The notes under the pieces: generated by a model | What the model was told of the DNA's origin: nothing | The model's database searches: none | The model's input: only the letters and a program-made list of their open reading frames with translations | Assembly: GCF_004120195.1 (NCBI RefSeq) | Contig: NZ_SCHN01000006.1 | Location: 1-64,000 of the forward strand | Reading direction: 5' to 3' | Length of the DNA stretch: 64,000 nucleotides | Origin: Enterovibrio baiacu | Lineage (GTDB): Bacteria; Pseudomonadota; Gammaproteobacteria; Enterobacterales; Vibrionaceae | Position numbers and translations under genes: made by a program | In this document: piece after piece, positions 1 to 64,000 of the stretch | How positions within the stretch are numbered: the stretch's first letter is position 1 | How the letters are laid out: each line of letters starts with the position of its first letter

Positions 1-9
1 TAACGAATG

Positions 10-22
10 ACATGGATCCCCC
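10..22 (+). repeat. Left subterminal inverted repeat of the IS1111 element
   Basis: ACATGGATCCCCC lies four to five bases inside the left end. Its exact reverse complement is at 1335-1347. Confidence 0.85.
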
Positions 23-72
23 TTCATGTGGATTTTCCACACTTAGGTGTCTTTTTCAAAACCGGAGGTTCC

Positions 73-1095
73 ATGTCTTCTTTAATCTTTTGCGGCGTTG
101 ACCTTGCCAAACACCACTTCTCTTTGCACGCGGTTGATAACCGTGGAAAGGTCATTCTTCACAAATCGGTGTCCCGCGCTAAATTGCTGACTACATTAGC
201 AAATATGCCACCCATGCGTATAGGTCTTGAAGCTTGCAGTGGTGCGCATTATTGGGCGAGAGAGTTCATTCAACTCGGTCATGATGCGCGTATTATGGCG
301 GCGAAATATGTGGGTCCGTATCGTACCAAAGGCAAAAATGACCTTAACGATGCCATCGCTATCTGCGAAGCCGTTCAACGTCCCAACACGCGCTTTGTTC
401 CCGTTAAATCTCCTGAACGCCAAGCCATTTTGGCTATTCACCGAATGCGTGAACATTGGGTACGAGAGCGTACAGCTCTCATCAACCGTATTCGGGCTCT
501 GCTCGCTGAGTTTGGTATTGTTTTCCCCACAGGTCGCGCTGCTATTCATCGCGAAGTGCCACTCATTCTAGAAGCGGCTGAAAACGGGTTACCCGATATT
601 GCACGCGCTGTCTTAGCTGACTGTTTTGAACATCTTCAAACGCTTAATCAGCGCATCAATGAAGCAGAGCAAAGCTTTGATCTTGTTGTTAAAGCCAGCC
701 CCAATGCTATGCGCATCATGAAAGTAAGAGGTATCGGCCCTCAAACAGCAACCGCAATTATCGCCACTATCGGCAAAGGGGAGCAATTTGATTCAGGTAG
801 AGACTTTGCCGCTTGGCTAGGGTTAGTCCCAAAACAGTACTCCACGGGTGGAAAGCCCAGACTCGGGCGCATCACAAAGCATGGTGATAAATATCTTCGA
901 ACCTTGCTCGTTCACGGAGCGAGAGCTGCCATCACTAATATCGGAGAAAAACAGGACAGGCTCAGTACGTGGGGACGGCATGTTCTTGAACGGAGAGGCA
1001 TGAACCGAGCCATTGTTGCGCTCGCCGCCAAGAATGCGCGAATTATTTGGGCACTACTACACAACCAAACCGAATATCAAGACTACGCGGCCTAA
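73..1095 (+). CDS. IS110/IS1111-family transposase (DEDD recombinase)
   Basis: A 340-residue transposase. The N-terminal RuvC-like domain shows the DEDD tetrad at D10 (GVDLAKHHF), E53 (GLEACSG), D90 and D93 (KNDLNDA). The C-terminal Tnp20-type domain has a helix-hairpin-helix stretch around 217-230 (VRGIGPQTATAII), and the catalytic serine is probably S257 in the QYSTGG motif. In this family the protein uses both centres with an element-encoded guide RNA. The start at 73 is preferred over upstream in-frame codons because GGAGG lies just before it and the protein then begins at the conserved MSSLIFCGVDLAK region. The frame is intact, so the element may be active. Confidence 0.93.
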   Translation: MSSLIFCGVDLAKHHFSLHAVDNRGKVILHKSVSRAKLLTTLANMPPMRIGLEACSGAHYWAREFIQLGHDARIMAAKYVGPYRTKGKNDLNDAIAICEAVQRPNTRFVPVKSPERQAILAIHRMREHWVRERTALINRIRALLAEFGIVFPTGRAAIHREVPLILEAAENGLPDIARAVLADCFEHLQTLNQRINEAEQSFDLVVKASPNAMRIMKVRGIGPQTATAIIATIGKGEQFDSGRDFAAWLGLVPKQYSTGGKPRLGRITKHGDKYLRTLLVHGARAAITNIGEKQDRLSTWGRHVLERRGMNRAIVALAAKNARIIWALLHNQTEYQDYAA

Positions 1096-1334
1096 GACAC
1101 AAACCACGTAGAGAAACACCCCAACCGGGTCATTGCAGACGCAGCTGATGAGAATAGGTTAAGACCATTTGCAGAGAGCCTGTTAATGCGGCGGGCACAT
1201 TTGATGCCTTCTAACGAATAAGGCACTGCAACCGCGCAATGTCATCAGGGCCATGACGAGAGTCAGATAAAGGCCGAATGTAGAGCGGCAGTCCATAACG
1301 TATCTCAGAATGTCTTGCGGATGTTTGACGAACG
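1096..1334 (+). ncRNA. Candidate guide RNA (seekRNA/bridge RNA) region of the IS1111 element
   Basis: This noncoding stretch of about 240 bases lies between the transposase stop and the right repeat, where IS1111-group elements encode their guide RNA. CCTGTTAA at 1179-1186 repeats the right flank (1351-1358). TAACGAAT at 1212-1219 repeats the left junction (1-8). The second match is exposed in the loop of a small hairpin, stem GCCTT 1206-1210 and AAGGC 1220-1224. Two independent 8-base matches to the junctions in so short a region are unlikely by chance. The exact RNA ends are not visible; the RNA itself is inference from the family. Confidence 0.62.
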
Positions 1335-1347
1335 GGGGGATCCATGT
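1335..1347 (-). repeat. Right subterminal inverted repeat of the IS1111 element
   Basis: GGGGGATCCATGT is the exact reverse complement of bases 10-22 and sits one base inside the right end of the element. Confidence 0.85.
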
Positions 1348-1348
1348 A

Positions 1349-1467
1349 GCCCTGTTAAGGTGTGAGCAACGCAATACCGATGCTTCCGCATACCACCTTA
1401 AACACTAAACGCAACGCATAGTAAAAATGCCAAGCGTTGCGAATCACTCTTAAACAGATTGTTATGT
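1349..1467 (-). other. attC recombination site (vibrio-type), interrupted by the IS
   Basis: Read on the minus strand from 1467, the site starts with the core ACATAAC (R'') just after the stop codon of the cassette gene and runs to ...CACCTTAACAGGGC at 1349. There the R' core GTTA should follow, but its remainder is at bases 1-5 on the far side of the IS. The two halves pair imperfectly: the GCAACGC and GCGTTGC segments and the flanking CTGTT/AACAG segments form the long imperfect stem with extra bases that is typical of attC. The intact site would be about 125 bp, close to the repeats found in vibrio integron arrays. Confidence 0.85.
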
Positions 1468-1469
1468 GC

Positions 1470-3176
1470 CTATTGCTCAATTAATCTCATAAAGGCTTCA
1501 CACTTTAATGCATCCGATAAATTCAATAAGTCGTTAGGATTACACTTTAATTCATTTTGAATATAGTGTTTCGTTTTGCCTAGAAGCTCTTTACCTGGTG
1601 TAAATTGATCACCGTATTCATCCATCCAGTCCTTAACATAAGAATCAACAAGATCAATATCTGTATGCCCCTTCTTATTCTTACTCAATTCAATTCTGTC
1701 TCTAAGAATGAAGTTAGTTAGCTTCCTTTTCGTCTCCTCTTTGAGCTCTTCCACAAACTCGAAATATTTTCCTTCTAATGTACCTATTTCAGTACCATAA
1801 ATATTGTTCAGATGAACTGGCTGACAGAAATAGTTCTCAACCTCTTGATATTTAGTCATAAAGAACAATAGTTCTCGTTTCTCACAATCTTCGCGGAGCT
1901 TTATCACCTCACGATCACTGTCAGTTTTTTGGTCCCTATCAATATGAACAATGACTTTAACTCCAGGTATTTGCTTCCTAACAAATCCTTGTAGGATTTT
2001 TGCAAAATCTACCTTTGTACAGCCTTCATAAGAGTGCAAAACAAATTCATTTTCATTAAGTCCATTGGCTAATAAAAACTTCTTTAGAAATTGTTTTTTC
2101 TCTGAAATATTATCAACTTTATCTTCAGTAACAATGATGTACTTTAGCTCTTTCTTAGAGAATAAGTAGTCGGCGTCAGCTGCACCTATATCTAACAATA
2201 TGTTACTACCTTTCACACCAGAAATAGCGGCTCCTTTCTGAAAGTGAACAACATTCGATTGCCCTTCCAAAGACTCAAGTATGTATCTTGAGTGGGTCGA
2301 AAATACAATTTTCAAGTCAGGATTATTATGTGTCCGTTTAACCAACTCCTCTGATAGCAACTTCTGCTTCGTTGGATGGATATGAGAGTCTGGTTCATCA
2401 AGTAAAATTATCTTAGGGTTGAAGTATTCTATGTATGCAAAAATCTGAACTACTTGCAGTAAACCTGTGCCGACTGAATCTAGCGGTAGTTCAACTTTAC
2501 CATTCTTAACATATACGTATATAAACTCTGAAGTATGCTCATCAAATTCAACTCTAAAGTCGATATTTTGATAAATTGCGTTGACTGAAGCCTTAAACGC
2601 ATTCCATTTTTCAAGATCACCACTAATTGTATACAGTATATTTCTTAAGTAATTGTTACTATCACCGCGAGTAGCTGATTTTTTTACGGCTATAGCGACC
2701 TCAAACTTTTCGTAAATAGGGATACCAGCAATACCTGGAACATAAACGCAATAAGGTTTTTCTATTTCACTTAAAGAGTCACCTAAAACCTTCCCAGTAA
2801 GCATAGTTGTAAAACCACCATTCTTACCTCGCGAGACTTGCACTGTTGAAGAATTTCCGTTGTCAAAAGAGAACTTGATCCAAGGGCGATCACCTCTTCT
2901 TTTTGCTCCGGACAATGGCTTTCCATGGTATAGATACGCTATATCACTAGTTGGAGTATATAAATACTCACTTGAATCAAGAGAGAGTGTTTTGGTTTCT
3001 CCTTTAACCCACTTACCTTTTTTCAACTTCAGAGTCTGACAACTAGATACTGCAAATTGAATCCCTTGAATAAAACTACTTTTTCCTGAATTATTTGTTC
3101 CAATAAAGACGTTAAGCGGAGCCAAGTCGAGTTCAACGTTATCAATCTTTTTGAATTTTTCTATTTTAATTTTCAT
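1470..3176 (-). CDS. ATPase-TOPRIM (OLD-like) nuclease, first integron cassette; probable defence protein
   Basis: A 568-residue protein with an SMC/ABC-like ATPase half and a TOPRIM half. The Walker A motif is at G26-S34 (GTNNSGKSS), a signature-like helix lies near 232-245, Walker B is ILLDEPD at 257-263 and the switch histidine is H295 (STHSRY). The TOPRIM part has the glutamate at E351 (IIVTEDK) and acidic pair D413/D415 (HIDRD), followed by VENYF at 446-450. This order fits class 1 OLD nucleases; fused PARIS-type (AriA-AriB) or DUF4435-containing proteins are alternatives. It occupies the first cassette, is transcribed away from attI and ends 3 bases before its attC. It is clearly richer in A+T than the core genes. 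No strong Shine-Dalgarno sequence is seen before the start. A defence role is inference from family and setting. Confidence 0.85.
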   Translation of the reverse strand: MKIKIEKFKKIDNVELDLAPLNVFIGTNNSGKSSFIQGIQFAVSSCQTLKLKKGKWVKGETKTLSLDSSEYLYTPTSDIAYLYHGKPLSGAKRRGDRPWIKFSFDNGNSSTVQVSRGKNGGFTTMLTGKVLGDSLSEIEKPYCVYVPGIAGIPIYEKFEVAIAVKKSATRGDSNNYLRNILYTISGDLEKWNAFKASVNAIYQNIDFRVEFDEHTSEFIYVYVKNGKVELPLDSVGTGLLQVVQIFAYIEYFNPKIILLDEPDSHIHPTKQKLLSEELVKRTHNNPDLKIVFSTHSRYILESLEGQSNVVHFQKGAAISGVKGSNILLDIGAADADYLFSKKELKYIIVTEDKVDNISEKKQFLKKFLLANGLNENEFVLHSYEGCTKVDFAKILQGFVRKQIPGVKVIVHIDRDQKTDSDREVIKLREDCEKRELLFFMTKYQEVENYFCQPVHLNNIYGTEIGTLEGKYFEFVEELKEETKRKLTNFILRDRIELSKNKKGHTDIDLVDSYVKDWMDEYGDQFTPGKELLGKTKHYIQNELKCNPNDLLNLSDALKCEAFMRLIEQ

Positions 3177-3289
3177 CTATAGTAAACTAACCAAACAAGG
3201 TATAAACCTATCCATAATGCCAAATGTAACACATACATTCAGCCAATAGGAAGGTAATGGCATTTAGAACAACGGCTTATACATTAGGC

Positions 3290-3360
3290 ACATAACAACA
3301 TATTAGCGGGCAACTTACCCGATTAGTCCAAAACCGGGACGCCCGACTAGTCCATTTGCT
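3290..3360 (-). other. attI: attI integration site region with direct repeats
   Basis: A core-like GTTATGT (minus strand, 3296-3290) marks the cassette/attI junction; the same bases GTTATGTGCC recur at the cassette's other end (1461-1470). Next to it are two near-identical 13-mers, CCCGATTAGTCCA (3318-3330) and CCCGACTAGTCCA (3342-3354), offset by 24 bp. These resemble the direct integrase-binding repeats of attI sites. The site lies directly upstream of the integrase gene with the cassette pointing away, which is the standard integron layout. The boundaries are approximate. Confidence 0.68.
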
Positions 3361-3446
3361 TTTGCTCTACTTTACCACAAAGCCGCAATTTATCAGTTAC
3401 ATAGAAGCATGACACTCTCTGCATTCCGAGAAAAACGGGCGTCCCG
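3335..3446. repeat. 11-bp inverted repeat pair in the attI-intI interval
   Basis: CGGGACGCCCG at 3335-3345 and its exact reverse complement CGGGCGTCCCG at 3436-3446 are separated by 90 bp. They are much richer in G+C than the surrounding DNA. One arm overlaps the spacer between the attI direct repeats, so the pair could form a hairpin or serve as protein-binding sites. The role is unknown. Confidence 0.55.
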
Positions 3447-3483
3447 ACCTAAAAAACACCGATTTTTTACTATAGACTCCAAA

Positions 3484-3499
3484 CTGTATAAATAAACAG
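3484..3499 (+). promoter_or_regulatory. LexA (SOS) box in front of intIA
   Basis: CTGTATAAATAAACAG fits the consensus CTGT-N8-ACAG exactly and ends 15 bases before the integrase start codon. It overlaps a possible -10 element (TATAAA). SOS control of integron integrases by LexA is established in vibrios. Confidence 0.85.
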
Positions 3500-3514
3500 C
3501 ATATTGAGACCGGT

Positions 3515-4480
3515 ATGAAATCGCCTTTTCTACGCGCCATAAGCGAGTTTATGTATTCTCGTCACTACGCAAAACGGACTGTAGACACTTATCTCTATTG
3601 GATAAAGATCTTCATCATTCATAACAAAATGAAACACCCCAATGATATGGGAGACGTTGAGGTTGAATTGTTTCTTACCTATTTAGCAAACGATAGGAAT
3701 TTATCAGTAAAAAGCCAATCCATCGCTCTAAATGCATTGGTTTTTCTTTATCGACATTTTATTCGCAAGCCCCTTGCGGGAAATTTGACTTTCAATAAAT
3801 CCAATAAAGCGCCTAAGCTTCCAGTCGTTCTTACAAAAGGCGAGATTGTTCTGCTATTTCAACATCTCCCTCCAAGCTTTAACCTTCCAGTGAAAATGAT
3901 GTATGGAAGTGGGCTTCGGGTCTCGGAGATGTTACGGCTAAGAATGCAAGATATTGATTTTGATTATTACTCAGTTCTGATATGGCAAGGTAAAGGAAAT
4001 AGAAACCGACGTGTCACACTCGCAAAAGAGCTTGTTCCACTAATCAGAAATCAAATGTCCGTTGTCGAAAAATACTTTGAAAGTGACTTATCTAATCCCA
4101 GCTACAGTGGTGTTTGGTTACCAAACGCGTTAACCAAAAAATACTCATCAGCGAGTCAACAGCTTGGCTGGCATTTTTTGTTCCCCTCTCATAAACTTTC
4201 TGTTGATCCTGCTTCGGGTTTCATTCGACGCCATCATATAGACGAAACCACAGTACGAAGAGCGATAAAGCACGCCGCAAAAGAAGCTAACATCGGGAAA
4301 TCAGTTAGTTGTCACACACTGCGTCATTCATTCGCAACGCACCTGCTTGAAGCTGGGGCGGATATCAGAACCGTTCAGGAGCAGTTAGGGCATTCTGACG
4401 TTCGGACGACACAAATCTATACACATGTTTTGAATAGTGGCGCCAATGGCGTGATCAGTCCGCTGTCTCGATTAGGTTAA
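3515..4480 (+). CDS. intIA: Chromosomal integron integrase IntIA (tyrosine recombinase)
   Basis: A 321-residue XerC/D-type tyrosine recombinase, almost the length of Vibrio cholerae IntIA. The N-terminal SAM-like DNA-binding domain covers about 1-85 and the catalytic domain about 100-315. Catalytic residues visible are R135 (GSGLRVSE), K160 (WQGKGNRN), H267 and R270 (CHTLRHSF), H293 (LGHSD) and Y302 (IYTHV). The stretch between about 195 and 245 (GVWLPNAL through FIRRHHIDE) is the extra segment that separates integron integrases from XerC/D and binds folded attC hairpins. The C-terminus NGVISPLSRLG is typical. The gene diverges from the cassette array and carries a LexA box. It lies next to fumarase, not next to the rplT block usual in vibrios. 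Confidence 0.96.
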   Translation: MKSPFLRAISEFMYSRHYAKRTVDTYLYWIKIFIIHNKMKHPNDMGDVEVELFLTYLANDRNLSVKSQSIALNALVFLYRHFIRKPLAGNLTFNKSNKAPKLPVVLTKGEIVLLFQHLPPSFNLPVKMMYGSGLRVSEMLRLRMQDIDFDYYSVLIWQGKGNRNRRVTLAKELVPLIRNQMSVVEKYFESDLSNPSYSGVWLPNALTKKYSSASQQLGWHFLFPSHKLSVDPASGFIRRHHIDETTVRRAIKHAAKEANIGKSVSCHTLRHSFATHLLEAGADIRTVQEQLGHSDVRTTQIYTHVLNSGANGVISPLSRLG

Positions 4481-4596
4481 ACGTTGCTAACATCCTAGGA
4501 TTCTTCATTCAGTAGCGGAATTCGTTGAAGTCATAAATGGTCGGCAGATCCAACCTACATTAGAATTATACCTGCAGATTTTCAAAGCAACGCCCA

Positions 4597-4628
4597 TAAA
4601 AAAACCGCAGCCGAAGCCGCGGTTTTCA
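4597..4628 (-). terminator. Intrinsic terminator after fumarase, probably bidirectional
   Basis: Stem AAAACCGC (4601-4608) pairs with GCGGTTTT (4619-4626), with A and T tracts on both sides. It sits 20 bases after the fumarase stop and downstream of intIA, so it may serve both converging genes. Confidence 0.75.
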
Positions 4629-4648
4629 ATTCTAAAATCGCGTTGAAA

Positions 4649-6163
4649 TTAATCTTCCATTTCCGCGATTTTTACTTTCCACGTATCAGGGCCGATTTGG
4701 TGGGCATTATCACCGCGTGAGTCAACGGCAACGGTCACTGGCATATCCACAACGTCGAACTCGTAGATCGCTTCCATACCCAAATCTTCGAACGCGACAA
4801 CGCGGGCTTTTTTGATGGCTTTTGCTACCAAGTAAGCAGCGCCGCCAACAGCCATGAGGTAAACCGCTTTGTGCTCTTTGATGGATTCAACCGTTGCTGG
4901 ACCGCGCTCTGCTTTACCGATCATGCCGATAAGGCCGGTGTCGTTCAGCATCATGTCGGTGAACTTGTCCATACGGGTGGAGGTTGTTGGGCCAGCAGGG
5001 CCAACCGCTTCATCACCCACTGCATCAACAGGGCCAACGTAGTAAATGAAACGTCCGTTGAAATCGACGCCTTTTGGCAGGCCTTCACCGTTGTTCAACA
5101 TCTCTTGAATACGTTTATGTGCCGCATCACGACCTGTCAGTATTTTGCCTGAAAGCAGAACGGTTTCGCCGGTTTTCCACTCTTGAATGTCATCTTTGCT
5201 GATGTCATCAAGGTTTACGCGGCGCACGTTATCGCCCACTTCCCACGTCACTTCTGGCCACTCTTCCAGTTTTGGTGGCTGAAGGTCGGCTGGGCCTGAA
5301 CCATCAAGGGTAAAGTGAACGTGTCGCGTTGCTGCGCAGTTCGGGATCAAACACACTGGCTTTGAAGCGGCATGCGTTGGGGCGGTTTTGATTTTCACGT
5401 CAACCACTGTGGTTAAACCGCCAAGGCCTTGTGCGCCAATGCCGAGTTTGTTCACGCGATTGAAGATGTCTAAACGCAGTTCTTCTTCCGCGTTTTCAGG
5501 ACCACGATCGATCAGCTCTTGGATGTCGATGTGTTCCATGAGGGATTCTTTTGCCAGCACTGCCGCTTTTTCAGCCGTACCGCCAATGCCTATGCCCAAC
5601 ATGCCTGGTGGACACCAACCTGCGCCCATGGTTGGTAATGTTTTCTCTACCCATGCTGCCACGTCATCGGACGGGTTCAGCATCACCATTTTGGTTTTGT
5701 TTTCCGAACCGCCGCCTTTGGCTGCGATTTGAATTTCAACCGTGTTGCCCGGCACCATGTTGATGTGAACAACCGCGGGTGTGTTGTCTTTGGTGTTTGA
5801 GCGCTTGCCTGCTGGGTCGGCAACAACAGATGCACGCAATGGGTTGTCAGGGTTGTTGTACGCACGGCGCACACCTTCATCCACCATTTGTTGTACTGTC
5901 AGGTCACTTTCCCACTGCACGTTCATGCCAATGTTTACAAAACACGTCACGATGCCGGTGTCTTGGCAGATTGGGCGTTTGCCCTCTGCAGACATGCGTG
6001 AGTTGATAAGAATTTGTGCGATGGCATCTTTCGCGGCTTGGCTTTGTTCTTTGTTGTACGCCTTTTCTAGCGCTTGAACAAAATCGATAGGGTGATAGTA
6101 AGAAATATACTGCAGGGCGTCAGCGACACTGTCGATGACGTCTTCCTTACGAATGACAGTCAT
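4649..6163 (-). CDS. fumA: Class I fumarate hydratase (iron-sulfur)
   Basis: Interconverts fumarate and L-malate in the TCA cycle using a labile [4Fe-4S] cluster. The 504-residue protein has the N-terminal fumarase domain up to about residue 300 and the C-terminal Fumerase_C beta domain after it. Likely cluster cysteines are C66 (RPICQDTG), C184 (GAGWCPPG) and C276 (IPNCAATR). The length matches vibrio class I fumarases. The start at 6163 is chosen over an in-frame ATG 30 bases upstream because AGAGG lies at the right distance before it. The symbol follows E. coli; fumA and fumB cannot be told apart by sequence alone. Confidence 0.95.
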   Translation of the reverse strand: MTVIRKEDVIDSVADALQYISYYHPIDFVQALEKAYNKEQSQAAKDAIAQILINSRMSAEGKRPICQDTGIVTCFVNIGMNVQWESDLTVQQMVDEGVRRAYNNPDNPLRASVVADPAGKRSNTKDNTPAVVHINMVPGNTVEIQIAAKGGGSENKTKMVMLNPSDDVAAWVEKTLPTMGAGWCPPGMLGIGIGGTAEKAAVLAKESLMEHIDIQELIDRGPENAEEELRLDIFNRVNKLGIGAQGLGGLTTVVDVKIKTAPTHAASKPVCLIPNCAATRHVHFTLDGSGPADLQPPKLEEWPEVTWEVGDNVRRVNLDDISKDDIQEWKTGETVLLSGKILTGRDAAHKRIQEMLNNGEGLPKGVDFNGRFIYYVGPVDAVGDEAVGPAGPTTSTRMDKFTDMMLNDTGLIGMIGKAERGPATVESIKEHKAVYLMAVGGAAYLVAKAIKKARVVAFEDLGMEAIYEFDVVDMPVTVAVDSRGDNAHQIGPDTWKVKIAEMED

Positions 6164-6489
6164 AATTGCCTCTTTAATTGTTATAGATTCCATGGCCCTG
6201 TCTGCCCGTTTGTAGTCACAAGCTATACAGTGCTTCCAGTTAACGTTCGTTACCTACCCTGTTTACACGGGTGCAAAAGCCTTGCCTTTGTCACATCCAT
6301 GTATTTGGGTAGTGTAGGCTGCTTTGACGCACAGGGCATCAATCACCCCGCGAATTCGCCAAACGTAGCAACCTGTTACGTATCCTTGTTAATGCAGTTT
6401 TCCGGTGCGATTTTATAACAATATTCCGATGAAAAGCGTTAAGAAAGGCAGCGAAACCTTCTTCTAATAACGTAAAAACACAATAGAGT
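6164..6489. other. Divergent intergenic region between fumarase and pabB
   Basis: Holds the promoters of fumarase (leftward) and pabB (rightward). No convincing gene or standard operator was recognised in it. Confidence 0.5.
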
Positions 6490-6639
6490 ATGCAATCTGC
6501 GCTATTTGACCTGAATGCCTTTGATTCTGCGAAATCTGAACGCGGGAATATTCGTCATAAAACCCGCGATTATGATACTCTTACGGTCCATTCAGCGCCA
6601 ACAGACGCGTCAATACCGATCACAAAAACACGAAAATGA
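6490..6639 (+). CDS. Possible 49-residue upstream ORF overlapping pabB
   Basis: An ATG-started frame of 49 codons runs uninterrupted to a TGA that overlaps the pabB start as ATGA (6636-6639). The peptide is hydrophilic (MQSALFDLNAFDSAKSERG at its start) with no recognised family. No clear Shine-Dalgarno sequence precedes it. The four-base overlap is the usual arrangement for translational coupling, and pabB itself lacks a good ribosome-binding site. It could equally be a chance frame. Confidence 0.3.
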   Translation: MQSALFDLNAFDSAKSERGNIRHKTRDYDTLTVHSAPTDASIPITKTRK

Positions 6640-8051
6640 CAGAATCGAGACGAATGCCCATCACCCTGCAGTTTTTTGAGTACTCACCGACTCGCCTTGC
6701 CGATCTATTTTCACGCGTTGAAGCGCATTCTTGGTCAATGTTGTTGCAATCTGCCGCAGCGTCTCACCCTGATAATCGCTTTGATATTCTGGTTGCAGAC
6801 CCTATCGCGACACTGTGCAGTGAGAATGGCGAAAACACGGTTCGTTATCGTGATGGTTCTGATAAGAATGAAACCATGGCGCAAAACAACGATGACCCCT
6901 TCCAAGTGCTCCGTCGTTTACAAGATGCGTTACTCCCAGAAATTGAGCCGATAGCACCTTGGCCGTTCTTAGGCGGTGCATTAGGGTATTTCAGTTACGA
7001 CTTAGGCCGACAAGTTGAAACCTTGCCGACCCTTGCTGAAAACGACATTGCGATCCCTGACATGGCGATTGGCATTTATGATTGGGCGCTGATTGCTGAT
7101 CATAAAGAACAAAAGCTGGTGCTGATCCAGCCGGAAGGCCAAGATCGTTGGGCGTGGCTGAATGCGCAACAATCGCCTTCAACGTTTTCATCGTCTGAGC
7201 AGGACAAACACGCCGCGGCGTTTTCACTCACTGACGCTTGGCAAGCCAACATGACGCCAGAGAGCTATGAGAACAAATTCGATGCGGTGCAAGCCTATTT
7301 GATGTCGGGGGATTGCTACCAGATCAACCTGGCACAACGCTTTGAAGCCCCCTACCAAGGCAGTGAATGGAACGCGTATCAACGTTTGGCAGAAAACAAT
7401 GGCGCACCTTTCTCGGGCTTCTTGCGATTAGATAACGCGGCGATTTTGTCCGTGTCGCCAGAACGCTTTTTGCAATTGCACGGTAAAGAAATCGAAACCA
7501 AGCCGATAAAAGGAACAAGGCCCCGCGGCAAAACGCCGTCTGAAGACGCCGAAAAGATGGAAGACTTGCTCACCGCGGAGAAAGATCGCGCGGAGAATTT
7601 GATGATTGTGGACCTGTTGCGAAATGATATTGGCCGCGTGGCCTCGCCGGGTTCGGTAAATGTGCCTAAACTTTTCAATATCGAGACGTTTCCGGCTGTC
7701 CATCATTTAGTCAGTACTGTAACGGGAACCTTGGCAGACAACGAGCATGCCATTGATTTGCTGAGGGCATGTTTCCCCGGTGGTTCAATCACTGGCGCAC
7801 CCAAGGTGCGCGCAATGGAAATCATTGAAGAGTTAGAACCCCACCGTCGCACCATCTACTGTGGCAGCATTGGTTATTTAAGCCGCTGCGGCACCATGGA
7901 CACGAGCATCACCATTCGTACCTTGGTGTGTCACGAACAGCGGATCTACGCTTGGGCTGGCGGTGCAGTGGTTGCTGACAGTGAAGCCGCATCGGAATAC
8001 CAAGAAACTCTCGATAAATTGAGCAAGATATTACCCGTTCTCTCTGCGTAA
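6636..8051 (+). CDS. pabB: Aminodeoxychorismate synthase component I
   Basis: Combines chorismate with ammonia supplied by PabA to make 4-amino-4-deoxychorismate in the folate pathway. At 471 residues it is slightly longer than E. coli PabB. The N-terminal Anth_synt_I_N domain is followed by the chorismate-binding domain (about 200-465) with KPIKGTRPRG, where the lysine after PI is the PabB hallmark (alanine in TrpE), FPGGSITGAPKVRAMEII, and a C-terminal GGAVVADS segment. The start may be 6636, coupled to the upstream frame, or the ATG at 6654. NudL follows 85 bases downstream on the same strand, as in other gamma-proteobacteria. Confidence 0.95.
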   Translation: MTESRRMPITLQFFEYSPTRLADLFSRVEAHSWSMLLQSAAASHPDNRFDILVADPIATLCSENGENTVRYRDGSDKNETMAQNNDDPFQVLRRLQDALLPEIEPIAPWPFLGGALGYFSYDLGRQVETLPTLAENDIAIPDMAIGIYDWALIADHKEQKLVLIQPEGQDRWAWLNAQQSPSTFSSSEQDKHAAAFSLTDAWQANMTPESYENKFDAVQAYLMSGDCYQINLAQRFEAPYQGSEWNAYQRLAENNGAPFSGFLRLDNAAILSVSPERFLQLHGKEIETKPIKGTRPRGKTPSEDAEKMEDLLTAEKDRAENLMIVDLLRNDIGRVASPGSVNVPKLFNIETFPAVHHLVSTVTGTLADNEHAIDLLRACFPGGSITGAPKVRAMEIIEELEPHRRTIYCGSIGYLSRCGTMDTSITIRTLVCHEQRIYAWAGGAVVADSEAASEYQETLDKLSKILPVLSA

Positions 8052-8136
8052 CACGCTACTGCACCGGCTCTTCCCTACGGCAGAACCCGTGCTTCGTTAA
8101 CGCAGCGCTTTGATGAACACGTATGGAAAGGAAATC

Positions 8137-8829
8137 ATGTTAAAAACGCCAGGGATGGAAAACGACGAACCGTTAACCTTAGAGTTTCTGCAGCGATGCA
8201 CTCGCCAGAACCCTATGCGCCCCCTGTCCCGTCACTGGCTTGTTCAACGATTTAGCCTAAGTCCTTGTAACAATTATGATGAGCGCGTGTTACAGCGCGC
8301 TCGTGATGCCTTCACGCAAAACAACACCACCGAACTTCGAGAAGCCGCCGTCATGATCGCCCTTGCAGAACGCAATGGCGAACTGCAGGTGTTGCTTACC
8401 AAAAGAGCCATGCATTTGAAGCATCATCCCGGGCAAATCAGTTTCCCTGGCGGCAAAGTAGAGAGATCTGACAAAGACATCGTTGAAACCGCCATCAGAG
8501 AGATGGAAGAAGAGATCGGCGTGACGACCACGCGCGACAACCTTCTTGGCTGTTTAGCCCCGCTTCCAACGGTCAGCGGCTACTTGGTTACGCCAGTGAT
8601 CGCCTTTGTTGACGCGGATTATGAGGCTGTGATTGATGCCAATGAGGTGGACTGCTTATTTGAAGTGCCACTCGCCCAATTTATGAGACGCAACGCCATC
8701 GCCAAACAGCCTTTTTTAGTGCGTGGAAAAACGTACGACATTTATGCGATGACCTACCAAGAGCACTTAATCTGGGGGGTGACGGCACAAATTCTCCATA
8801 CATTAAGCCAACAACTTCACCTCCAGTGA
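8137..8829 (+). CDS. nudL: Nudix hydrolase, CoA pyrophosphatase NudL-like
   Basis: A 230-residue Nudix protein. The Nudix box is complete (GGKVERSDKDIVETAIREME then EEIG), and upstream is the LTKRAMHLKHHPGQISFPGG segment typical of the YeaB/NudL CoA-pyrophosphatase group (UPF0035). It would cleave CoA to phosphopantetheine and 3',5'-ADP. The start at 8137 is chosen because AAAGG lies 7 bases upstream; an in-frame ATG at 8113 has no such signal. It follows pabB, a conserved neighbourhood, and may share its transcript. Confidence 0.9.
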   Translation: MLKTPGMENDEPLTLEFLQRCTRQNPMRPLSRHWLVQRFSLSPCNNYDERVLQRARDAFTQNNTTELREAAVMIALAERNGELQVLLTKRAMHLKHHPGQISFPGGKVERSDKDIVETAIREMEEEIGVTTTRDNLLGCLAPLPTVSGYLVTPVIAFVDADYEAVIDANEVDCLFEVPLAQFMRRNAIAKQPFLVRGKTYDIYAMTYQEHLIWGVTAQILHTLSQQLHLQ

Positions 8830-8986
8830 TGCCAAAATTTGCCCAGCCCTCACACGCGACAAATATTAACTTTTGTTGATTATTTCAAATTATTTTTAGC
8901 CTATTAAACATCGTTTTTAAACGATAAAAAAGCGATAGCGTGTAACAAAAAATATTCTTTCCGCTTCCTTACATTTACAAAGAAAA

Positions 8987-9000
8987 GTGATCTTAATCAC
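8987..9000 (+). promoter_or_regulatory. CRP- or FNR-like site upstream of sdaC
   Basis: GTGATCTTAATCAC is a perfect palindrome matching the CRP core GTGA-N6-TCAC and also the FNR core TGAT-N4-ATCA. It is 73 bases before the sdaC start, a fitting place for activation of serine uptake. Confidence 0.65.
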
Positions 9001-9072
9001 GGTTTGAAATGCAAATATGTAAACAATACGCGTCGACTATGATCCGTTACGTATTTTTTTGGTGATTAAACG

Positions 9073-10341
9073 ATGCAAACCACCCAATCCACCACCACTT
9101 CAAGCGCTGCCAAAATGAAATGGTCTGCGCAAGATACAACTTGGATGCTATCTCTGTTCGGAACAGCGGTAGGTGCAGGTATTCTTTTCCTTCCAATCAA
9201 TGCTGGCTTAAACGGATTCTGGCCGCTGGTTGCGTTGGCGCTGCTTGTTGGCCCAATGACGTACTTCGCCCACCGTGGCTTAGCACGTTTTGTACTGTCT
9301 TCTAAAAAACCAGGAAGCGACATCACTGAAGTGGTTGAAGAACACTTCGGCGCGACCGCGGGTAAACTCATCACTCTTCTGTACTTTTTCGCGATTTACC
9401 CGATCGTTCTGATTTACGGCGTTGGTATTACCAACACGGTTGACTCTTTCATGGTGAACCAACTTGGCATGGAATCACTTCCACGTGCCGTACTGTCTAT
9501 CGTTCTTATCCTAGGTATGATGTCTGTCATGCTTGCGGGTGAGAAACTGATGCTGAAAGTCACGCAGTTCTTGGTTTACCCACTGGTTGCTATCCTTCTG
9601 TTCATGTCTATCTACCTGATCCCTGATTGGAACACATCTGCACTGCAGCAAATTCCAACCGCAGGTGATTTCATGACAACTATCTGGATCTCTATCCCTG
9701 TATTGGTGTTCGCGTTTAACCATAGCCCTGCAATTTCTGCATTCTCTATGGCACAAACACGTGAATACGGTGACAACGCTGAGCGCAAATCAAACCAAAT
9801 CTTGTTCCGCACCGCGGGCATGCTGCTTGGTTTCGTTATGCTGTTCGTGTTCTCTTGCGTACTGAGCCTAACGCCTGCTGACCTTGTTGAAGCAAAAGCG
9901 CAGAACTTGGCGGTACTGTCATACCTTGCAAACAAGCACGAAAGCCCATTCATTTCTTACTTGGGTCCAATCGTTGCGTTCGTTGCTATCGTTTCTTCTT
10001 TCTTCGGTCACTACATGGGTGCACGTGAAGGTCTGAACGGTTTGATCATCAAGCAACTTCGTTCACGCAATAAAACAGTTAACCTGAAGAAAATCGACAT
10101 GTTCACTGTTGCGTTTGTGATCATCACAAGCTGGATTGTTGCAACCATCAACCCAAGCATTTTGGGTATGATTGAGTCGCTAGGTGGCCCTATCATTGCA
10201 ACGATTCTGTTCATCATGCCGATGTACGCAATCAAGAAAGTACCAGCGATGAAGAAGTATGGCGGCAAAGCCAGCAACATCTTCGTGACTTTCATGGGTA
10301 TGGTAGCGATTTCAGCGATTATGTACGGTTTCGTATCGTAA
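9073..10341 (+). CDS. sdaC: Serine:H+ symporter SdaC
   Basis: Inner-membrane L-serine uptake carrier of the HAAAP (hydroxy/aromatic amino acid permease) family, 422 residues with about 11 predicted membrane segments. The first segment carries [19 protein letters not shown], the family's substrate-site helix. A hydrophilic N-terminus of about 20 residues precedes it. It is followed by the serine deaminase gene sdaA after an intervening terminator, so the two probably have separate promoters although they form one catabolic function. The CRP/FNR-like palindrome upstream suggests control by carbon or oxygen status. Confidence 0.95.
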
Positions 10342-10370
10342 AAATTCGTGTAAACTAGCCGACCTGTAAA

Positions 10371-10406
10371 AGAGCAAGGATTCTCTAATGACCTTGCTCT
10401 TTTTTG
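10371..10406 (+). terminator. Intrinsic terminator after sdaC
   Basis: A 9-bp stem AGAGCAAGG/CCTTGCTCT (10371-10379 and 10392-10400) is followed by a T run. Confidence 0.88.
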
Positions 10407-10537
10407 CTTTCCAATCACGAGCCACGGAATTCCTTTCCTGCTCTGAATCTGGTCGCCTCCACGGATGGATAACTATTTAAGAATAAATCCAAATGCCCGC
10501 TTAACGTAAACCGCGAGCATTGACTGAGGTATGACAA

Positions 10538-11899
10538 ATGATCAGTGTTTTTGACATCTATAAAATCGGCGTAGGCCCATCTAGCTCACACACCGTGGGT
10601 CCAATGAAAGCAGGTAAGTCTTTCATCGACGATTTGCGCAGTATGGAAAAACTGCGTGATGTAACAAAAATCACCGTTGACGTATACGGCTCTCTGTCTT
10701 TGACAGGTAAAGGCCACCACACCGACGTTGCTATCATCATGGGTCTTGCGGGTAACACCCCAGAGCACGTTGATATCGACAGCATTCCTGGCTTTATCGC
10801 GCGTGTTGAAGAAACCGAGCGTCTGCCAGTTGGCATGCACTGCCACACCGTTGATTTCCCACGTGATGGTGGCATGAACTTCCACACGTCTAACCTGCCA
10901 TTGCACGAAAATGGTATGGAAATCCACGCGTGGATCGGTGAAGAAAAGATCTACACCAAAACCTATTACTCTATCGGCGGTGGTTTCATCGTTGACGAAG
11001 AGAACTTCGGCAAAGAAGACGAAAACAAAATCAAAGTACCTTACGATTTCAACAGCGCAGAAGAGCTGCTGGCACATTGTAAAGAAACGGGTTTGTCGAT
11101 CAGTGCTGTGGTCATGTCTAACATGCGTGCGATGCACTCAGAAGACGAAATTCAAACCTACTTCGGTAACATCTGGCGCACCATGCGCGAATGTTTGGAC
11201 CGCGGTATGAGCAACGAAGGCGTATTGCCGGGTCCACTGCGTGTTCCACGTCGTGCGGCTGCACTTCGTCAACAGCTGATTGCGTCTGAGAAGTTCTCTA
11301 ACGACCCTATGGCAGTGGTTGACTGGGTGAACATGTTTGCCTTCGCCGTGAACGAAGAAAACGCCGCGGGTGGCCGTGTTGTTACTGCACCTACCAATGG
11401 TGCATGTGGCATCATCCCTGCCGTATTGGCGTACTACGACAAGTTCATTCAAAACGTAGGGCCACGTGAATACATGCGTTACTTTGCGGTATCTGGCGCG
11501 ATTGGCGGCCTGTACAAGCAAAATGCATCTATCTCTGGCGCGGAAGTGGGCTGTCAGGGTGAAGTTGGCGTGGCGTGTTCGATGGCGGCTGCAGGTTTGG
11601 CTGAATTGATGGGCGGTAGTGCGCAACAAGTGTGTATCGCGGCTGAAATCGGCATGGAGCACAACCTAGGTCTAACGTGTGACCCTGTTGCAGGTCAGGT
11701 TCAGGTGCCATGTATCGAGCGTAACGGTATCGCTGCAATGAAAGCGATCAACGCAACGCGTATGGCGCTGCGTCGTTCGTCTGAGCCGCGTGTGTCGCTG
11801 GACAAAGTGATCGAGACCATGCTGGAAACCGGCAAAGACATGAACGCGAAATACCGTGAAACCTCTCAAGGTGGTCTCGCCATCAAAGTTATCTGCTAA
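10538..11899 (+). CDS. sdaA: L-serine ammonia-lyase (iron-sulfur serine deaminase)
   Basis: Deaminates L-serine to pyruvate and ammonia with an oxygen-sensitive [4Fe-4S] cluster. The 453-residue single-chain form has the beta domain first (about 1-160, [16 protein letters not shown]) and the alpha domain after it (about 185-450). Conserved cysteines are seen in [19 protein letters not shown] and VQVPCIERN, as expected for cluster binding. GAGG lies 11-14 bases before the ATG. Together with the serine carrier upstream it allows serine to be used as a carbon source. Confidence 0.96.
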
Positions 11900-11960
11900 T
11901 ACGCAGTAACGAAGACATCGTCTTTGGCGATAACGTGACGACGTTGCGTTATCACCAGAA

Positions 11961-11993
11961 AAAAGAAACCCGCCGAATTGGCGGGTTTCTTTT
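11961..11993 (+). terminator. Intrinsic terminator after sdaA
   Basis: A 10-bp stem GAAACCCGCC/GGCGGGTTTC with a short loop is followed by TTTT; A and T tracts on both sides could make it bidirectional with the converging sigma-factor gene. Confidence 0.88.
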
Positions 11994-12010
11994 ATCCATC
12001 ACTTTTCATT

Positions 12011-12595
12011 TCAAGCGGTGGCCAACATACGTTCTTCTTCTTTCACGACATGCCGCTCTGCAGCGTCTATCGCGCGATAAAGGCGCATCTTGGTTGCACT
12101 AAGCCCCAGTCCAAGCACTTGGCTGATTTCCTCAAGGGATAAGTCGTGCTCAAAACGCAGTACGAGTATCTCTTGTGCCGTCTTTGCCAAGTTTCGAACA
12201 GTGTTGGCGATGCCTTGTTGCTCTGCAGCAACGGGACACACTTCTTCACTGCCCTGCTCTTCTGATTGCTCTTCCGAAATGAAACGCTGATGGTGTGTCG
12301 CACGTTTCTTTAAATAGCTTCTGCATTGATTGTCTGCAATCGCATATAACCAACTTCTGAATGCCGCTTCGCCGCGGTAGGCGTGGATGTAGCGGTAGCT
12401 ACGAACAAGGGTTTCTTGCAATACGTCATCCGCATCATAAGAACAACCCAGCCACGCCATGCATCGACGATGTAATGGTGAAAGATAACGAGCGACCACT
12501 TGGTCAAAATAGTGGCGAGCTAATGGGTCCCCCGCCTGAATCTTCGCTATCTGTTCACGCTCACTGTTGAGACAGTTTGAATCCACTGAATGCAT
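12011..12595 (-). CDS. ECF-type RNA polymerase sigma factor
   Basis: A 194-residue group 4 sigma factor. Region 2 (about 25-95) contains DADDVLQETLVRSYRYI and FRSWLYAIADNQCRSYLKK; region 4 (about 135-185) contains the helix-turn-helix LEEISQVLGLGLSATKMRL. Linker residues 100-130 are acidic. AGGAGGG precedes the ATG at good spacing. Most ECF factors are co-transcribed with an anti-sigma factor, but none is seen: the downstream neighbour is the converging sdaA and the upstream neighbour is a transporter about 450 bases away. The target genes are unknown. Confidence 0.9.
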   Translation of the reverse strand: MHSVDSNCLNSEREQIAKIQAGDPLARHYFDQVVARYLSPLHRRCMAWLGCSYDADDVLQETLVRSYRYIHAYRGEAAFRSWLYAIADNQCRSYLKKRATHHQRFISEEQSEEQGSEEVCPVAAEQQGIANTVRNLAKTAQEILVLRFEHDLSLEEISQVLGLGLSATKMRLYRAIDAAERHVVKEEERMLATA

Positions 12596-12724
12596 GATTA
12601 ATACCCTCCTGGTATTCGAGTGGTGTAATCAACCTAGCCAAACGAAGATCAACAATCAAACAGTGTTTTCTATTCAAAAATGACAAATTTTTGGGCAATG
12701 CAAACGCGCGTTTTCAAAAAAATA

Positions 12725-12780
12725 TTGAACGGCGTTTTTTAATCAACGACTTACAAACATCACTATCGAACGCCGTTCAA
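12725..12780. promoter_or_regulatory. 12-bp inverted repeat pair upstream of the ECF sigma gene
   Basis: TTGAACGGCGTT (12725-12736) and its exact reverse complement AACGCCGTTCAA (12769-12780) are 32 bp apart. Each arm contains the near-palindrome GAACG-N-CGTT, the shape of a TetR-type half operator. They lie 130-185 bp before the sigma-factor start. No matching regulator gene is in the neighbourhood. Confidence 0.45.
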
Positions 12781-12995
12781 TTGACACACAAATTTTGTGC
12801 TTTCAATCAGATAGTGAATTTCTCACCGCTGACACACATTATCAAAACTGGCCGCAGGTCTGACCACTAAATTCTTATACATCAGGTGGCAATAATGAAT
12901 ATTTTTTTAGCCACCCGCCAACAGAGAAATGATGAAAGAAGGCAACGCGTTTTCTCCTTCTTTCCCACCGTAATGTGCTGGGTAAACACCAGGCA

Positions 12996-13025
12996 TAAAA
13001 AAAGCCCGCTATCTATAGCGGGCTC
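12996..13025 (-). terminator. Intrinsic terminator after the OFA-like transporter
   Basis: A 10-bp stem AGCCCGCTAT/ATAGCGGGCT (13003-13012, 13015-13024) with a two-base loop is followed on the minus strand by a T run. Confidence 0.85.
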
Positions 13026-13049
13026 TCTCAATGCGAATTGCGTCGGCGA

Positions 13050-14267
13050 TTATGCCGTTGCTTTTTTCGCTGAAACTGCGCCAACTGGCTTGGTCACGAA
13101 TGACAGAACAACAGCCACTGCCAGCATCGCTGCACAGATGGTGTATGCCATGACATAGTTACCGGTCATGTCTACAGCGGTAGCTGCAACAACTGGACCG
13201 ATGAAGCCACTTACACCCCAAGCGGTGTATAGCACGCCGTAGTTACCACCGTAGTTTTTCAGACCGTAGTAATCAGCAGTGATAGATGGGAATACTGCTA
13301 GAAGCGTACCGTAACCCACACCTGCAACCGCAGCACCTACCATCAGAGTGAACTCGGTTTGGTAAGTCGCGAACATCATCATGTTGATGCCTTGCATGAT
13401 GAAGGCAATCATCAGCGTTTTGATACCACCGATCTTGTCAGACAAGATACCCGCAGCAACACGGCCACCTGAGTTGAAGATAGCCAGTACAACAACAAGG
13501 AATGCTACTTGGGTCAAATCAGATTGGTTGATAGCGATAGACGTGATGTTACCAATGATCATAAGACCTGCAGAAGACGCCAATGCGTACATTAGCCACA
13601 GTGAGTAGAACTGTGGTGTCTTCATCATTTCACGCCAGCCCATGTCTGCATTCGCAGCGCCACTTTTCGCCACGTAGCCCACAGGCGCTTCTGGCGTGTA
13701 GTCCGCAGGCGGGTTGTTGATGGTCAGCGCCAATGGCACAGCGATAACCAAGATGCCCACACCTAGGATCATGAAGCTAGATTGAATGCCGTACGTGTTG
13801 ATCAGCATAGACGTCAATGGCGCAAGGTAAACCGCAGCCAGACCGAAGCCCGCAGCGATAAGACCGTTAACCAGACCTTTCTTAGAAGGGTGGAACCACT
13901 TCATTGCTGCTGGAGCAAGACATGCGTAACCGAAACCGATGCCACAACCTGTTACTAGGCCGAAGCTTAGTAGAAGTGTCATTGGAGAATCAGCAAAGCT
14001 AGAAACGATCATGCCAAGACCAACCATTACTGTACCCAGGATCAACACTTTACGTGGACCCATGCGATCTTGAAGGTTACCCGCCACGAGCAAAGAAAGC
14101 GCAAAACAGATGGTTGCGACGGTGTAAGGCATAGATGCATCAGCATTTGACCAGCCCTGCTCTACCAAAGACTGTTTAAAAACAGACCATGCGTACAGGA
14201 TGCCGATACACATATTGATAAAGAAACCAGCGGCTAGGATGCCTGCAGCTTTGTTCATTTTTTTCAT
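13050..14267 (-). CDS. OFA-like major facilitator superfamily transporter
   Basis: A 405-residue inner-membrane MFS carrier with 12 predicted membrane segments. The first segment FFINMCIGILYAWSVF and the GNLQDRMGPRKV loop 2-3 motif resemble the oxalate/formate antiporter (OFA) subgroup, which exchanges small carboxylates. The substrate cannot be read from the sequence. The start at 14267 (MKKMNKAAG) is chosen because the in-frame 50-residue extension upstream is unlike the family; the ATG three codons later is an alternative. It stands alone, with a terminator after it and an inverted-repeat operator candidate 146 bases before it. Confidence 0.85.
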   Translation of the reverse strand: MKKMNKAAGILAAGFFINMCIGILYAWSVFKQSLVEQGWSNADASMPYTVATICFALSLLVAGNLQDRMGPRKVLILGTVMVGLGMIVSSFADSPMTLLLSFGLVTGCGIGFGYACLAPAAMKWFHPSKKGLVNGLIAAGFGLAAVYLAPLTSMLINTYGIQSSFMILGVGILVIAVPLALTINNPPADYTPEAPVGYVAKSGAANADMGWREMMKTPQFYSLWLMYALASSAGLMIIGNITSIAINQSDLTQVAFLVVVLAIFNSGGRVAAGILSDKIGGIKTLMIAFIMQGINMMMFATYQTEFTLMVGAAVAGVGYGTLLAVFPSITADYYGLKNYGGNYGVLYTAWGVSGFIGPVVAATAVDMTGNYVMAYTICAAMLAVAVVLSFVTKPVGAVSAKKATA

Positions 14268-14412
14268 GTTACGACTCAATAGACTCACAAATATAAGGTG
14301 TCGCGACAATCCAAAAGGCTGCGTCACCCACGAAATAAAATATTTTTGGAAATGTTCAAAATAGTTTGAGAACAACCAAAGCGCGCGGAGTCTATCAGGG
14401 ATTTTCAGTGTG

Positions 14413-14431
14413 ATCAAAATCTACTTTTGAT
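14413..14431. promoter_or_regulatory. Inverted repeat, candidate operator of the OFA-like transporter
   Basis: ATCAAAA-TCTAC-TTTTGAT has perfect 7-bp arms and lies about 150 bp before the transporter start. A related TCAAAA follows at about 14437. No regulator could be assigned. Confidence 0.4.
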
Positions 14432-14689
14432 TAGGGTCAAAATAGTTGCTTATTTGACGAAAAAACAATCATGAAGTGTGAATGGGGAAGTGAGGTGCTA
14501 AAAGCAAAATGCACAAAAAACCCTTTTAAATAAAGGCTTCAGTGAAATATACATTCTTTTACATCTAGACATCTCTGTTAAAAAATGCGGTAACAAATGA
14601 TGAACCAGATAGGCTGAGAAATCACAACCTATCTGACAATTATTTCAAAGACAGTGTGTCATTAATGATTCAACATAAATGAGGCAAGA

Positions 14690-15412
14690 CTAACGAACAG
14701 AGAAACCTTTGCTTTCCAGAAATGCTTTCATAAAAGGACGCGCTTCTTTATCTAAAGTGCCAGAAATTTGTTCGCTCCAGCTCATTTCTTTGCTGCCGCC
14801 CGTGCGGGTTCGATAGTACTCACGAATGGTTTCGTCATACGCCTCTAACGCGTTCTCATCCATGGGTTGATAGGTATCTTCGTGTACATATAAAGAAGAA
14901 GGTAGACGCGGCTTCACTTCTGGATCTTGCGCGGGATACCCCAGACACAAGCCGAACAAAGGGATCACATGCTTCGGTAACCCTAGCAACGCACTCACTT
15001 TTTCTGGGTTGTTTCGAAGGCCACCAATATACACACCGCCAAGCCCCAGCGATTCCGCCGCGGCCAATGCGTTTTGTGCTGCCAGTGCGCCATCGACGGC
15101 ACCAATCAGGGTTTGTTCGGCGAACCCCACCTTGGCATCTGGCTTGATCTGTAAATGGCGATTGAAATCGGCACACCACACAAAGAACTCAGCCGCATCG
15201 GCGACATACGCCTGCCCACCTGCGTATTCAGCCAGCAAACGACGCTTTTCTTTATCCACCACACGAATAACACTGGTGCACTGTATAAAGCTGGATGTCG
15301 ATGCGGCACGTGCACAATCTAAAATCGCGTTGCGCTGTTCATCAGAGATCGGTTGATCGTTGAATTTACGGATCGAGCGGTGGGCAAGTAAGGTGTTTAT
15401 AACGTCGTTCAT
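14690..15412 (-). CDS. nfsA: Oxygen-insensitive NADPH nitroreductase NfsA
   Basis: A cytoplasmic FMN flavoprotein of 240 residues that reduces nitroaromatics and quinones with NADPH in two-electron steps. The sequence follows E. coli NfsA closely: HRSIRKFNDQPIS at the start, SSFIQCTSVIRV for FMN contacts, WCADFNRHLQI, AAESLGLGGVYIGGLRNN, and a C-terminal KEARPFMKAFLESKGF. The length is the same as the family's. It stands just downstream of an Fe-alcohol dehydrogenase on the same strand, but a likely terminator separates them. Confidence 0.93.
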   Translation of the reverse strand: MNDVINTLLAHRSIRKFNDQPISDEQRNAILDCARAASTSSFIQCTSVIRVVDKEKRRLLAEYAGGQAYVADAAEFFVWCADFNRHLQIKPDAKVGFAEQTLIGAVDGALAAQNALAAAESLGLGGVYIGGLRNNPEKVSALLGLPKHVIPLFGLCLGYPAQDPEVKPRLPSSLYVHEDTYQPMDENALEAYDETIREYYRTRTGGSKEMSWSEQISGTLDKEARPFMKAFLESKGFSVR

Positions 15413-15464
15413 AACAAACTCTCAGTTCCTTTGTAGAACACCATTATTCTGCGATTGTGCTGTA

Positions 15465-15497
15465 AAAAGCAAAACGGGCACACAAGGTACCCGTTTG
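15465..15497 (-). terminator. Probable terminator after the Fe-alcohol dehydrogenase
   Basis: AAACGGG (15472-15478) pairs with CCCGTTT (15490-15496), followed on the minus strand by TTTTGCTTTTT. Confidence 0.6.
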
Positions 15498-15522
15498 GAT
15501 CACAACAGTTATCGTATTGATA

Positions 15523-16704
15523 TCAATAAGGCCCGACTTCTTCCGCGATGTTTTCTGCCTGACAAACCCGCTCAAGAATGTGCATCAATCTGTCTTTGCT
15601 CAATGGTAATGGGTTGCCTTTGATTGAGCTTGAACGCATCGCGGTTGACGCCACATCTTCAAACAAGGTGTCACACAAACCCAACTCTGTTAGCAAAGGC
15701 AAGCCGAGGCGTTTCAAGGTGCGCTGCACCCACACAATGCCATCGCTGGGTTCTGCATTTTGCCTTCCCGTCAGAATAACGGCCAATTGGCGATAACGAT
15801 TGAGCAGCGTGATGCGCCCTGCTTCGCGTGCTGCCAAAATATTTTCCGCCATCACGTAAGGCGCGAGTTGCGCAGTGATTGCACCATGCGGCGCATCCAG
15901 CATGCCACCAAGGGCAGCGGCAAGACCGTGGGCAGCACCAAGCTTGGCGTTGGATTGCGCCATGCCACCCAGCATGGAAGCAAATGCCATGTCTGCGCGC
16001 GCTTTCGGATCATCTTCTTCACACGCATGAATAATGGCTGGCGCTAAACGGCGTAAACCTTCTTCACACACCATGTCAGTCAGTGGATTGGGGTCGCCAC
16101 ACACATAGGCTTCCATCAAATGCGTAAATGCATCCATCCCGCAGCGCGCAGACAGTTCTTTGTCTGTGCCGTAGGTTAATGTGGGGTCGATGATCGCCAT
16201 ATCAGGAATCAAGTCTGTACTGCGAAGTGCTGCCTTCACGTTTTCTTGCGCGGAAATGAGCACCGCATTACGCGTCACTTCTGAGCCTGTGCCCGCGGTG
16301 GTTGGCACGGCAATGCAAGGCAACGGTTTGGCGGTCAGCGGCAGTGCGCGCCCCACCACTTCGACATAGTCGTAAACGCTTCCTTGGTTGGGAATGAGTG
16401 CGGATAAAGCTTTACCTACATCCATCACACTCCCACCACCCACGGCAATCACCATGTCAGGTTTAAACACTCGCCCTGTCGCGGCCATTTCTTCGACCAT
16501 CGCGATGAGCGGCTCGCCGTGCACAGAGAGTTGTTGGTAACGTATTCCCTGTTGTTTTAAATAGCCCAGCAAAGGCGCGGCACGCTGTTCATCCTTGCCT
16601 GTGACCACCAGGGCGCTGTAACCGAATTGATTGAGCATTGAGAGGGAGTTACTTAATGCACCCTCACCAAAAATGATCCTTGTCGCCGTCATGAATTGAA
16701 ACAT
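15523..16704 (-). CDS. Iron-containing alcohol dehydrogenase
   Basis: A 393-residue group III (Fe-type) NAD(P)-dependent alcohol dehydrogenase. The N-terminal nucleotide-binding half shows VIAVGGGSVMDVGKA and VPTTAGTGSEVT. The metal-binding half shows GMDAFTHLMEAYV, KLGAAHGLAAALGG and LDAPHGA, whose histidines together with an upstream aspartate bind Fe2+ or Zn2+. The start at MFQFMTATRIIFGEGA is typical and GGAAGAG precedes it. The substrate is not predictable; relatives act on propanediol, ethanol, lactaldehyde or hydroxy acids. Confidence 0.9.
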   Translation of the reverse strand: MFQFMTATRIIFGEGALSNSLSMLNQFGYSALVVTGKDEQRAAPLLGYLKQQGIRYQQLSVHGEPLIAMVEEMAATGRVFKPDMVIAVGGGSVMDVGKALSALIPNQGSVYDYVEVVGRALPLTAKPLPCIAVPTTAGTGSEVTRNAVLISAQENVKAALRSTDLIPDMAIIDPTLTYGTDKELSARCGMDAFTHLMEAYVCGDPNPLTDMVCEEGLRRLAPAIIHACEEDDPKARADMAFASMLGGMAQSNAKLGAAHGLAAALGGMLDAPHGAITAQLAPYVMAENILAAREAGRITLLNRYRQLAVILTGRQNAEPSDGIVWVQRTLKRLGLPLLTELGLCDTLFEDVASTAMRSSSIKGNPLPLSKDRLMHILERVCQAENIAEEVGPY

Positions 16705-17018
16705 GGCTCTTCCTTTTCAAAAACATCTGCCGACCAGCATCACCCAACCTTTTTCATAGCATCTTGATTCAACGCAGTATTCGCTTGTTCATTGGGCATT
16801 GTGTTTCGCTAGTGTCGATGCCATCACATCTCTACGGCGCATCAAAGAGAGGACAAGATGTATTGATAGGTAAGCGCTATCGAATTAAGAGACAAAACCT
16901 TCTTTTCTCTTCTTTAGGCTTAAGGCATAGTAATGACAACTTTCAGAGATAGACCAAACACGGGATGTGTTGGTGGCTGATATCTCTCACCATTGATTAT
17001 GAAAATAGGATTCTAGGT
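16705..17018. other. Divergent intergenic region between the Fe-ADH gene and grxA
   Basis: About 310 bases that must carry the promoters of both flanking genes. A 62-codon frame at 16764-16952 has no family features and is not called. No operator or structured RNA was recognised. Confidence 0.45.
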
Positions 17019-17285
17019 ATGTTCGTTGTTATTTTTGGTCGTCCAGGTTGCCCTTTCTGTGTTCGCGCAAAAGATCTTTCAGACAAACTAAAAGCTGAGC
17101 GCGATGATTTCAACTACCGCTATGTTGATATTCACGCTGAAGGCATCAGCAAAGCTGACCTAGAAAAAACCGTTGGTAAGCCAGTGGAAACTGTTCCACA
17201 GATTTTTGTTGACCAAGAGCACGTGGGCGGCTTTACAGAATTCGAAGCGTACGCAAAAGCAAACCTCGGTCTGTACAACGAGTAA
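17019..17285 (+). CDS. grxA: Glutaredoxin 1
   Basis: An 88-residue dithiol glutaredoxin that uses glutathione to reduce protein disulfides such as that of ribonucleotide reductase. The active site CPFC is at C11-C14 and the cis-proline segment is TVPQIFVDQEHVGGF. It aligns over its whole length with E. coli GrxA. The start at 17019 is chosen because the family begins a few residues before the GRPGC motif and AGGATTCTAGG lies upstream; an in-frame extension to 16965 is not supported. The ybjL gene follows, a pairing also found in enteric bacteria. Confidence 0.94.
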   Translation: MFVVIFGRPGCPFCVRAKDLSDKLKAERDDFNYRYVDIHAEGISKADLEKTVGKPVETVPQIFVDQEHVGGFTEFEAYAKANLGLYNE

Positions 17286-17377
17286 TCCGGCTTTGTAGAA
17301 CGGGTTATTACTGCTCAAACGCACATCTACTGCTTTCGCAGCAAAATAGACACAAGGCGTTCGAACACTCATACAAA

Positions 17378-17402
17378 AGTCAGCATATTCGCTGGCTTTT
17401 TT
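17378..17402 (+). terminator. Intrinsic terminator after grxA
   Basis: Stem AGTCAGC/GCTGGCT with one G-T pair (17378-17384, 17391-17397) is followed by a T run. Confidence 0.7.
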
Positions 17403-17580
17403 CGTTATAAATCAGCATAAAAACCAACGTATTTTGATGCTTTTCAAACAACTGTCCAAACTCTGACAAGCCCCTGAAATAAAATGCCAAAATTACCGCA
17501 ACTTTCCATTACAAATCATCCAAAATGCGTATAATGGCCGCCCAGAATTTCCCTTTCCCCCGCACGCGGATTACGGTTCA

Positions 17581-19266
17581 GTGAACATAGACGTCTACAA
17601 CCTGCTCGTACAAAACGATATTCTCTTGCTCTTCGTTGTTCTCGCTATTGGTTTAGCCATTGGCAAAATCAGAATTGGTGGTTTCCAATTTGGCAACTCC
17701 ATCGGTGTACTTGTCACCGCCCTCAGCTTTGGTCACGCAGGTTTTAGTTTTAGCCCTGAAGCGCTCAACATTGGCTTCATGCTGTTCATTTTCTGCGTGG
17801 GTATCGAAGCGGGACCTAACTTCTTCGGTATTTTCTTTCGAGACGGTAAATCCTATTTGGTGCTGGCATTCACGGTATTGAGTGCGTCCATTGGCATTAC
17901 GCTATTGATGCAGTACCAATTCGGTGTCGACGGCAGCATTGCCACAGGCATGATGGCTGGCGCAATGACAGCAACACCCGTGTTGGTAGGCGCAAAAGAT
18001 GCGCTCAATGCGGGTCTCGCTGGCATGAATTACTCGCCCGCCCAAATCGCCGCAATGATCGACAACTTGAGCGTCGGTTACGCCCTTGCGTATTTGGTCG
18101 GTTTGGTGAGCTTGATTCTTCTCGCCAACTTGATGCCAAAACTGCAAAAGGAAAACCTCGAGCATTCCGCACAGCAAATCACCATGGAGCGCGGCTTAGG
18201 GTCTTCTTCTCAACGCAAAGTCTACTTGCCGATCATTCGTGCTTACCGCGTCGGGCCAGAACTCATCAATTGGGTAGATGGACGTAACCTCCGTGAATTG
18301 GGCATTTATCGCCAAACCGGTTGCTACATAGAACGTATTCGACGCAACGGCATTCTGGCGAACCCAGATGGTGATGCCATCTTGCAAGAAGGCGATGAAA
18401 TTGCGTTGGTGGGCTACCCAGACAGCCACGCACGTCTTGACCCGTCATTCCGCAACGGTAAAGAAGTCTTCGACCGCGACTTGCTTGATTTACGCGTGGT
18501 TGAAGAAGAGATCGTGGTCAAGAATGACAGCATCATTGGGAAACGCTTGTCTGATTTGAACCTGTCAGAATACGGTTGTTTCTTGAACCGTGTTGTACGC
18601 GCACAGATTGAAATGCCGATGGACCATAACATCCTGCTTTCTAAAGGGGATGTATTGCAGGTCAGTGGTGAAAAGCGCCGCGTAATGGGGCTTGCTGAGC
18701 GCATTGGTTTTATCTCCATCCACAGTCAGGTTTCTGACATGTTGGCGTTCTGCTCCTTCTTCATTTTCGGCCTAATTTTTGGTTTGATCACCATGACATT
18801 CGGCCAAATGACCTTGGGCCTTGGTAATGCATCCGGCTTGTTGATTGCGGGCATTTTGCTTGGCTTCTTGCGTGCGAACCACCCAACGTTTGGTTACGTG
18901 CCGCAAGGCGCTATCAACATGGTGAAAGAACTTGGTTTGATGACCTTTATGGTCGGCGTTGGCCTAAGCGCAGGTGGTAACCTTTGGGAGTACCTGCAAC
19001 AGATGGGCTTCACCATCATGTTTGGTGCGCTGGCAGTGAGTGTTGTGCCTGTTATCCTTGCGTACCTTGTGGGTGCATATGTGCTTAAAATGAACCGTGC
19101 GCTCTTGTTCGGTGCCATCATCGGTGCGCGAACTTGTGCCCCCGCCATGGACATGATCAACCAACACGCGCGCAGCACCGTTCCAGCCCTTGGCTATGCG
19201 GGCACCTATGCCATCGCCAACGTGTTATTGACCTTTGCAGGTACGCTGCTCGTTATTCTGTTCTGA
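17581..19266 (+). CDS. ybjL: Putative aspartate/alanine-exchanger family transporter YbjL
   Basis: A 561-residue membrane protein, exactly the length of E. coli YbjL and similar along its whole sequence. Two blocks of about five membrane segments flank two cytoplasmic TrkA-C (RCK_C) domains (about 205-290 and 290-375, with [11 protein letters not shown] and [12 protein letters not shown]). Conserved [10 protein letters not shown] and [14 protein letters not shown] lie in the last segments. The start is GTG at 17581; the protein then begins [12 protein letters not shown] like the E. coli protein. The AAE family exchanges amino acids or dicarboxylates, but the substrate of this subgroup is not settled. 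Confidence 0.92.
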
Positions 19267-19294
19267 TCGAGAATCGAACCAATAGTCAGCCAAG

Positions 19295-19334
19295 ATTCAG
19301 CGAACAAGGTTACACTGTTCGCTGAATTTTTTTA
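19295..19334 (+). terminator. Strong intrinsic terminator after ybjL
   Basis: A perfect 12-bp stem ATTCAGCGAACA/TGTTCGCTGAAT (19295-19306, 19316-19327) is followed by seven T. Confidence 0.93.
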
Positions 19335-19423
19335 TTCCTAACATCTCGCTGGCCTCCATTTTTCTGCATTCTCTGCCGCCGAAAGAGGTTGCCGGACGTA
19401 ACGGTTGTTGTGAAAAATAGCAG

Positions 19424-19458
19424 CGAAATATAGCGGCGAAATATAGGTGTCGAAATAT
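19424..19458 (+). repeat. Three direct repeats running into the phoP start codon
   Basis: CGAAATAT occurs at 19424-19431, 19437-19444 and 19451-19458, spaced 13 and 14 bases; the third copy overlaps the phoP ATG. This could be a regulator site or a translational element. Confidence 0.5.
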
Positions 19459-20131
19459 GCGTGTCCTCATTGTTGAAGATGATCCCCTTCTGAGCCATCA
19501 CCTAAAATCTGAACTGTCAGAGCTTGGAAACCAAGTGCATTGTGCAAACACCGCAGAAGAAGGGTTGTTTGTCGCCAAAGACTATCCCAACGACATCGCG
19601 ATTGTGGATTTAGGGTTACCCGACCGTGACGGCCTAAGCCTGATCAGAGATATCCGCCGCGCGGGCATCCGTATGCCAATCCTGATCCTGACCGGGCGTG
19701 CGAACTGGCAAGACAAAGTCTCGGGCCTTGATGCTGGTGCGGATGATTACTTGGTGAAGCCCTTCCAAAAAGAAGAGCTCGTCGCGCGCTTAAATGCCTT
19801 GGTACGTCGCAGCGCAGGGTTCGTGAAACCTGAAATCAATGCCGACAATATCTGCATCGATTTACTGGCCAAGAAGGTCAGTGTGAAAGCACAACCCGTT
19901 GAGCTCACCGCCTTCGAGTACGATCTGCTGGAATACCTGATTCGACACAGTCGCCAAGTGGTATCAAAGCAGCGTTTACTTGATGTGCTATACCAAGACC
20001 AAGAAGGCGACCCGAACACCATCGAAGTCATGATGAGCCGACTTCGCAAAAAGCTGACACAAGCTGGACAAGAAAATCCCATTTCTACCGTTCGTGGTCA
20101 GGGATACATTTTCGAAATTAACGCCAGTTAA
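19457..20131 (+). CDS. phoP: PhoP-like OmpR-family response regulator
   Basis: A 224-residue response regulator with a receiver domain (1-115; acidic pocket E7/D8/D9, phosphoacceptor D51 in IVDLGLPD, lysine in VKPF) and a C-terminal winged-helix DNA-binding domain (TAFEYDLLEYLIRH, VMMSRLRKKL, TVRGQGYIFE). The receiver resembles E. coli PhoP (MRVLIVEDD, DIAIVDLGLPDRDGLSLIR, WQDKVSGLDAGADDYLVKPF). It is co-directional with the kinase gene 27 bases downstream. In enteric bacteria PhoP answers low Mg2+, acid and antimicrobial peptides; that role is inferred by similarity. Confidence 0.88.
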   Translation: MRVLIVEDDPLLSHHLKSELSELGNQVHCANTAEEGLFVAKDYPNDIAIVDLGLPDRDGLSLIRDIRRAGIRMPILILTGRANWQDKVSGLDAGADDYLVKPFQKEELVARLNALVRRSAGFVKPEINADNICIDLLAKKVSVKAQPVELTAFEYDLLEYLIRHSRQVVSKQRLLDVLYQDQEGDPNTIEVMMSRLRKKLTQAGQENPISTVRGQGYIFEINAS

Positions 20132-20158
20132 CCACCACACACCGCTGCGAAGAATCTG

Positions 20159-21523
20159 ATGATAAAACCTAAAATGCCTTCTCCGATCCATCGACGCGTG
20201 ATCACCACCTCTATCTCCATTATTTTGGTGTTTACCGTGGCGTTAGGCTTAGTGCTCAACCAGCTTTATAACAAAAGCTATTTAGCACTGTATTCTTCAG
20301 ATTTGCTTTCTGCGGTTCCTCAAATCGTGGGCGAACTCAAACGCGATAACTTGCTTGAAATCGACGCCAGTAGGATCCACATTGCCCCTGAAAGTCGCCC
20401 TGAAATGGGTTCGGTGGAAACAGACTACATGGCATTTATCTGTCAGCCTGATAAGTCCTTATTTTGGATGTCTAGCCACGCCAAAGGACTCGGCCTAAGT
20501 GATATCTGCCAAGTCCTTCCCTATGATCTCGTTGACCCTGAACTCATCATGTATAACGCACACCCGTACGTGGTTCACGAGATTGCAGAAGGCTCGGGGT
20601 TAATTGAAGACAAATTCTTCGTGGTGCGCGAAGTTGCACCTCAACTTGAACGATTGTCGGCGATAAAACGTAAAACGTGGTTCTATCTCGGCATTTTGTT
20701 CATTACCACCACAGCCCTACTTTACGCCGCGTCTTACTGGAGTTTCAGCCCATTGCGCAAACTCGCAGGCGAACTCAACGAGATAGCGGAATCTCGCCTC
20801 GAAAAACTCAATACCGATTACCCATCGGAATTGGAAGACGTTACCGACGCGCTCAACCGAATGATCGAATTGAGGAAGGAGCAAACACAGCGGTATCGTC
20901 ATGCCATGGATGACTTGGCACACAGCCTAAAAAGCCGTTTGGCTGCCACCAATGCCCTGCTTGATGACAGTGCATTAAGTCGAGAAATGATGAGTAAGCG
21001 CATCATTGAGCAGGTCAGTCAAATGGATGACATGGTGCAATACCAACTCAAGCGCGCCTTGGTGGGTCAGCGCGGACTTGTGCGCGAAAAATCAGCCATC
21101 AAACCTTCAGTAGATAGCCTCACAGGTATGCTGTCAAAAGTGTATCGAGACAAGCCCGTCACCGTGACGCAAGATTTCAATGATCTTGAGTCTCTGCCGA
21201 TCAACAAGAACGACCTGACCGAATTGCTCGGCAATCTGCTCGAGAATGCTTTCCGCTTTTGTATTGGCGAAGTGCGGGTTCGCACTCAAGACTCACCCGA
21301 TAGCTACATCTTGCTGATTGAAGACGACGGCCCTGGCATTCCAGAACCCATCCGAGACTCGGTGTTTCAGCGAGGTGTTCGCGCTGATCAGCTTAACCCA
21401 GGAACGGGCATTGGCTTGGCGGTTTGTCATGAAATCGTAGAAAGTTACGAAGGCGTCATCAGCGTCACCACGTCAGAACTCGAAGGCGCTGCATTCGTGA
21501 TTCAGTTTCCGAAACAACCTTAA
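20159..21523 (+). CDS. phoQ: PhoQ-like sensor histidine kinase
   Basis: A 454-residue membrane sensor kinase and probable partner of the regulator upstream. Membrane segments lie at about 15-36 and 175-197, enclosing a periplasmic domain of about 140 residues. A HAMP-like linker follows, then the dimerisation domain with the phosphoacceptor histidine in HAMDDLAHSLKSRL, and the ATPase domain with N box NLLENAFRF, G1 DDGPGIPE and G2 GTGIGLAVCHE. The periplasmic domain is diverged, so the signal (Mg2+, acid, peptides) cannot be confirmed. The start may be ATG 20159 or the ATG five codons on. Confidence 0.86.
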   Translation: MIKPKMPSPIHRRVITTSISIILVFTVALGLVLNQLYNKSYLALYSSDLLSAVPQIVGELKRDNLLEIDASRIHIAPESRPEMGSVETDYMAFICQPDKSLFWMSSHAKGLGLSDICQVLPYDLVDPELIMYNAHPYVVHEIAEGSGLIEDKFFVVREVAPQLERLSAIKRKTWFYLGILFITTTALLYAASYWSFSPLRKLAGELNEIAESRLEKLNTDYPSELEDVTDALNRMIELRKEQTQRYRHAMDDLAHSLKSRLAATNALLDDSALSREMMSKRIIEQVSQMDDMVQYQLKRALVGQRGLVREKSAIKPSVDSLTGMLSKVYRDKPVTVTQDFNDLESLPINKNDLTELLGNLLENAFRFCIGEVRVRTQDSPDSYILLIEDDGPGIPEPIRDSVFQRGVRADQLNPGTGIGLAVCHEIVESYEGVISVTTSELEGAAFVIQFPKQP

Positions 21524-21657
21524 CGAACCAGGATCAGAACGCCGCTTTTGGCACTTTGACATGCAATTTGAGAAAAGTGGCAATGTCAGCGACTTACCTA
21601 CACCTGTTTCATCGTCAAATGCCGCGATGGTAGGCATTAATTGTCCGCAATATTTGG

Positions 21658-21673
21658 TGGCACAGCAATTGCT
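21658..21673 (+). promoter_or_regulatory. Candidate sigma-54 (RpoN) promoter before the O-antigen-ligase-like gene
   Basis: TGGCACAGCAATTGCT matches the -24/-12 consensus TGGCACG-N4-TTGCW at all but one position, with the required 10 bases between GG and GC. The predicted start site falls about 20 bases before the ATG at 21705. A TGACAT/ATGTCA inverted repeat lies 70-100 bp further upstream (21557-21588), where an enhancer-binding protein could sit. Sigma-54 control of polysaccharide genes is known in vibrios. Confidence 0.55.
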
Positions 21674-21704
21674 CTAATAGACTGTTAGAAACTATTGAGA
21701 GTAA

Positions 21705-23234
21705 ATGATGCAGGCAATCCAGTGGCTTAACGATCAACGACGGTTGTTGTTAACTCGCATCCAAACACATTTTGTGCATGCAACGGCGCTCTTCGTCGTG
21801 CTCGCGTGTGGCCTGTGGTTCATCATTCCTCACCCGATCATTCCTGTTGCCATTGGCCTTATTCCTTTAGCTCTTCTAATTACCATTAGCCAACCTGTGT
21901 TACTGGGGCTGTTGTTCATCGCTTTTTCGTTTTTCCGTATTCATGAAGCCTTTGCCCCGCTGTACTCGTTAAAAATACCGTTAATGCTTTCGCTAGGCAC
22001 ATTGACCACCTTGGCGTGGCACATCGGTATCAGTGGCAAAATCCGTATGTTTAATAGTGCCGAACTCACGGCCTTTTACGTGTTTTTCGCTCTGGTCACC
22101 ATCGGTATTCCCCTTGCAGGAAACCTCGGCGAAGCCTTCAACTACTACAAACAGACGTATATAAAAATCGGCATCATGACCCCCGCCCTTGCTTGGCTTT
22201 TGTGTAACGTTCAGCACTACAAAAAAGCCCTGAACATGATTTCGATATCCGGCTTGCTGATCGCGCTGGTGACGATTTACAACAAAGTCAACGGCATTGG
22301 ATTGGTGGAAGAAACGCGCGTCACCGTTGGCCGTGATTTAGGGTCGGTACTTGGTGACCCGAATGATTTAGCTTTGGTATTGCTGTTTCCATTTTCTTTC
22401 ACCTTGGGTATCGCGATGACACCGGGCTTGTCGAAGAAGCAACGTTTCTTCGGCCTTGTTACGGCTATTGCGATTTTCATCGCCATCATTTGTACACAAA
22501 GCCGAGGCGGTTTGCTGGGCATCTTGTCAGCATTGGGCACACTGGCGTGGCGACGGATAAAGTCCAAAGCCTTGTTGCTCACCTTGGGCAGTATCGTCTG
22601 CGCAATCTTGTTCTTCGCAGCAGGCATCAGTGATCGAAAATCCGGCGGAGCGGCAGAAGAAGGATTAGATGCCTCTGCAAAAGGCCGCCTTTACGCATGG
22701 GAAGCTGCATTCTTTATGGCTGTCGACAACCCGATTTCCGGCGTCGGCCTCAACAACTTTTATTTCAACTACTTCTATTATTCATCCCATTGGGATGGGT
22801 TAAACCATGCCGTTCACAGTACGTGGTTTGGCGTATTGGGTGAAACAGGCTTTCTCGGCCTGATCGCTTTCCTTGTCATGACCATCATTATCTATCGCTC
22901 CGCCCTTAAAACGGTCAACACTGTGTTGGCAAACGCCGCCTATTATTCGCCTATTGTCCTCGCCATTGGCGAAGGGCTTTACTCGGGCATTATCGCGTTT
23001 TGTGTGTCAGGCACCTTCCTCACTCAAGGTTTTACATGGCCTATCTACATTCTGTTGGCACTGACCGCGGCAGTCTCAAATTATGTCAGGGAGCAAGAGG
23101 TTGAAAGGAAGAAAGAGGCCGAAGCCAGAGGAGATGCCGTCGATGAACCCGAAGATGTGCCACAGACAGCCAAGAACGCCTTTTCACGCTCTGCTCGATC
23201 CGTGATCCCTAATCCGTATGCAAAGAAAAGGTAG
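21705..23234 (+). CDS. O-antigen ligase/polymerase (WzyC-domain) membrane protein
   Basis: A 509-residue integral membrane protein with about 11-12 membrane segments. The central WzyC/O-antigen-ligase region (about 220-400) holds CTQSRGGLLGILSA, a family motif with the key arginine, followed by a large external loop GRLYAWEAAFFMAVDNPISGVGLNNF and the histidine of NHAVHSTWFGVLGETGFLG. Such proteins polymerise or attach glycan units on the periplasmic side. The N-terminal part resembles the DUF5935-containing O-glycosylation-ligase group, but no exosortase or glycosyltransferase gene adjoins. The C-terminal 55 residues are charged and cytoplasmic. It stands alone, with a heptamer array after its stop. 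Confidence 0.8.
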   Translation: MMQAIQWLNDQRRLLLTRIQTHFVHATALFVVLACGLWFIIPHPIIPVAIGLIPLALLITISQPVLLGLLFIAFSFFRIHEAFAPLYSLKIPLMLSLGTLTTLAWHIGISGKIRMFNSAELTAFYVFFALVTIGIPLAGNLGEAFNYYKQTYIKIGIMTPALAWLLCNVQHYKKALNMISISGLLIALVTIYNKVNGIGLVEETRVTVGRDLGSVLGDPNDLALVLLFPFSFTLGIAMTPGLSKKQRFFGLVTAIAIFIAIICTQSRGGLLGILSALGTLAWRRIKSKALLLTLGSIVCAILFFAAGISDRKSGGAAEEGLDASAKGRLYAWEAAFFMAVDNPISGVGLNNFYFNYFYYSSHWDGLNHAVHSTWFGVLGETGFLGLIAFLVMTIIIYRSALKTVNTVLANAAYYSPIVLAIGEGLYSGIIAFCVSGTFLTQGFTWPIYILLALTAAVSNYVREQEVERKKEAEARGDAVDEPEDVPQTAKNAFSRSARSVIPNPYAKKR

Positions 23235-23238
23235 GTGT

Positions 23239-23452
<214 letters not shown>

Positions 23453-23506
23453 AGCGTGGAGATATCGACGTAAGAGGCACGCGCTAATTGGCGAGAATAG
23501 AAAATT

Positions 23507-23533
23507 GAAAAAGGCCGCTGAGCGGCCTTTTTC
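23507..23533. terminator. Bidirectional terminator between the O-antigen-ligase-like gene and pgsA
   Basis: Stem GAAAAAGGCCGC/GCGGCCTTTTTC with a TGA loop; T runs follow on both strands. Confidence 0.88.
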
Positions 23534-23563
23534 GTGGAAAGCGTTAAATGAACAACGGCTGGT

Positions 23564-24115
23564 TTAGTCGGCGTTCAGCAGGTCATCTTTCGCAGCAAGC
23601 AGATACTGATACATTGACCAGTACGTCAGCGCGGTTGCGATGTAGAGCGCTGCATAGCCGATGTACACCACGATATCGTCATGTCGCCAAATCAGCATGG
23701 TCAGTGCAAACATCTGCGCGGCGGTTTTGAATTTCCCCACCCAAGAGACAGCAACGCTCGCACGTTTGCCAAGCTCCGCCATCCACTCTCGAAGTGCTGA
23801 AATGATCACTTCACGGGCAATCATGGTCGCCGCAGGAATGGTGACCCAGATGGAATGGTAATGCTCAGTGATCAGTACTAATGCAATTGCCACCATCACC
23901 TTATCGGCAACAGGGTCGAGGAACGCGCCAAATCGGGTGGTTTGCTCTAGGGTTCGAGCGAGATAACCATCGAGCCAGTCAGTGAAACCAGCGATAACGA
24001 AAATCAGAGCAGCGACGAAGGCCGACCACTCATAAGGCAAATAGAACGCGACAACAAAAACCGGAATTAATGCGATGCGTATGAGGGTCAGAATAATAGG
24101 AATGTTCAGTCGCAT
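23564..24115 (-). CDS. pgsA: CDP-diacylglycerol-glycerol-3-phosphate 3-phosphatidyltransferase
   Basis: Makes phosphatidylglycerol phosphate, the committed step to phosphatidylglycerol and cardiolipin, in the inner membrane. The 183-residue protein has the CDP-alcohol phosphotransferase signature DGYLART then [14 protein letters not shown] (about 49-72) and five or so membrane segments. It is the last gene of the varA-uvrC-pgsA block (43 bases after uvrC), an order conserved in gamma-proteobacteria. Confidence 0.95.
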
Positions 24116-24158
24116 AGTTTTTATTTCTTATGAATGACCGCGTTATGGTGCTTGAAAC

Positions 24159-25985
24159 TCACGGCTGTTGCAATGACGAATGAATCTTCTCAGCCAAAAC
24201 TCGGCTAATTCCCGGCACTTTGGCTATTTCTTCAACAGAAGCACGCTTAAGCTCCTGAATTCCGCCTAAATACTTGAGCAGTGCCTGTCGGCGTTTTGGA
24301 CCAACGCCTTCGATTTCTTGTAACACACTGCTCTTTCTCGCTTTTGCCCGTTTTGCTCGGTGACCTGAGATCGCGTGGTTATGACTTTCGTCGCGAATAT
24401 GTTGGATAAGGTGCAAAGCCGGTGAATCCGACGGCATGGAAAACTCTTCGCCAGACACTTTGATCAGCGTCTCAAGCCCCGGACGGCGCGTTGTACCTTT
24501 CGCAACGCCCAACATGAGCGGATGCTTAGGCCAATCCGCCATAAGCGGGCTGACGACCTCCCACGCACGATTTAGCTGTCCTTTACCGCCGTCTATTAAA
24601 ATGATGTCAGGGATCTTCTCAGGGTCTACTTGCTTGCTGTAGCGGCGTTCTAGCACTTGTGCCATCGCCGCATAGTCATCACCACCCGTGATGCCCGTGA
24701 TGTTGTAACGTCGGTATTCAGACTTCAGCGGCCCGTCTTGGTTGAACACCACACACGATGCGACGGTTTGTTCACCCATGGTATGACTGATGTCGAAACA
24801 CTCCATGCGTTTTACTGACTCGAGGTTCAACGCTTCTGTCAGCATCGCGAAGCGGTTGTGGATCGTCATCTTATGATTGATTTTGCTGGTCAACGCCGTA
24901 GCAGCATTGGTTTGTGCCAGCTTGAGGAAACGCGCACGCGCACCGCGAGGTTTGCTTTGAAGATGAATTTTCCGCCCTGCAATTTCTGACAATGCACCGG
25001 CGAGAGATTCGAGCTCCTCCCCCATTTCCTGACCAATCAGAATGCTTGTTGGGATGGTTCGCCCTTCCGCCTGATTCAAGTAGAACTGACCAATGAAGCT
25101 AGAAACCAGCTCATTGGTTTCTGTGTTCGCCGGCATTTTCGGGAAGTAGCTGCGGCTTCCCAGCACCTTGCCTTGGCGCAAGAACAACACGTGAATACAG
25201 GCAATGCCATTTTCGACTGACACACCAATGGCGTCCAAATCGTCATCACTGTCTTGGGAAACAAATTGCTGCTCTTGAACACGGCGAAGCGATTGGATTT
25301 GGTCACGAAACTCAGCGGCTTTTTCAAACTCCAAGGCTTGACTCGCAGCTTCCATTTTTTCCACCAGCGTTGCGATCACTTGTCGGTTTTTGCCCTGCAA
25401 AAACAGGCGGGTGAAATCCACCAGTTCATCATAATCTTCATCGGAAATGATGCCTTCGACGCACGGACCCGCACAACGTCCAATCTGATACATCAAACAT
25501 GGGCGTGTACGATTGCCATAGACCGAGTCTTCACACTGGCGTACAGGAAAGATTTTCTGCAGCAGATACAAGCTCTGCCGAACAGCACCCGCATCAGGAA
25601 ATGGCCCGAAGTATTCGCCTTTGCGCTTTTTCGCACCACGATGAATGGACAATCGAGGATGTTTACTGGCAGAAAGGAAAATATAAGGGTAAGACTTGTC
25701 ATCACGGAGCAAGACGTTATAGCGCGGAAGGTGTTTCTTGATCAGATTGTGCTCAAGAATGAGCGCTTCTGTTTCGCTGTGGGTGATCGTCACTTCGACA
25801 TTGGCAATGTTTCGCACCAACGCACGTGTTTTTTCACCGGGGACGTTTTTGCGGAAATAGCTAGAGAGTCGCTTCTTTAGCGACTTGGCTTTACCGACAT
25901 AAATGATCTCACCAGAGGCGTCCATCATCCGATAGACGCCTGGCTTATCTGAGACAGTTTTTAAGAAATCTTTGGCATCAAACAC
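24159..25985 (-). CDS. uvrC: Excinuclease ABC subunit C
   Basis: Makes both incisions in nucleotide excision repair after UvrAB loading. The 608-residue protein has the GIY-YIG nuclease domain (about 14-95, [20 protein letters not shown]), a cysteine-containing segment ([25 protein letters not shown]), a UVR motif near 205-240, the RNase H-like nuclease domain (about 380-540, with [12 protein letters not shown] and [10 protein letters not shown]), and helix-hairpin-helix repeats at the end ([25 protein letters not shown]). The start is GTG at 25985, only 15 bases after the varA stop and without a clear ribosome-binding site, suggesting translational coupling. Confidence 0.97.
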
Positions 25986-26000
25986 AGCGAACAGAAATAG

Positions 26001-26645
26001 TTAGAGAGTTTCTGTGTCTAGCATACCATGACGAATTGCCAGATGGGTTAATTCAACGTCGCCGTTAATCCCCAACTTACTGAACAATCGATAACGATAA
26101 CTGTTGACGGTTTTAGGGCTAAGGCTCAACTGCTCGGAAATGTCCGTCACTTTCTGCCCTTTGGTGATCATCAACATGATTTGAAGTTCACGTTCGGACA
26201 AGTTTTTGAACGGATTTTCAGCCGCAGGCGAAAACTGACTTAGCGCCATTTGCTGTGCAATTTCTGGTGAAATGTAGCGTTGGCCACTGTTCACCGCACG
26301 AATTGCCTGAACCATTTCATCCGCCCCTGCACCTTTCGTGAGGTAGCCAGCCGCTCCTGCTTGCATGACTTTGGTTGGAAATGGGTTTTCAGTATGAATA
26401 GTTAGAACAATAATCTTGGCGTCGGGGTTGTAGCGTAGGAGCTTTCTCGTTGCTTCTAAGCCACCGATACCAGGCATGTTCATGTCCATCAAGATAATGT
26501 CAGCATGATTGCTACGACACCACTTGACTGCTTCCTCACCGCTTTCGGCTTCCCCTACCACTTTAACACCACGAACGTCTTCGAGAAGACGTCGTATCCC
26601 TGTGCGAACCAGCTCGTGATCATCTACAAGGAAAACACTTATCAA
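26001..26645 (-). CDS. varA: VarA/UvrY/GacA response regulator
   Basis: A 214-residue LuxR/FixJ-type response regulator. The receiver domain has phosphoacceptor D54 (ILMDMNMPG) and the C-terminal helix-turn-helix carries LSERELQIMLMITKGQKVTDIS and SPKTVNSYRYRLFSKL. Family members are phosphorylated by BarA/VarS and activate CsrB-type small RNAs that titrate CsrA. The gene leads the operon with uvrC and pgsA, as in enterics where the orthologue is named uvrY. No sensor gene is in the window. Confidence 0.94.
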   Translation of the reverse strand: MISVFLVDDHELVRTGIRRLLEDVRGVKVVGEAESGEEAVKWCRSNHADIILMDMNMPGIGGLEATRKLLRYNPDAKIIVLTIHTENPFPTKVMQAGAAGYLTKGAGADEMVQAIRAVNSGQRYISPEIAQQMALSQFSPAAENPFKNLSERELQIMLMITKGQKVTDISEQLSLSPKTVNSYRYRLFSKLGINGDVELTHLAIRHGMLDTETL

Positions 26646-27068
26646 GCTTGTTTCTCCACTATGATTTTGGCTCGCCTTGCGCCGGGATGGCGCTCGACTT
26701 GAACTGCATATTACTTGAGTTTAACCCAACAATAAAAGGGCGAACACATTGATTCTGTGTAAAAGAACATGTTTTTCGTTTTAAAACGTAACAAATAAGC
26801 CAACAAGGTCAAAAAATTCAGCACAACCCCCTTCACTGGAGAGAAAACCTGTTTAAACCCATTAAGTTAGCGTCAACCTCCGTATCGCACACAAAAACAA
26901 AGCTGTCCATCTTTCAATGCATTAAATGGCTTAATTAAGCCTAAGTTCGTTATTTTGTATCAAAAAGTCGCGCAATTGAGAACAGGCCAAGAGAAAGTTA
27001 TGGCGGATTTTTGCTCTCATCAGTACGCTAAAAAGACAATGTTCCCCACCACGAAGAAGGAAGAAAAC
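26646..27068. other. Divergent intergenic region varA / amidotransferase, with a 14-bp palindrome
   Basis: About 420 bases with the promoters of both neighbours. GGCTTAATTAAGCC at 26928-26941 is a perfect 14-bp palindrome, a possible operator about 130 bp before the amidotransferase start. Nothing else was recognised. Confidence 0.45.
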
Positions 27069-27812
27069 ATGACTTTAACCCTTGGGATATTGCTGTGTGA
27101 TGACCATTATCCAGAATCTCAAGCGGTATATGGTCACTATGACGACGCATTTAAACGCCTTTTCGCAAACAGTGCGATTACATCCTTTGTCACATACCGT
27201 GTGTTTGAAGATGACTTTCCCACTTCGTCGTCAGAGTGTGATGTTTGGCTCGTTACGGGCAGTAAATGGGGCGTGTACGAAAGTGATCTTTGGATTGCTC
27301 AACTCATCGACTTTGTTAGACGCTGCGACCAAGAAAGCCAAGCGTTAATCGGTGTTTGCTTTGGTCATCAATTGATCCACTTAGCATTGGGCGGAATGGC
27401 GGCCAAATCCGACAAGGGATGGGGGATGGGACTCTATCCCGTTAACATTTTGGACCACGAAGCATTCGATGCCCCACATCAGCAAACGTCTCTCGACTTG
27501 ATCGCAGTGCATCAAGACCAAGTCTTAGACGCCGCCCCCGACTTTAAGGTTCTAGCGGGTTCCGATTTTTGCCCGATTGCTATCACGCAAAAAGACAACC
27601 GCGTATTGACCATGCAATGCCACCCCGAGTTCACGGATGCATTTCTGCTTCAATTGATTGAGCGCTTAAGAGAAAAAGCAGGCGATGAAAAAGTGGATGA
27701 AGCCGCAGCAATTATTCGTGCGAACGGCATGGGTGACAGAAACATCGTCATCGATCGCCTGTTTGCGTTTTTAGATCAGCAAGTGGTGTCACGAGAAAAA
27801 CGCCAAGCGTGA
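27069..27812 (+). CDS. Class I glutamine amidotransferase-like protein
   Basis: A 247-residue free-standing GATase1 domain. The nucleophile elbow GVCFGHQLIH contains the catalytic cysteine, and MQCHPEFTDAF contains the catalytic histidine with the glutamate two residues on, so the triad is complete. Proteins of this type resemble the glutaminase part of GMP synthase, but no synthetase domain adjoins; free-standing relatives may act on gamma-glutamyl compounds. The start at 27069 is preferred because AAGGAAG lies just upstream; an in-frame extension to 26955 lacks family similarity. Confidence 0.82.
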   Translation: MTLTLGILLCDDHYPESQAVYGHYDDAFKRLFANSAITSFVTYRVFEDDFPTSSSECDVWLVTGSKWGVYESDLWIAQLIDFVRRCDQESQALIGVCFGHQLIHLALGGMAAKSDKGWGMGLYPVNILDHEAFDAPHQQTSLDLIAVHQDQVLDAAPDFKVLAGSDFCPIAITQKDNRVLTMQCHPEFTDAFLLQLIERLREKAGDEKVDEAAAIIRANGMGDRNIVIDRLFAFLDQQVVSREKRQA

Positions 27813-27872
27813 TGGTGAAAGATCCGAGATTGGGAAGACCACATCCTCAACCTCGGATCGCAACACTCTGCT

Positions 27873-27942
27873 TTATCTCTAATCTCTAATCTCTTATCTC
27901 TTATCTCGAAACTCCTATCTCGTACCTCTAATCTCGAACCTC
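27873..27942 (-). repeat. Second, degenerate heptamer array in inverse orientation
   Basis: Ten consecutive 7-base units each ending in CTC on the plus strand (TTATCTC, TAATCTC twice, TTATCTC twice, GAAACTC, CTATCTC, GTACCTC, TAATCTC, GAACCTC). On the minus strand these are GAG-N4 units, including the GAGATTA unit of the array at 23239. An 8-bp inverted repeat GATCCGAG/CTCGGATC (27821-27828, 27852-27859) lies just before it. Confidence 0.9.
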
Positions 27943-28091
27943 ATTGCATTTTTTGCTGTGTACATTCTCAATATGCAAACCAAGGTGGCTATACGCACGG
28001 CGTTCGGTTATATCTCATTGAAAAATAGCACTTACTATACTGGCATTTAATTTGCTCCTTTGTGTTCATTACATACGACGGGAGCGAAGCC

Positions 28092-28970
28092 ATGACATCA
28101 TCGTTAAACCAGCCACTGATATTTGTTGGGCCACCACGCTCAGGCGTGACGCTGATTTCTAACTTGGTTTTCCATCATACGGATCTGTGTTGGCTCGATG
28201 AGAGTTTTGAAAAACACCCTCGCTCGCAATGGCAAAACCATGTATTTACCCAGACCAGCCAATGGCGCTCTTCCGCGGTGCTTGGTAACGCCATGTTTTC
28301 AGGATTAGCGCGTGAATTCTCGCCGACACCTTCGGAAGCGCTGTCATTTTGGGATGGCTATTCTCGAGATGAGATCGACTTCTTCCGTGGCTTTGCGAAA
28401 AGTAAGCACGCTACTCCCATTGAAATCTCAACCATTAAAGACGTGTTGAGAAAACGCCTAATCTCTACACAACGCCCTCGCCTTGCGTTGAAATTCACAG
28501 GCCCATCGCGCTTGCACTATTTGAGCAGCCTTTTTCCTGAGGCGAAGTTCGTGAACATCGTTCGTGATCCGGCGTCTACGGTGAACTCCATGCTCTCAAC
28601 AGAAGAATGGGAATACCAAGGGAAACATATGCTGTGGTGGCGTGGTGCATACTCCATTAGAGAGCTTGCACAATATGACATGCTACGAGACCACCCTATT
28701 GCAGGCACGGCGTTCCAATTGAATAAATTGCTGCAAACGACCAAGCAAGAAGAGGAAGAGTTGGACATCAATATGCTCAGCATTGACTATGAACATTTCT
28801 CGGCCAACCCTTACGATACGATGGCTTCCATCCTCAAATTTGCAGATTTACCTGCCAGTCCCCATATCGACGCTGCGATACGACAAAACGAGATTCGATG
28901 CAGCAATAAAGTCATGAAGATGCCAGCAACAGACATCAACACCGTGTATACATGGTGCCCTGCATCCTGA
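28092..28970 (+). CDS. Sulfotransferase-family protein
   Basis: A 292-residue protein with the P-loop-like 5'-phosphosulfate-binding motif near the N-terminus (FVGPPRSGVTLISNLV, residues about 10-25) and a 3'-phosphate-binding segment VNIVRDPASTVNSML at about 155-170. It would transfer sulfate from PAPS to a carbohydrate, lipid or peptide; the acceptor cannot be told. The start at 28092 is chosen because GGGAGCG lies upstream. It stands alone with its own terminator; no PAPS-synthesis or polysaccharide genes adjoin. Confidence 0.8.
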   Translation: MTSSLNQPLIFVGPPRSGVTLISNLVFHHTDLCWLDESFEKHPRSQWQNHVFTQTSQWRSSAVLGNAMFSGLAREFSPTPSEALSFWDGYSRDEIDFFRGFAKSKHATPIEISTIKDVLRKRLISTQRPRLALKFTGPSRLHYLSSLFPEAKFVNIVRDPASTVNSMLSTEEWEYQGKHMLWWRGAYSIRELAQYDMLRDHPIAGTAFQLNKLLQTTKQEEEELDINMLSIDYEHFSANPYDTMASILKFADLPASPHIDAAIRQNEIRCSNKVMKMPATDINTVYTWCPAS

Positions 28971-28995
28971 GTTCTCTCAGGGGACACAGATAGAT

Positions 28996-29030
28996 AAAAA
29001 AACGCCTTCCCAATGGGAAGGCGTTTTCTT
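28996..29030. terminator. Bidirectional terminator between the sulfotransferase gene and adiA
   Basis: A 13-bp stem AAAACGCCTTCCC/GGGAAGGCGTTTT with a 3-base loop; T tracts follow on both strands. Confidence 0.92.
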
Positions 29031-29039
29031 TCATTTCAC

Positions 29040-31337
29040 CTACAGCGCATCAGATTTGATGCAAAGCACGTGGTATTTACCGTGTTCTTTCTCAGCCCCT
29101 TCGGTTTCATGTTCGAAACCTGGGAACTCGTCATCCCACGCTTCAAGGGCTTTAAGGTACTGTATTTGCGGGCTGCTTTCGTTACCAAAGTTCTCGCCAC
29201 CCATTAGCATTGGAATGCCTGGTGGGTAAGGAATCACTGAGTGCGCAGCAACGCGGCCTTCCAGTTTGTCTGAAGGCACTAATTCCACTTCGTTTGCCAC
29301 AATGTGGTGGTAAGCCGTGCGTGGTTTCAATTCTACTTCTGGCAAGGTTGAATAGGCTTCGTTCAATACCTGTGCTGGATTATGACGAACAAGGTATTGG
29401 AACATGCGATCACCCAAATCACGCAGGCCCAAGCCTTTGTAGATTTCTGGCGCACTTTCTACCAATTCTGGCAGCATGGTTTCCAAAGACACGTTTGCGT
29501 CGTAGTGACGTTTGAACGACAGCAAGGTATTGATCAGCGTATCGCGTTTACCTTTGGTGATACCCATAGAGAACAGGAACATCACTTGGAAATCCGTTGT
29601 ACGGGTTGGCACGATACCAAAGCGACCTAGATACGCACTCACCAACGCTGCTGGCACACCTTTTTCAAGGAATTGTCCTTTGTCATCCAAACCTGGGGTG
29701 AGCAAGCTCACTTTGATTGGGTCCAACATGCACCAGTTGTCGTCCATGTGGTCGAAGCCATGCCATTTGTCTTCTGGGTGCAGTACCCAGTTGTCTTGCA
29801 CTGTCATGAGCGATTCGACTGACGCATCTTCGAATTTCACTTTCTCGCCGTTGGTGTCAGTCACAACTTCCGCATTCCACGGTTTAAAGAACCAATCGCC
29901 ATCAGTGGTGTAATCGTTGAACAGTTTGCGCACACTTTGACGGAAGATAACCGCTTCGCGGATCACTTCGTTTGTCAACGATAAACCGCTTTCCCCTTTC
30001 ATCATGTTTGCTGCCACGTCATTAGACGCACAGATCGCGTAGAGCGGCGATGTGGAGGTATGCATCATGTACGCTTGGTTGAAGCGATCGAAGTCAATCG
30101 CATCTTCGCCATTACGTACATGGATATAAGACGCTTGAGAGAGCGCGTTCAACAGTTTGTGGGTTGAATGGGTCGCAAACACCGTTGGGCCTTTGTGCCC
30201 GTCAGCACTGCCACGCATGGCAAAGTGACCTTTGTAGACAGGGTTGAATCGAGCATAACCAAACCACGCTTCATCCATGTGAATGCGATGAGAGCTTTCA
30301 GAAAGCAAGGCTTCAGCGCGCTCTGAGTTGTAGCAAAGACCGTCATACGTACAGTTAGTGACTACAGCATAGCGTGGTGATTTACCTGTGTATTCTTTGG
30401 TCAGTTTGCCATCTGCAATTTTTTGTTTGATGGACGCCGCAGACATGGTTGCTTGGCTGATTGGGCCAATGATGCCGTAGCAGTTGCGGCTGGGTGCCAT
30501 GTACACAGGACGCGCGCCTGTCAGGATCAAACCTTGCTCGATCGATTTGTGGCAGTTGCGGTCAATGATGGCAATGTCATCGTCTTTCAAGCACGCTTGC
30601 ATGATGGTGCGGTTCGAGCCCGATGTACCCACAATGCCGGAATACGATTGGTGTGCACCGAAGATTTTTGATGCTTCTTCTTCGCTGTCTTTAAACGCGC
30701 CTGTGTGGTCTAACAGTGAACCTAACGCCGCGCGTTCAATGCCCATGTCTGAGCGGAACAAGTTCTCGCCGTAGAATTGGTAGAACTGATTACCTGCGGG
30801 CGTTTTTGTAAAGCCAATGCCGCCTTGGTGACCCGGTGCTGACCATGAGTACTCGTGAATGTCGTTGTATTGCATCATCGCTTTCATCAGCGGAGGCAGC
30901 ACATGTTCACGGTAACGTTTCATGGCAGCAACAATCCGACCCGCAACAAAATCTGCGGTGTCTTCCAGCACGGAATAACACTCATCCACACGTTCCATCA
31001 GTTTGCGGTTCGCAAGAATCGAGGTTCGCGCTCGCTCTGCAAGCAAGAAGACAGGCACTTCTGACTGACGATCTTTGAGCGTGTTTAGCAGTTCAATTTC
31101 TTCGTTTGAATGGAGGATCTGCTCTTCTGATTTATCGAGCGTCAATACTAAGCTGTCGATGTGCGTTGCGAGGATCACAGCCTTCGCATCTTCATAAGAG
31201 TTTGCAGTGACGATTTCAATCGTGCGTTCGTGCAATTCTGCAATCAGTGATTGTGTGGTGCGTGCAGCATAGCTGCTTGGATCAATATTTTGCGGCTCTA
31301 CAACCAGAGTGCGCATTTTGCTGAAGTAGTTGCTCAT
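29040..31337 (-). CDS. adiA: Biodegradative arginine decarboxylase
   Basis: A PLP-dependent fold type I decarboxylase converting arginine to agmatine while consuming a cytoplasmic proton, as in acid resistance. The 765-residue protein aligns with E. coli AdiA from the N-terminal wing domain (LVVEPQNID) through EYSWSAPGHQGGIGFTKTPA, the PLP-lysine motif THSTHKLLNALSQASYIHV, and the C-terminal PGFEHETEGAEKEHGKYHVL. The match in these blocks is much closer than to lysine or ornithine decarboxylases. AGGTAA precedes the ATG. The antiporter gene lies 305 bases upstream on the same strand, with a hairpin between them. Confidence 0.93.
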   Translation of the reverse strand: MSNYFSKMRTLVVEPQNIDPSSYAARTTQSLIAELHERTIEIVTANSYEDAKAVILATHIDSLVLTLDKSEEQILHSNEEIELLNTLKDRQSEVPVFLLAERARTSILANRKLMERVDECYSVLEDTADFVAGRIVAAMKRYREHVLPPLMKAMMQYNDIHEYSWSAPGHQGGIGFTKTPAGNQFYQFYGENLFRSDMGIERAALGSLLDHTGAFKDSEEEASKIFGAHQSYSGIVGTSGSNRTIMQACLKDDDIAIIDRNCHKSIEQGLILTGARPVYMAPSRNCYGIIGPISQATMSAASIKQKIADGKLTKEYTGKSPRYAVVTNCTYDGLCYNSERAEALLSESSHRIHMDEAWFGYARFNPVYKGHFAMRGSADGHKGPTVFATHSTHKLLNALSQASYIHVRNGEDAIDFDRFNQAYMMHTSTSPLYAICASNDVAANMMKGESGLSLTNEVIREAVIFRQSVRKLFNDYTTDGDWFFKPWNAEVVTDTNGEKVKFEDASVESLMTVQDNWVLHPEDKWHGFDHMDDNWCMLDPIKVSLLTPGLDDKGQFLEKGVPAALVSAYLGRFGIVPTRTTDFQVMFLFSMGITKGKRDTLINTLLSFKRHYDANVSLETMLPELVESAPEIYKGLGLRDLGDRMFQYLVRHNPAQVLNEAYSTLPEVELKPRTAYHHIVANEVELVPSDKLEGRVAAHSVIPYPPGIPMLMGGENFGNESSPQIQYLKALEAWDDEFPGFEHETEGAEKEHGKYHVLCIKSDAL

Positions 31338-31544
31338 AATAATTACCTAATCGACAAGGTGCATTTCAGCGTCAACGCTTTGGATGGCTTGTGTATGTAA
31401 TACAAATAAGTCAGGCAGAGTGGTTAACGTTAATTCAGGGTTAGGCTGACCATTACGCCAGCGCAATTAAATTTAACTTTCACGTTCAATCCACCAAAGA
31501 ATAAATACCCATATCGGCGTTATTTCTTTGGCTCATGTCTTTTA

Positions 31545-31602
31545 TAAAAAATAGGGAAATAGCCAACCCCAATAACTGGAGAGAAAATGAGGCTGGTTAT
31601 TT
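31545..31602 (-). terminator. Imperfect hairpin between the antiporter and adiA, partial terminator
   Basis: AAATAGCCAACC (31557-31568) pairs with GGCTGGTTATTT (31591-31602) apart from one mismatch and one G-T pair. On the minus strand it is followed by CCCTATTTTTTA. It could lower read-through from the antiporter into adiA. Confidence 0.45.
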
Positions 31603-31642
31603 AATGCTAATTCCTAGGGTAAGCAGATAATGAATGTGTTGC

Positions 31643-32995
31643 TTACGCGTTAACTTCTTTTTCGTTTGCGATTGCTTCGTTCGCGTCGGTATTAATATCT
31701 CGCGCCGCAATGAATCCGTAGAAGATGTAGCCGAACAGGGTCAGTATGGTGCCGCCGAATACGGCTTCCGCGCCACAGGCATACACGCCATAGATGCTGT
31801 AAACCACGCCCAGCGTACCCACCGTCGCTCCCAATTTGTATTGTGCAGGTGTGACTTTGTTTTTACGTAGCATCACTTCCAATCCTGTCATGGAGAGGAT
31901 GTAAGGCACCATGTTCACGAACACCGCAAGGTTGAGCAATGCGTTGAATTGATTAACCAAGTTAGGAGAGATGGTCATCAGGGCAAGTAACAGTTCTGCC
32001 GCCAACATGATCAGCATGCCCATGATTGGCGCGCCCGCTTTGTTGGTTTTCGCAAAGATTTTAGGGAACAAACCTTCTTCCGCCGCAGATTTTGAAACCT
32101 GCGCATTGGTGAACTGCCAACCCAATAGCGAGCCGATACACGCGATAACCGCTGCCATGGTGACAATATTGCCCACGGTTGGGTTAAACATATGGCTGAA
32201 TACAAGACCAAACGGTGCCGTTGAATTCGCCAATTCTGCGTTAGGGATAATCCCTTGGATCACAGTGGTAGAAAGGATGTACACCACCGCGGCGAAGCCT
32301 GTACCAAATAACACAGCAAGCGGTACGTTGCGCTCTGGGTTTTCAACCGCATCCGAGTTAGCACCGGCAGATTCAATGCCCAAGAAAGCCCATAGTGTCA
32401 GCGCGATACCTGAAGACACAGAGTGCATGGTTGTATCATGGTGTGGGTTCCATGCAGAGATGAAGGTCTGTGGATCAAACCACCACCAGCCAATCACTGA
32501 TAAACCAAGCACAGGAAGGATAATGCCCCACACGGTCAATGACGAAATTTGACCGGTGATTTTAGGACCACCAAAGTTCGCCAACATGGTCACGATAAGG
32601 ATGGCGACAACACCAAAGAAGGTGTGCATCGGCGTATCAAGCCATGGCATGAAAGGTTTGATATAACCCACTGCAGAGACCGCGATAGCGACACAGCTGA
32701 TAACTAGGCAAACGTAGTAGGTATAAGACGCAATAAAGAAGGACGATTTTCCGTGCGCTTCTTCGGAATACGCAGACATACCACCGGAACGTTTACAAAT
32801 CGCACCACACTTCGCAAAGGTATACGCAATACACATTGCACCTAGGGCTGTAATAACCCAAGAAAGGAGAGAAATGGTTCCAACTTGTGCCAAGCTCGCA
32901 GGTAACATAATAATACCTGAGCCCATCATATTTACTGCAACGAGAACGGTTAAACCCACCAATCCCATTTTTTTACTATTGGCATCTGAAGACAT
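31643..32995 (-). CDS. PotE-type amino acid/polyamine antiporter
   Basis: A 450-residue APC-superfamily carrier with 12 membrane segments. It resembles E. coli PotE (putrescine/ornithine antiporter) far more than AdiC or CadB: NMMGSGIIMLPASLAQVGTI, FAKCGAICKRSGGMSAYSEE, NFGGPKITGQISSLTVWG and WAFLGIESAGANSDAVENPE all follow PotE. Its setting next to adiA suggests arginine/agmatine exchange, so the substrate may have shifted; putrescine/ornithine exchange remains possible. ATG 32995 is preferred over GTG 32998 because AAGGG lies 8-9 bases before it. No CadC-like regulator is seen. Confidence 0.85.
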   Translation of the reverse strand: MSSDANSKKMGLVGLTVLVAVNMMGSGIIMLPASLAQVGTISLLSWVITALGAMCIAYTFAKCGAICKRSGGMSAYSEEAHGKSSFFIASYTYYVCLVISCVAIAVSAVGYIKPFMPWLDTPMHTFFGVVAILIVTMLANFGGPKITGQISSLTVWGIILPVLGLSVIGWWWFDPQTFISAWNPHHDTTMHSVSSGIALTLWAFLGIESAGANSDAVENPERNVPLAVLFGTGFAAVVYILSTTVIQGIIPNAELANSTAPFGLVFSHMFNPTVGNIVTMAAVIACIGSLLGWQFTNAQVSKSAAEEGLFPKIFAKTNKAGAPIMGMLIMLAAELLLALMTISPNLVNQFNALLNLAVFVNMVPYILSMTGLEVMLRKNKVTPAQYKLGATVGTLGVVYSIYGVYACGAEAVFGGTILTLFGYIFYGFIAARDINTDANEAIANEKEVNA

Positions 32996-33373
32996 CACTT
33001 AAACCCTTAATTCAGACGAGATAGAATAATAGATTAATTTCAGGCGGCCAGATCCATGGCGACTGTATATAGCCAAGCGTTCATTTTACTTGAATATATT
33101 TAAGGGCGGCATTTTGATATTGGTGATAATCAGAAATAACGAATGTGCTCTTACTACAGCAATATTTACATAGACATAATGCCATGCAAATACATCCATT
33201 AATGAATATTAGAGAAAAGCATATTCATTAAATCGTTTAGACCGTTTCATTCTTAGGCAGCTTAGCGTACTTAAACAAGATAGCTCTATTCGATGAAGCG
33301 TATTCTTCTCCGATTTCGAATTTTTTAAACCCCTAAAAATGCAATCTAGCATTGCAAAAATGAGTTTTTGACC

Positions 33374-33387
33374 GTGATCTAAATCAC
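33374..33387. promoter_or_regulatory. CRP- or FNR-like palindrome upstream of the antiporter
   Basis: GTGATCTAAATCAC fits both GTGA-N6-TCAC (CRP) and TGAT-N4-ATCA (FNR). It lies about 380 bp before the antiporter start in a long intergenic region. Confidence 0.5.
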
Positions 33388-33439
33388 TATTCAATGCGTG
33401 AACATCGACGTGCAAGGGAAAATCTCCATGAAAAATATT

Positions 33440-33455
33440 TGTGACGAATATCACG
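33440..33455. promoter_or_regulatory. Second CRP-like site upstream of the antiporter
   Basis: TGTGACGAATATCACG carries the full CRP half-sites TGTGA and TCAC at correct spacing. It lies 67 bp from the palindrome at 33374. Confidence 0.5.
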
Positions 33456-33822
33456 CATTATCGCAAACTCAATCACTTAGCATCATTCATAGCGTGTTTT
33501 ACTTCTTTAAGACCTATCAATATTGCGGATGACTCTGACACGCCCCTGCAAATAATTATTCACTAAATGCGTGACTTTACTTGTCCTGATTTTTTCATTC
33601 CAGCAGGTACTTATGAGAAAAGAAGCTTAATTTGGCGCGCATAAGTGTAAACACCATGACGGTTCAGCGCGGACATTCGTCATTTCTTTATGGTGCTTAG
33701 CACCTCTTAATCGTGTTGATGCGTTCGCCATGCAAAAAACGCATGACCTTTTTGCATCTAATTCATTTGCTTCATGCCATTGATAACTCTACTCTACGCG
33801 CCTTTCTCACCCTGAGGTCGCT
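33456..33822. other. Intergenic stretch without a recognised gene
   Basis: Part of a gap of about 1.1 kb between the antiporter and an MFS gene. Short frames here show no family features. No structured RNA was recognised. Confidence 0.4.
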
Positions 33823-33999
33823 ATGTTTCCACCCTTTTTGCAATCACAATCTTTGGCGTCTCAGCTCTGTCGCTGGGCAATCGTCCTTGTGCTAACGCTT
33901 ATCGTCGTTCATCACTGCACGCCACTTCAACGTGCATTAACGGACTACGCCGTGGATGGGGGTTGTCATCAACAACACAGAGACGCGCCCCACCACTGA
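33823..33999 (+). CDS. Possible small single-span membrane protein (58 aa)
   Basis: Begins MFPPFLQSQSLASQLCRW, followed by a hydrophobic span AIVLVLTLIVVHH (about 19-31) and a histidine-rich tail ending RDAPHH. GAGG lies 6-9 bases before the ATG. The frame is not recognised as a known family. It lies about 120 bases before the MFS gene on the same strand. The ribosome-binding site and the membrane span are the only support. Confidence 0.35.
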   Translation: MFPPFLQSQSLASQLCRWAIVLVLTLIVVHHCTPLQRALTDYAVDGGCHQQHRDAPHH

Positions 34000-34118
34000 A
34001 CAAGACATATACAGCACGTCACTGCAAAGCGGTGCGTAAAATAGCGTCAAGTACACGCGATTTTCGAATTTATAAGCAATAAGTGAACATGATTCACTCT
34101 CAACGTTAAGGTAGTTCA

Positions 34119-35327
34119 ATGAGTATTTTCCGGTTCCCGCTCGTCGTTTGGATGGGAATAGGGATATTGATCATCAGCCTAGGGATCAGGCAATCATTTG
34201 GTATCTTCATGATGCCTATCAGCGACACGTTCCAAACAGGACGTGAATTTTTCAGCCTCGCTATTGCCGTGCAAAACCTCATGTTTGGCGCGTTCCAACC
34301 TTTTATCGGTATGGCAGCTGACAGATTCGGCGCAAAACGCATCATTGCAATGGGGGGTGTTGCGTACGCTCTCGGTCTCTACCTCACGTCCATCGCGACC
34401 AGCGCCGGCATGCTCTATGTGTCCCTCGGTATTTTGGTGGGTTTGGGTCTCAGTGCCACAAGCTATGTCATCATTTTGGGGGCGGTTGCCAAGGTGGTTC
34501 CGGCTGAACACACAGCAAAAGCATTCGGTTTAACCACCGCTGCGGGTTCATTCGGTATGTTTGCCGTTATTCCTGGTGCCCAGTCACTCTTGGCGAACTT
34601 TGACTGGCAAACGGCCATGCAGGTTTTCGCCGTGCTTTGCACCATCATGATCGCCTTCTCGGTGTTTATCAAAACATCGCAAGGTGCAGGCATGACGAAC
34701 CCTGCTGATGATTCCCAAACGCTAAAAGAAGCGCTGAAAGAAGCGTTCAAGCACAAAGGTTACTGGTTCATTCACGCGGGTTTCTTTGTTTGTGGCTTCC
34801 AAGTGATGTTCATTGCCACTCACCTGCCAAGCTACATTGCAGATAAAGGGCTACCCGGCAATACGGCGGCGATGGCGTTGGCCTACGTGGGTATCTTTAA
34901 TATCTTCGGATCGTATTTCTGGGGGTTGATGGGCGACCGATTTAACAAGCGCTACGTCATGTCTTCTTTATATATGATGCGTTCTGTGGTGCTGGCTCTG
35001 TTCGTGACGTTGCCATTGACCACAGAAACCGCCACCCTCTTTGGTGCAGCCATTGGTTTTTGTTGGTTAGGCACAGTGCCATTAACATCAGGATTGGTTC
35101 GCCAAATCTTTGGTGCACGGTACATGTCGACCTTATACGGTTTGGTCTTCTTCACCCACCAAATTGGCAGCTTCATGGGAGCATGGGTCGGTGGCCGCGT
35201 CTTCGACCATTATGGTTCGTATGAACCGATTTGGTGGGCAACAGTTGTTCTCGCACTTACAGCCGCGATTTTGCACTTACCGATTAACGATAAACCCATC
35301 GTCCGAGTAATGGCGCAGCCAGCGTAA
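34119..35327 (+). CDS. Major facilitator superfamily transporter
   Basis: A 402-residue MFS carrier with 12 predicted membrane segments. It has FGIFMMPISDTFQTGREFFSLA, GMAADRFGAKRIIAMGG (the loop 2-3 signature) and GDRFNKRYV in the second half. The type resembles monocarboxylate-like MFS proteins; the substrate is not predictable. TAAGG precedes the ATG. A strong terminator follows, so it is probably a single-gene unit, perhaps with the small frame upstream. Confidence 0.88.
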   Translation: MSIFRFPLVVWMGIGILIISLGIRQSFGIFMMPISDTFQTGREFFSLAIAVQNLMFGAFQPFIGMAADRFGAKRIIAMGGVAYALGLYLTSIATSAGMLYVSLGILVGLGLSATSYVIILGAVAKVVPAEHTAKAFGLTTAAGSFGMFAVIPGAQSLLANFDWQTAMQVFAVLCTIMIAFSVFIKTSQGAGMTNPADDSQTLKEALKEAFKHKGYWFIHAGFFVCGFQVMFIATHLPSYIADKGLPGNTAAMALAYVGIFNIFGSYFWGLMGDRFNKRYVMSSLYMMRSVVLALFVTLPLTTETATLFGAAIGFCWLGTVPLTSGLVRQIFGARYMSTLYGLVFFTHQIGSFMGAWVGGRVFDHYGSYEPIWWATVVLALTAAILHLPINDKPIVRVMAQPA

Positions 35328-35373
35328 ACCACGATTGGTTAATATCGCTGTTTGCGAAAAATACACCGAATAT

Positions 35374-35402
35374 AAAATGGGTCGTTCTACGACCCATTTT
35401 CG
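35374..35402 (+). terminator. Intrinsic terminator after the MFS gene
   Basis: An 11-bp stem AAAATGGGTCG/CGACCCATTTT with a 5-base loop, followed by T-rich sequence. Confidence 0.88.
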
Positions 35403-35650
35403 TTTTTGCGCTCTATGATTTTCACGTCTGTCCCTGGGAAAAACATCCATAAAACAATGCGCGTTTCATAGTTCACGTAATACACAAACAAATGATATCA
35501 GTTGCATAATTTTATTGAACAATGTAACGAAAGCGTTAATGTGTTATTGATTTTGTTATCATTTCTCGATTCTAGATATGCATCTACCTCGCCTCCCTGC
35601 TAATTTAAAAAAAAATGCAGTCAATACACCAACTATTAGGAGGCTAAAAA
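35403..35650. other. Promoter region of the hydroxyisourate hydrolase gene
   Basis: AT-rich sequence. TAACG-AAAG-CGTTA at 35525-35538 is a short palindrome that could be an operator. No gene is seen. Confidence 0.4.
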
Positions 35651-36004
35651 ATGGGGAAACTCACGACACATGTTCTTGATACCGCAAATGGTGTACCTGC
35701 AGCAGGTGTGAAGCTATCGCTTTATCGCATTGATGATGACGGACTTAAACCGCTTCTTTCCACATCAACAAATCAAGATGGCAGAACCAATGCGCCTTTA
35801 TTAGAAGGCGATGCTTTTCGATCGGGCCACTATCAGCTTGTGTTTGCAACGGCAGCGTATTTTCGCAATCGAAACACACCTCTAGACCCCATCCCCTTTC
35901 TTGACGAAATTGTTATTCGATTTGGCATATCAGATCACAATCAGCACTTTCACGTCCCATTGCTTGTTTCTCCCTATAGCTACTCGACATACAGAGGAAG
36001 CTAG
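35651..36004 (+). CDS. uraH: 5-hydroxyisourate hydrolase (transthyretin-like)
   Basis: Hydrolyses 5-hydroxyisourate to OHCU in urate breakdown. The 117-residue protein has the family features: N-terminal [21 protein letters not shown] with the catalytic histidine, and the C-terminal tetrapeptide YRGS. TAGGAGG precedes the ATG. No urate oxidase, OHCU decarboxylase or allantoinase gene is nearby, so it is an orphan here; the MFS gene upstream could be a purine-related carrier but nothing in its sequence shows this. Confidence 0.93.
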
Positions 36005-36084
36005 GCTGACGCAATTCGCTTCTCACTCGCTGATTTAACGCCTAAAGCCATATCAACAAGACGGGTTGTCGCGGGCCTAGAACG

Positions 36085-36114
36085 AAAAAAGCCAGCTTGG
36101 CGAGCTGGCTTATC
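36085..36114. terminator. Bidirectional terminator between uraH and the P460 genes
   Basis: Stem AAGCCAGCT/AGCTGGCTT (36089-36097, 36103-36111) with an A tract on the left and a T-rich right side. Confidence 0.75.
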
Positions 36115-36140
36115 TTACTGAGGGACATTCAGAAGCACAT

Positions 36141-36692
36141 TTATTCCGCTAAGATTGGGTACGCTTCTGTGTAGATCCAATCCTTGTCTTTCGCTGGAAT
36201 GTGGCAACCTAAGCAATCAGTTTTGTAGTCTGAAGAAACATTGACGCCAAGGTTATCAGGCTTAAAGAGCGCCCAACCCCATCCATCTCCCCACACACCC
36301 GAGTCTTGGAAGCGACCTTCAGTGTCTTTTACCATGACAAACCATTGTTTAAGGTTTCCGGTTTCATAATTCACGCCAGCGCCCGTGGTGAAATCCCCGC
36401 TCGCGTGCGCGCGAAGTTCCTTAACAAGCGTCGCGCCATCAGGGAATTTACCGGTTTTACGGAACGCCTCTACAGTTTCCTTTTCTGTATAAACGCCGTG
36501 GAAACCGCTCGCACCACCATCAGGCACAAACCAAGATCCAAGATGGACCATTGACGTACGAAACCCTTCAGGAAAAGCAATGTTGCCATCTGCATCGACA
36601 AGCCCTGAAAACGAGGTCTTATCTGATGCAATGGAGGTGGTAACGACTCCAGCGCTCGCCAGTAAAGCGAAAGCTATGATGCTTTTTTTCAT
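36141..36692 (-). CDS. Cytochrome P460-family c-type haem protein (second of a tandem pair)
   Basis: A 183-residue secreted protein with a signal peptide (about 1-22, cleavage near SIASDK). The P460 domain shows FPEGFRTSMVHLGSWF, the KFPDGATLVKEL segment and the C-terminal haem-c motif CLGCH. Family members have a modified haem cross-linked to a lysine and act on hydroxylamine or NO, or have a c-prime-beta-like gas-binding role. It lies 11 bases after its paralogue, so the two are co-transcribed. The function here is not known; NO or hydroxylamine handling is the best guess. Confidence 0.82.
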   Translation of the reverse strand: MKKSIIAFALLASAGVVTTSIASDKTSFSGLVDADGNIAFPEGFRTSMVHLGSWFVPDGGASGFHGVYTEKETVEAFRKTGKFPDGATLVKELRAHASGDFTTGAGVNYETGNLKQWFVMVKDTEGRFQDSGVWGDGWGWALFKPDNLGVNVSSDYKTDCLGCHIPAKDKDWIYTEAYPILAE

Positions 36693-36703
36693 TTTTGTCT
36701 ACC

Positions 36704-37348
36704 TTATTTTAATGATGAAGACACGCCACCAATGGCAAGCTCACCGGTTCCTTTACCTGCGCGCAGTACCGGATAGTACTGGGTAAATACAAAATCATCC
36801 GCTGCTGCAGCAGCGTGGCAAGCATTACATGCAGCCGCTGGGAATGCCGTTGCGGTTTCAGTCAATGAAGCATGATCCGGTGTAGAAAAGCTGTAGTAAG
36901 ACCAATTGCCCGGCTCGTTAGGGTTCACTTTTTTGCTCTTGATCGTGGCTTCCAAGCCAATGAAATCCCCTTGGAAGTAACCTGCACCGCTCACTGCAGC
37001 CTTAGAGCCAACATCCACAAGCTCTTTGATGATAATGGTGCCATCACGGAACTCGCCAGTTTCTTTCCAATGCGCCCAGCTTTCAGGATCAATGTAAACA
37101 TTGTGGTGCTCTGGAAAAGCCGCTTTGCCATTGTTCATATCATTAGGTGTAACGGGTGTTCCAACATATACCCATTCACGATAACCGGTCGGACGTTCCA
37201 ATGCGCCGTCTACAATGGTGAAGTATTCCTTTGCAGAAACACTGGTTGACGCCAAGGTTAACGCGCTCAATAAAGCAGCCGCCCCCAACCCTTTAGCCAG
37301 AATTGAAGATGGAGTTGTTTTTGTTGCGAATGCTTTTTTTGCTTCCAT
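36704..37348 (-). CDS. Cytochrome P460-family c-type haem protein (first of a tandem pair)
   Basis: A 214-residue exported protein. A charged N-terminus of about 18 residues precedes the hydrophobic signal core GLGAAALLSALTLASTSVSA, with likely cleavage before KEYFTIV. The P460 domain shows YREWVYVGTPVTPNDMN, the FRDGTIIIKEL segment and a haem-c motif CNACH near residue 175. It is similar in layout to the gene downstream but diverged, so the duplication is not recent. An AraC-type regulator gene is divergent 100 bases away and probably controls the pair. Confidence 0.82.
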   Translation of the reverse strand: MEAKKAFATKTTPSSILAKGLGAAALLSALTLASTSVSAKEYFTIVDGALERPTGYREWVYVGTPVTPNDMNNGKAAFPEHHNVYIDPESWAHWKETGEFRDGTIIIKELVDVGSKAAVSGAGYFQGDFIGLEATIKSKKVNPNEPGNWSYYSFSTPDHASLTETATAFPAAACNACHAAAAADDFVFTQYYPVLRAGKGTGELAIGGVSSSLK

Positions 37349-37429
37349 TTATAGTTACTCCTTTCTAGTGACAAAATGCTCAGTAGACAAGCATTTGTAC
37401 AGAGCTTAGGCTATACAAGGAAAAGGCGT

Positions 37430-37435
37430 TATAAT
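37430..37435 (+). promoter_or_regulatory. -10 element of the AraC regulator gene
   Basis: A perfect TATAAT 14 bases before the TTG start codon. No good -35 element is seen, as expected for an activated promoter. The leader would be very short. Confidence 0.45.
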
Positions 37436-37448
37436 CAGGAGACTCACA

Positions 37449-38387
37449 TTGGTGCTTGGAAGAATCAAAAACGACGAAAGCTTCAATTTACTCACAGATA
37501 TCCTTGAAACACTTAGGTTTAGAGGTTCTATTTTTCTAAGTTCTGATTTATCTGCACCATGGGGCATATCCCTCGAGCAGACAGGGTATCCTCGCTTTCA
37601 CATCACCATGAAAGGCAAATGCTACGTCGGTATAAAGGGTGACCAAGAACTGCAAGCTGATGAAATGGAACTCGTTTTTCTACCGAATGGCGATAAACAT
37701 TGGCTGGCCGATGATCCCAGTAACCCTCGCATAGCGAGCGAGAGCATGGAAGAGGCTTGCGCACTTCATAAACCATTGTTTCAAAATGGAATAACCACTC
37801 ATAGACTCATGTGTGGCATGGTAAAGTTTGATGAAGGACTAAGCCATCCAGTGTTGGATGCTTTACCTGATATTCTGCACTTCAAAAACATCTCACATGA
37901 CGATCCAATATGGACATTGATCACTCTCATTGACCACCAAATTCGAGAGTCGGGGTATCAAGATAACCTGATCGTCGACAAACTTACGGAAGTGTTATTT
38001 ATAACGCTTTTAAGGCACTATCTGGATGAAAACGACAAAATACTGGATTTCATCTCTAACACGCGAGACAAAAGAATCCTGAAAGCCTTGTCCCTCATGC
38101 ATGAAAACCCTGCAAAGGAGTGGACACTTGATGAACTAGGAAAACAAATTGGCATGTCTCGTGCGACCTTGGTGCGCCACTTTCAAGATGCCATCGGCAT
38201 GGCCCCTATTGCCTATCTAAATCACTGGCGTAGGCTAAAAGCTTATCAAGCCCTCCGATACACAGATGAATCCGTCGACAAGATCGCGGTTTCTTTAGGC
38301 TTCACCTCTGGTCAAACACTTAGCCGCGCCATGATCCGTGAAATGGGCATTAGCCCAGGCGAGTTACGAAAACAGAAAAAAACCTAG
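37449..38387 (+). CDS. AraC-family transcriptional regulator (cupin type)
   Basis: A 312-residue regulator with an N-terminal cupin_6 sensor domain (about 20-190) and a C-terminal AraC DNA-binding domain (about 205-305) with two helix-turn-helix units: WTLDELGKQIGMSRATLVRHF and KIAVSLGFTSGQTLSRAM. The start is TTG 37449 or GTG 37452; CAGGAG lies 7-12 bases upstream and there is no suitable ATG. It is divergent from the two cytochrome P460 genes and is their likely regulator. The effector is unknown. Confidence 0.87.
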   Translation: MVLGRIKNDESFNLLTDILETLRFRGSIFLSSDLSAPWGISLEQTGYPRFHITMKGKCYVGIKGDQELQADEMELVFLPNGDKHWLADDPSNPRIASESMEEACALHKPLFQNGITTHRLMCGMVKFDEGLSHPVLDALPDILHFKNISHDDPIWTLITLIDHQIRESGYQDNLIVDKLTEVLFITLLRHYLDENDKILDFISNTRDKRILKALSLMHENPAKEWTLDELGKQIGMSRATLVRHFQDAIGMAPIAYLNHWRRLKAYQALRYTDESVDKIAVSLGFTSGQTLSRAMIREMGISPGELRKQKKT

Positions 38388-38442
38388 TCAACGAGCTCTC
38401 CCAAAAAGCCTCAATCAGACCTAATGAGAAACATGAGGACAC

Positions 38443-38473
38443 AAAAAAACCGCATTGGAAAATGCGGTTTTTT
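38443..38473. terminator. Bidirectional terminator between the AraC gene and the DUF4870-like gene
   Basis: AAAAAACCGCATT/AATGCGGTTTTTT with a GGAA loop. Confidence 0.9.
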
Positions 38474-38492
38474 CTGTCTTCGTGGTGATGGG

Positions 38493-38846
38493 TTAGAAAA
38501 GCCACCCTGTTGGGTTCTCAACGGCTTTTTTGGCATCCAATTGTTTCATGCCTTTCACCATGCGCACCACAGTCCACACGAGCCAAAACAACAAGATCAG
38601 ATAGCCAACAAGCACGAGTGATGTAATTGCACCAATGATCAGATATAGCGCTCCAATCCAAAACGTTCGAATCTGATATTGGTAGTGCGTTTTTAGCCAT
38701 TCCGGCGCATCACCTCGGTTCACGTAAGCCATAACAACGCCAATAAGCGTCGTTAGACCAAATAAAATACCCACCAAATACAACACATAAACGATTTTTG
38801 CAGTGCCTTCAGTTGAAGATCCGCTTTCTACCACGGTATCACTCAT
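38493..38846 (-). CDS. DUF4870-like small membrane protein
   Basis: A 117-residue protein with three predicted membrane segments (about 17-42, 61-80 and 80-100) and the pattern RGDAPEWLKTHYQYQIRTFWIG typical of DUF4870/YoaI-like proteins. The function is unknown. The ATG is preceded by AAGGAGAGG, a strong ribosome-binding site. It is a single-gene unit between two terminators. Confidence 0.78.
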   Translation of the reverse strand: MSDTVVESGSSTEGTAKIVYVLYLVGILFGLTTLIGVVMAYVNRGDAPEWLKTHYQYQIRTFWIGALYLIIGAITSLVLVGYLILLFWLVWTVVRMVKGMKQLDAKKAVENPTGWLF

Positions 38847-39053
38847 TGTCCTCTCCTTGTGAATAGTATTAAAACGCGTCAGATTCTGTATAACGCCGCT
38901 TTGTAGTTAGACTGACAACTAATATACCCAAGCCACATAAACCCATTGATACGTCCATGATGAAGTTTTTATTTTTGCGATAAGCCAGCGATCATTCAGT
39001 AATCAGCAATATTGTTTGTAATGTTTTTTTAGACATAAACATACGAACTGGCA

Positions 39054-39080
39054 CAAAAAAAGGCCGTTACGGCCTTTTTT
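39054..39080 (-). terminator. Intrinsic terminator after the TRAP operon
   Basis: AAAAAAGGCCG/CGGCCTTTTTT hairpin with a 3-base loop, 27 bases after the dctM stop. Confidence 0.9.
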
Positions 39081-39106
39081 ATTCGCGGTTTCATCTGAGG
39101 TAGATG

Positions 39107-40402
39107 CTAACCCTGATACCCCATCATACGTGGTAATGAGAGCACCAAATCCGGCGACAAGATCATGATTATCAAAGCTGCAAGCAGCGCAATGATGAAA
39201 GGAATGATCTGCTTGATAATGCCCGCTAACGGTATGCCTGTTGTTCCATTTATCACGAACAACAGCACGCCATAAGGCGGTGTTATCAGCCCTATCATCA
39301 AGTTAACGATAGTGATAACACCAAAGTGCACCAAATCGATGCCCAATTCACGACATGCAGGAATAAACAGTGGAACGATAACCAAAATAACGGTCGTCGC
39401 ATCCAATAAGAAACCCAGAGCCAAGTAAATCAGGTTAACGATGATCAAAAAGGCCATTGGCGACAAATCAGCCGCAGCAATCATGTTCGCAATAGAGGTC
39501 GGCACATTTTCCGTCGCAATGATGTAGTTAAAGATCAGCGCGGAGCCGATAACTAACCCTACCGATGCAGACGAATAGGCACTTTCTTTTAACGCATGGT
39601 ACAACTGCTTAAAGCTGATTGAGCGATACACCACTGCCGCGAGGAACAGCGCATAGGCTGCTGCAACCGCAGCTGCTTCCGTTGGCGTTGTGATACCACC
39701 ATAAATACCAAACAGCAAAATGGCTGGCATTAAGAGCGTTGGTAGCGCACGGAAGGTAATACCAGGAATTTCTTTAATCGGTGTGCGAGGTTCTTTCACG
39801 ATGTCCATGCGGGTAGCAAGGTACGCGTTCATCCCCATCAGCATAATCCCCATTAACAAGCCTGGGATCAGGCCAGCAATGAACAAATAACCGATAGACG
39901 TATCAGACACCAATGCATAAATCACCATCGGAATTGACGGTGGGATGATTGGGCCAATGGTTGCTGATGCCGCAGTAATGGCCGCGGCATACGCAGGTGG
40001 GTATCGCCCATCTTTGGTCATCATGTTAATGATAACGCGACCGATGCCTGCCGCATCTGCCACTGCAGATCCTGACATGCCCGAGAAAATAAGGCTCGAC
40101 ACAATGTTCACATGCCCTAGTCCGCCACGTAAGTGACCCACCAATGCAACGCAAAATTGCAGCAACCTATCCGTGATGCTTCCTGCATTCATGATATTGG
40201 CAGCCGCAATGAACAAAGGCACCGCAAGCAAGATAAAACTGTTGTAAAAACCTTGGATAATCTGCTCACCCGCCAAGGCGAGATCTTGACCACTGACAGC
40301 CAAATAAACAATGGCACCAATGATCATAGAAAACGACACTGGTGTACCAAAGGCAGCGAGTAAAAGGACAGTCACCAAGCAAAGTGTTAACGCTAAACTC
40401 AT
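39107..40402 (-). CDS. dctM: TRAP transporter large permease (DctM/SiaM type)
   Basis: The 431-residue, about 12-span transport subunit of a tripartite ATP-independent periplasmic system. It shows GMSGSAVADAAGIGRVIINMM, ATIGPIIPPSIPMVIYALVSD and LLDATTVILVIVPLFIPACRELGIDL family blocks. It overlaps dctQ by ATGA and is the last gene of the dctPQM operon. The symbol is by family only. Its setting next to a quinate/shikimate gene set suggests uptake of a cyclic hydroxy-carboxylate. Confidence 0.93.
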   Translation of the reverse strand: MSLALTLCLVTVLLLAAFGTPVSFSMIIGAIVYLAVSGQDLALAGEQIIQGFYNSFILLAVPLFIAAANIMNAGSITDRLLQFCVALVGHLRGGLGHVNIVSSLIFSGMSGSAVADAAGIGRVIINMMTKDGRYPPAYAAAITAASATIGPIIPPSIPMVIYALVSDTSIGYLFIAGLIPGLLMGIMLMGMNAYLATRMDIVKEPRTPIKEIPGITFRALPTLLMPAILLFGIYGGITTPTEAAAVAAAYALFLAAVVYRSISFKQLYHALKESAYSSASVGLVIGSALIFNYIIATENVPTSIANMIAAADLSPMAFLIIVNLIYLALGFLLDATTVILVIVPLFIPACRELGIDLVHFGVITIVNLMIGLITPPYGVLLFVINGTTGIPLAGIIKQIIPFIIALLAALIIMILSPDLVLSLPRMMGYQG

Positions 40403-40929
40403 TGTTCCACCTGCTCATCCTTGTTGGCATCTGCGTTTTCATCCGTGATCTTGTATTTCGGGTTCAAATACTGAATCAATGACACGCTATAGCGGAGAAT
40501 AATGACACCAAGGAAAACGCCATAAATACTGAATACGTAATCAAGACGCCACTTCAAAATGGCACTCTTCTTGATCTTGTAAAAAGTGATGTAATCCCAC
40601 GTTGGCAAAAAGCTCATTCCGAAACCGATAATGATGCCCAATGCTGACAGGATGAGAAATACACGCTGGACTTTTCCTGGCACGTTTAAATAGAGAAGGT
40701 CGAAGCGAATGTGGTCTTTATGGCGAAGACAAAACGCGCCCGCCCAGAAAATCACCCATAGCCATAAGGTCAGCAGGAGTTCTGATGACCAACCTATGGG
40801 TGAATTCAGGACATAGCGTGAGAAAATCTGAGCACAAAACATCAGGAACATTACCGCCAACATAGCGACGGCAATGCCATCTGCAATTCGCTGAAACCAA
40901 GTTAATATCGATTTCACACGCGACCTCAT
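40399..40929 (-). CDS. dctQ: TRAP transporter small permease (DctQ type)
   Basis: A 176-residue protein with four membrane segments and the DctQ pattern FSRYVLNSPIGWSSELLLTLWLWVIFWAGAF. It pairs with DctM in the membrane. Its ATG overlaps the dctP stop (TAATG), and its own stop overlaps dctM, so the three genes are translationally coupled. Both termini are charged and cytoplasmic. Confidence 0.9.
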   Translation of the reverse strand: MRSRVKSILTWFQRIADGIAVAMLAVMFLMFCAQIFSRYVLNSPIGWSSELLLTLWLWVIFWAGAFCLRHKDHIRFDLLYLNVPGKVQRVFLILSALGIIIGFGMSFLPTWDYITFYKIKKSAILKWRLDYVFSIYGVFLGVIILRYSVSLIQYLNPKYKITDENADANKDEQVEQ

Positions 40930-41933
40930 TACAGCTTATTGATTTTCTCTACCATGCCTTCAGGCCAAGTGTCAGACAAGTCTGATTCCAAGTACGCTTT
41001 TTGTACGTGAGTACGGAACGCATTTAGATCAGGTTCGTATACTTTAAGACCTTTTTCGACGAAAAAGTCTACAAGCTCACCTTCAAGTGCCAATTGGTTT
41101 TTGCGACCAAATGCTGCTGCATCGTCAGCCGCTTTTTGAAGTTGTGCTTGTTGTTCAGGCGTCAGCTTGTCCCAAACCTTTTTAGAGATAGCAAGGTAGT
41201 TCAAGTCAACCAAGTGGCTCGTCAATACGATTTGCTTGGTCACTTCGTAGAATTTTGCATCTTTGTCCGTAGGAAGCGGGTTGTCTTGTCCATCAACCGC
41301 GCCAGTTTGTAGTCCTGTGTACACCTCGGTAAAGGCCATTGGAGTTGGGTTGGCACCCAATGCTTTACCTAGGAATTGCCATGAGTCTGAACCTGGCATA
41401 CGCAGTTTCACGCCCGCAAGATCCGCAGGTGTCATCACTTCTTGATCGGTACGCAAGTTTAACTGACGACGGCCAAGGTAAATAACAGTTAATAGTTTCA
41501 CGCCCAACGTGTCTTCAACCTGCTCTTTAAGAGGCTCCATGAAGTCAGCGTTAAATACCGCCACTTGGTGATCCGCATCGCGGTGCATGTAACCAGCAGA
41601 GAAAATGGAGAACTCAGGGATAAATTCTGCCAGCTCTTGCGCCGATGCCATTGCCATGTCGAGGTTGCCACGCGCAATCGCTTCAAGCTCTGTGCCTTGC
41701 TTGAACAGTGATGCATTCCAGTGCGGTTCAAATTCTGCAAAACTTGCAACACCAGGACCAAATACCGTTGTTAGCGCAACCGCACGCTGATCAGTTTCTG
41801 AACTCGGTGCCGACAAGCGCAATTTCATATCCGCCGCGCCAGCCGCTGTTGCAGCAAACATACTTACTGATAGCGCAGTCATCTTCATCAGGTTCTTCAT
41901 CCAGCTTGCTGATGATTGGGACAACAATTTCAT
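40929..41933 (-). CDS. dctP: TRAP transporter substrate-binding protein (DctP type)
   Basis: A 334-residue periplasmic solute receptor with a signal peptide (about 1-32, ending TAAGAADMK). The family region LAGVKLRMPGSDSWQFLGKALGANPTPMAFTEVYTGLQTGAVDGQDNP is intact, with the arginine of KLRMPG that binds the ligand carboxylate. The ligand is therefore an organic acid, but which one cannot be read. AAAGGAG precedes the ATG. First gene of the operon, divergent from a GntR regulator. Confidence 0.93.
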   Translation of the reverse strand: MKLLSQSSASWMKNLMKMTALSVSMFAATAAGAADMKLRLSAPSSETDQRAVALTTVFGPGVASFAEFEPHWNASLFKQGTELEAIARGNLDMAMASAQELAEFIPEFSIFSAGYMHRDADHQVAVFNADFMEPLKEQVEDTLGVKLLTVIYLGRRQLNLRTDQEVMTPADLAGVKLRMPGSDSWQFLGKALGANPTPMAFTEVYTGLQTGAVDGQDNPLPTDKDAKFYEVTKQIVLTSHLVDLNYLAISKKVWDKLTPEQQAQLQKAADDAAAFGRKNQLALEGELVDFFVEKGLKVYEPDLNAFRTHVQKAYLESDLSDTWPEGMVEKINKL

Positions 41934-42174
41934 ACACCACTCCTTTGATTAAAGCCCTTACTGCGGGCCCTTATAGGGTCAACGCATTGATGCGTAATAT
42001 GAATAAACACATCAAAACAACAGTTGACCATGAATATGTCATTAGCGTAGACGAATAATTGATCACGATGTTAGCCAATTGTGTCTCAAATGTTAAAACA
42101 TCATCTATTTTTAATTTTAGGTGATATTTTTTGTTTTATAGTGAAATCATCAAAACGTAGGTTCATCTCAAATT

Positions 42175-42203
42175 TGCACCAATGTTCGTCAGCAATTGGT
42201 GCA
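42175..42203. promoter_or_regulatory. Inverted repeat between dctP and the GntR gene, candidate operator
   Basis: TGCACCAAT (42175-42183) and ATTGGTGCA (42195-42203) are perfect 9-bp arms, 20 bp from centre to centre, about two helical turns. The site lies 56 bp before the GntR start in the divergent promoter region, a typical place for an autoregulatory operator. The TGGT/ACCA core resembles known FCD-GntR sites. Confidence 0.5.
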
Positions 42204-42258
42204 TTAATAGAAGCGTTGAAGACGTTACTTTCGTCGTTTTAAACAAAGAGAAGTAGCA

Positions 42259-42903
42259 ATGACACTCTACGAAACACTTCGAACAGACTTATTGAAAGGC
42301 GAATTCAAAGCAGGCAGCCGCCTGCGAATGGAAAGCCTGAAATCTCGCTATGGCAGTGGTGTTAACGTGCTCCGTGAAAGCCTCACGCGTTTAGCAAGCG
42401 ATGGATTGGTCGTGGCTGAAGGCCAAAAAGGCTTCCACGTTGCCAGCTTTTCAGTTCAGAAGATGGAAGAACTCACCAAACTACGCATTTTGCTCGAAAG
42501 CGATGGTGCAAGACAGTCGTTCGCAGTGGGCGATATGGAATGGGAAAGCAATCTCGTTGCTGCTCACCATAAGCTACAACACGTAGAGAGCAAGATGCAA
42601 AACAGCATTGAAGACAATTTTGTCATGTGGCACCGCTGCGACTATGAATTTCATGCAGCACTCATAGGCGCGTGCAACTCAGAGCTTCATATGCATTACC
42701 ACCGCCAGCTTTATGACCAATTTCGACAATTCGTGATGATGGAATTACGCACGTCTGGATTTCGCGGAAAACACATTGTGGACGAACATGCGCTCATCCT
42801 TGAGGCCGCATTAAACAGAGACATTGACACCTGCATTCATGCGCTTGAATCCCACCTAGGTGGTTTTGTAGAACGCGTGAAAGCAACAAGTACAGAAAAA
42901 TAA
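42259..42903 (+). CDS. GntR-family (FCD) transcriptional regulator
   Basis: A 214-residue regulator with an N-terminal winged helix (about 1-65, GSRLRMESLKSRYGSGVNVLRESLTRLASDGL) and an all-helical FCD effector domain whose metal-site histidines and aspartate are visible (HRCDYEFHAALI, ESHL). It stands between the divergent TRAP operon and the catabolic genes that follow on its own strand, and probably controls both. AGAGAAG precedes the ATG. Confidence 0.9.
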   Translation: MTLYETLRTDLLKGEFKAGSRLRMESLKSRYGSGVNVLRESLTRLASDGLVVAEGQKGFHVASFSVQKMEELTKLRILLESDGARQSFAVGDMEWESNLVAAHHKLQHVESKMQNSIEDNFVMWHRCDYEFHAALIGACNSELHMHYHRQLYDQFRQFVMMELRTSGFRGKHIVDEHALILEAALNRDIDTCIHALESHLGGFVERVKATSTEK

Positions 42904-42981
42904 CAAACAGTAAGACGCGATCGCTATTTTCACGCGTTAAAACGCGTGCTTTTACCCAATAGACAAGGAACGCAAGAAAAC

Positions 42982-44046
42982 ATGGAAATGCTACGTATCG
43001 CCGTGGTCGGCGCTGGGCTGATTGGTAAAAACCATATTCGACTCGTTGATGCACACCCAAACTGCCAGCTCGCAGCAATTGTCGATCCTTTCGAAGCAAG
43101 CAAACAGCTTGCAGAAGAGTACAAAACGCCCCATTTTGCTGATCTGGAAGCCATGATCGACGCGATCGATGTCGATGGCGTGATTTTAGCAACGCCGAAC
43201 AACCTTCATGTTACCCAAGCAAAAGTGTGTATCCAGCACGCCATCCCCGTGCTCATTGAAAAGCCCGTATCACACACCGTTGAAGAAGCAACAGAGCTGC
43301 TCAATATCGCGGTGAACACCCCTGGCATTTGGGATACCTTGCTGGTTGGGCACCACAGAATGCACAGCCCCATCATCAAACGCACACGAGAAATCATCGA
43401 CTCTGGCGTATTAGGGACCTTAGTGGCATCACAAGGCAGCGCCGTATTCTACAAGCCCGATGACTACTTCGATGCTGCACCGTGGCGCACCAAAGAAGGT
43501 GGCGGCCCGATCTTGATTAACTTAATCCATGACATCGGAAACCTGCGCTATTTGTGTGGTGAAATCGTTGCTGTTCAAGCCATGGCATCCAATCGCCGTC
43601 GCGGGTTTGACGTGGAAGATACCGTATCAATCACCTTCAATTTCGAAAATGGCTCGCTTGGCACTTTCTTGTTATCAGACACAGCAGGGTCAGGCAGAAG
43701 CTGGGAGCAAACATCCCAAGAAAACAAAGCCTATTCGAGCTATGAAGACGAAGATTGCTACCACATTGCAGGGACACACGGCTCGATTTCCGTCCCCACC
43801 ATGCGATTGAAATACTATAAAGAAAAAGAAGACCGTTCTTGGTGGAAGCCGTTCGAATGCGACAACATATCGCTTGAACGTAAAGATCCACTGGTCGAGC
43901 AACTTACCCATTTTTGTCGCGTGATCAAAAAAGAAGAAAAGCCATTAGTGACAGTAAGAGATGGCTTACAAAACCTCCGCGTCACGGAAGCCGTTGTTGA
44001 AGCGGTGAAAAACGGAAGAACCGTTTTTGTGAACGACATTGGTTAA
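42982..44046 (+). CDS. Gfo/Idh/MocA-family oxidoreductase, candidate quinate/shikimate dehydrogenase
   Basis: A 354-residue NAD(P)-dependent dehydrogenase. The Rossmann motif is AVVGAGLIGKNH (about 7-18), the EKP motif is LIEKPVSHTVEEA near 92-104, and the C-terminal domain has GGGPILINLIHDIGNLRYLCGE with the active-site aspartate and histidine. The start at 42982 is set by the Rossmann fold; AAGGAA lies upstream. The cluster holds the two dehydratases of quinate/shikimate breakdown but no classical quinate dehydrogenase, so this enzyme may fill that step. It could instead act on an inositol-like substrate. Confidence 0.85.
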   Translation: MEMLRIAVVGAGLIGKNHIRLVDAHPNCQLAAIVDPFEASKQLAEEYKTPHFADLEAMIDAIDVDGVILATPNNLHVTQAKVCIQHAIPVLIEKPVSHTVEEATELLNIAVNTPGIWDTLLVGHHRMHSPIIKRTREIIDSGVLGTLVASQGSAVFYKPDDYFDAAPWRTKEGGGPILINLIHDIGNLRYLCGEIVAVQAMASNRRRGFDVEDTVSITFNFENGSLGTFLLSDTAGSGRSWEQTSQENKAYSSYEDEDCYHIAGTHGSISVPTMRLKYYKEKEDRSWWKPFECDNISLERKDPLVEQLTHFCRVIKKEEKPLVTVRDGLQNLRVTEAVVEAVKNGRTVFVNDIG

Positions 44047-44074
44047 CCCTAGGGAATGGCAAAGGACTGTAACG

Positions 44075-44533
44075 ATGAAATCTTTACTGGTGTTAAACGG
44101 CCCCAACTTGAATTTGCTCGGACAGCGAGAGCCTGAGCAGTATGGTTCCTCAACGCTGAATGATGTTGAATTACTTTGTCGCCAAAAAGGGGCATCTCTA
44201 AACCTTAGTGTTGAGTGCTTGCAGAGCAACCACGAAGGCGTTCTGATTGATGCCATCCATGAAGCGGGAAGACAGCATAAAAGCGGAGAGTTGATTGGTG
44301 TTGTCTTTAATGCAGGTGCCTATACGCATACTTCAGCCGCCCTGCATGATGCTATCAAAGGTGCTCAGGTCCCTGTGATTGAGCTGCACATTTCCAATGT
44401 GCACGCGCGCGAGTCATTCCGTCATCACTCCTATTTAACCCCAGTGGCTATTGGTGTTATCGCAGGGTTTGGCGTCAATGGTTACACATTGGCTATTCAA
44501 GCGTTGGCAGACTGTGCGGAGTTATCATCATGA
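44075..44533 (+). CDS. aroQ: 3-dehydroquinate dehydratase, type II
   Basis: Interconverts 3-dehydroquinate and 3-dehydroshikimate. The 152-residue protein shows LVLNGPNLNLLGQREPEQYG with the catalytic arginine and tyrosine, NAGAYTHTSAALHDAI, and ELHISNVHARESFRHHS with the catalytic histidine. The start at 44075 has AAAGGA upstream. It overlaps the next gene by ATGA. The operon position points to a catabolic role in quinate/shikimate use rather than, or as well as, aromatic amino acid synthesis. Confidence 0.95.
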   Translation: MKSLLVLNGPNLNLLGQREPEQYGSSTLNDVELLCRQKGASLNLSVECLQSNHEGVLIDAIHEAGRQHKSGELIGVVFNAGAYTHTSAALHDAIKGAQVPVIELHISNVHARESFRHHSYLTPVAIGVIAGFGVNGYTLAIQALADCAELSS

Positions 44534-46383
44534 TTTATTCCATCGCAACGGTTTGCCTTTCTGGCACCCTAAGGCAAAAGATAGAAGCCATTTCAAAAGC
44601 AGGGTTTCGCGGTATCGAAATCTTTGAAAATGACCTGATCACCCACAACGGTTCGGTGCATGAAATTCGTAGCATGCTAGACGATCACGGTTTGGATGTG
44701 GTCACCTATCAACCCTTTCGAGACTTTGAAGGGTTACCAGCCCCCTATCGCCAAAAAGCCTTTGATCGCGCCGAGCGTAAATTCGATTTAATGGAAGAAT
44801 TGGGCACCGACCTCTTAATGGTTTGTAGTAGCGTGTCACCACACGCACTTGGGGGAATTCAGCGCGCTGCGGATGACTTCCACGAATTGGGCGAACGCGC
44901 GGCAAAACGCAATATGCGCGTGGCTTATGAAGCCCTCGGTTGGGGGAAGTACGTGTGTGATTACCGCGATTCTTGGGAAATCGTGCGCCGCGCAAACCAT
45001 GAAAACGTGGGCGTGTGCCTAGACACTTTCCATATTTTCTCGCGTCAAACCGAACTCGATACCATGCTAAATATCCCTGGCGACCGCATATTCTTGGTAC
45101 AAGTTGCTGACGCGCCGAGCCTATCGATGGATCATTTAAGCTGGAGTCGTCATTATCGATGCTTCCCCGGACAAGGGGATTTGCCGCTCGATAAGTTCGT
45201 AGCCAACATGCGTGCAACCGGATACGACGGCCCCTTCTCTCTCGAGATTTTCAATGACCAATTCCGCTCTGGCTCAACAGAAAAAACAGCGCGCGATGGC
45301 TATCGCTCGTTGGTTTTTGCCAATCAAGCCATTGAGAAAACGCCGGATGTCGAGCCTGAAAAGATTTCAACGGTTTCTCCGCCCTCTGAAATCCAATTCA
45401 TTGAGTTTGCGTTGAGTGCCAACGAAAAAGACGCCCTGAGCAGAATTTTAGCGCAGCTGGGCTTTTGTCACACAGCAACACACAGAAAGAAGGACGTGGA
45501 GCTTTGGCGACAAGGTAACATCAACCTCGTGATGAACATGGAACCTGACAGCTTCGCACAGCAATTCCACCAGCAACATGGGGTGTCTGTTTGCGCTGTA
45601 GGGCTAACCTGTAACAAGGTTAGTGATATGGTTGAACGCGCCAATCAACTGGGCTTCCCGCCGGTTTATGGCAACCCAGAAACAGATACCCACGGTATTC
45701 CTGCAATCTATGGCCCAGGCGAAAGCCTACTCTACATGGTGGATGATGCAGATAAGCCTGCCCATTGGGAACGGGAATTCACTTGGCACGACAACGTGCA
45801 GCCTCAGGGTTTTCTAAACCGCGTCGATCATGTTGCAACAACCATGAACTATGAAGAGATGCTGCATTCCGTACTTTTATATCGCTCCATGTTTAGCATG
45901 GAAACCATGCCAACGGTGGATGTCTCAGACCCAGGTGGTCTTGTAAAAAGTCAGGCGTTACAAACACCAGACGGTGCAGTCAGTTTCACGCTAAATAGCA
46001 GCCAATCAGCAAGAACCGTTTCAACACGCATTTTGGATAAGTACGCCGGAACTGGCGTAAACCATATCGCGTTCGCCACCACAGACATTTTTGCTGTCGC
46101 CGAGTTCATGGAGAAACAATCCAGCACCACTATGACGGTTACGGCGAATTACTATGACGACATCGCTGCCCGATTCTCCTTGTCTGATGACGTGTTAGCA
46201 AAGCTAAAACGCTTCAACATTCTCTATGACGAAGACGAACACGGCACCTTCTTCCAGCTGTATACCACGCTGTTCGCAGGTCGCTTCTGTTTCGAGATCT
46301 TGCAACGAAATGGCTATAAAGGTTTTGGCGCCGCAAACAGTCAAATGCGTTTGACCATGCAAGCGAGAGAATTGGCGGGGTAA
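44530..46383 (+). CDS. quiC: 3-dehydroshikimate dehydratase QuiC-type (TIM barrel plus HPPD-like fusion)
   Basis: Converts 3-dehydroshikimate to protocatechuate. The 617-residue protein is a fusion: an AP-endonuclease-2-like TIM barrel (about 1-280) with divalent-metal ligands E134 (AYEALGWG), D165 (CLDTFH), Q191 (VQVADAP) and E239 (SLEIFND), and a C-terminal vicinal-oxygen-chelate part (about 290-617) resembling 4-hydroxyphenylpyruvate dioxygenase (FLNRVDHVATTM, GTGVNHIAFAT, FFQLYTT, FCFEILQRNGYKGFG). This architecture is that of QuiC1 of pseudomonads. The start overlaps the aroQ stop. Protocatechuate made here would feed the lig genes 8 kb downstream. Confidence 0.93.
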   Translation: MIYSIATVCLSGTLRQKIEAISKAGFRGIEIFENDLITHNGSVHEIRSMLDDHGLDVVTYQPFRDFEGLPAPYRQKAFDRAERKFDLMEELGTDLLMVCSSVSPHALGGIQRAADDFHELGERAAKRNMRVAYEALGWGKYVCDYRDSWEIVRRANHENVGVCLDTFHIFSRQTELDTMLNIPGDRIFLVQVADAPSLSMDHLSWSRHYRCFPGQGDLPLDKFVANMRATGYDGPFSLEIFNDQFRSGSTEKTARDGYRSLVFANQAIEKTPDVEPEKISTVSPPSEIQFIEFALSANEKDALSRILAQLGFCHTATHRKKDVELWRQGNINLVMNMEPDSFAQQFHQQHGVSVCAVGLTCNKVSDMVERANQLGFPPVYGNPETDTHGIPAIYGPGESLLYMVDDADKPAHWEREFTWHDNVQPQGFLNRVDHVATTMNYEEMLHSVLLYRSMFSMETMPTVDVSDPGGLVKSQALQTPDGAVSFTLNSSQSARTVSTRILDKYAGTGVNHIAFATTDIFAVAEFMEKQSSTTMTVTANYYDDIAARFSLSDDVLAKLKRFNILYDEDEHGTFFQLYTTLFAGRFCFEILQRNGYKGFGAANSQMRLTMQARELAG

Positions 46384-46410
46384 CACTTTCTATTCCCGGC
46401 AAAAACCACT

Positions 46411-46441
46411 AAAAAGGGAGCCACTTGGCTCCCTTGTTTTT
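46411..46441. terminator. Bidirectional terminator between quiC and the M28 peptidase gene
   Basis: A 10-bp stem AAGGGAGCCA/TGGCTCCCTT with a 2-base loop and A and T tracts on either side. Confidence 0.88.
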
Positions 46442-46458
46442 ACGTATATCGAGAAAAC

Positions 46459-48252
46459 TTAGTCACGATCTTGGTCAAAATCTCCGTGGAAGTGACCGTG
46501 GTCAGCCGTCTCGCGAGACGCTGCTTTGATTTTCTCTCCGATGCGGTGTTTATCTTGAGGAGCTGAACGAAGAAGCGAACGTTGTTTCTGTTCTTCTTGC
46601 TCTTCAAATAGCTCTTCTGTCATCGCAAAGTATGTCGCCACATAGGCCAACGCGCGTGAGTTTTTGGTCAAGGCTTCGTTGCTGACGTTGTTCAAGTCGT
46701 CACACGCTTGGTGATAACACTTGTCATATGCAACATCCACTTCACCGCCAAACTGCTCGGCTTCTTCAGCATTTTTCACGCGCTCTGCGCCGGTGAACAA
46801 ACCACCGAATGCAACACCCCAGTCAGCAAACCCTGAATAATCAGAACGTTTTGACAGTGCTTGAGGAACGGTGGCTTCATCGTTATCGGCAAAGAATTCA
46901 TTGAACAAACTCTCGATGTCAGACGTGCCTTTTGGTGGCTCGAAATCCCCCGGATACGCATTGTTTGGATCGTCTTTCGTGTCTGATAAATCACCATCCA
47001 TCACCCCGTAGATATAGTTAGGCGAACCGATCATATCGAAGTTCAGGTACATCTTAATGGGATTAATCTCGTTGTAGCGCGCTTCAACCAAGTCACGTTG
47101 TGCATCCGTTAGCTCAGAAGGATCCGTGATACCGAGTTCTTCCATGACTTGGGTTTGTGCATCGTTATAAATTGCACCAAACACTTCATTGGAATAGTAG
47201 TCAGACCCAACAAGACCTGCTTCTTCTGCTGCCCACCAAGCAAAACGCACCTTGTTTTTCTGATCAACGTGCAGTTTTTTCAGTTTCTTCTTCAAACGAA
47301 TCGCGTATTCAAGGATGCCCGCTGTGCCTGAGCCATTATCATTAATGCCTGGACCTTCAGGAACTGAATCCAAATGCGCGCCCACCATGATAATTTGGTC
47401 AGGATCGCCACCTTCGGTTTCAGCGAACACATTTCGAGTTTCAACCACTTCATCTTCGACAGAGACACTCAGCGCTGCAGCAATCGTGTTTGATTCGAGC
47501 GCGTCATACCATGCTTTACCGAGATCATAGCGCGCACCAAACGCGGGGATGCTCGCCTCGCTGTCGCTACCCAAGGTACCGTTTACAACCGCTTTACGGC
47601 CTTCATCATTCCCTTGGTTAAAGACAATAGCCCCCACAGCACCCGCATTTTCAGCGTTTACCACTTTGGCATTGAACGTACAGCCGCCTCGTTGGATAAC
47701 GGCAACCTTCCCTGACACATCGACACCATCGAAGTCCGATGCTTCACAGCCATCCGTGTCGTCATAATCTGGCGATTCAAAATTAAAATCGGGAGTTACA
47801 AATGCAATATCAGCGCTGATTGCGCCGTTAGAACTGCCAGAGTAAGACATGGTTGCGAAGTCGGCAGGAATATCGTCCGTTGCATCACGCGCATGCACAA
47901 GAGCTTGACCGTTTACACTTAGGGAGGTGCCACTTTGCTCTTCCCAAGCACGAAAATCGAACGCTTGATAAGTCACTTCATAACCGTGGCGTTGAAGGGT
48001 TTCTGTTATGTAATCGACAGAGTTCGAATAGCCATCAGAACCTGCAGCCCGAGTTGTTGATTCACCATCGGGTGTCGGAACAGCGGCCACTTCCAAGCCT
48101 TCCAAATGATCAACAAGGCGTTTTTCTTTCATCGCGTTGCTGACCTTTTTAGCCACCCATCGTGGGTCTTCACAACCAGCAAAACCCGTCAACAGGGCGG
48201 CGCTGATAGCAACCACGATGACTTTCTTTCCACTAACGTTGAATGTTTTCAT
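46459..48252 (-). CDS. M28-family zinc aminopeptidase lipoprotein with PA domain
   Basis: A 597-residue exported peptidase. The N-terminus has a signal sequence with a lipobox-like LLTGFAGC (cysteine near 27). A PA (protease-associated) insert domain lies at about 125-265 (VIQRGGCTFNAKVVNAENAGAVGAIVFN, split here as one motif region). The M28 core shows VGAHLDSVPEGPGINDNGSG (zinc His and Asp), WWAAEEAGLVGSDYY (catalytic Glu pair) and FDMIGSPNY, with a further zinc histidine in CYHQACDD. The C-terminal 50 residues are charged and end in a histidine/aspartate-rich tail. The start at 48252 has AAAAGGA upstream. Probably a secreted or surface aminopeptidase that releases amino acids. Confidence 0.88.
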   Translation of the reverse strand: MKTFNVSGKKVIVVAISAALLTGFAGCEDPRWVAKKVSNAMKEKRLVDHLEGLEVAAVPTPDGESTTRAAGSDGYSNSVDYITETLQRHGYEVTYQAFDFRAWEEQSGTSLSVNGQALVHARDATDDIPADFATMSYSGSSNGAISADIAFVTPDFNFESPDYDDTDGCEASDFDGVDVSGKVAVIQRGGCTFNAKVVNAENAGAVGAIVFNQGNDEGRKAVVNGTLGSDSEASIPAFGARYDLGKAWYDALESNTIAAALSVSVEDEVVETRNVFAETEGGDPDQIIMVGAHLDSVPEGPGINDNGSGTAGILEYAIRLKKKLKKLHVDQKNKVRFAWWAAEEAGLVGSDYYSNEVFGAIYNDAQTQVMEELGITDPSELTDAQRDLVEARYNEINPIKMYLNFDMIGSPNYIYGVMDGDLSDTKDDPNNAYPGDFEPPKGTSDIESLFNEFFADNDEATVPQALSKRSDYSGFADWGVAFGGLFTGAERVKNAEEAEQFGGEVDVAYDKCYHQACDDLNNVSNEALTKNSRALAYVATYFAMTEELFEEQEEQKQRSLLRSAPQDKHRIGEKIKAASRETADHGHFHGDFDQDRD

Positions 48253-48880
48253 TATTGTCATCCTTTTTAAAAGACCCAATCAGTCAAACACTCATAAAAT
48301 TAATGTTCCAGAAATCAATCGAATGAAATTCAAATATATTGGCAGAGAGTCACACTTCCTCACTTAAGATATAAATGAGTCATATAAGGTATTTCCGGCT
48401 TGATGAAGAGACATATTCTTAGAGAGATATAAAAAGCGACAAATTTAAATTTCATCGTGAAATTCAAATTTTCAATATAATTATTAAAACACATAAATAT
48501 AAGAACAACAACAGCGTGTCGTTTTCAACAGCATATTTAAACATCAAACGCATAGCCATTCACATAAAGCAAATACCGAGGTTTATACGTAAAAAGAAAA
48601 TATGTGCGCTAGATCATCACATCAGGCCAACAGCCTCGTTCTTTAAGGGGCAGGAGGGAGGTGCAGCAAATTCCAATATGCAACCACGATAGTAATTTGC
48701 GCGCAAAGGTCAACTTTCCACAGAACCATTGTTTGTTCAAACACATCTAAAGATGACCAATATTTACATTATTTTCTTTCAAATTATTTAAAGGCTTCTG
48801 AGACTCTATGTCATTCAAACCTCAATAAAAATAAGAAAACCCACATCACAATACATTAAAATAATAAACTAAAATAAAAA
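48253..48880. other. AT-rich intergenic region of about 630 bp
   Basis: No convincing gene. Base composition is clearly richer in A+T than the neighbouring genes. It must hold the promoter of the M28 peptidase gene. No repeat, tRNA or structured RNA was recognised. Confidence 0.45.
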
Positions 48881-49318
48881 TTAATTATCGAGGATTTTTT
48901 TATAAATATCGGGGTTCCAAATCTGCATAAGTATTTCTGGATTTTCAACACTCTCAAAACCATATTTCTCATATAAACCATGGGCATCTTTCGTTGCTAG
49001 CATGACTCTTCGTAGCCCCTGTAATTCGGGGTGTGCTGAAATACTTTCCAAAATCCTTCGACTGATCCCCTTCCCTTGGTAAGCCTCAACCACAAACACA
49101 TCGGCCAAATATGCGAACGTGGCACGATCAGTGATCATACGAGCAAACCCCACTTGCTCACTTTCCGCAGTCAGTGCCGCAAAACACAGCGAGTTCCGTA
49201 TGCCTCTCACCAGTATCTCTTTAGGAATGTCTTTTGACCAATAACTGTTCGAAAGCACTTCATGAATGGTATTGATATCAAAATCGTCAAACTGGGTACT
49301 GATCCTTATGTTGTCCAT
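48881..49318 (-). CDS. GNAT-family N-acetyltransferase
   Basis: A 145-residue acetyltransferase of the GNAT fold. The acetyl-CoA-binding segment is VFVVEAYQGKGISRRILESI (motif A, Q-x-x-G-x-G/A type), preceded by the beta strand AYLADVFV and followed by RVMLATKDAHGLYEKYGFE. The start at 49318 is preferred because GGAG lies nine bases upstream, whereas the in-frame ATG at 49333 has no signal. The substrate is unknown. It lies in an AT-rich stretch and could be acquired. Confidence 0.84.
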   Translation of the reverse strand: MDNIRISTQFDDFDINTIHEVLSNSYWSKDIPKEILVRGIRNSLCFAALTAESEQVGFARMITDRATFAYLADVFVVEAYQGKGISRRILESISAHPELQGLRRVMLATKDAHGLYEKYGFESVENPEILMQIWNPDIYKKILDN

Positions 49319-49754
49319 AACATATTGCTCCATAAAGGTTACAACGCACTCACAAGTCGTTGTGTTGAAATATCAGCGTTTTATGATGCGCTCTCTATAT
49401 TGAGCGACCAACGCACATTCCTTGATTTTTTTCCGCATATTTTCAACGTAAATACTGAAAAGACCCTAATATTAGTTCTATCAGTAACATCGGTTATTTT
49501 GCAGTAATAAGAATCATGTCAGAGTGTCGAGAGGCGCGTATAGACGTCCTAAGACCCTCACAATATTAAGGACGTTAGGTGGTATCATAACACCTTAAAA
49601 TCTGTATTTTCGCGTCCCTGCGTTCTCTATTAATGAAAACAGCGCCAAAGTACCATTTTACTCTTCTAAGCCGCAGAGTAGCACGATTCATCATTTTTAG
49701 TGCGAACGTTGGATATCCTCAGCTATCGCCAATCTAACCTCGAAACATACGGAT
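49319..49754. other. Divergent intergenic region between the GNAT and MFS genes
   Basis: About 435 bases with promoters of both flanking genes. Nothing else was recognised. Confidence 0.4.
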
Positions 49755-51392
49755 ATGAATACGAGTATTTTTGTCAGGATCAGACCCATCCTGTTTACCA
49801 TTTTTGGGTTCGCGATCAGCCATAACCTCTTTTTCGTCATGCTGCCAATACGCATGAAAGAGACGGGGTATGAAACCTCAAACATCGGTCTAGCAATGAG
49901 TATGTTTGCGGTTGGCGCCATCTGTGCGGGGCTTTTTGGATCGCGAGCAGTACTTCGGGCGGGTCATATTCGTGCCTTTGCCTCCATGGCGGCGACAATT
50001 TCCATTGTTTCCGTCATCCACAGTTACACCAGCAATATCTGGTTAACGGGTGGCCTGCGAATGATTGCGGGATTTTGTTATGTCACGAGCTTTATCACGT
50101 TGGAGAGCTGGCTAAACGTTCTAAGTGACCGGAGCAACCGTGGCCGTGTTTATGCCACGTATCAAATTTGCTTCGCCGTTGGCTTTGGTACAGCACCCTT
50201 TTTATTCAGTATTTTTAGCGAAAGCGACCCAAGGTTGTTCGGCCTAATCTCTGTGTTCTTGTGCTTTTCACTCATCATCATGTCGATGAGCCGATTGCCC
50301 GCCCCTGAACTCCCCGCAAAAAGCGCACCGCTTTCACTCAAACAACTTTGGCGATATTCGCCATCCGGCACCCTTTCTTGTTTCTGTGCGGGATTAATCA
50401 ACGCCGCCAGCGTGTCGCTGATTTCGCTGTACGCCTATGACAAAGAAATTTCGGGCATCTGGCTTTCACTGATTTTGGGCTCTTACCAAATGGGCGGGCT
50501 ACTCACGCAGTTTCCAACAGGTTGGCTCGCTGATCGCTTTGACAAACGCGTCGTCGCATCAGGACTAATGGTCATGGGGATCATCAGTAATAGCCTCATC
50601 GTGTTGGATAACTTCTACCCCTACCCCATAGAGCTCCTCGCCGTCTTGTTCTGGATATCAGGCGGGTCTGGTGTGGCCTTGTTCCCACTCGCCGTCACAC
50701 AGGTGTTCGACCATATTGACGCGAAAGAAGCGATGCCCGCCACCAGCACCATGCAGATCTTACTCGGCACAGGCGGTGTCATTGGGCCTATTATTGCCAG
50801 TCAGTTGATGAACGCCTTCAGCGTGGTTTGGCTGTACTACTACATCATCACAGTACACATTTTTGTGTTCACGTTTTTGATGTTCAGGAAACTGTTTGTC
50901 CGAACCGAAACATTGCCAGCAACCACGCCGTTCAAGGTCAATGTTCAGCCTATTCCAGGTGCATCTGAACTCGATCCGATGCTCGATTTTAAAGACACCA
51001 ACACCACCAACCCAGAGTTAAAACTTTTGATTGCTGCGCTCGGGCAAAACCCGTCAGACCCCGGCTTGCTGATCAAATTGGCGTTGCAAGGTTCTGCGTT
51101 GAACGCAAATGACGTCGCGAAAAACATCGTCTTGGCCTATCCGAAACGTTCCGGAGAAATTCTGCGTCACTTGATAGAACAATTTCCGAAACGTCGACTC
51201 GAAGTGGCTTACTCCCTTCACGATTTGTTCATATTGAGGAAGGAACGCATCAACACACTGATCCAAGAAGCCTTGTTAGATGGCGCTTCAGCCGATGAAG
51301 CCTCCGCCATCATGGATTTGATTGATGAAATCAAAACAAAGCTTGAAGAAAGCAATGACATCGATACGTCAAAGGCACAGCCGAACAACTGA
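49755..51392 (+). CDS. MFS transporter with long C-terminal cytoplasmic extension
   Basis: A 545-residue protein. The first about 385 residues form a 12-span MFS carrier of the YcaD/UMF2-like type (FGFAISHNLFFVMLPIRMKETG, LESWLNVLSDRSNRGRVYATYQ, GWLADRFDKRVV). The last about 150 residues are soluble: a linker, then helical stretches LLIKLALQGSALNANDVAK, GEILRHLIEQFPKRRLEVAY and DEASAIMDLIDEIKTKLEES. The tail is not recognised as a known domain. The carrier's substrate is unknown. Confidence 0.85.
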   Translation: MNTSIFVRIRPILFTIFGFAISHNLFFVMLPIRMKETGYETSNIGLAMSMFAVGAICAGLFGSRAVLRAGHIRAFASMAATISIVSVIHSYTSNIWLTGGLRMIAGFCYVTSFITLESWLNVLSDRSNRGRVYATYQICFAVGFGTAPFLFSIFSESDPRLFGLISVFLCFSLIIMSMSRLPAPELPAKSAPLSLKQLWRYSPSGTLSCFCAGLINAASVSLISLYAYDKEISGIWLSLILGSYQMGGLLTQFPTGWLADRFDKRVVASGLMVMGIISNSLIVLDNFYPYPIELLAVLFWISGGSGVALFPLAVTQVFDHIDAKEAMPATSTMQILLGTGGVIGPIIASQLMNAFSVVWLYYYIITVHIFVFTFLMFRKLFVRTETLPATTPFKVNVQPIPGASELDPMLDFKDTNTTNPELKLLIAALGQNPSDPGLLIKLALQGSALNANDVAKNIVLAYPKRSGEILRHLIEQFPKRRLEVAYSLHDLFILRKERINTLIQEALLDGASADEASAIMDLIDEIKTKLEESNDIDTSKAQPNN

Positions 51393-51436
51393 TCGAACGT
51401 GCCAAAACAAAGATATTTAACGAAGGTCTATTCGTC

Positions 51437-51931
51437 CTAGATTTTAGGTAACTTGTTCAATGTCGCAGGCACAATCAGCTTGTGGGCTGGACCGACGAAA
51501 AACATGTACACCTTGCCAAGACGGTTTTTCACATGCACAACGGTGCTTGCTGTGACCGTGGCACGGTTTCCATTTGGGGTGATATGGAAGGAGACTTTCA
51601 CATCAAGGTGCTTATCTCGGTCTTCCATGATGACTTCAACGGGCGAGCGGTAAATCATGGTGAAAATCCCCACGCGATCCCCAACGTTGTAATCCTTTTT
51701 CGCGGGAGAAAAATCCTCAAAATTACCCAAGTGCTTTAAACCGAGCGAGGATGCAATGCGATTTCGCAACCGCATCAACGCGTCAACCCATCCTGGCGTG
51801 CTATTCATTAACTGCAAATACACGTCCATCGCCGTCTCCCCGTTATAAGGGATCTCTCGCACATGATTATCAGAAAACGTCGCGTCTTGACTGTATTGCT
51901 TGAGCATGATGTGGTTAGGTATTCCATCCAT
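51437..51931 (-). CDS. DUF2867-like protein
   Basis: A 164-residue soluble protein resembling DUF2867 proteins (GWVDALMRLRNRIASSLGLKH, DRVGIFTMIYRSPVEVIMEDRDKHLDVKVSF in two parts). No signal peptide or membrane span is seen. The ATG at 51931 is chosen because GAGGAA lies 7 bases before it; a GTG two codons upstream is less likely. It converges with the MFS gene. The function is unknown. Confidence 0.72.
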   Translation of the reverse strand: MDGIPNHIMLKQYSQDATFSDNHVREIPYNGETAMDVYLQLMNSTPGWVDALMRLRNRIASSLGLKHLGNFEDFSPAKKDYNVGDRVGIFTMIYRSPVEVIMEDRDKHLDVKVSFHITPNGNRATVTASTVVHVKNRLGKVYMFFVGPAHKLIVPATLNKLPKI

Positions 51932-52332
51932 TGGCACTTCCTCAAAAGTTGAAATCGAAAGTCATAAAATTTTCTGCTGTTTTGACCTTACGAATTGCCA
52001 TGTCCAGATTCAATAGCAAAAGCTGCTCAATCGCTTGCATATTCACCGCACTTGGCAGAAACCTTGACCACTTCTCATAAACACTGTCGAACAATGTGGA
52101 CGTGTTACATCATCAAAAAACCCTTCACTCGTACGCAATGGCATTAAAACATTCAGTTTTTCCTGACTTAATGATTGACTTACTTTTAGTGAGTCTTTAG
52201 TATCCGCTCCCAGCAAAAAGACAAGCCGCAACGGTGAGTCTTTTCAACAAGTTACCCGCCAAACGTCAGCTGATCCCGGTCAGTTGTTTTTCTTTTTTTA
52301 TAAAGAGAGAGACAACACTTTTTGGATTCGGC
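51932..52332. other. Divergent intergenic region before the NRAMP-related carrier
   Basis: About 400 bases. An open frame continues upstream from 52333 to a GTG at 52234 and could extend the carrier, but it looks unlike the family. No operator was recognised. Confidence 0.4.
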
Positions 52333-53553
52333 ATGACCACGCAAACGATTACTCAAAACACCCCTACAACGTCTTGGCAAAGCAAAGCCATTCTTAGCGT
52401 CGCCTTCCTTATGGCTACAACATCCGTTGGCCCAGGATTTCTTACGCAAACTGCCGTATTCACCAACATCTACAAGATGGACATGGCCTTCCCAGTCTTC
52501 GCATCAATGTTTATCACCTTCGGTATTGTGATGAACCTTTGGCGCATCGTGGGTGTATCTGGCCTTCGCATTCAAGACATCGCCAACAAAATCGCCCCAG
52601 GTGCGGGCTACTTCATCGGGATTTTACTTGCCCTTGGCGCTGTTGCCTTCAACTTCGGTAACGTGAGCGGTTCTGCGCTAGGCATCAATGTTCTGACAGG
52701 TGTGGATACCACATGGGGTGCATTGTTCACGGGCGTGATTGGTTGCTTGCTGTTTGTGGTACATAACGCTTCAAAACGCATGGATCAGATGGCGCGCTAT
52801 CTGGGCCTGTTCATGATTGTGCTGATTGCCTACGTCGCCATGACGAGTTTGCCACCAATGGGCGAAACACTGACTGCCGCCGTCATGCCTGCTGACATTG
52901 GTAACCTTCTACTGCCAACCCTAACCATCGTGGGTGGCGCTGTGGGTGGTTACTACACGGGCGCACAACGCTTGGTGGATATTGGTCTACAAGGCAAAGA
53001 AAACGTTGAGACCATCAAAACGGCAGCATGGGCGGGTATTTCCATTGCGGTGGTGATTCGCATCCTACTGTTCCTCGCCGTGTTCGGTGTTATCGCAACG
53101 GGTGCTACGCTTGATGCTAAAAACCCAGCCGCTGATGCGTTCCGCCAAGGCGCGGGCGAAGTCGGTTACTTCATCTTCGGTTTGGTGTTGTTTGTTGCCT
53201 CCATCACGTCGGTTGTTGGCAACTCCTACATGGCGATTTCGCTGATTAAGACACTGTTCCCAGTGGTCGCGCGTAACGAAAAAGCATGGTGTGTTGGCTT
53301 CATTATCCTGACGAGTGTGGGCACCGTGATGATGAACATGCCAATTCTGTTGCTCATGCTGGCAGGCTTGGTGAACAGCATTATTCTGCCAGTGGTGCTT
53401 GCCTTTGTGCTTGCTGCCACCCGCCGCAAAGACATCGTCGGCAACTACAAACACCCACTATACCTCACCCTCTCGGGCGCGTTGATTGTTGTTATCATGG
53501 CCGCTGCAAGTTTCAGCAACATTGGTAACTTCGTGAGCAAGTTTGTGAGTTAA
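52333..53553 (+). CDS. NRAMP-related membrane transporter
   Basis: A 406-residue carrier with about 11 membrane segments that resembles the NRAMP (SLC11) superfamily. The first segment has TSVGPGFLTQTAVFT in place of the metal-binding DPGN of true Mn/Fe carriers, and segment 6 has GGAVGGYYTGAQRL in place of the MPH motif. It is thus probably a divergent NRAMP-related protein of the YcsG-like kind rather than MntH. The ATG at 52333 gives a family-like N-terminus; GTG 52234 is an alternative. The substrate is unknown. Confidence 0.78.
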   Translation: MTTQTITQNTPTTSWQSKAILSVAFLMATTSVGPGFLTQTAVFTNIYKMDMAFPVFASMFITFGIVMNLWRIVGVSGLRIQDIANKIAPGAGYFIGILLALGAVAFNFGNVSGSALGINVLTGVDTTWGALFTGVIGCLLFVVHNASKRMDQMARYLGLFMIVLIAYVAMTSLPPMGETLTAAVMPADIGNLLLPTLTIVGGAVGGYYTGAQRLVDIGLQGKENVETIKTAAWAGISIAVVIRILLFLAVFGVIATGATLDAKNPAADAFRQGAGEVGYFIFGLVLFVASITSVVGNSYMAISLIKTLFPVVARNEKAWCVGFIILTSVGTVMMNMPILLLMLAGLVNSIILPVVLAFVLAATRRKDIVGNYKHPLYLTLSGALIVVIMAAASFSNIGNFVSKFVS

Positions 53554-53570
53554 CCTGACCGCTAAACACC

Positions 53571-53603
53571 AGAAAGCCGTCGACAACGACGGCTTTCTGC
53601 TTT
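53571..53603 (+). terminator. Intrinsic terminator after the NRAMP-related gene
   Basis: A perfect 12-bp stem AGAAAGCCGTCG/CGACGGCTTTCT with an ACAA loop, followed by T-rich sequence. Confidence 0.85.
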
Positions 53604-53631
53604 CTTTCTGTGTCCGCAATGACGAAAAAGG

Positions 53632-54642
53632 CTAGTCGCGGTCGCGCTCCGAATCCATCACTTTCATCTGCCCTTGTGCATACCGCGCACCGATCACCAT
53701 GTCTTCATGCAGCAAGGCACCGATTTCATCACGCAGGCTGTCACTCAACGCAATGTTCGAGGCAGCAATGTTTTCACGCATATATTCAATGTGTTTGGTA
53801 CCCGGAATCGACACCAAGGTCTTGTTACCTTGGCTATCCGCTTGCGCCATTAACCACGCCAACCCAAGTTGCCCTGTGGTGCAAGACAACTGTGCGGCGA
53901 TGTCTTTGAGCGGTTCGAGCAGTTGAATGTTTTTGGCAAACGCTTCAGGCTCAAAACGCGGCCGTGAATTGTTGGTGCGAATGTCACCGTCACCGTAATG
54001 CGTGGCATCTTTGGCTTTTCCAGTTAAAAACTGGCGTGCCAATGGCGAAAACGCCACAAAGGTCGTTCCCAGATCTTCGCAGGTTTTCAGCATCTGAATT
54101 TCAGGCAAACGAGACCACAAAGAGTACTCAGATTGCACTGCCGCAATCGGATGTACCGCATTCGCACGACGCAGTGTGTCGCTCGATATTTCTGACAACC
54201 CAACTTCACGGATTTTACCGGCTTTCACAAGGTCAGCCAAAGCACCGACACTCTCCTCAATCGGCACATTCGGATCTAATCGGTGCAGGTAATACAGGTC
54301 GATAACGTCGGTTTGTAGGCGTTGTAAACTCGCTTCACATTGCTGGCGAATTGTCTCTGGGCGGCCATCAATGGTGGGTTTACCTTCTTTTTTGAACAGC
54401 GCGCATTTACTGGCAAGCACATATTCTTGTCGGCGGGGTTTGAGCGCTTTTGCTAGCAGTTCTTCGTTCTTACCGCCGCCATACATGGTGGCGGTATCAA
54501 GGAAGTCATAGCCCACGTCTAGCGCTTCATTGAGCAGCTTGATTGACGTTGGCTCGTCTGCAGGACCATAGCCGTGAGACATACTCATGCAGCCTAAACC
54601 AATGGGGGAAACCTGTAGCGAACCAATTTTGCGCTTATCCAT
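53632..54642 (-). CDS. Aldo/keto reductase
   Basis: A 336-residue NADPH-dependent reductase of the AKR superfamily (TIM barrel). The catalytic tetrad is visible: aspartate in FLDTATMYG, tyrosine two residues after TM in the same motif, lysine in LASKCALF and histidine in YYLHRLDPN. The C-terminus binds NADPH (SIPGTKHIEYMRENIAA). The start at 54642 is preferred to an ATG eight codons upstream. It follows the lig genes on the same strand after a gap of 130 bases and a weak hairpin. A role with aromatic aldehydes is possible but not shown. Confidence 0.9.
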   Translation of the reverse strand: MDKRKIGSLQVSPIGLGCMSMSHGYGPADEPTSIKLLNEALDVGYDFLDTATMYGGGKNEELLAKALKPRRQEYVLASKCALFKKEGKPTIDGRPETIRQQCEASLQRLQTDVIDLYYLHRLDPNVPIEESVGALADLVKAGKIREVGLSEISSDTLRRANAVHPIAAVQSEYSLWSRLPEIQMLKTCEDLGTTFVAFSPLARQFLTGKAKDATHYGDGDIRTNNSRPRFEPEAFAKNIQLLEPLKDIAAQLSCTTGQLGLAWLMAQADSQGNKTLVSIPGTKHIEYMRENIAASNIALSDSLRDEIGALLHEDMVIGARYAQGQMKVMDSERDRD

Positions 54643-54688
54643 GTTGTATTTTTCCGTGTTATGCATAACGAGTGTGCTTTAAACAAAA

Positions 54689-54717
54689 CAACCCTCCGCG
54701 TTTAAGGGAGGGTTAAT
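54689..54717 (-). terminator. Weak hairpin between ligC and the aldo/keto reductase gene
   Basis: AACCCTCC pairs with GGAGGGTT around a TTTAAGG-like loop, with a short T run on the minus strand. It may end the lig transcript in part. Confidence 0.45.
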
Positions 54718-54772
54718 ACACTGCGTGTCGAACTGAGTGTGCTATCGGGAATCCGCATCAAGAGACAGCGTT

Positions 54773-55714
54773 TTAAATAAGCACTTTCTCAATTTGATCC
54801 AAGACTTTCATTGCTGCGAGGGCTTGATTCACACTGGCGTTCGGTTCACGACCTTCGCGGATAGCCGCGATAAACTCACGATCTTGAAGCTCGATGCCAT
54901 TCATCGACACATCGACCTTGCTCACGTCGATAGGGTTTTCACGCCCATCCACCAGATCATCATAACGCGCAATGTAAGTACCGTTATCACAGATATAGCG
55001 GAAGAAGGTACCTAACGGGCCATCGTTATTGAACGACAACGACAGGGTACACAGCGCGCCAGAGGCGGTTTTCAAGCCAATGCTCATGTCCATGGCAATG
55101 CCTAGCTCAGGGTGTTTAGGCCCTTGCATACCTTGAACCTGCACGATTTCTTCACCCGTTTGGTAAGCAAACAAATCCACCGTGTGACATGCATGGTGCC
55201 AAAGCAAATGATCGGTCCAACTGCGTGGCTCACCCAATGCATTAAGGTTTTGTCTGCGGAAGAAATAGGTCTGCACATCAAGTTGTTGAAGCTTCAACTC
55301 ACCGGCACGGAATTTTTTGTTGAGGTACTGGTGGCTAGGGTTAAAACGGCGTGTGTGTCCCGCCATGGCAACCTTGCCCGTTTCTTTCTGTACGCGAACA
55401 ATGCTTTCTGCATCGTCCAGTGAATCCGCCATCGGGATTTCAACCATGACGTGCTTGCCCGCTTGCATCACTTCGATGGCTTGTCGGGCATGTATAGGTG
55501 TCGGCGACGTAATAATTGCCGCCTCAACACCCGGCTGTGCCAGCGCTTCCTGTAAGTCCAACGTCCAGTGCGTGATGCCATACTTCTCTGCGGTCGCACG
55601 GGTGCTTTCTTCTACACCACCCGCGATCGACACAACCTCCACATCGTCTATGTTTTTTAGTGCGTCCAAGTGCTTGTGACCGAATGCACCCTCTCCCACC
55701 ATGATGATTTTCAT
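54773..55714 (-). CDS. ligC: 4-carboxy-2-hydroxymuconate-6-semialdehyde dehydrogenase
   Basis: Oxidises the ring-cleavage product CHMS (as its hemiacetal) to 2-pyrone-4,6-dicarboxylate with NADP+. The 313-residue Gfo/Idh/MocA protein has the Rossmann motif MVGEGAFGHKHLDAL, MVEIPMADSLDDAE in place of EKP, AGHTRRFNPSHQYLN, and the active-site region WTDHLLWHHACHTVDLFAYQTG. The length and sequence fit sphingomonad LigC. It lies 17 bases after ligB and is the last gene of the lig run. Confidence 0.92.
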   Translation of the reverse strand: MKIIMVGEGAFGHKHLDALKNIDDVEVVSIAGGVEESTRATAEKYGITHWTLDLQEALAQPGVEAAIITSPTPIHARQAIEVMQAGKHVMVEIPMADSLDDAESIVRVQKETGKVAMAGHTRRFNPSHQYLNKKFRAGELKLQQLDVQTYFFRRQNLNALGEPRSWTDHLLWHHACHTVDLFAYQTGEEIVQVQGMQGPKHPELGIAMDMSIGLKTASGALCTLSLSFNNDGPLGTFFRYICDNGTYIARYDDLVDGRENPIDVSKVDVSMNGIELQDREFIAAIREGREPNASVNQALAAMKVLDQIEKVLI

Positions 55715-55731
55715 TCTCTGCTCCTTGAGCC

Positions 55732-56625
55732 TCAGTCTGCCTTGAACGTAAGTGTGCCTTCCGTGACCCTGTCACTGGCATTCTCTAAAACGGTTAACCC
55801 ATAGTGGGAATTCGACACAGGTGCATGGGTGAATCGATAGACTTCATCCACCTTCTCATCCATCGCGCCGCGCATCACAAGCCACATGATCGCTTCGATG
55901 CCTTCTGAGCCTGCTTCACGCAAATACTCGGTGTGAGACACCGCCTTTGCTGCATCAGGATCATTCACCATCATGTCTAACCAATGGCAGTCATACTCGG
56001 TGTTGATCAATCCTGCGCGCTCACCTTGAAGCTGGTGCGATAAACCACCTGTGCCAAAAATCGCCACTTTCGTCTCTTCAGGGAAAGATTCCACCGCTTT
56101 ACGGATAGCTTTTCCAAGATTAAAACATCGATTCCCCGTAGGTTGCGGGTATTGCACCACATTCACCGCCAGTGGGATCACTTGGCAAGGCCATGCTTTA
56201 GGCTGCCCGTAAGCCACAGACAGTGGCACGGTCAGACCATGATCCACATCCATGTCACTCACGATAGTCATGTCGAATTCATCAAGCACCAGCGATTCTG
56301 CAATGTGCCACGCTAACTCGCTGTTACCTTCACATGCCGGTACTTGGCGGGGGCCATAGCCCTCGTCAGCCGGGTTAAACGTCGGCGCCACACCAATGGA
56401 AAACGTCGCCACAGATTCCAGCGAAAAAGCAGACGCATGATCGTTATACACTATCAGGCATACATCAGGTTTCACGGTTTCCATCCATTCTCGTACAGGC
56501 TGAATACCGTTAACAAAGCGCTGCCAATAGTCGCTGTGCGCGGGGTCATACATGGTGCCGTTATCCATAGCCGCACCGATTGACGGAATATGAGACGTAC
56601 CAATACCGCCGACTATTTTACCCAT
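55732..56625 (-). CDS. ligB: Protocatechuate 4,5-dioxygenase, beta (catalytic) subunit
   Basis: The Fe(II) extradiol dioxygenase subunit that cleaves protocatechuate between C4 and C5. In the 297-residue protein the metal ligands are H12 (GTSHIPSIG), H63 (YNDHASAF) and a glutamate near 241-244 (EGIEAIMW); the catalytic histidine is near 197 (GGLSHQLQ). The start at 56625 is chosen because it gives the family N-terminus MGKIVGGIGTSHIP. It overlaps the ligA stop by 8 bases (ATGGGTAA), so the subunits are translationally coupled. Confidence 0.95.
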   Translation of the reverse strand: MGKIVGGIGTSHIPSIGAAMDNGTMYDPAHSDYWQRFVNGIQPVREWMETVKPDVCLIVYNDHASAFSLESVATFSIGVAPTFNPADEGYGPRQVPACEGNSELAWHIAESLVLDEFDMTIVSDMDVDHGLTVPLSVAYGQPKAWPCQVIPLAVNVVQYPQPTGNRCFNLGKAIRKAVESFPEETKVAIFGTGGLSHQLQGERAGLINTEYDCHWLDMMVNDPDAAKAVSHTEYLREAGSEGIEAIMWLVMRGAMDEKVDEVYRFTHAPVSNSHYGLTVLENASDRVTEGTLTFKAD

Positions 56626-57115
56626 TCGCATCATCCTTGTTCTTGTTGGCCGCACGGCGAGCAACATCGCTGTTCGCATCGCCTTGATAGTGCGCACGGT
56701 TTTCTGGCTTGGAATAGTACTCTGCCCATTCCTGCTTACTCCGATTCCCGTCGATACCGCGACCGCCCGCGAGCATCATGTCTCGAAAATCATCAACGGT
56801 CATGTCGTTGCCCGACATCGCTGCGCCCGCGTGTTGCATGGTCATGCCATCAAAAATGGCCAGCTTGAAGGTGTAATAAATATTGCCACCTAAACGCAAC
56901 ATGCCAAGCCAGTCTCGCGTCAATACGGCCTCACGCTGCGCGGCTGTCATCGGGTATTTATCAAGGTATGCGGCTTCATCCTGGCGAAACACATCACGGT
57001 TTTCACCTTTGTTGAGCGACATGCAAAACATGTTTAAGTGATAGCCTTGACGCGATGCCTGTCCATCAAACACATAGGTGCCCGGAATGTCGTCATAATC
57101 TCTTTTTTCGCGCAT
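56618..57115 (-). CDS. ligA: Protocatechuate 4,5-dioxygenase, alpha subunit
   Basis: The small helical subunit that caps the LigB active site. The 165-residue protein has the LigA-domain pattern GYHLNMFCMSLNKGENRDVF, RDWLGMLRLGGNIYYTFKLA and MTVDDFRDMMLAGGR, followed by a hydrophilic tail about 25 residues longer than sphingomonad LigA. It directly precedes and overlaps ligB. GGAGTGAAT lies before the ATG. Confidence 0.94.
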   Translation of the reverse strand: MREKRDYDDIPGTYVFDGQASRQGYHLNMFCMSLNKGENRDVFRQDEAAYLDKYPMTAAQREAVLTRDWLGMLRLGGNIYYTFKLAIFDGMTMQHAGAAMSGNDMTVDDFRDMMLAGGRGIDGNRSKQEWAEYYSKPENRAHYQGDANSDVARRAANKNKDDANG

Positions 57116-57136
57116 TATTCACTCCTTAAATAACGC

Positions 57137-58186
57137 TTAAATCAATCCGACTTCTTTTAGTCTGGCATCTAATCGAGAGAACACCTGACGCGTATTGCCA
57201 TTGAAGATCTTGGCTTTGTCCTCGTCACTCAATGATGAACCATCAATGTAGCGCTTTGTGTCATCGAAGAAATTGCCCGTTTGCGGGTCGATACCACGCA
57301 CAGCACCAATCATTTCAGATGCAAACAAAATGTTGTCTTTAGGCACCACTTCGAGCAGTAAATCGATACCTTCTTGGTGGTACACACAGGTATCAAAGAA
57401 GATGTTGTTGCCCATGATGTCGTTCAGTGGCGGTAAGCCCATCATGTCGCACAAACCTCGGAAGCGTCCCCAATGGTAAGGCACTGCGCCACCACCGTGA
57501 GGAATGATGAACTTCAACTCAGGGAAATCTTTAAACAAGGTTTTCGACATCATCAACTGTTGGAACGCGGTAGTATCAGCACCCAAATAGTGTGAGCCTG
57601 TGGTGTGAAAACAAGGGTGGCAACAACCACTCACATGGATCATCGCAGGGACATCCAATTCACACATTTTTTCATAAACCGGGTAGTAGTATTTGTCATC
57701 CAATGGCGGTGCAGTCCAATAGCCACCTGATGGATCCGGGCTCAAGTTACAGCCCACAAAGCCAAACTCTTTCACGCAGCGCTCAAGCTCGGCAGCACTC
57801 GCGGTTAAATCTGCCTCGGGTGATTGTGGCAATTGCGCCGCACCGATGAAGTTTTGAGGGTAAAGCTCTGCAATGCGGTGAATCAGCTCATTACAATGCT
57901 CTGTCCAGTACTTACTCGTGGTTTGGTTGCCGATGTGGTGACCCATCCAGCTTGCACGCGGCGAAAAGATAGTCACGTCCGTACCACGCTCGTTTTGCAG
58001 CTTCAACTGCGCACCTTCAAGGCTCTCGCGGATTTGATCATCCGAGATGTTCACCACGCCTTTTACATGATCGAACAGAGGATCGGTCGCCAGCTCGGCT
58101 TTTTGCTGATCACGGTATTCCCCTAACTCATTCGGCGCCGTTGTGTAGTGACCATGACAATCAATAATTAGCGTATCCGTGCTCAT
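57137..58186 (-). CDS. ligJ: 4-oxalomesaconate hydratase (amidohydrolase type)
   Basis: Adds water to 4-oxalomesaconate to form 4-carboxy-4-hydroxy-2-oxoadipate (CHA). The 349-residue amidohydrolase-2 fold protein has the metal motif IDCHGHYT, a histidine in [27 protein letters not shown], and a late aspartate/glutamate region [15 protein letters not shown]. It matches LigJ of sphingomonads in length and motifs. The ATG overlaps the ligK stop (ATGA). Confidence 0.92.
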
Positions 58187-58893
58187 TCCAAATCCTCCAA
58201 TTTATCTACATAGCGAAAACCCGCTTCTTCCAACTTCGGACGCATGTTGTACATGTCTAACCCCAAAATGCCGGTGGCGAGTTTCTGTCTTTTTTCTTCT
58301 TCCAATGCCGCACGCGCTTTCGCTGCTGCTAATACCGTTTCAGCCTGGTCTTTTGGCACAACGCAGACGCCATCATCATCCGCAACAATCACATCACCCG
58401 CGTAAATGGGTTGATCGCCACAAACAACGGGCACGTTTACCGACCCTAATGTCGCCTTCACCGTGCCTTTGATAGACACCGCTTTTGACCAAACAGGGAA
58501 ACTCATTTCTGTAAGGTCTTTCGTGTCACGTACGCCGGCATCAATGATCAGCCCTTGCACGCCGCGTGCTTGGGCAGACGTTGCCAGCAAGTCACCGAAA
58601 TAGCCGTCAGTACACGGCGAGGTGGTCGCAATCACCAACACATCGCCCGGTTGGCAAAGCTCAATGGCCACATGCACCATCCAGTTGTCGCCAGGCTGAG
58701 CCAATACCGTCACGGCACTGCCTGCGATTTGTGCGCCAGAATAAATAGGACGCAAGTTATGGTTCAAGTTGCCCGTGCGCGCCTGCGCTTCATGCACGGT
58801 GGCGCTTCCGCATTCGGCGAGCCCTTCCAATACTGCCTTGTCAGCACGCTCAATGTGTCGAACGGCGACGCCTTGGATTGTTCTCATAGACAT
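58183..58893 (-). CDS. ligK: 4-carboxy-4-hydroxy-2-oxoadipate aldolase (RraA-like fold)
   Basis: Class II aldolase that splits CHA into pyruvate and oxaloacetate, the last step of the route. The 236-residue protein has the RraA/HMG-aldolase fold with the catalytic arginine and metal aspartate R122/D123 in [12 protein letters not shown] and a [22 protein letters not shown] segment. The start at 58893 has AAGGAAAG upstream; a second ATG two codons on is possible. It lies 10 bases after ligI and overlaps ligJ. Confidence 0.93.
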
Positions 58894-58903
58894 ACTGCTT
58901 TCC

Positions 58904-59776
58904 TTACTCGTCAAAACCGTAAAGGCGTGCTGGGTTGTCGACCAAAATCTTCTTTTGCGTGGCTTCATCACGCGCAATCAAAGGCACAAGATCCAGTAAA
59001 TCTGCATCATTTGGCATGTGTTTTTTGATGTTCGGATGGGGGTAATCGGTTCCCCAAAGGATGCGGTCAGGCGCAACCTCCACCAGTCCTTGCGCGTATG
59101 GCACTGCATCGTAAAAAGGCGGCGCGATAGCGATGCGTTCAGAACCACACACCTTCACCCACCAGTTATCACGCTGCATAAAATCAAGCAGGATTTGATA
59201 CGCTTTTTGGCCCACCCCTTCTGATGTCGGCACTCGGCCCATGTGGTCAACCACGATGTCCATATCGAAACGGTTGAAGAAGTCTTCGTAGCGAATGATG
59301 TCTTCTGCATTAACGTGAATCACCAAATGCCAACCAAACGGCTTCACACGCTTCAATACCCTTTCCATCATGTCAAGGTTGGGCGCGCCGCCAAGGTGGG
59401 TCACGAAGTTGAAGCGAATACCGCGAACGCCGCCTTCATGAAGATCCTGAAAATCATTATCGGTAAACGTATCGTCAGCCATGCACACGCCACGGTAAGC
59501 GCCGTTACTGGTCGCGATCGCATCCATCATGGCGCGGTTATCACGGCCATGGCAGCTCGCTTGCACCAACACAGCACGGGAAATACCCAGCTTGTCATGC
59601 ACACGTTTGAGTGCATCTTTACCGGCATCAGGCGGCCAATACGTCGCGGTATCCGCATATGGAAATTGCGCATGAGGGCCGAACACATGGCAATGGGCAT
59701 CGCACGCATTCGCAGGTGCCACAAATCGCGGTGTGCGCGTGTCGTTATCAGGTGGCATACAACTTGGTTTGGTCAT
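58904..59776 (-). CDS. ligI: 2-pyrone-4,6-dicarboxylate hydrolase
   Basis: Hydrolyses the lactone 2-pyrone-4,6-dicarboxylate to 4-oxalomesaconate. The 290-residue amidohydrolase-superfamily protein shows [10 protein letters not shown] near residue 27, [25 protein letters not shown] and [11 protein letters not shown], all typical of LigI (cog3618). It directly precedes ligK in the run. The upstream gap of 100 bases to the tautomerase gene is the largest in the run and could hold an internal promoter. Confidence 0.94.
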
Positions 59777-59876
59777 TCCGTGACTCCTGCGCAGCCTTTA
59801 GTGGCTGCGTATCGTTATTCGTATTTGGCTATCGTTATTGGTGTTTTCTCGTGTTTCTACAGAGGTTTCTGTGTTG

Positions 59877-60953
59877 CTATGAAGGTTTCTTGGGCAAATA
59901 AAGCTCGCCCTTCGCGAGCAAACGCGCCGTTCTGACCAACCCGGCACTCTGCACTGCGCCAGATTGGTCGAACGTCAACGTCATGGAGAATTCCCCTGAA
60001 GGGTGTTCAACGGACAAGGTTTTCACCAAGCCGTCCGGGATGGAGGCAATCCCTTCTGCGACCGAGCCGGATAACGCACATGCCGTCGCAACGGACACCG
60101 CGCCCAACACGCCAATGGCAGAGTGGCAAACATGAGGGATAAAGGTACGGGAAGAGACATTGCCGCCCTCAACAGGCGCAGCAATCAGGCACATTTTTGG
60201 CACAACCTTGTCAGTCACATCGCCAAGGTTCATCGCCACGCCTGCTTTTAAACGCACGGCTTCAATACGCGCTTTCAGTTCGGCGTCGTTATTCAACGCA
60301 TCGGCGCTTTCGTAGCCTGTTACGCCAAAATCTTCGGCACGCATCACCACAACCGGCATGCCGTTATCAATGCAGGTCACTTCGTAATGACCGTCTAGGC
60401 CTTCAAATGTATCGCGGGTATTGCCCGTGGGAAGCAAGGCGCCAGTGATCGAGCCTGCAATGTCTTGGTAGTGACAAATCACCGGAGAGGCGGTACCGGG
60501 CACGCCATCGATCGCAGCATCGCCGTCGTATTTCACGTCACCGTTGGGTGTTTCGATTTCCAAATCACAGCGATTGCCGCTATTGGTCATCAGCACACGC
60601 ACCATGGTTTTTGGATGGGTCGCTTCAACAAGGCCAGATTCAATGGCAAAGGCACCCACACCCGCCAAAATATTCCCGCAATTGGGTGTGGTATCCACGC
60701 GGTTTTCGCCCACCACGACTTGAACGAACAAATAATCCACATCGCAGTCAGCATCCGTTGAAGGCGAGACGACCGCCACTTTACTCGTTAACGGGTTTGC
60801 GCCCCCTAAACCATCAATTTGGCGTGCATCACGACCAACAGCATCGAGAATGGCTTGGTCTCTCGCATCAACGTCTTCCGGCAAATCACTTGCAAGGAAA
60901 TAAATGCCTTTGGAGCTTCCGCCTCTGAGCTGCATATAAGGGATCGAAACCAT
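59877..60953 (-). CDS. galD: 4-oxalomesaconate tautomerase (PrpF family)
   Basis: Isomerises the keto and enol (or positional) forms of 4-oxalomesaconate before hydration. The 358-residue PrpF/diaminopimelate-epimerase-fold protein has two halves; GGSSKGIYFLASDLP and TTPNCGNILAGVGAFAIE (active-site cysteine) are typical. It matches GalD of pseudomonads and LigU of sphingomonads; the name depends on which substrate isomer applies. GGTCAGGAAG lies before the ATG. It is the promoter-proximal gene, divergent from the AraC regulator. Confidence 0.9.
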   Translation of the reverse strand: MVSIPYMQLRGGSSKGIYFLASDLPEDVDARDQAILDAVGRDARQIDGLGGANPLTSKVAVVSPSTDADCDVDYLFVQVVVGENRVDTTPNCGNILAGVGAFAIESGLVEATHPKTMVRVLMTNSGNRCDLEIETPNGDVKYDGDAAIDGVPGTASPVICHYQDIAGSITGALLPTGNTRDTFEGLDGHYEVTCIDNGMPVVVMRAEDFGVTGYESADALNNDAELKARIEAVRLKAGVAMNLGDVTDKVVPKMCLIAAPVEGGNVSSRTFIPHVCHSAIGVLGAVSVATACALSGSVAEGIASIPDGLVKTLSVEHPSGEFSMTLTFDQSGAVQSAGLVRTARLLAKGELYLPKKPS

Positions 60954-61019
60954 GTCTTCCTGACCTTCGCATGAGAATTAAGATCAGAATAGTCATGATG
61001 TGACTCGCAATAAATTCAA

Positions 61020-61052
61020 CTTTTTTACATTTTGTTGTACATTTTTAACATT
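61020..61052. promoter_or_regulatory. ACATTTT direct repeats in the lig/regulator divergent region
   Basis: ACATTTT at 61027-61033 and 61039-61045 (12-bp offset), then ACATT at 61048-61052. Direct repeats of this kind in a divergent region are a plausible binding site for the AraC-type regulator. No exact match to a known operator. Confidence 0.35.
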
Positions 61053-61076
61053 CCAGATTTTTGAAGCGCGAGTGTG

Positions 61077-61970
61077 ATGTCGAACATCCCCCATTATTTC
61101 CTTTACGGCGAGGAACTGCCTGAAAGCTCACCGGATTACATGCATATCGCACGGCTTGAGCAGTCGCTGCCAAAACACAACTGGGAAATTCATCCGCACA
61201 GGCATGATGATCTTCACCAATTGATGATCCTCGAGTCCGGTTCGATGACCGCACAAATCCGAGAAAGTAGCGAGGAATACCAAGGTGGCTGTGTGCTCTC
61301 CATCCCCGCAAGGGAAGTTCACGGATTCGTTCATCAACCAGGGGTAACAGGGTTTATTCTGTCGATATCCCAACCTTTCATTTTGAGCTTGTTTAACGAA
61401 TCCGAGCGTCAGGCGCTCTCATCCGTGCTGCGTGAACCCCTCGTGATCCCAATAACAGAAGGCAGACACATTGTTGAATTGAAAGCATTGGGCGAGCGTT
61501 TGTTAGCGGAATACCAAGGCAGAGAGGCAGGACAAGCGTCCATGATCGGCGCATACCTGAAAATTGTGTTCGTGCTATTGAGCCGACAAATACAACACCG
61601 CGAACCTGCTCAACCCTCTGACGCAAAAACCGCCCTGTTTGAGAAATTCACTGCACTGGTTGAGCAGCACTACCACCAGCATTGGAGTGTTAACGAATAC
61701 GCCACCGCGTTAGGGTTAAGCCAAGGCCAACTCAACCGCACTTGTCAGCGTAGCGCCGACCAACAAGCCCTCGAAATCATTCACGGACGCATTGTGGATG
61801 AAGCCAAACGCCTGCTTATTTTCACCCAACTGTCATCGAAAGAGATTGGCTATCAGTTAGGCTTCAAAGACCCTGGCTATTTCTCCCGCTTCTTTACTCG
61901 CCATGTCGGACAAGCCCCCAAACAATTCCAGCAACAGTTGCTCAGGGAGCAGGTTCAACCGCAGAAGTAA
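61077..61970 (+). CDS. AraC/PobR-like regulator of the protocatechuate genes
   Basis: A 297-residue regulator with an N-terminal cupin (about 15-160, IHPHRHDDLHQLMILESGSM) and a C-terminal AraC DNA-binding domain (about 190-290) with HWSVNEYATALGLSQGQLNRTC and KEIGYQLGFKDPGYFSRFFTRH. The layout is that of PobR/PcaQ-type AraC regulators answering hydroxybenzoates. It is divergent from the lig run, so it is the likely activator with protocatechuate or a relative as effector. The start is ATG 61077; a GTG lies one codon before. Confidence 0.87.
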   Translation: MSNIPHYFLYGEELPESSPDYMHIARLEQSLPKHNWEIHPHRHDDLHQLMILESGSMTAQIRESSEEYQGGCVLSIPAREVHGFVHQPGVTGFILSISQPFILSLFNESERQALSSVLREPLVIPITEGRHIVELKALGERLLAEYQGREAGQASMIGAYLKIVFVLLSRQIQHREPAQPSDAKTALFEKFTALVEQHYHQHWSVNEYATALGLSQGQLNRTCQRSADQQALEIIHGRIVDEAKRLLIFTQLSSKEIGYQLGFKDPGYFSRFFTRHVGQAPKQFQQQLLREQVQPQK

Positions 61971-62156
61971 CCCGTTTCTCTCGCCTAAAACAACTTGGCA
62001 AGCTCCATGCATAAGTACTCCTACCGGATGAAACCGTGTCGATAACCCCGTGAAATCGCGTCAGTTTGCGACAACGTGATGCATAATCACTCTCAAATTG
62101 AGAAATGCGATTTCACAATGACACCACCTCATCGTTGTTATTGTGGGAGATAGCTG

Positions 62157-63986
62157 ATGGCAATTTTACGTTTACCGCTTTGGTTCAAATACGTCACCTT
62201 AGTACTGTTATTGACCGCAGGCCTGAGCTACGTGGCGGGTGAAGCCATTCGTTCATTCGAAAAGCGCTACCTTGAACAGCAACTCGATAACCAAATCAAA
62301 TCGCACTTCTCTGCACTGGCTACTACTTTTTCGGGTGATGTCATTGCCCAAAAGAGTGGGTTCTTGAATGAAAAACTCGAACAACTTGCGGTGCACTACC
62401 CCGACCTTTGCTATGTCTCCATTCTCAACAACAACGGGCTAGAAGTGGGGCAATGGGGCGATCGCCCGCATGATGACAACCCCATGGCATTGAACTTCAC
62501 CAACAATGTGCAGCACAACAGCGAACATGTCGGCTCTATGCGCATTTCCCTGAGCAAAAAACAGATGCTGCAAGAAATAAACATGCACGTAGAGAAAATG
62601 CGCATGTACACCGCCGCCACCTTGTTGTCGCTAGCAGGCCTGATCTATTTACTCTCCCAAGTGCTGATCATCTCGCCCATTTCTCGCATCAACCAGCGCT
62701 TGCTGTCACTCGCCCACGAAGATACAAAGCTCAGTAAGGGACAAGACGAACTGAGCCGATTAGACAACAGCGTCTCCATGCTCGCGAGACACATGAAGCG
62801 CCAAGAAGATCGCGAAATCGAGCTGGACCAAGCTCGAGAAGCCGCGGTGTCTGCCAACATCGCTAAATCCCAGTTTATTGCGACCATGAGCCATGAAATT
62901 CGCACCCCTATGAATGCCATCATGGGTGCACTCGATATCCTCAAAGAAGAAAAACTCCCTGCTCATTGTGAAACCTTGACGGAAATGGCCGACGATGCCG
63001 CGAACTTGTTACTAAGCCAGCTCAACGACATTCTTGATTACTCAAAAATCGATGTGGGTGCACTCAAGCTCGAAGAAACGGAATTCGATATCAGTGAACT
63101 GGGTAAAAGTGTACTGGCCTTGTTCGAAACCACCGCTAAAGAGAAAGGCATTACCCTCACCTTTGACGATGAACTGAACCACCGCTTTCTTGCCAACACA
63201 GACAAAGGGAAATTGTCTCAGGTGCTCACCAATCTAGTGGGGAATGCCCTTAAATTCACCAAAGAAGGTGAGGTTGAATTGGTCATGTCCCACGCGTTTC
63301 CAAAAGGCGTGTTCATTCAAGTCAGGGATTCAGGTATCGGGATTGAAGAGGCCTATCAGTCGGTCATTTTTGAACCCTTTACACAAAAAGATGCCACCTT
63401 CTCGCGCAAATATGGCGGTGTCGGCATGGGGCTGGCAATCTCAAGCAAACTGGTCGAATTGCTCGGCGGGAAAATGAGCCTGAGCAGTAAAGTGGAGGTT
63501 GGCAGTGAATTTACCATCCACTTGCCATGCCAAATGCATTACCCCGAAGAATCGGCCACAGTATATGAAGCGCGTCAGCCATACCGCCCAGTGCGTGAAA
63601 CCCGTATTTTGCTCGTGGAAGACAACCCAGCCAACCAACTCGTCGCACGTACCATGTTGGAACGTTCAGGCTTTAACGTCGTTACCGCCAATAATGGCCG
63701 TGAAGCGATTGAAGCCATCAGTAAGGAACAATACGAGATGGTGCTGATGGATTTACAAATGCCAGAAATGGACGGATTTGAAGCGTGTGAAGTGATAAGA
63801 ACCCTCAACGAGCACGGACGCACCCTGCCCATCCTTGCCATGACCGCCAATGTCAGCGATCAAGATAAAGAGAAGTGTAAACGCGTCGGTATGGATGATT
63901 TCCTCGCCAAGCCGGTGAGCAAAAAGCGCATGATTGATGTGATTTCGAATTGGTCAGGACGGAAGCATTTGGCGTTTGATGCTTAA
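62157..63986 (+). CDS. Hybrid sensor histidine kinase/response regulator
   Basis: A 609-residue membrane hybrid kinase. A membrane segment at about 10-28, a periplasmic sensor region, a second membrane segment at about 150-172 and a HAMP-like linker are followed by the histidine phosphoacceptor domain (FIATMSHEIRTPMNAIMG), an ATPase domain (LSQVLTNLVGNALKF, RDSGIGIEEA, GVGMGLAISSKLVELLGG) and a C-terminal receiver (RILLVEDNPANQLVA, LMDLQMPEMDGF with the phospho-aspartate, FLAKPVSKK). No histidine phosphotransfer domain is present, so an external one is needed. GGGAGAT precedes the ATG. The signal and partner are unknown. Confidence 0.92.
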   Translation: MAILRLPLWFKYVTLVLLLTAGLSYVAGEAIRSFEKRYLEQQLDNQIKSHFSALATTFSGDVIAQKSGFLNEKLEQLAVHYPDLCYVSILNNNGLEVGQWGDRPHDDNPMALNFTNNVQHNSEHVGSMRISLSKKQMLQEINMHVEKMRMYTAATLLSLAGLIYLLSQVLIISPISRINQRLLSLAHEDTKLSKGQDELSRLDNSVSMLARHMKRQEDREIELDQAREAAVSANIAKSQFIATMSHEIRTPMNAIMGALDILKEEKLPAHCETLTEMADDAANLLLSQLNDILDYSKIDVGALKLEETEFDISELGKSVLALFETTAKEKGITLTFDDELNHRFLANTDKGKLSQVLTNLVGNALKFTKEGEVELVMSHAFPKGVFIQVRDSGIGIEEAYQSVIFEPFTQKDATFSRKYGGVGMGLAISSKLVELLGGKMSLSSKVEVGSEFTIHLPCQMHYPEESATVYEARQPYRPVRETRILLVEDNPANQLVARTMLERSGFNVVTANNGREAIEAISKEQYEMVLMDLQMPEMDGFEACEVIRTLNEHGRTLPILAMTANVSDQDKEKCKRVGMDDFLAKPVSKKRMIDVISNWSGRKHLAFDA

Positions 63987-64000
63987 GAGCAGGGGCGAGG

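What the first reader, a model, noticed from the sequence alone, without database searches (positions are those of the whole stretch)
1..1360. IS1111-attC element with readable guide-RNA segments matching its own insertion site
Seen: the 3' noncoding region carries CCTGTTAA (1179-1186), identical to the right flank (1351-1358), and TAACGAAT (1212-1219), identical to the left junction (1-8). The second is displayed in the loop of a hairpin (stem GCCTT/AAGGC, 1206-1224). Known: IS110/IS1111 elements use a programmable guide RNA that pairs with donor and target. Inference: these are the target-binding guides, and they explain why the element chooses attC cores. A natural attC-aiming guide RNA is a compact system for study.
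Basis: partly seen in the sequence, partly recalled or inferred. Interest (0 to 1): 0.82.

Follow-up and report, generated by a model that had tools for sequence, protein, structure and literature searches.

The report
Bridge-RNA transposon sitting in an integron
A small bacterial jumping gene carries its own guide RNA that leads it to one fixed spot in the gene-capture sites of integrons; this way of working is already known, but related copies show which parts of the RNA read the target and which read the transposon's own ends.

Summary
The element is an IS1111-family insertion sequence (6-1348, 1343 bp) in an attC end beside an integron integrase, in a Grimontia-like Vibrionaceae. RNA-guided attC targeting by this group is published (seekRNA of ISKpn4/ISPst6; PMC11187229). 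The quoted strings are real. TAACG at 1212 is a genuine left-target guide. CCTGTTAA at 1179 is not the right guide: of 51 sites whose element carries it, 6 hold it in the flank. The true right guide overlaps it on the other strand: TTAATGCGGCG (1183-1193), complementary to CGCCGCATTAA. Over 45 transposase clusters both target guides track their own flanks (0 of 10,000 permutations); the same-strand reading does not. The proposed hairpin is poorly supported; covariation favours an internal target loop with one guide on each side. A second internal loop carries two donor guides that covary with the IS ends, so the RNA looks like a full two-loop bridge RNA with guide order reversed from IS621. 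Insertions prefer the attC subtypes that fit their guide, also against intact sites in the same genomes. Known kind, new member, with comparative evidence for an IS1111 donor loop.

The parts
6..1348 (+). IS1111-family insertion sequence, 1343 bp, AATGACATGG...CCATGTA
   Evidence: ends from copies in different sites and intact sites
1..5 (+). left target flank TAACG; G5 is the one-base core
   Evidence: left flank of 51 of 54 elements carrying guide TTAATGCGGC
1349..1360 (+). right target flank GCCCTGTTAAGG, 3' end of an attC read on this strand
   Evidence: identical beside the second copy, then the two sequences part (L003)
73..1095 (+). DEDD transposase, 340 aa if it starts at 73
   Evidence: PF01548, PF02371; NF033542 IS110 family RNA-guided transposase, 358.9 bits, cut-off 140
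10..22 (+). left subterminal inverted repeat ACATGGATCCCCC
   Evidence: 13 bp, 0 mismatches
1335..1347 (+). right subterminal inverted repeat GGGGGATCCATGT
1155..1301 (+). bridge/seek RNA region as aligned
   Evidence: alignment A2, 26 sequences; 22 pairs in 5 helices
1169..1231 (+). stem 1169-1174/1226-1231 that closes the target loop (added by hand)
   Evidence: 4 of 6 pairs with compensatory changes, 82.7% of cells paired
1178..1224 (+). target-binding internal loop: lower stem 1178-1181/1221-1224, upper stem 1194-1197/1205-1208
   Evidence: upper stem 99.0% paired, 3 of 4 pairs compensatory
1183..1193 (+). [quoted passage not shown]
   Evidence: own 6.67 vs permuted 4.60, 0 of 10,000; exact partner is the flank of L005 and L029
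1212..1216 (+). left target guide TAACG, pairs with the bottom strand
   Evidence: own 5.78 vs permuted 4.45, 0 of 10,000
1232..1288 (+). donor-binding internal loop: lower stem 1232-1235/1285-1288 (added by hand), upper stem 1249-1252/1272-1275
   Evidence: upper stem 99.0% paired, 2 of 4 pairs compensatory; lower stem 90.4%
1239..1245 (+). right donor guide ATGTCAT, complement of left IS end ATGACAT (7-13)
   Evidence: own 2.49 vs permuted 1.43 of 3 variable bases, 0 of 10,000
1278..1283 (+). left donor guide ATGTAG, identical to right IS end plus core (1344-1349)
   Evidence: own 6-mer (last 5 bases of the IS plus core) found exactly in 44 of 45 clusters; own 5.96 vs permuted 4.52, 0 of 10,000
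1325..1330 (+). TTGACG, likely -35 of the circle-junction promoter; -10 would be TA(1347-1348)+G+AAT(6-8), spacer 16
   Evidence: read from the sequence, not tested; that such a junction promoter exists is stated in PMC11187229
1349..1471 (-). remainder of the interrupted attC
   Evidence: aligned with five intact sites of other genus genomes, L229-L232 and L234; inner end at 1471 judged by eye
1470..3176 (-). cassette gene next to the integrase, AAA/OLD-like ATPase, 568 aa
   Evidence: PF13304, PF13175; that it is the first cassette is inferred from position, attI was not searched
3515..4480 (+). integron integrase
   Evidence: TIGR02249, 449.3 bits, cut-off 265

Best explanation
An IS1111-attC-group insertion sequence encodes, downstream of its transposase, a two-loop bridge RNA. 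[quoted passage not shown] The joint target is TAACG-CCnnnTTAAG, one end of attC, so the element enters at one place and in one orientation. In the second internal loop 1239-1245 pairs with the left IS end and 1278-1283 with the right IS end plus the core base. Transposase and RNA would join the IS ends into a circle, whose junction would make a promoter for transposase and RNA, and then recombine the circle into an attC. Shown here: guide-flank and guide-end tracking, stem covariation, intact target sites in relatives, site preference. Inferred: expression, processing, binding and catalysis, by analogy with ISKpn4/ISPst6 and IS621.
For: Target guides follow own flanks in 45 clusters from 109 elements: right guide 6.67 vs 4.60, left guide 5.78 vs 4.45, both 0 of 10,000; the 22 non-attC clusters alone also 0 of 10,000. 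Donor guides: right 2.49 vs 1.43, left 5.96 vs 4.52, 0 of 10,000 each. Structure: 91.8% of cells paired vs 81.1% shuffled; 58 compensatory cells vs 15.4 (0 of 500); slid controls at most 45.1%. Retuned sisters: L095 TGTGCTCAG with flank CTGAGCACA, L099 TTAGCTTGG with CCAAGCTAA, L102 TTAATTGGG with CCCAATTAA. Site choice against all intact sites in the same 21 genomes: GCA/GCG at the variable triplet in 15 of 25 insertions vs 54 of 201 intact sites (Fisher 0.002; within-genome permutation 0 of 20,000); CAA in 0 of 25 vs 47 of 201 (0.003; within-genome 0.002).
Against: No RNA evidence. The window copy's right flank fits its guide imperfectly (7 Watson-Crick, 2 G-T, 1 mismatch of 10), and the window copy itself is not in the tracking test because its left flank is cut. 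In 8 of 45 clusters (L028, L067, L074, L085, L119, L121, L155, L171) the longest right-guide run is only 4; in L045, L053 and L086 it falls in the left-guide segment (TAACG), not in the right guide. Single-sequence folding is unremarkable (z -0.58, -0.26). No Rfam family reaches its threshold in the window. Relatedness inflates permutation and shuffle contrasts. RNAalifold itself paired the two donor guides with each other and columns 89-92 with 160-163; I replaced these with the closing stem and the donor lower stem by hand. An 82-nt RNA of ISEc11 was enough for movement (PMC11187229), so the donor loop may be dispensable.
Confidence: 0.87

Rival explanations
1. One reading: both guides match the same strand as the flanks (CCTGTTAA and TAACGAAT), the second shown in a GCCTT/AAGGC hairpin.
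For: Both strings are present; the hairpin appears in the single-sequence fold; its covariation score (0.260) is reached by only 13 of 500 shuffles and slid versions pair less (35.4-54.0%).
Against: CCTGTTAA does not track flanks. Hairpin cells pair no better than shuffled (79.2% vs 79.6%) and two pairs fail in 12 of 26 sequences. Its two arms are also arms of the two stems of the internal loop, which keep pairing in at least 92.3% of cells.
Confidence: 0.04
2. The RNA reads the target only. The IS ends are recognised by the protein through the subterminal inverted repeats, and the donor-guide resemblance reflects common descent.
For: PMC11187229 reports an 82-nt short seekRNA of ISEc11 as sufficient and says that which domain binds the ends is not known.
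Against: Donor guides track own ends beyond permutation, also within the 22 non-attC clusters and, for the right donor guide, within the 23 attC-type clusters; the left donor guide includes the target-derived core base in 44 of 45 clusters.
Confidence: 0.12
3. The element recognises the folded single-stranded attC, as the integron integrase does (recalled), and guide matches are secondary.
For: Targets lie at one end of attC.
Against: Two copies in this genome share only the 12-nt right end GCCCTGTTAAGG and then lie in different sequences; relatives with other guides sit beside sequences that match those guides, L106 for example.
Confidence: 0.04

Closest known systems
IS1111-attC group: ISKpn4, ISPst6, ISPa25 (seekRNA; PMC11187229, Siddiquee 2024)
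   Same: IS1111-type transposase, downstream noncoding region, subterminal inverted repeats, insertion at one end of attC, top-strand guide 5' of bottom-strand guide
   Different: another member, in a Vibrionaceae genome; donor guides and a second loop are supported here; the published guide letters are in figures or supplements I did not see, and no sequence of these elements was compared
IS110-family bridge RNA, IS621 (PMC11208160, PMC11208158)
   Same: two internal loops with left/right target and left/right donor guides that pair with bottom/top strands
   Different: RNA downstream rather than upstream of the gene, reversed guide order, 13-bp subterminal inverted repeats, one-base instead of CT core
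IS1111 bridge RNAs predicted for ISPa11 and others (PMC11208160, section 12 and Extended Data Fig. 10 legend)
   Same: potential donor-binding nucleotides noted by manual inspection
   Different: there described as a multi-loop in many IS1111; here a simple internal donor loop with a covarying upper stem and a covariation test

Membership tests
IS1111 family | transposase with N-terminal DEDD_Tnp_IS110 and C-terminal Transposase_20 domains | tested here: met
   D10, D90, D93 invariant and E53, S257 nearly invariant in 12 sequences
IS1111 family | subterminal inverted repeats | tested here: met
   13 bp perfect
IS1111 family | longer noncoding region downstream of the gene | tested here: met
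   253 nt downstream, 67 nt upstream if the gene starts at 73
IS1111-attC group | insertion at a fixed point and orientation in attC | tested here: met
   10 of 51 sites of guide-TTAATGCGGC elements depart from GCCnnnTTAA
seekRNA systems | top-strand-complementary guide 5' of bottom-strand-complementary guide | tested here: met
   1183-1193 before 1212-1216; tracking
seekRNA systems | RNA co-purifies with the transposase and is essential for movement | not testable with these tools
   needs experiment
IS110 bridge RNA (IS621 type) | separate donor-binding loop with two donor guides | tested here: met
   comparative evidence only
IS110 bridge RNA (IS621 type) | CT core dinucleotide at both junctions | tested here: not met
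   window junctions share only G (TAACG|AATG, ATGTA|GCC). A script that looked for a one-base core before AATG found it in 123 of 127 elements; since it searched for that base, this is not an independent test
IS110 bridge RNA (IS621 type) | RNA encoded in the left (5') end | tested here: not met
   RNA lies 3' of the transposase gene

The most novel reading that the evidence does not exclude
IS1111 elements, the attC group included, use a complete four-guide bridge RNA, so their ends are read by RNA and not only by protein. Lineages of attC-hunting elements have partly divided the attC subtypes among themselves by retuning one 10-nt guide: guide ..TGC.. is enriched at GCA/GCG sites and absent at CAA sites, sister guide ..TTGG.. 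was found at CAA (4 of 10) but not at GCA/GCG sites (0 of 10), and both use CTG sites.
Probability: 0.7. Interest if true: 0.55.

Novelty: new member of a known kind. Interest (0 to 1): 0.4.

Why it matters
Target guidance in this group is published, so the central claim is not new. What is useful is that many natural copies with known flanks give a covariation test of both loops. It fixes which strand each guide pairs with, corrects the first-stage model, and speaks to an open point between the two 2024 reports: whether IS1111 RNA also reads the IS ends. The link between guide subtype and attC subtype makes natural retargeting within integrons measurable.

Tried and rejected
Rejected: CCTGTTAA as guide; the GCCTT/AAGGC hairpin; the left flank read antiparallel (own 3.89 vs permuted 3.96); my first idea that CCATGACG (1251-1258) is the left donor guide, dropped on looking at the alignment because that stretch varies and looks like a hairpin arm, in favour of 1278-1283.

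Inconclusive: handshake-type extension beyond the core. Three bases after the left donor guide vs right flank, 767 of 10,000; the first base alone 0 of 10,000 over 44 clusters but 293 of 10,000 in the 22 non-attC ones. Three bases after the right target guide vs left flank, 714 of 10,000 (17 clusters); the first base alone 11 of 10,000, and 279 of 10,000 in the 11 non-attC ones.

No match or not held: Rfam at gathering thresholds. No intact TAACGCCnnnTTAAG in the window's own assembly, so empty sites were shown in relatives. I did not obtain ISKpn4 or ISPst6 sequence. Tetu & Holmes 2008 is not held; Post & Hall 2009 was not looked for; both are known to me from citations in PMC11187229 and from recall. 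AlphaFold and structure-library searches were not used.

Rows dropped: of 164 transposase hits 123 passed the end rule; most of the 41 others had ends the script did not recognise. In 4 of the 127 with both ends recognised no base fitted the rule (L151, L174, L176, L177); in L174 and L176 the base is shared but the left end does not begin AATG. Of the 123, 109 were used; 14 were dropped: 7 records that duplicate a fetched genome, 4 with cut left flank (the window copy as L001 and L004, L156, L167) and 3 without anchors. The structure alignment holds the window plus 25 of 33 de-duplicated attC-type segments; left out were L005 (replaced by the window) and L039, L096, L119, L120, L121, L122 and L125, chosen by eye. 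The first background of 150 intact sites was a capped list without genus g12, from which many of the insertions come; I replaced it by all 201 listed sites of 21 genomes that carry the insertions. Of 33 fetched copies in those genomes 25 entered: 6 have a flank of another form, 2 repeat a site key.

Full report
What was checked. The element is an IS1111-family insertion sequence at the very start of contig C6 of a 5.37-Mb assembly (the contig has 514,989 bases). The transposase (73-1095) has the DEDD and Transposase_20 domains and fits the NCBI model for IS110-family RNA-guided transposases. The genus includes the genome of Grimontia celer: L107 and G003 hold the same copy at the same coordinates. 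It lies near an integron integrase (3515-4480); the only long gene between them is an AAA/OLD-like ATPase (1470-3176), so I take the interrupted attC to be that of the first cassette. This is inferred: attI was not searched and no attC model was run.

Where the IS ends. Full-length copies in other places show variable sequence up to TAACG on the left and from GCC... on the right. Intact sites in relatives read TAACGCCCTGTTAAGG (L229, L230, L231, L234) or TAACGCCGCATTAAGG (L232) and continue like the window's right flank. So the IS is 6-1348 and one base (G) is common to both junctions. A script that looked for such a base before AATG found it in 123 of 127 elements with both ends recognised; because it searched for that base, this is a description rather than a test. 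A second copy of the IS in the same genome, seen as two ends on contig C2, has the same 12-nt right flank GCCCTGTTAAGG and then a different sequence. Which left flank belongs to which copy cannot be told from this assembly.

Does the right guide track flanks? In ten full-length copies of the genus (window included) the noncoding region is nearly constant around 1179-1193 (one base differs, in L007) while right flanks read GCCCTG, GCCGCA, GCCGCG or GCCTTG plus TTAAG. CCTGTTAA is therefore not copied from the flank. Of 51 distinct sites whose element carries CCTGTTAATGCGGC, the window copy not among them, 6 hold CCTGTTAA in the flank. The reverse complement does fit: TTAATGCGGCG (1183-1193) is complementary to CGCCGCATTAA, the exact flank of L005 and L029. 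This is the order and strandedness that PMC11187229 reports for IS1111 seekRNAs: top-strand complement first, bottom-strand complement second (abstract, passages and sections 9, 10, 13 and 14 seen). For the window copy the fit is 7 Watson-Crick pairs, 2 G-T pairs and 1 mismatch of 10.

Permutation test. From 164 transposase hits in 186 loci, 123 passed the end rule, 109 were used, and 45 clusters at 90% transposase identity were formed. The window copy is left out (left flank cut); L005, 97% identical in transposase, stands for it. Longest exact match, own flank vs permuted: right flank antiparallel 6.67 vs 4.60 (0 of 10,000); left flank same strand 5.78 vs 4.45 (0 of 10,000). The 22 other clusters give 7.32 vs 4.78 and 6.00 vs 4.32 (0 of 10,000 each). 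Examples: L106 CTGATTTGATC, L150 CGAAGTACCA, L134 CGCCGGACG, L142 CGGAGCGAA. Against: 8 clusters (L028, L067, L074, L085, L119, L121, L155, L171) have a longest right-guide run of 4 only, and in L045, L053 and L086 the longest run lies in the left-guide segment. Relatedness among clusters is not removed by the permutation.

Structure. RNAalifold on 26 sequences gives an internal loop, not a hairpin. The lower stem is CCT/AGG. The upper stem GGCA/TGCC changes on both sides in 5 to 7 sequences per pair at three of its four pairs. The right guide lies on the 5' strand of the loop and the left guide on the 3' strand. RNAalifold also paired columns 106-108 with 153-155 (the two donor guides with each other) and 89-92 with 160-163; I left these out and put in a closing stem (15-21/89-94) and a donor lower stem (95-98/160-163) after looking at the same alignment, which favours them. 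The resulting 22 pairs in 5 helices are paired in 91.8% of cells (shuffled 81.1%), with 58 compensatory cells (shuffled 15.4, sd 3.5; 0 of 500); sliding the partners gives at most 45.1%. The number of further pair types (19) does not exceed the shuffles (20.2, 424 of 500). Its arms are also arms of the two loop stems, so part of its signal is shared.

Donor loop. The second internal loop carries ATGTCAT (1239-1245), complementary to the left IS end, and ATGTAG (1278-1283), identical to the right IS end plus core. Both covary with the ends: three variable bases 2.49 vs 1.43 matches, and last five bases plus core 5.96 vs 4.52, each 0 of 10,000; the first also holds within the 23 attC-type clusters (2.52 vs 2.00, 0 of 10,000) and both within the 22 others. 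The right donor guide fits in 1 of 3 bases only in L116, L088 and L041. The own 6-mer of the left donor guide is found exactly in 44 of 45 clusters. Durrant et al. (PMC11208160; section 12 and passages seen) noted potential donor-binding nucleotides by manual inspection of six IS110/IS1111 elements, ISPa11 among them, in many IS1111 in a multi-loop. Siddiquee et al. describe target matches and an 82-nt RNA of ISEc11 that suffices for movement, and state that which domain binds the IS ends is not known. The data here favour a donor loop but do not show that it is needed.

Guide type and attC type. Fifty-four used elements carry TTAATGCGGC, at 51 distinct sites; 41 have the form GCCnnnTTAA, 10 do not. 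Two of these 10 (L048, L080) show little resemblance to the target and have what looks like transposase coding sequence on the right, so they are probably rearranged. At the 41 sites the triplet is GCA or GCG in 24 and CAA in 0. Against 150 intact sites from a capped family list that omits genus g12 (42 GCA/GCG, 21 CAA) Fisher gives 4e-4 and 0.009. Against a matched background, all 201 intact TAACGCCnnnTTAAG sites in the 21 g12 genomes from which 33 copies had been fetched, GCA/GCG is 15 of 25 vs 54 of 201 (0.002; within-genome permutation 0 of 20,000) and CAA 0 of 25 vs 47 of 201 (0.003; within-genome 0.002); counting only the six commonest attC-like triplets, as I judged them, 15 of 22 vs 54 of 133 (0.02) and 0 of 22 vs 47 of 133 (3e-4). 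CTG/TTG, which fit the guide with one mismatch and two G-T pairs, are not avoided (7 of 25 vs 25 of 201). Some of the 201 are likely chance matches rather than attC. A sister group with guide ..TTGG.. is at CAA in 4 of 10, CTG in 4 of 10 and GCA/GCG in 0 of 10, without a matched background. Copies are not independent and not every copy of these genomes was fetched.

Mechanism and protein. The profile of 12 transposases matches ISCro4 (9t56) and IS621 (8wt6) in the PDB by sequence. D10, D90, D93 (invariant) and E53, S257 (nearly invariant) are the likely counterparts of the IS621 catalytic D11, D102, D105, E60 and S241 named in PMC11208158 (passages); this assignment is by order and spacing, an inference. 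TTGACG at 1325-1330 and TA-G-AAT across the circle junction, 16 bp apart, would make a promoter in the circle; such junction promoters are stated in PMC11187229.

Novelty. Targeting of attC by an RNA-guided IS1111 element is published. In the searches made (listings and abstracts, apart from the three papers named) I saw no paper on donor guides in the attC group or on guide subtypes matched to attC subtypes, but the library lacks preprints and most subscription journals, and supplements were not seen.

Noticed in passing
L011/L025 (G014, the same two copies), L012, L023, L032 (G015): Solo left ends of this IS, about the first 253-269 bases. In L011/L025, L012 and L032 they are followed by a shared module that ends in GGCTGCTAACGCAGCC (or a variant)...CATATGTGTTA or similar. 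A genus search shows the last ~100 bases of that module at many other places, so fusion with a dispersed repeat is likelier than a heritable scarred attC.
   Followed up: partly
L002 295-1799 (G000 contig C2): Right beside the second copy's left end lies a tandem array of a 371-bp unit, 4.1 copies, 94% matches, consensus starting CGTTATCC; possibly an amplified cassette.
   Followed up: no
window 1470-3176: Cassette gene next to the integrase: AAA/OLD-like ATPase with partial matches to many defence ATPase models (NsnB, AriA, GajA, PtuA, Old). A defence role is possible, not shown.
   Followed up: partly
window genome G000: No intact TAACGCCnnnTTAAG in the assembly, while 15 of 18 genus genomes have at least one: targets may be few or occupied here, or lost in assembly gaps.
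   Followed up: no
L007, L009: Two relatives have a 16-column insertion in the target loop; their left guide reads TAACGCC and matches the target across the core.
   Followed up: no
L048, L080: Right flank of these copies reads GAGGAATGAACCGAGCAATAGTGGCACTT, which looks like transposase coding sequence, a sign of nested or recombined IS copies.
   Followed up: no
G216:C2, G247:C2: Dense runs of intact attC-type ends (44 and 39 TAACGCCnnnTTAAG sites in these two genomes) in genomes that also carry copies of this IS group: good natural arrays for counting insertion preference.
   Followed up: partly
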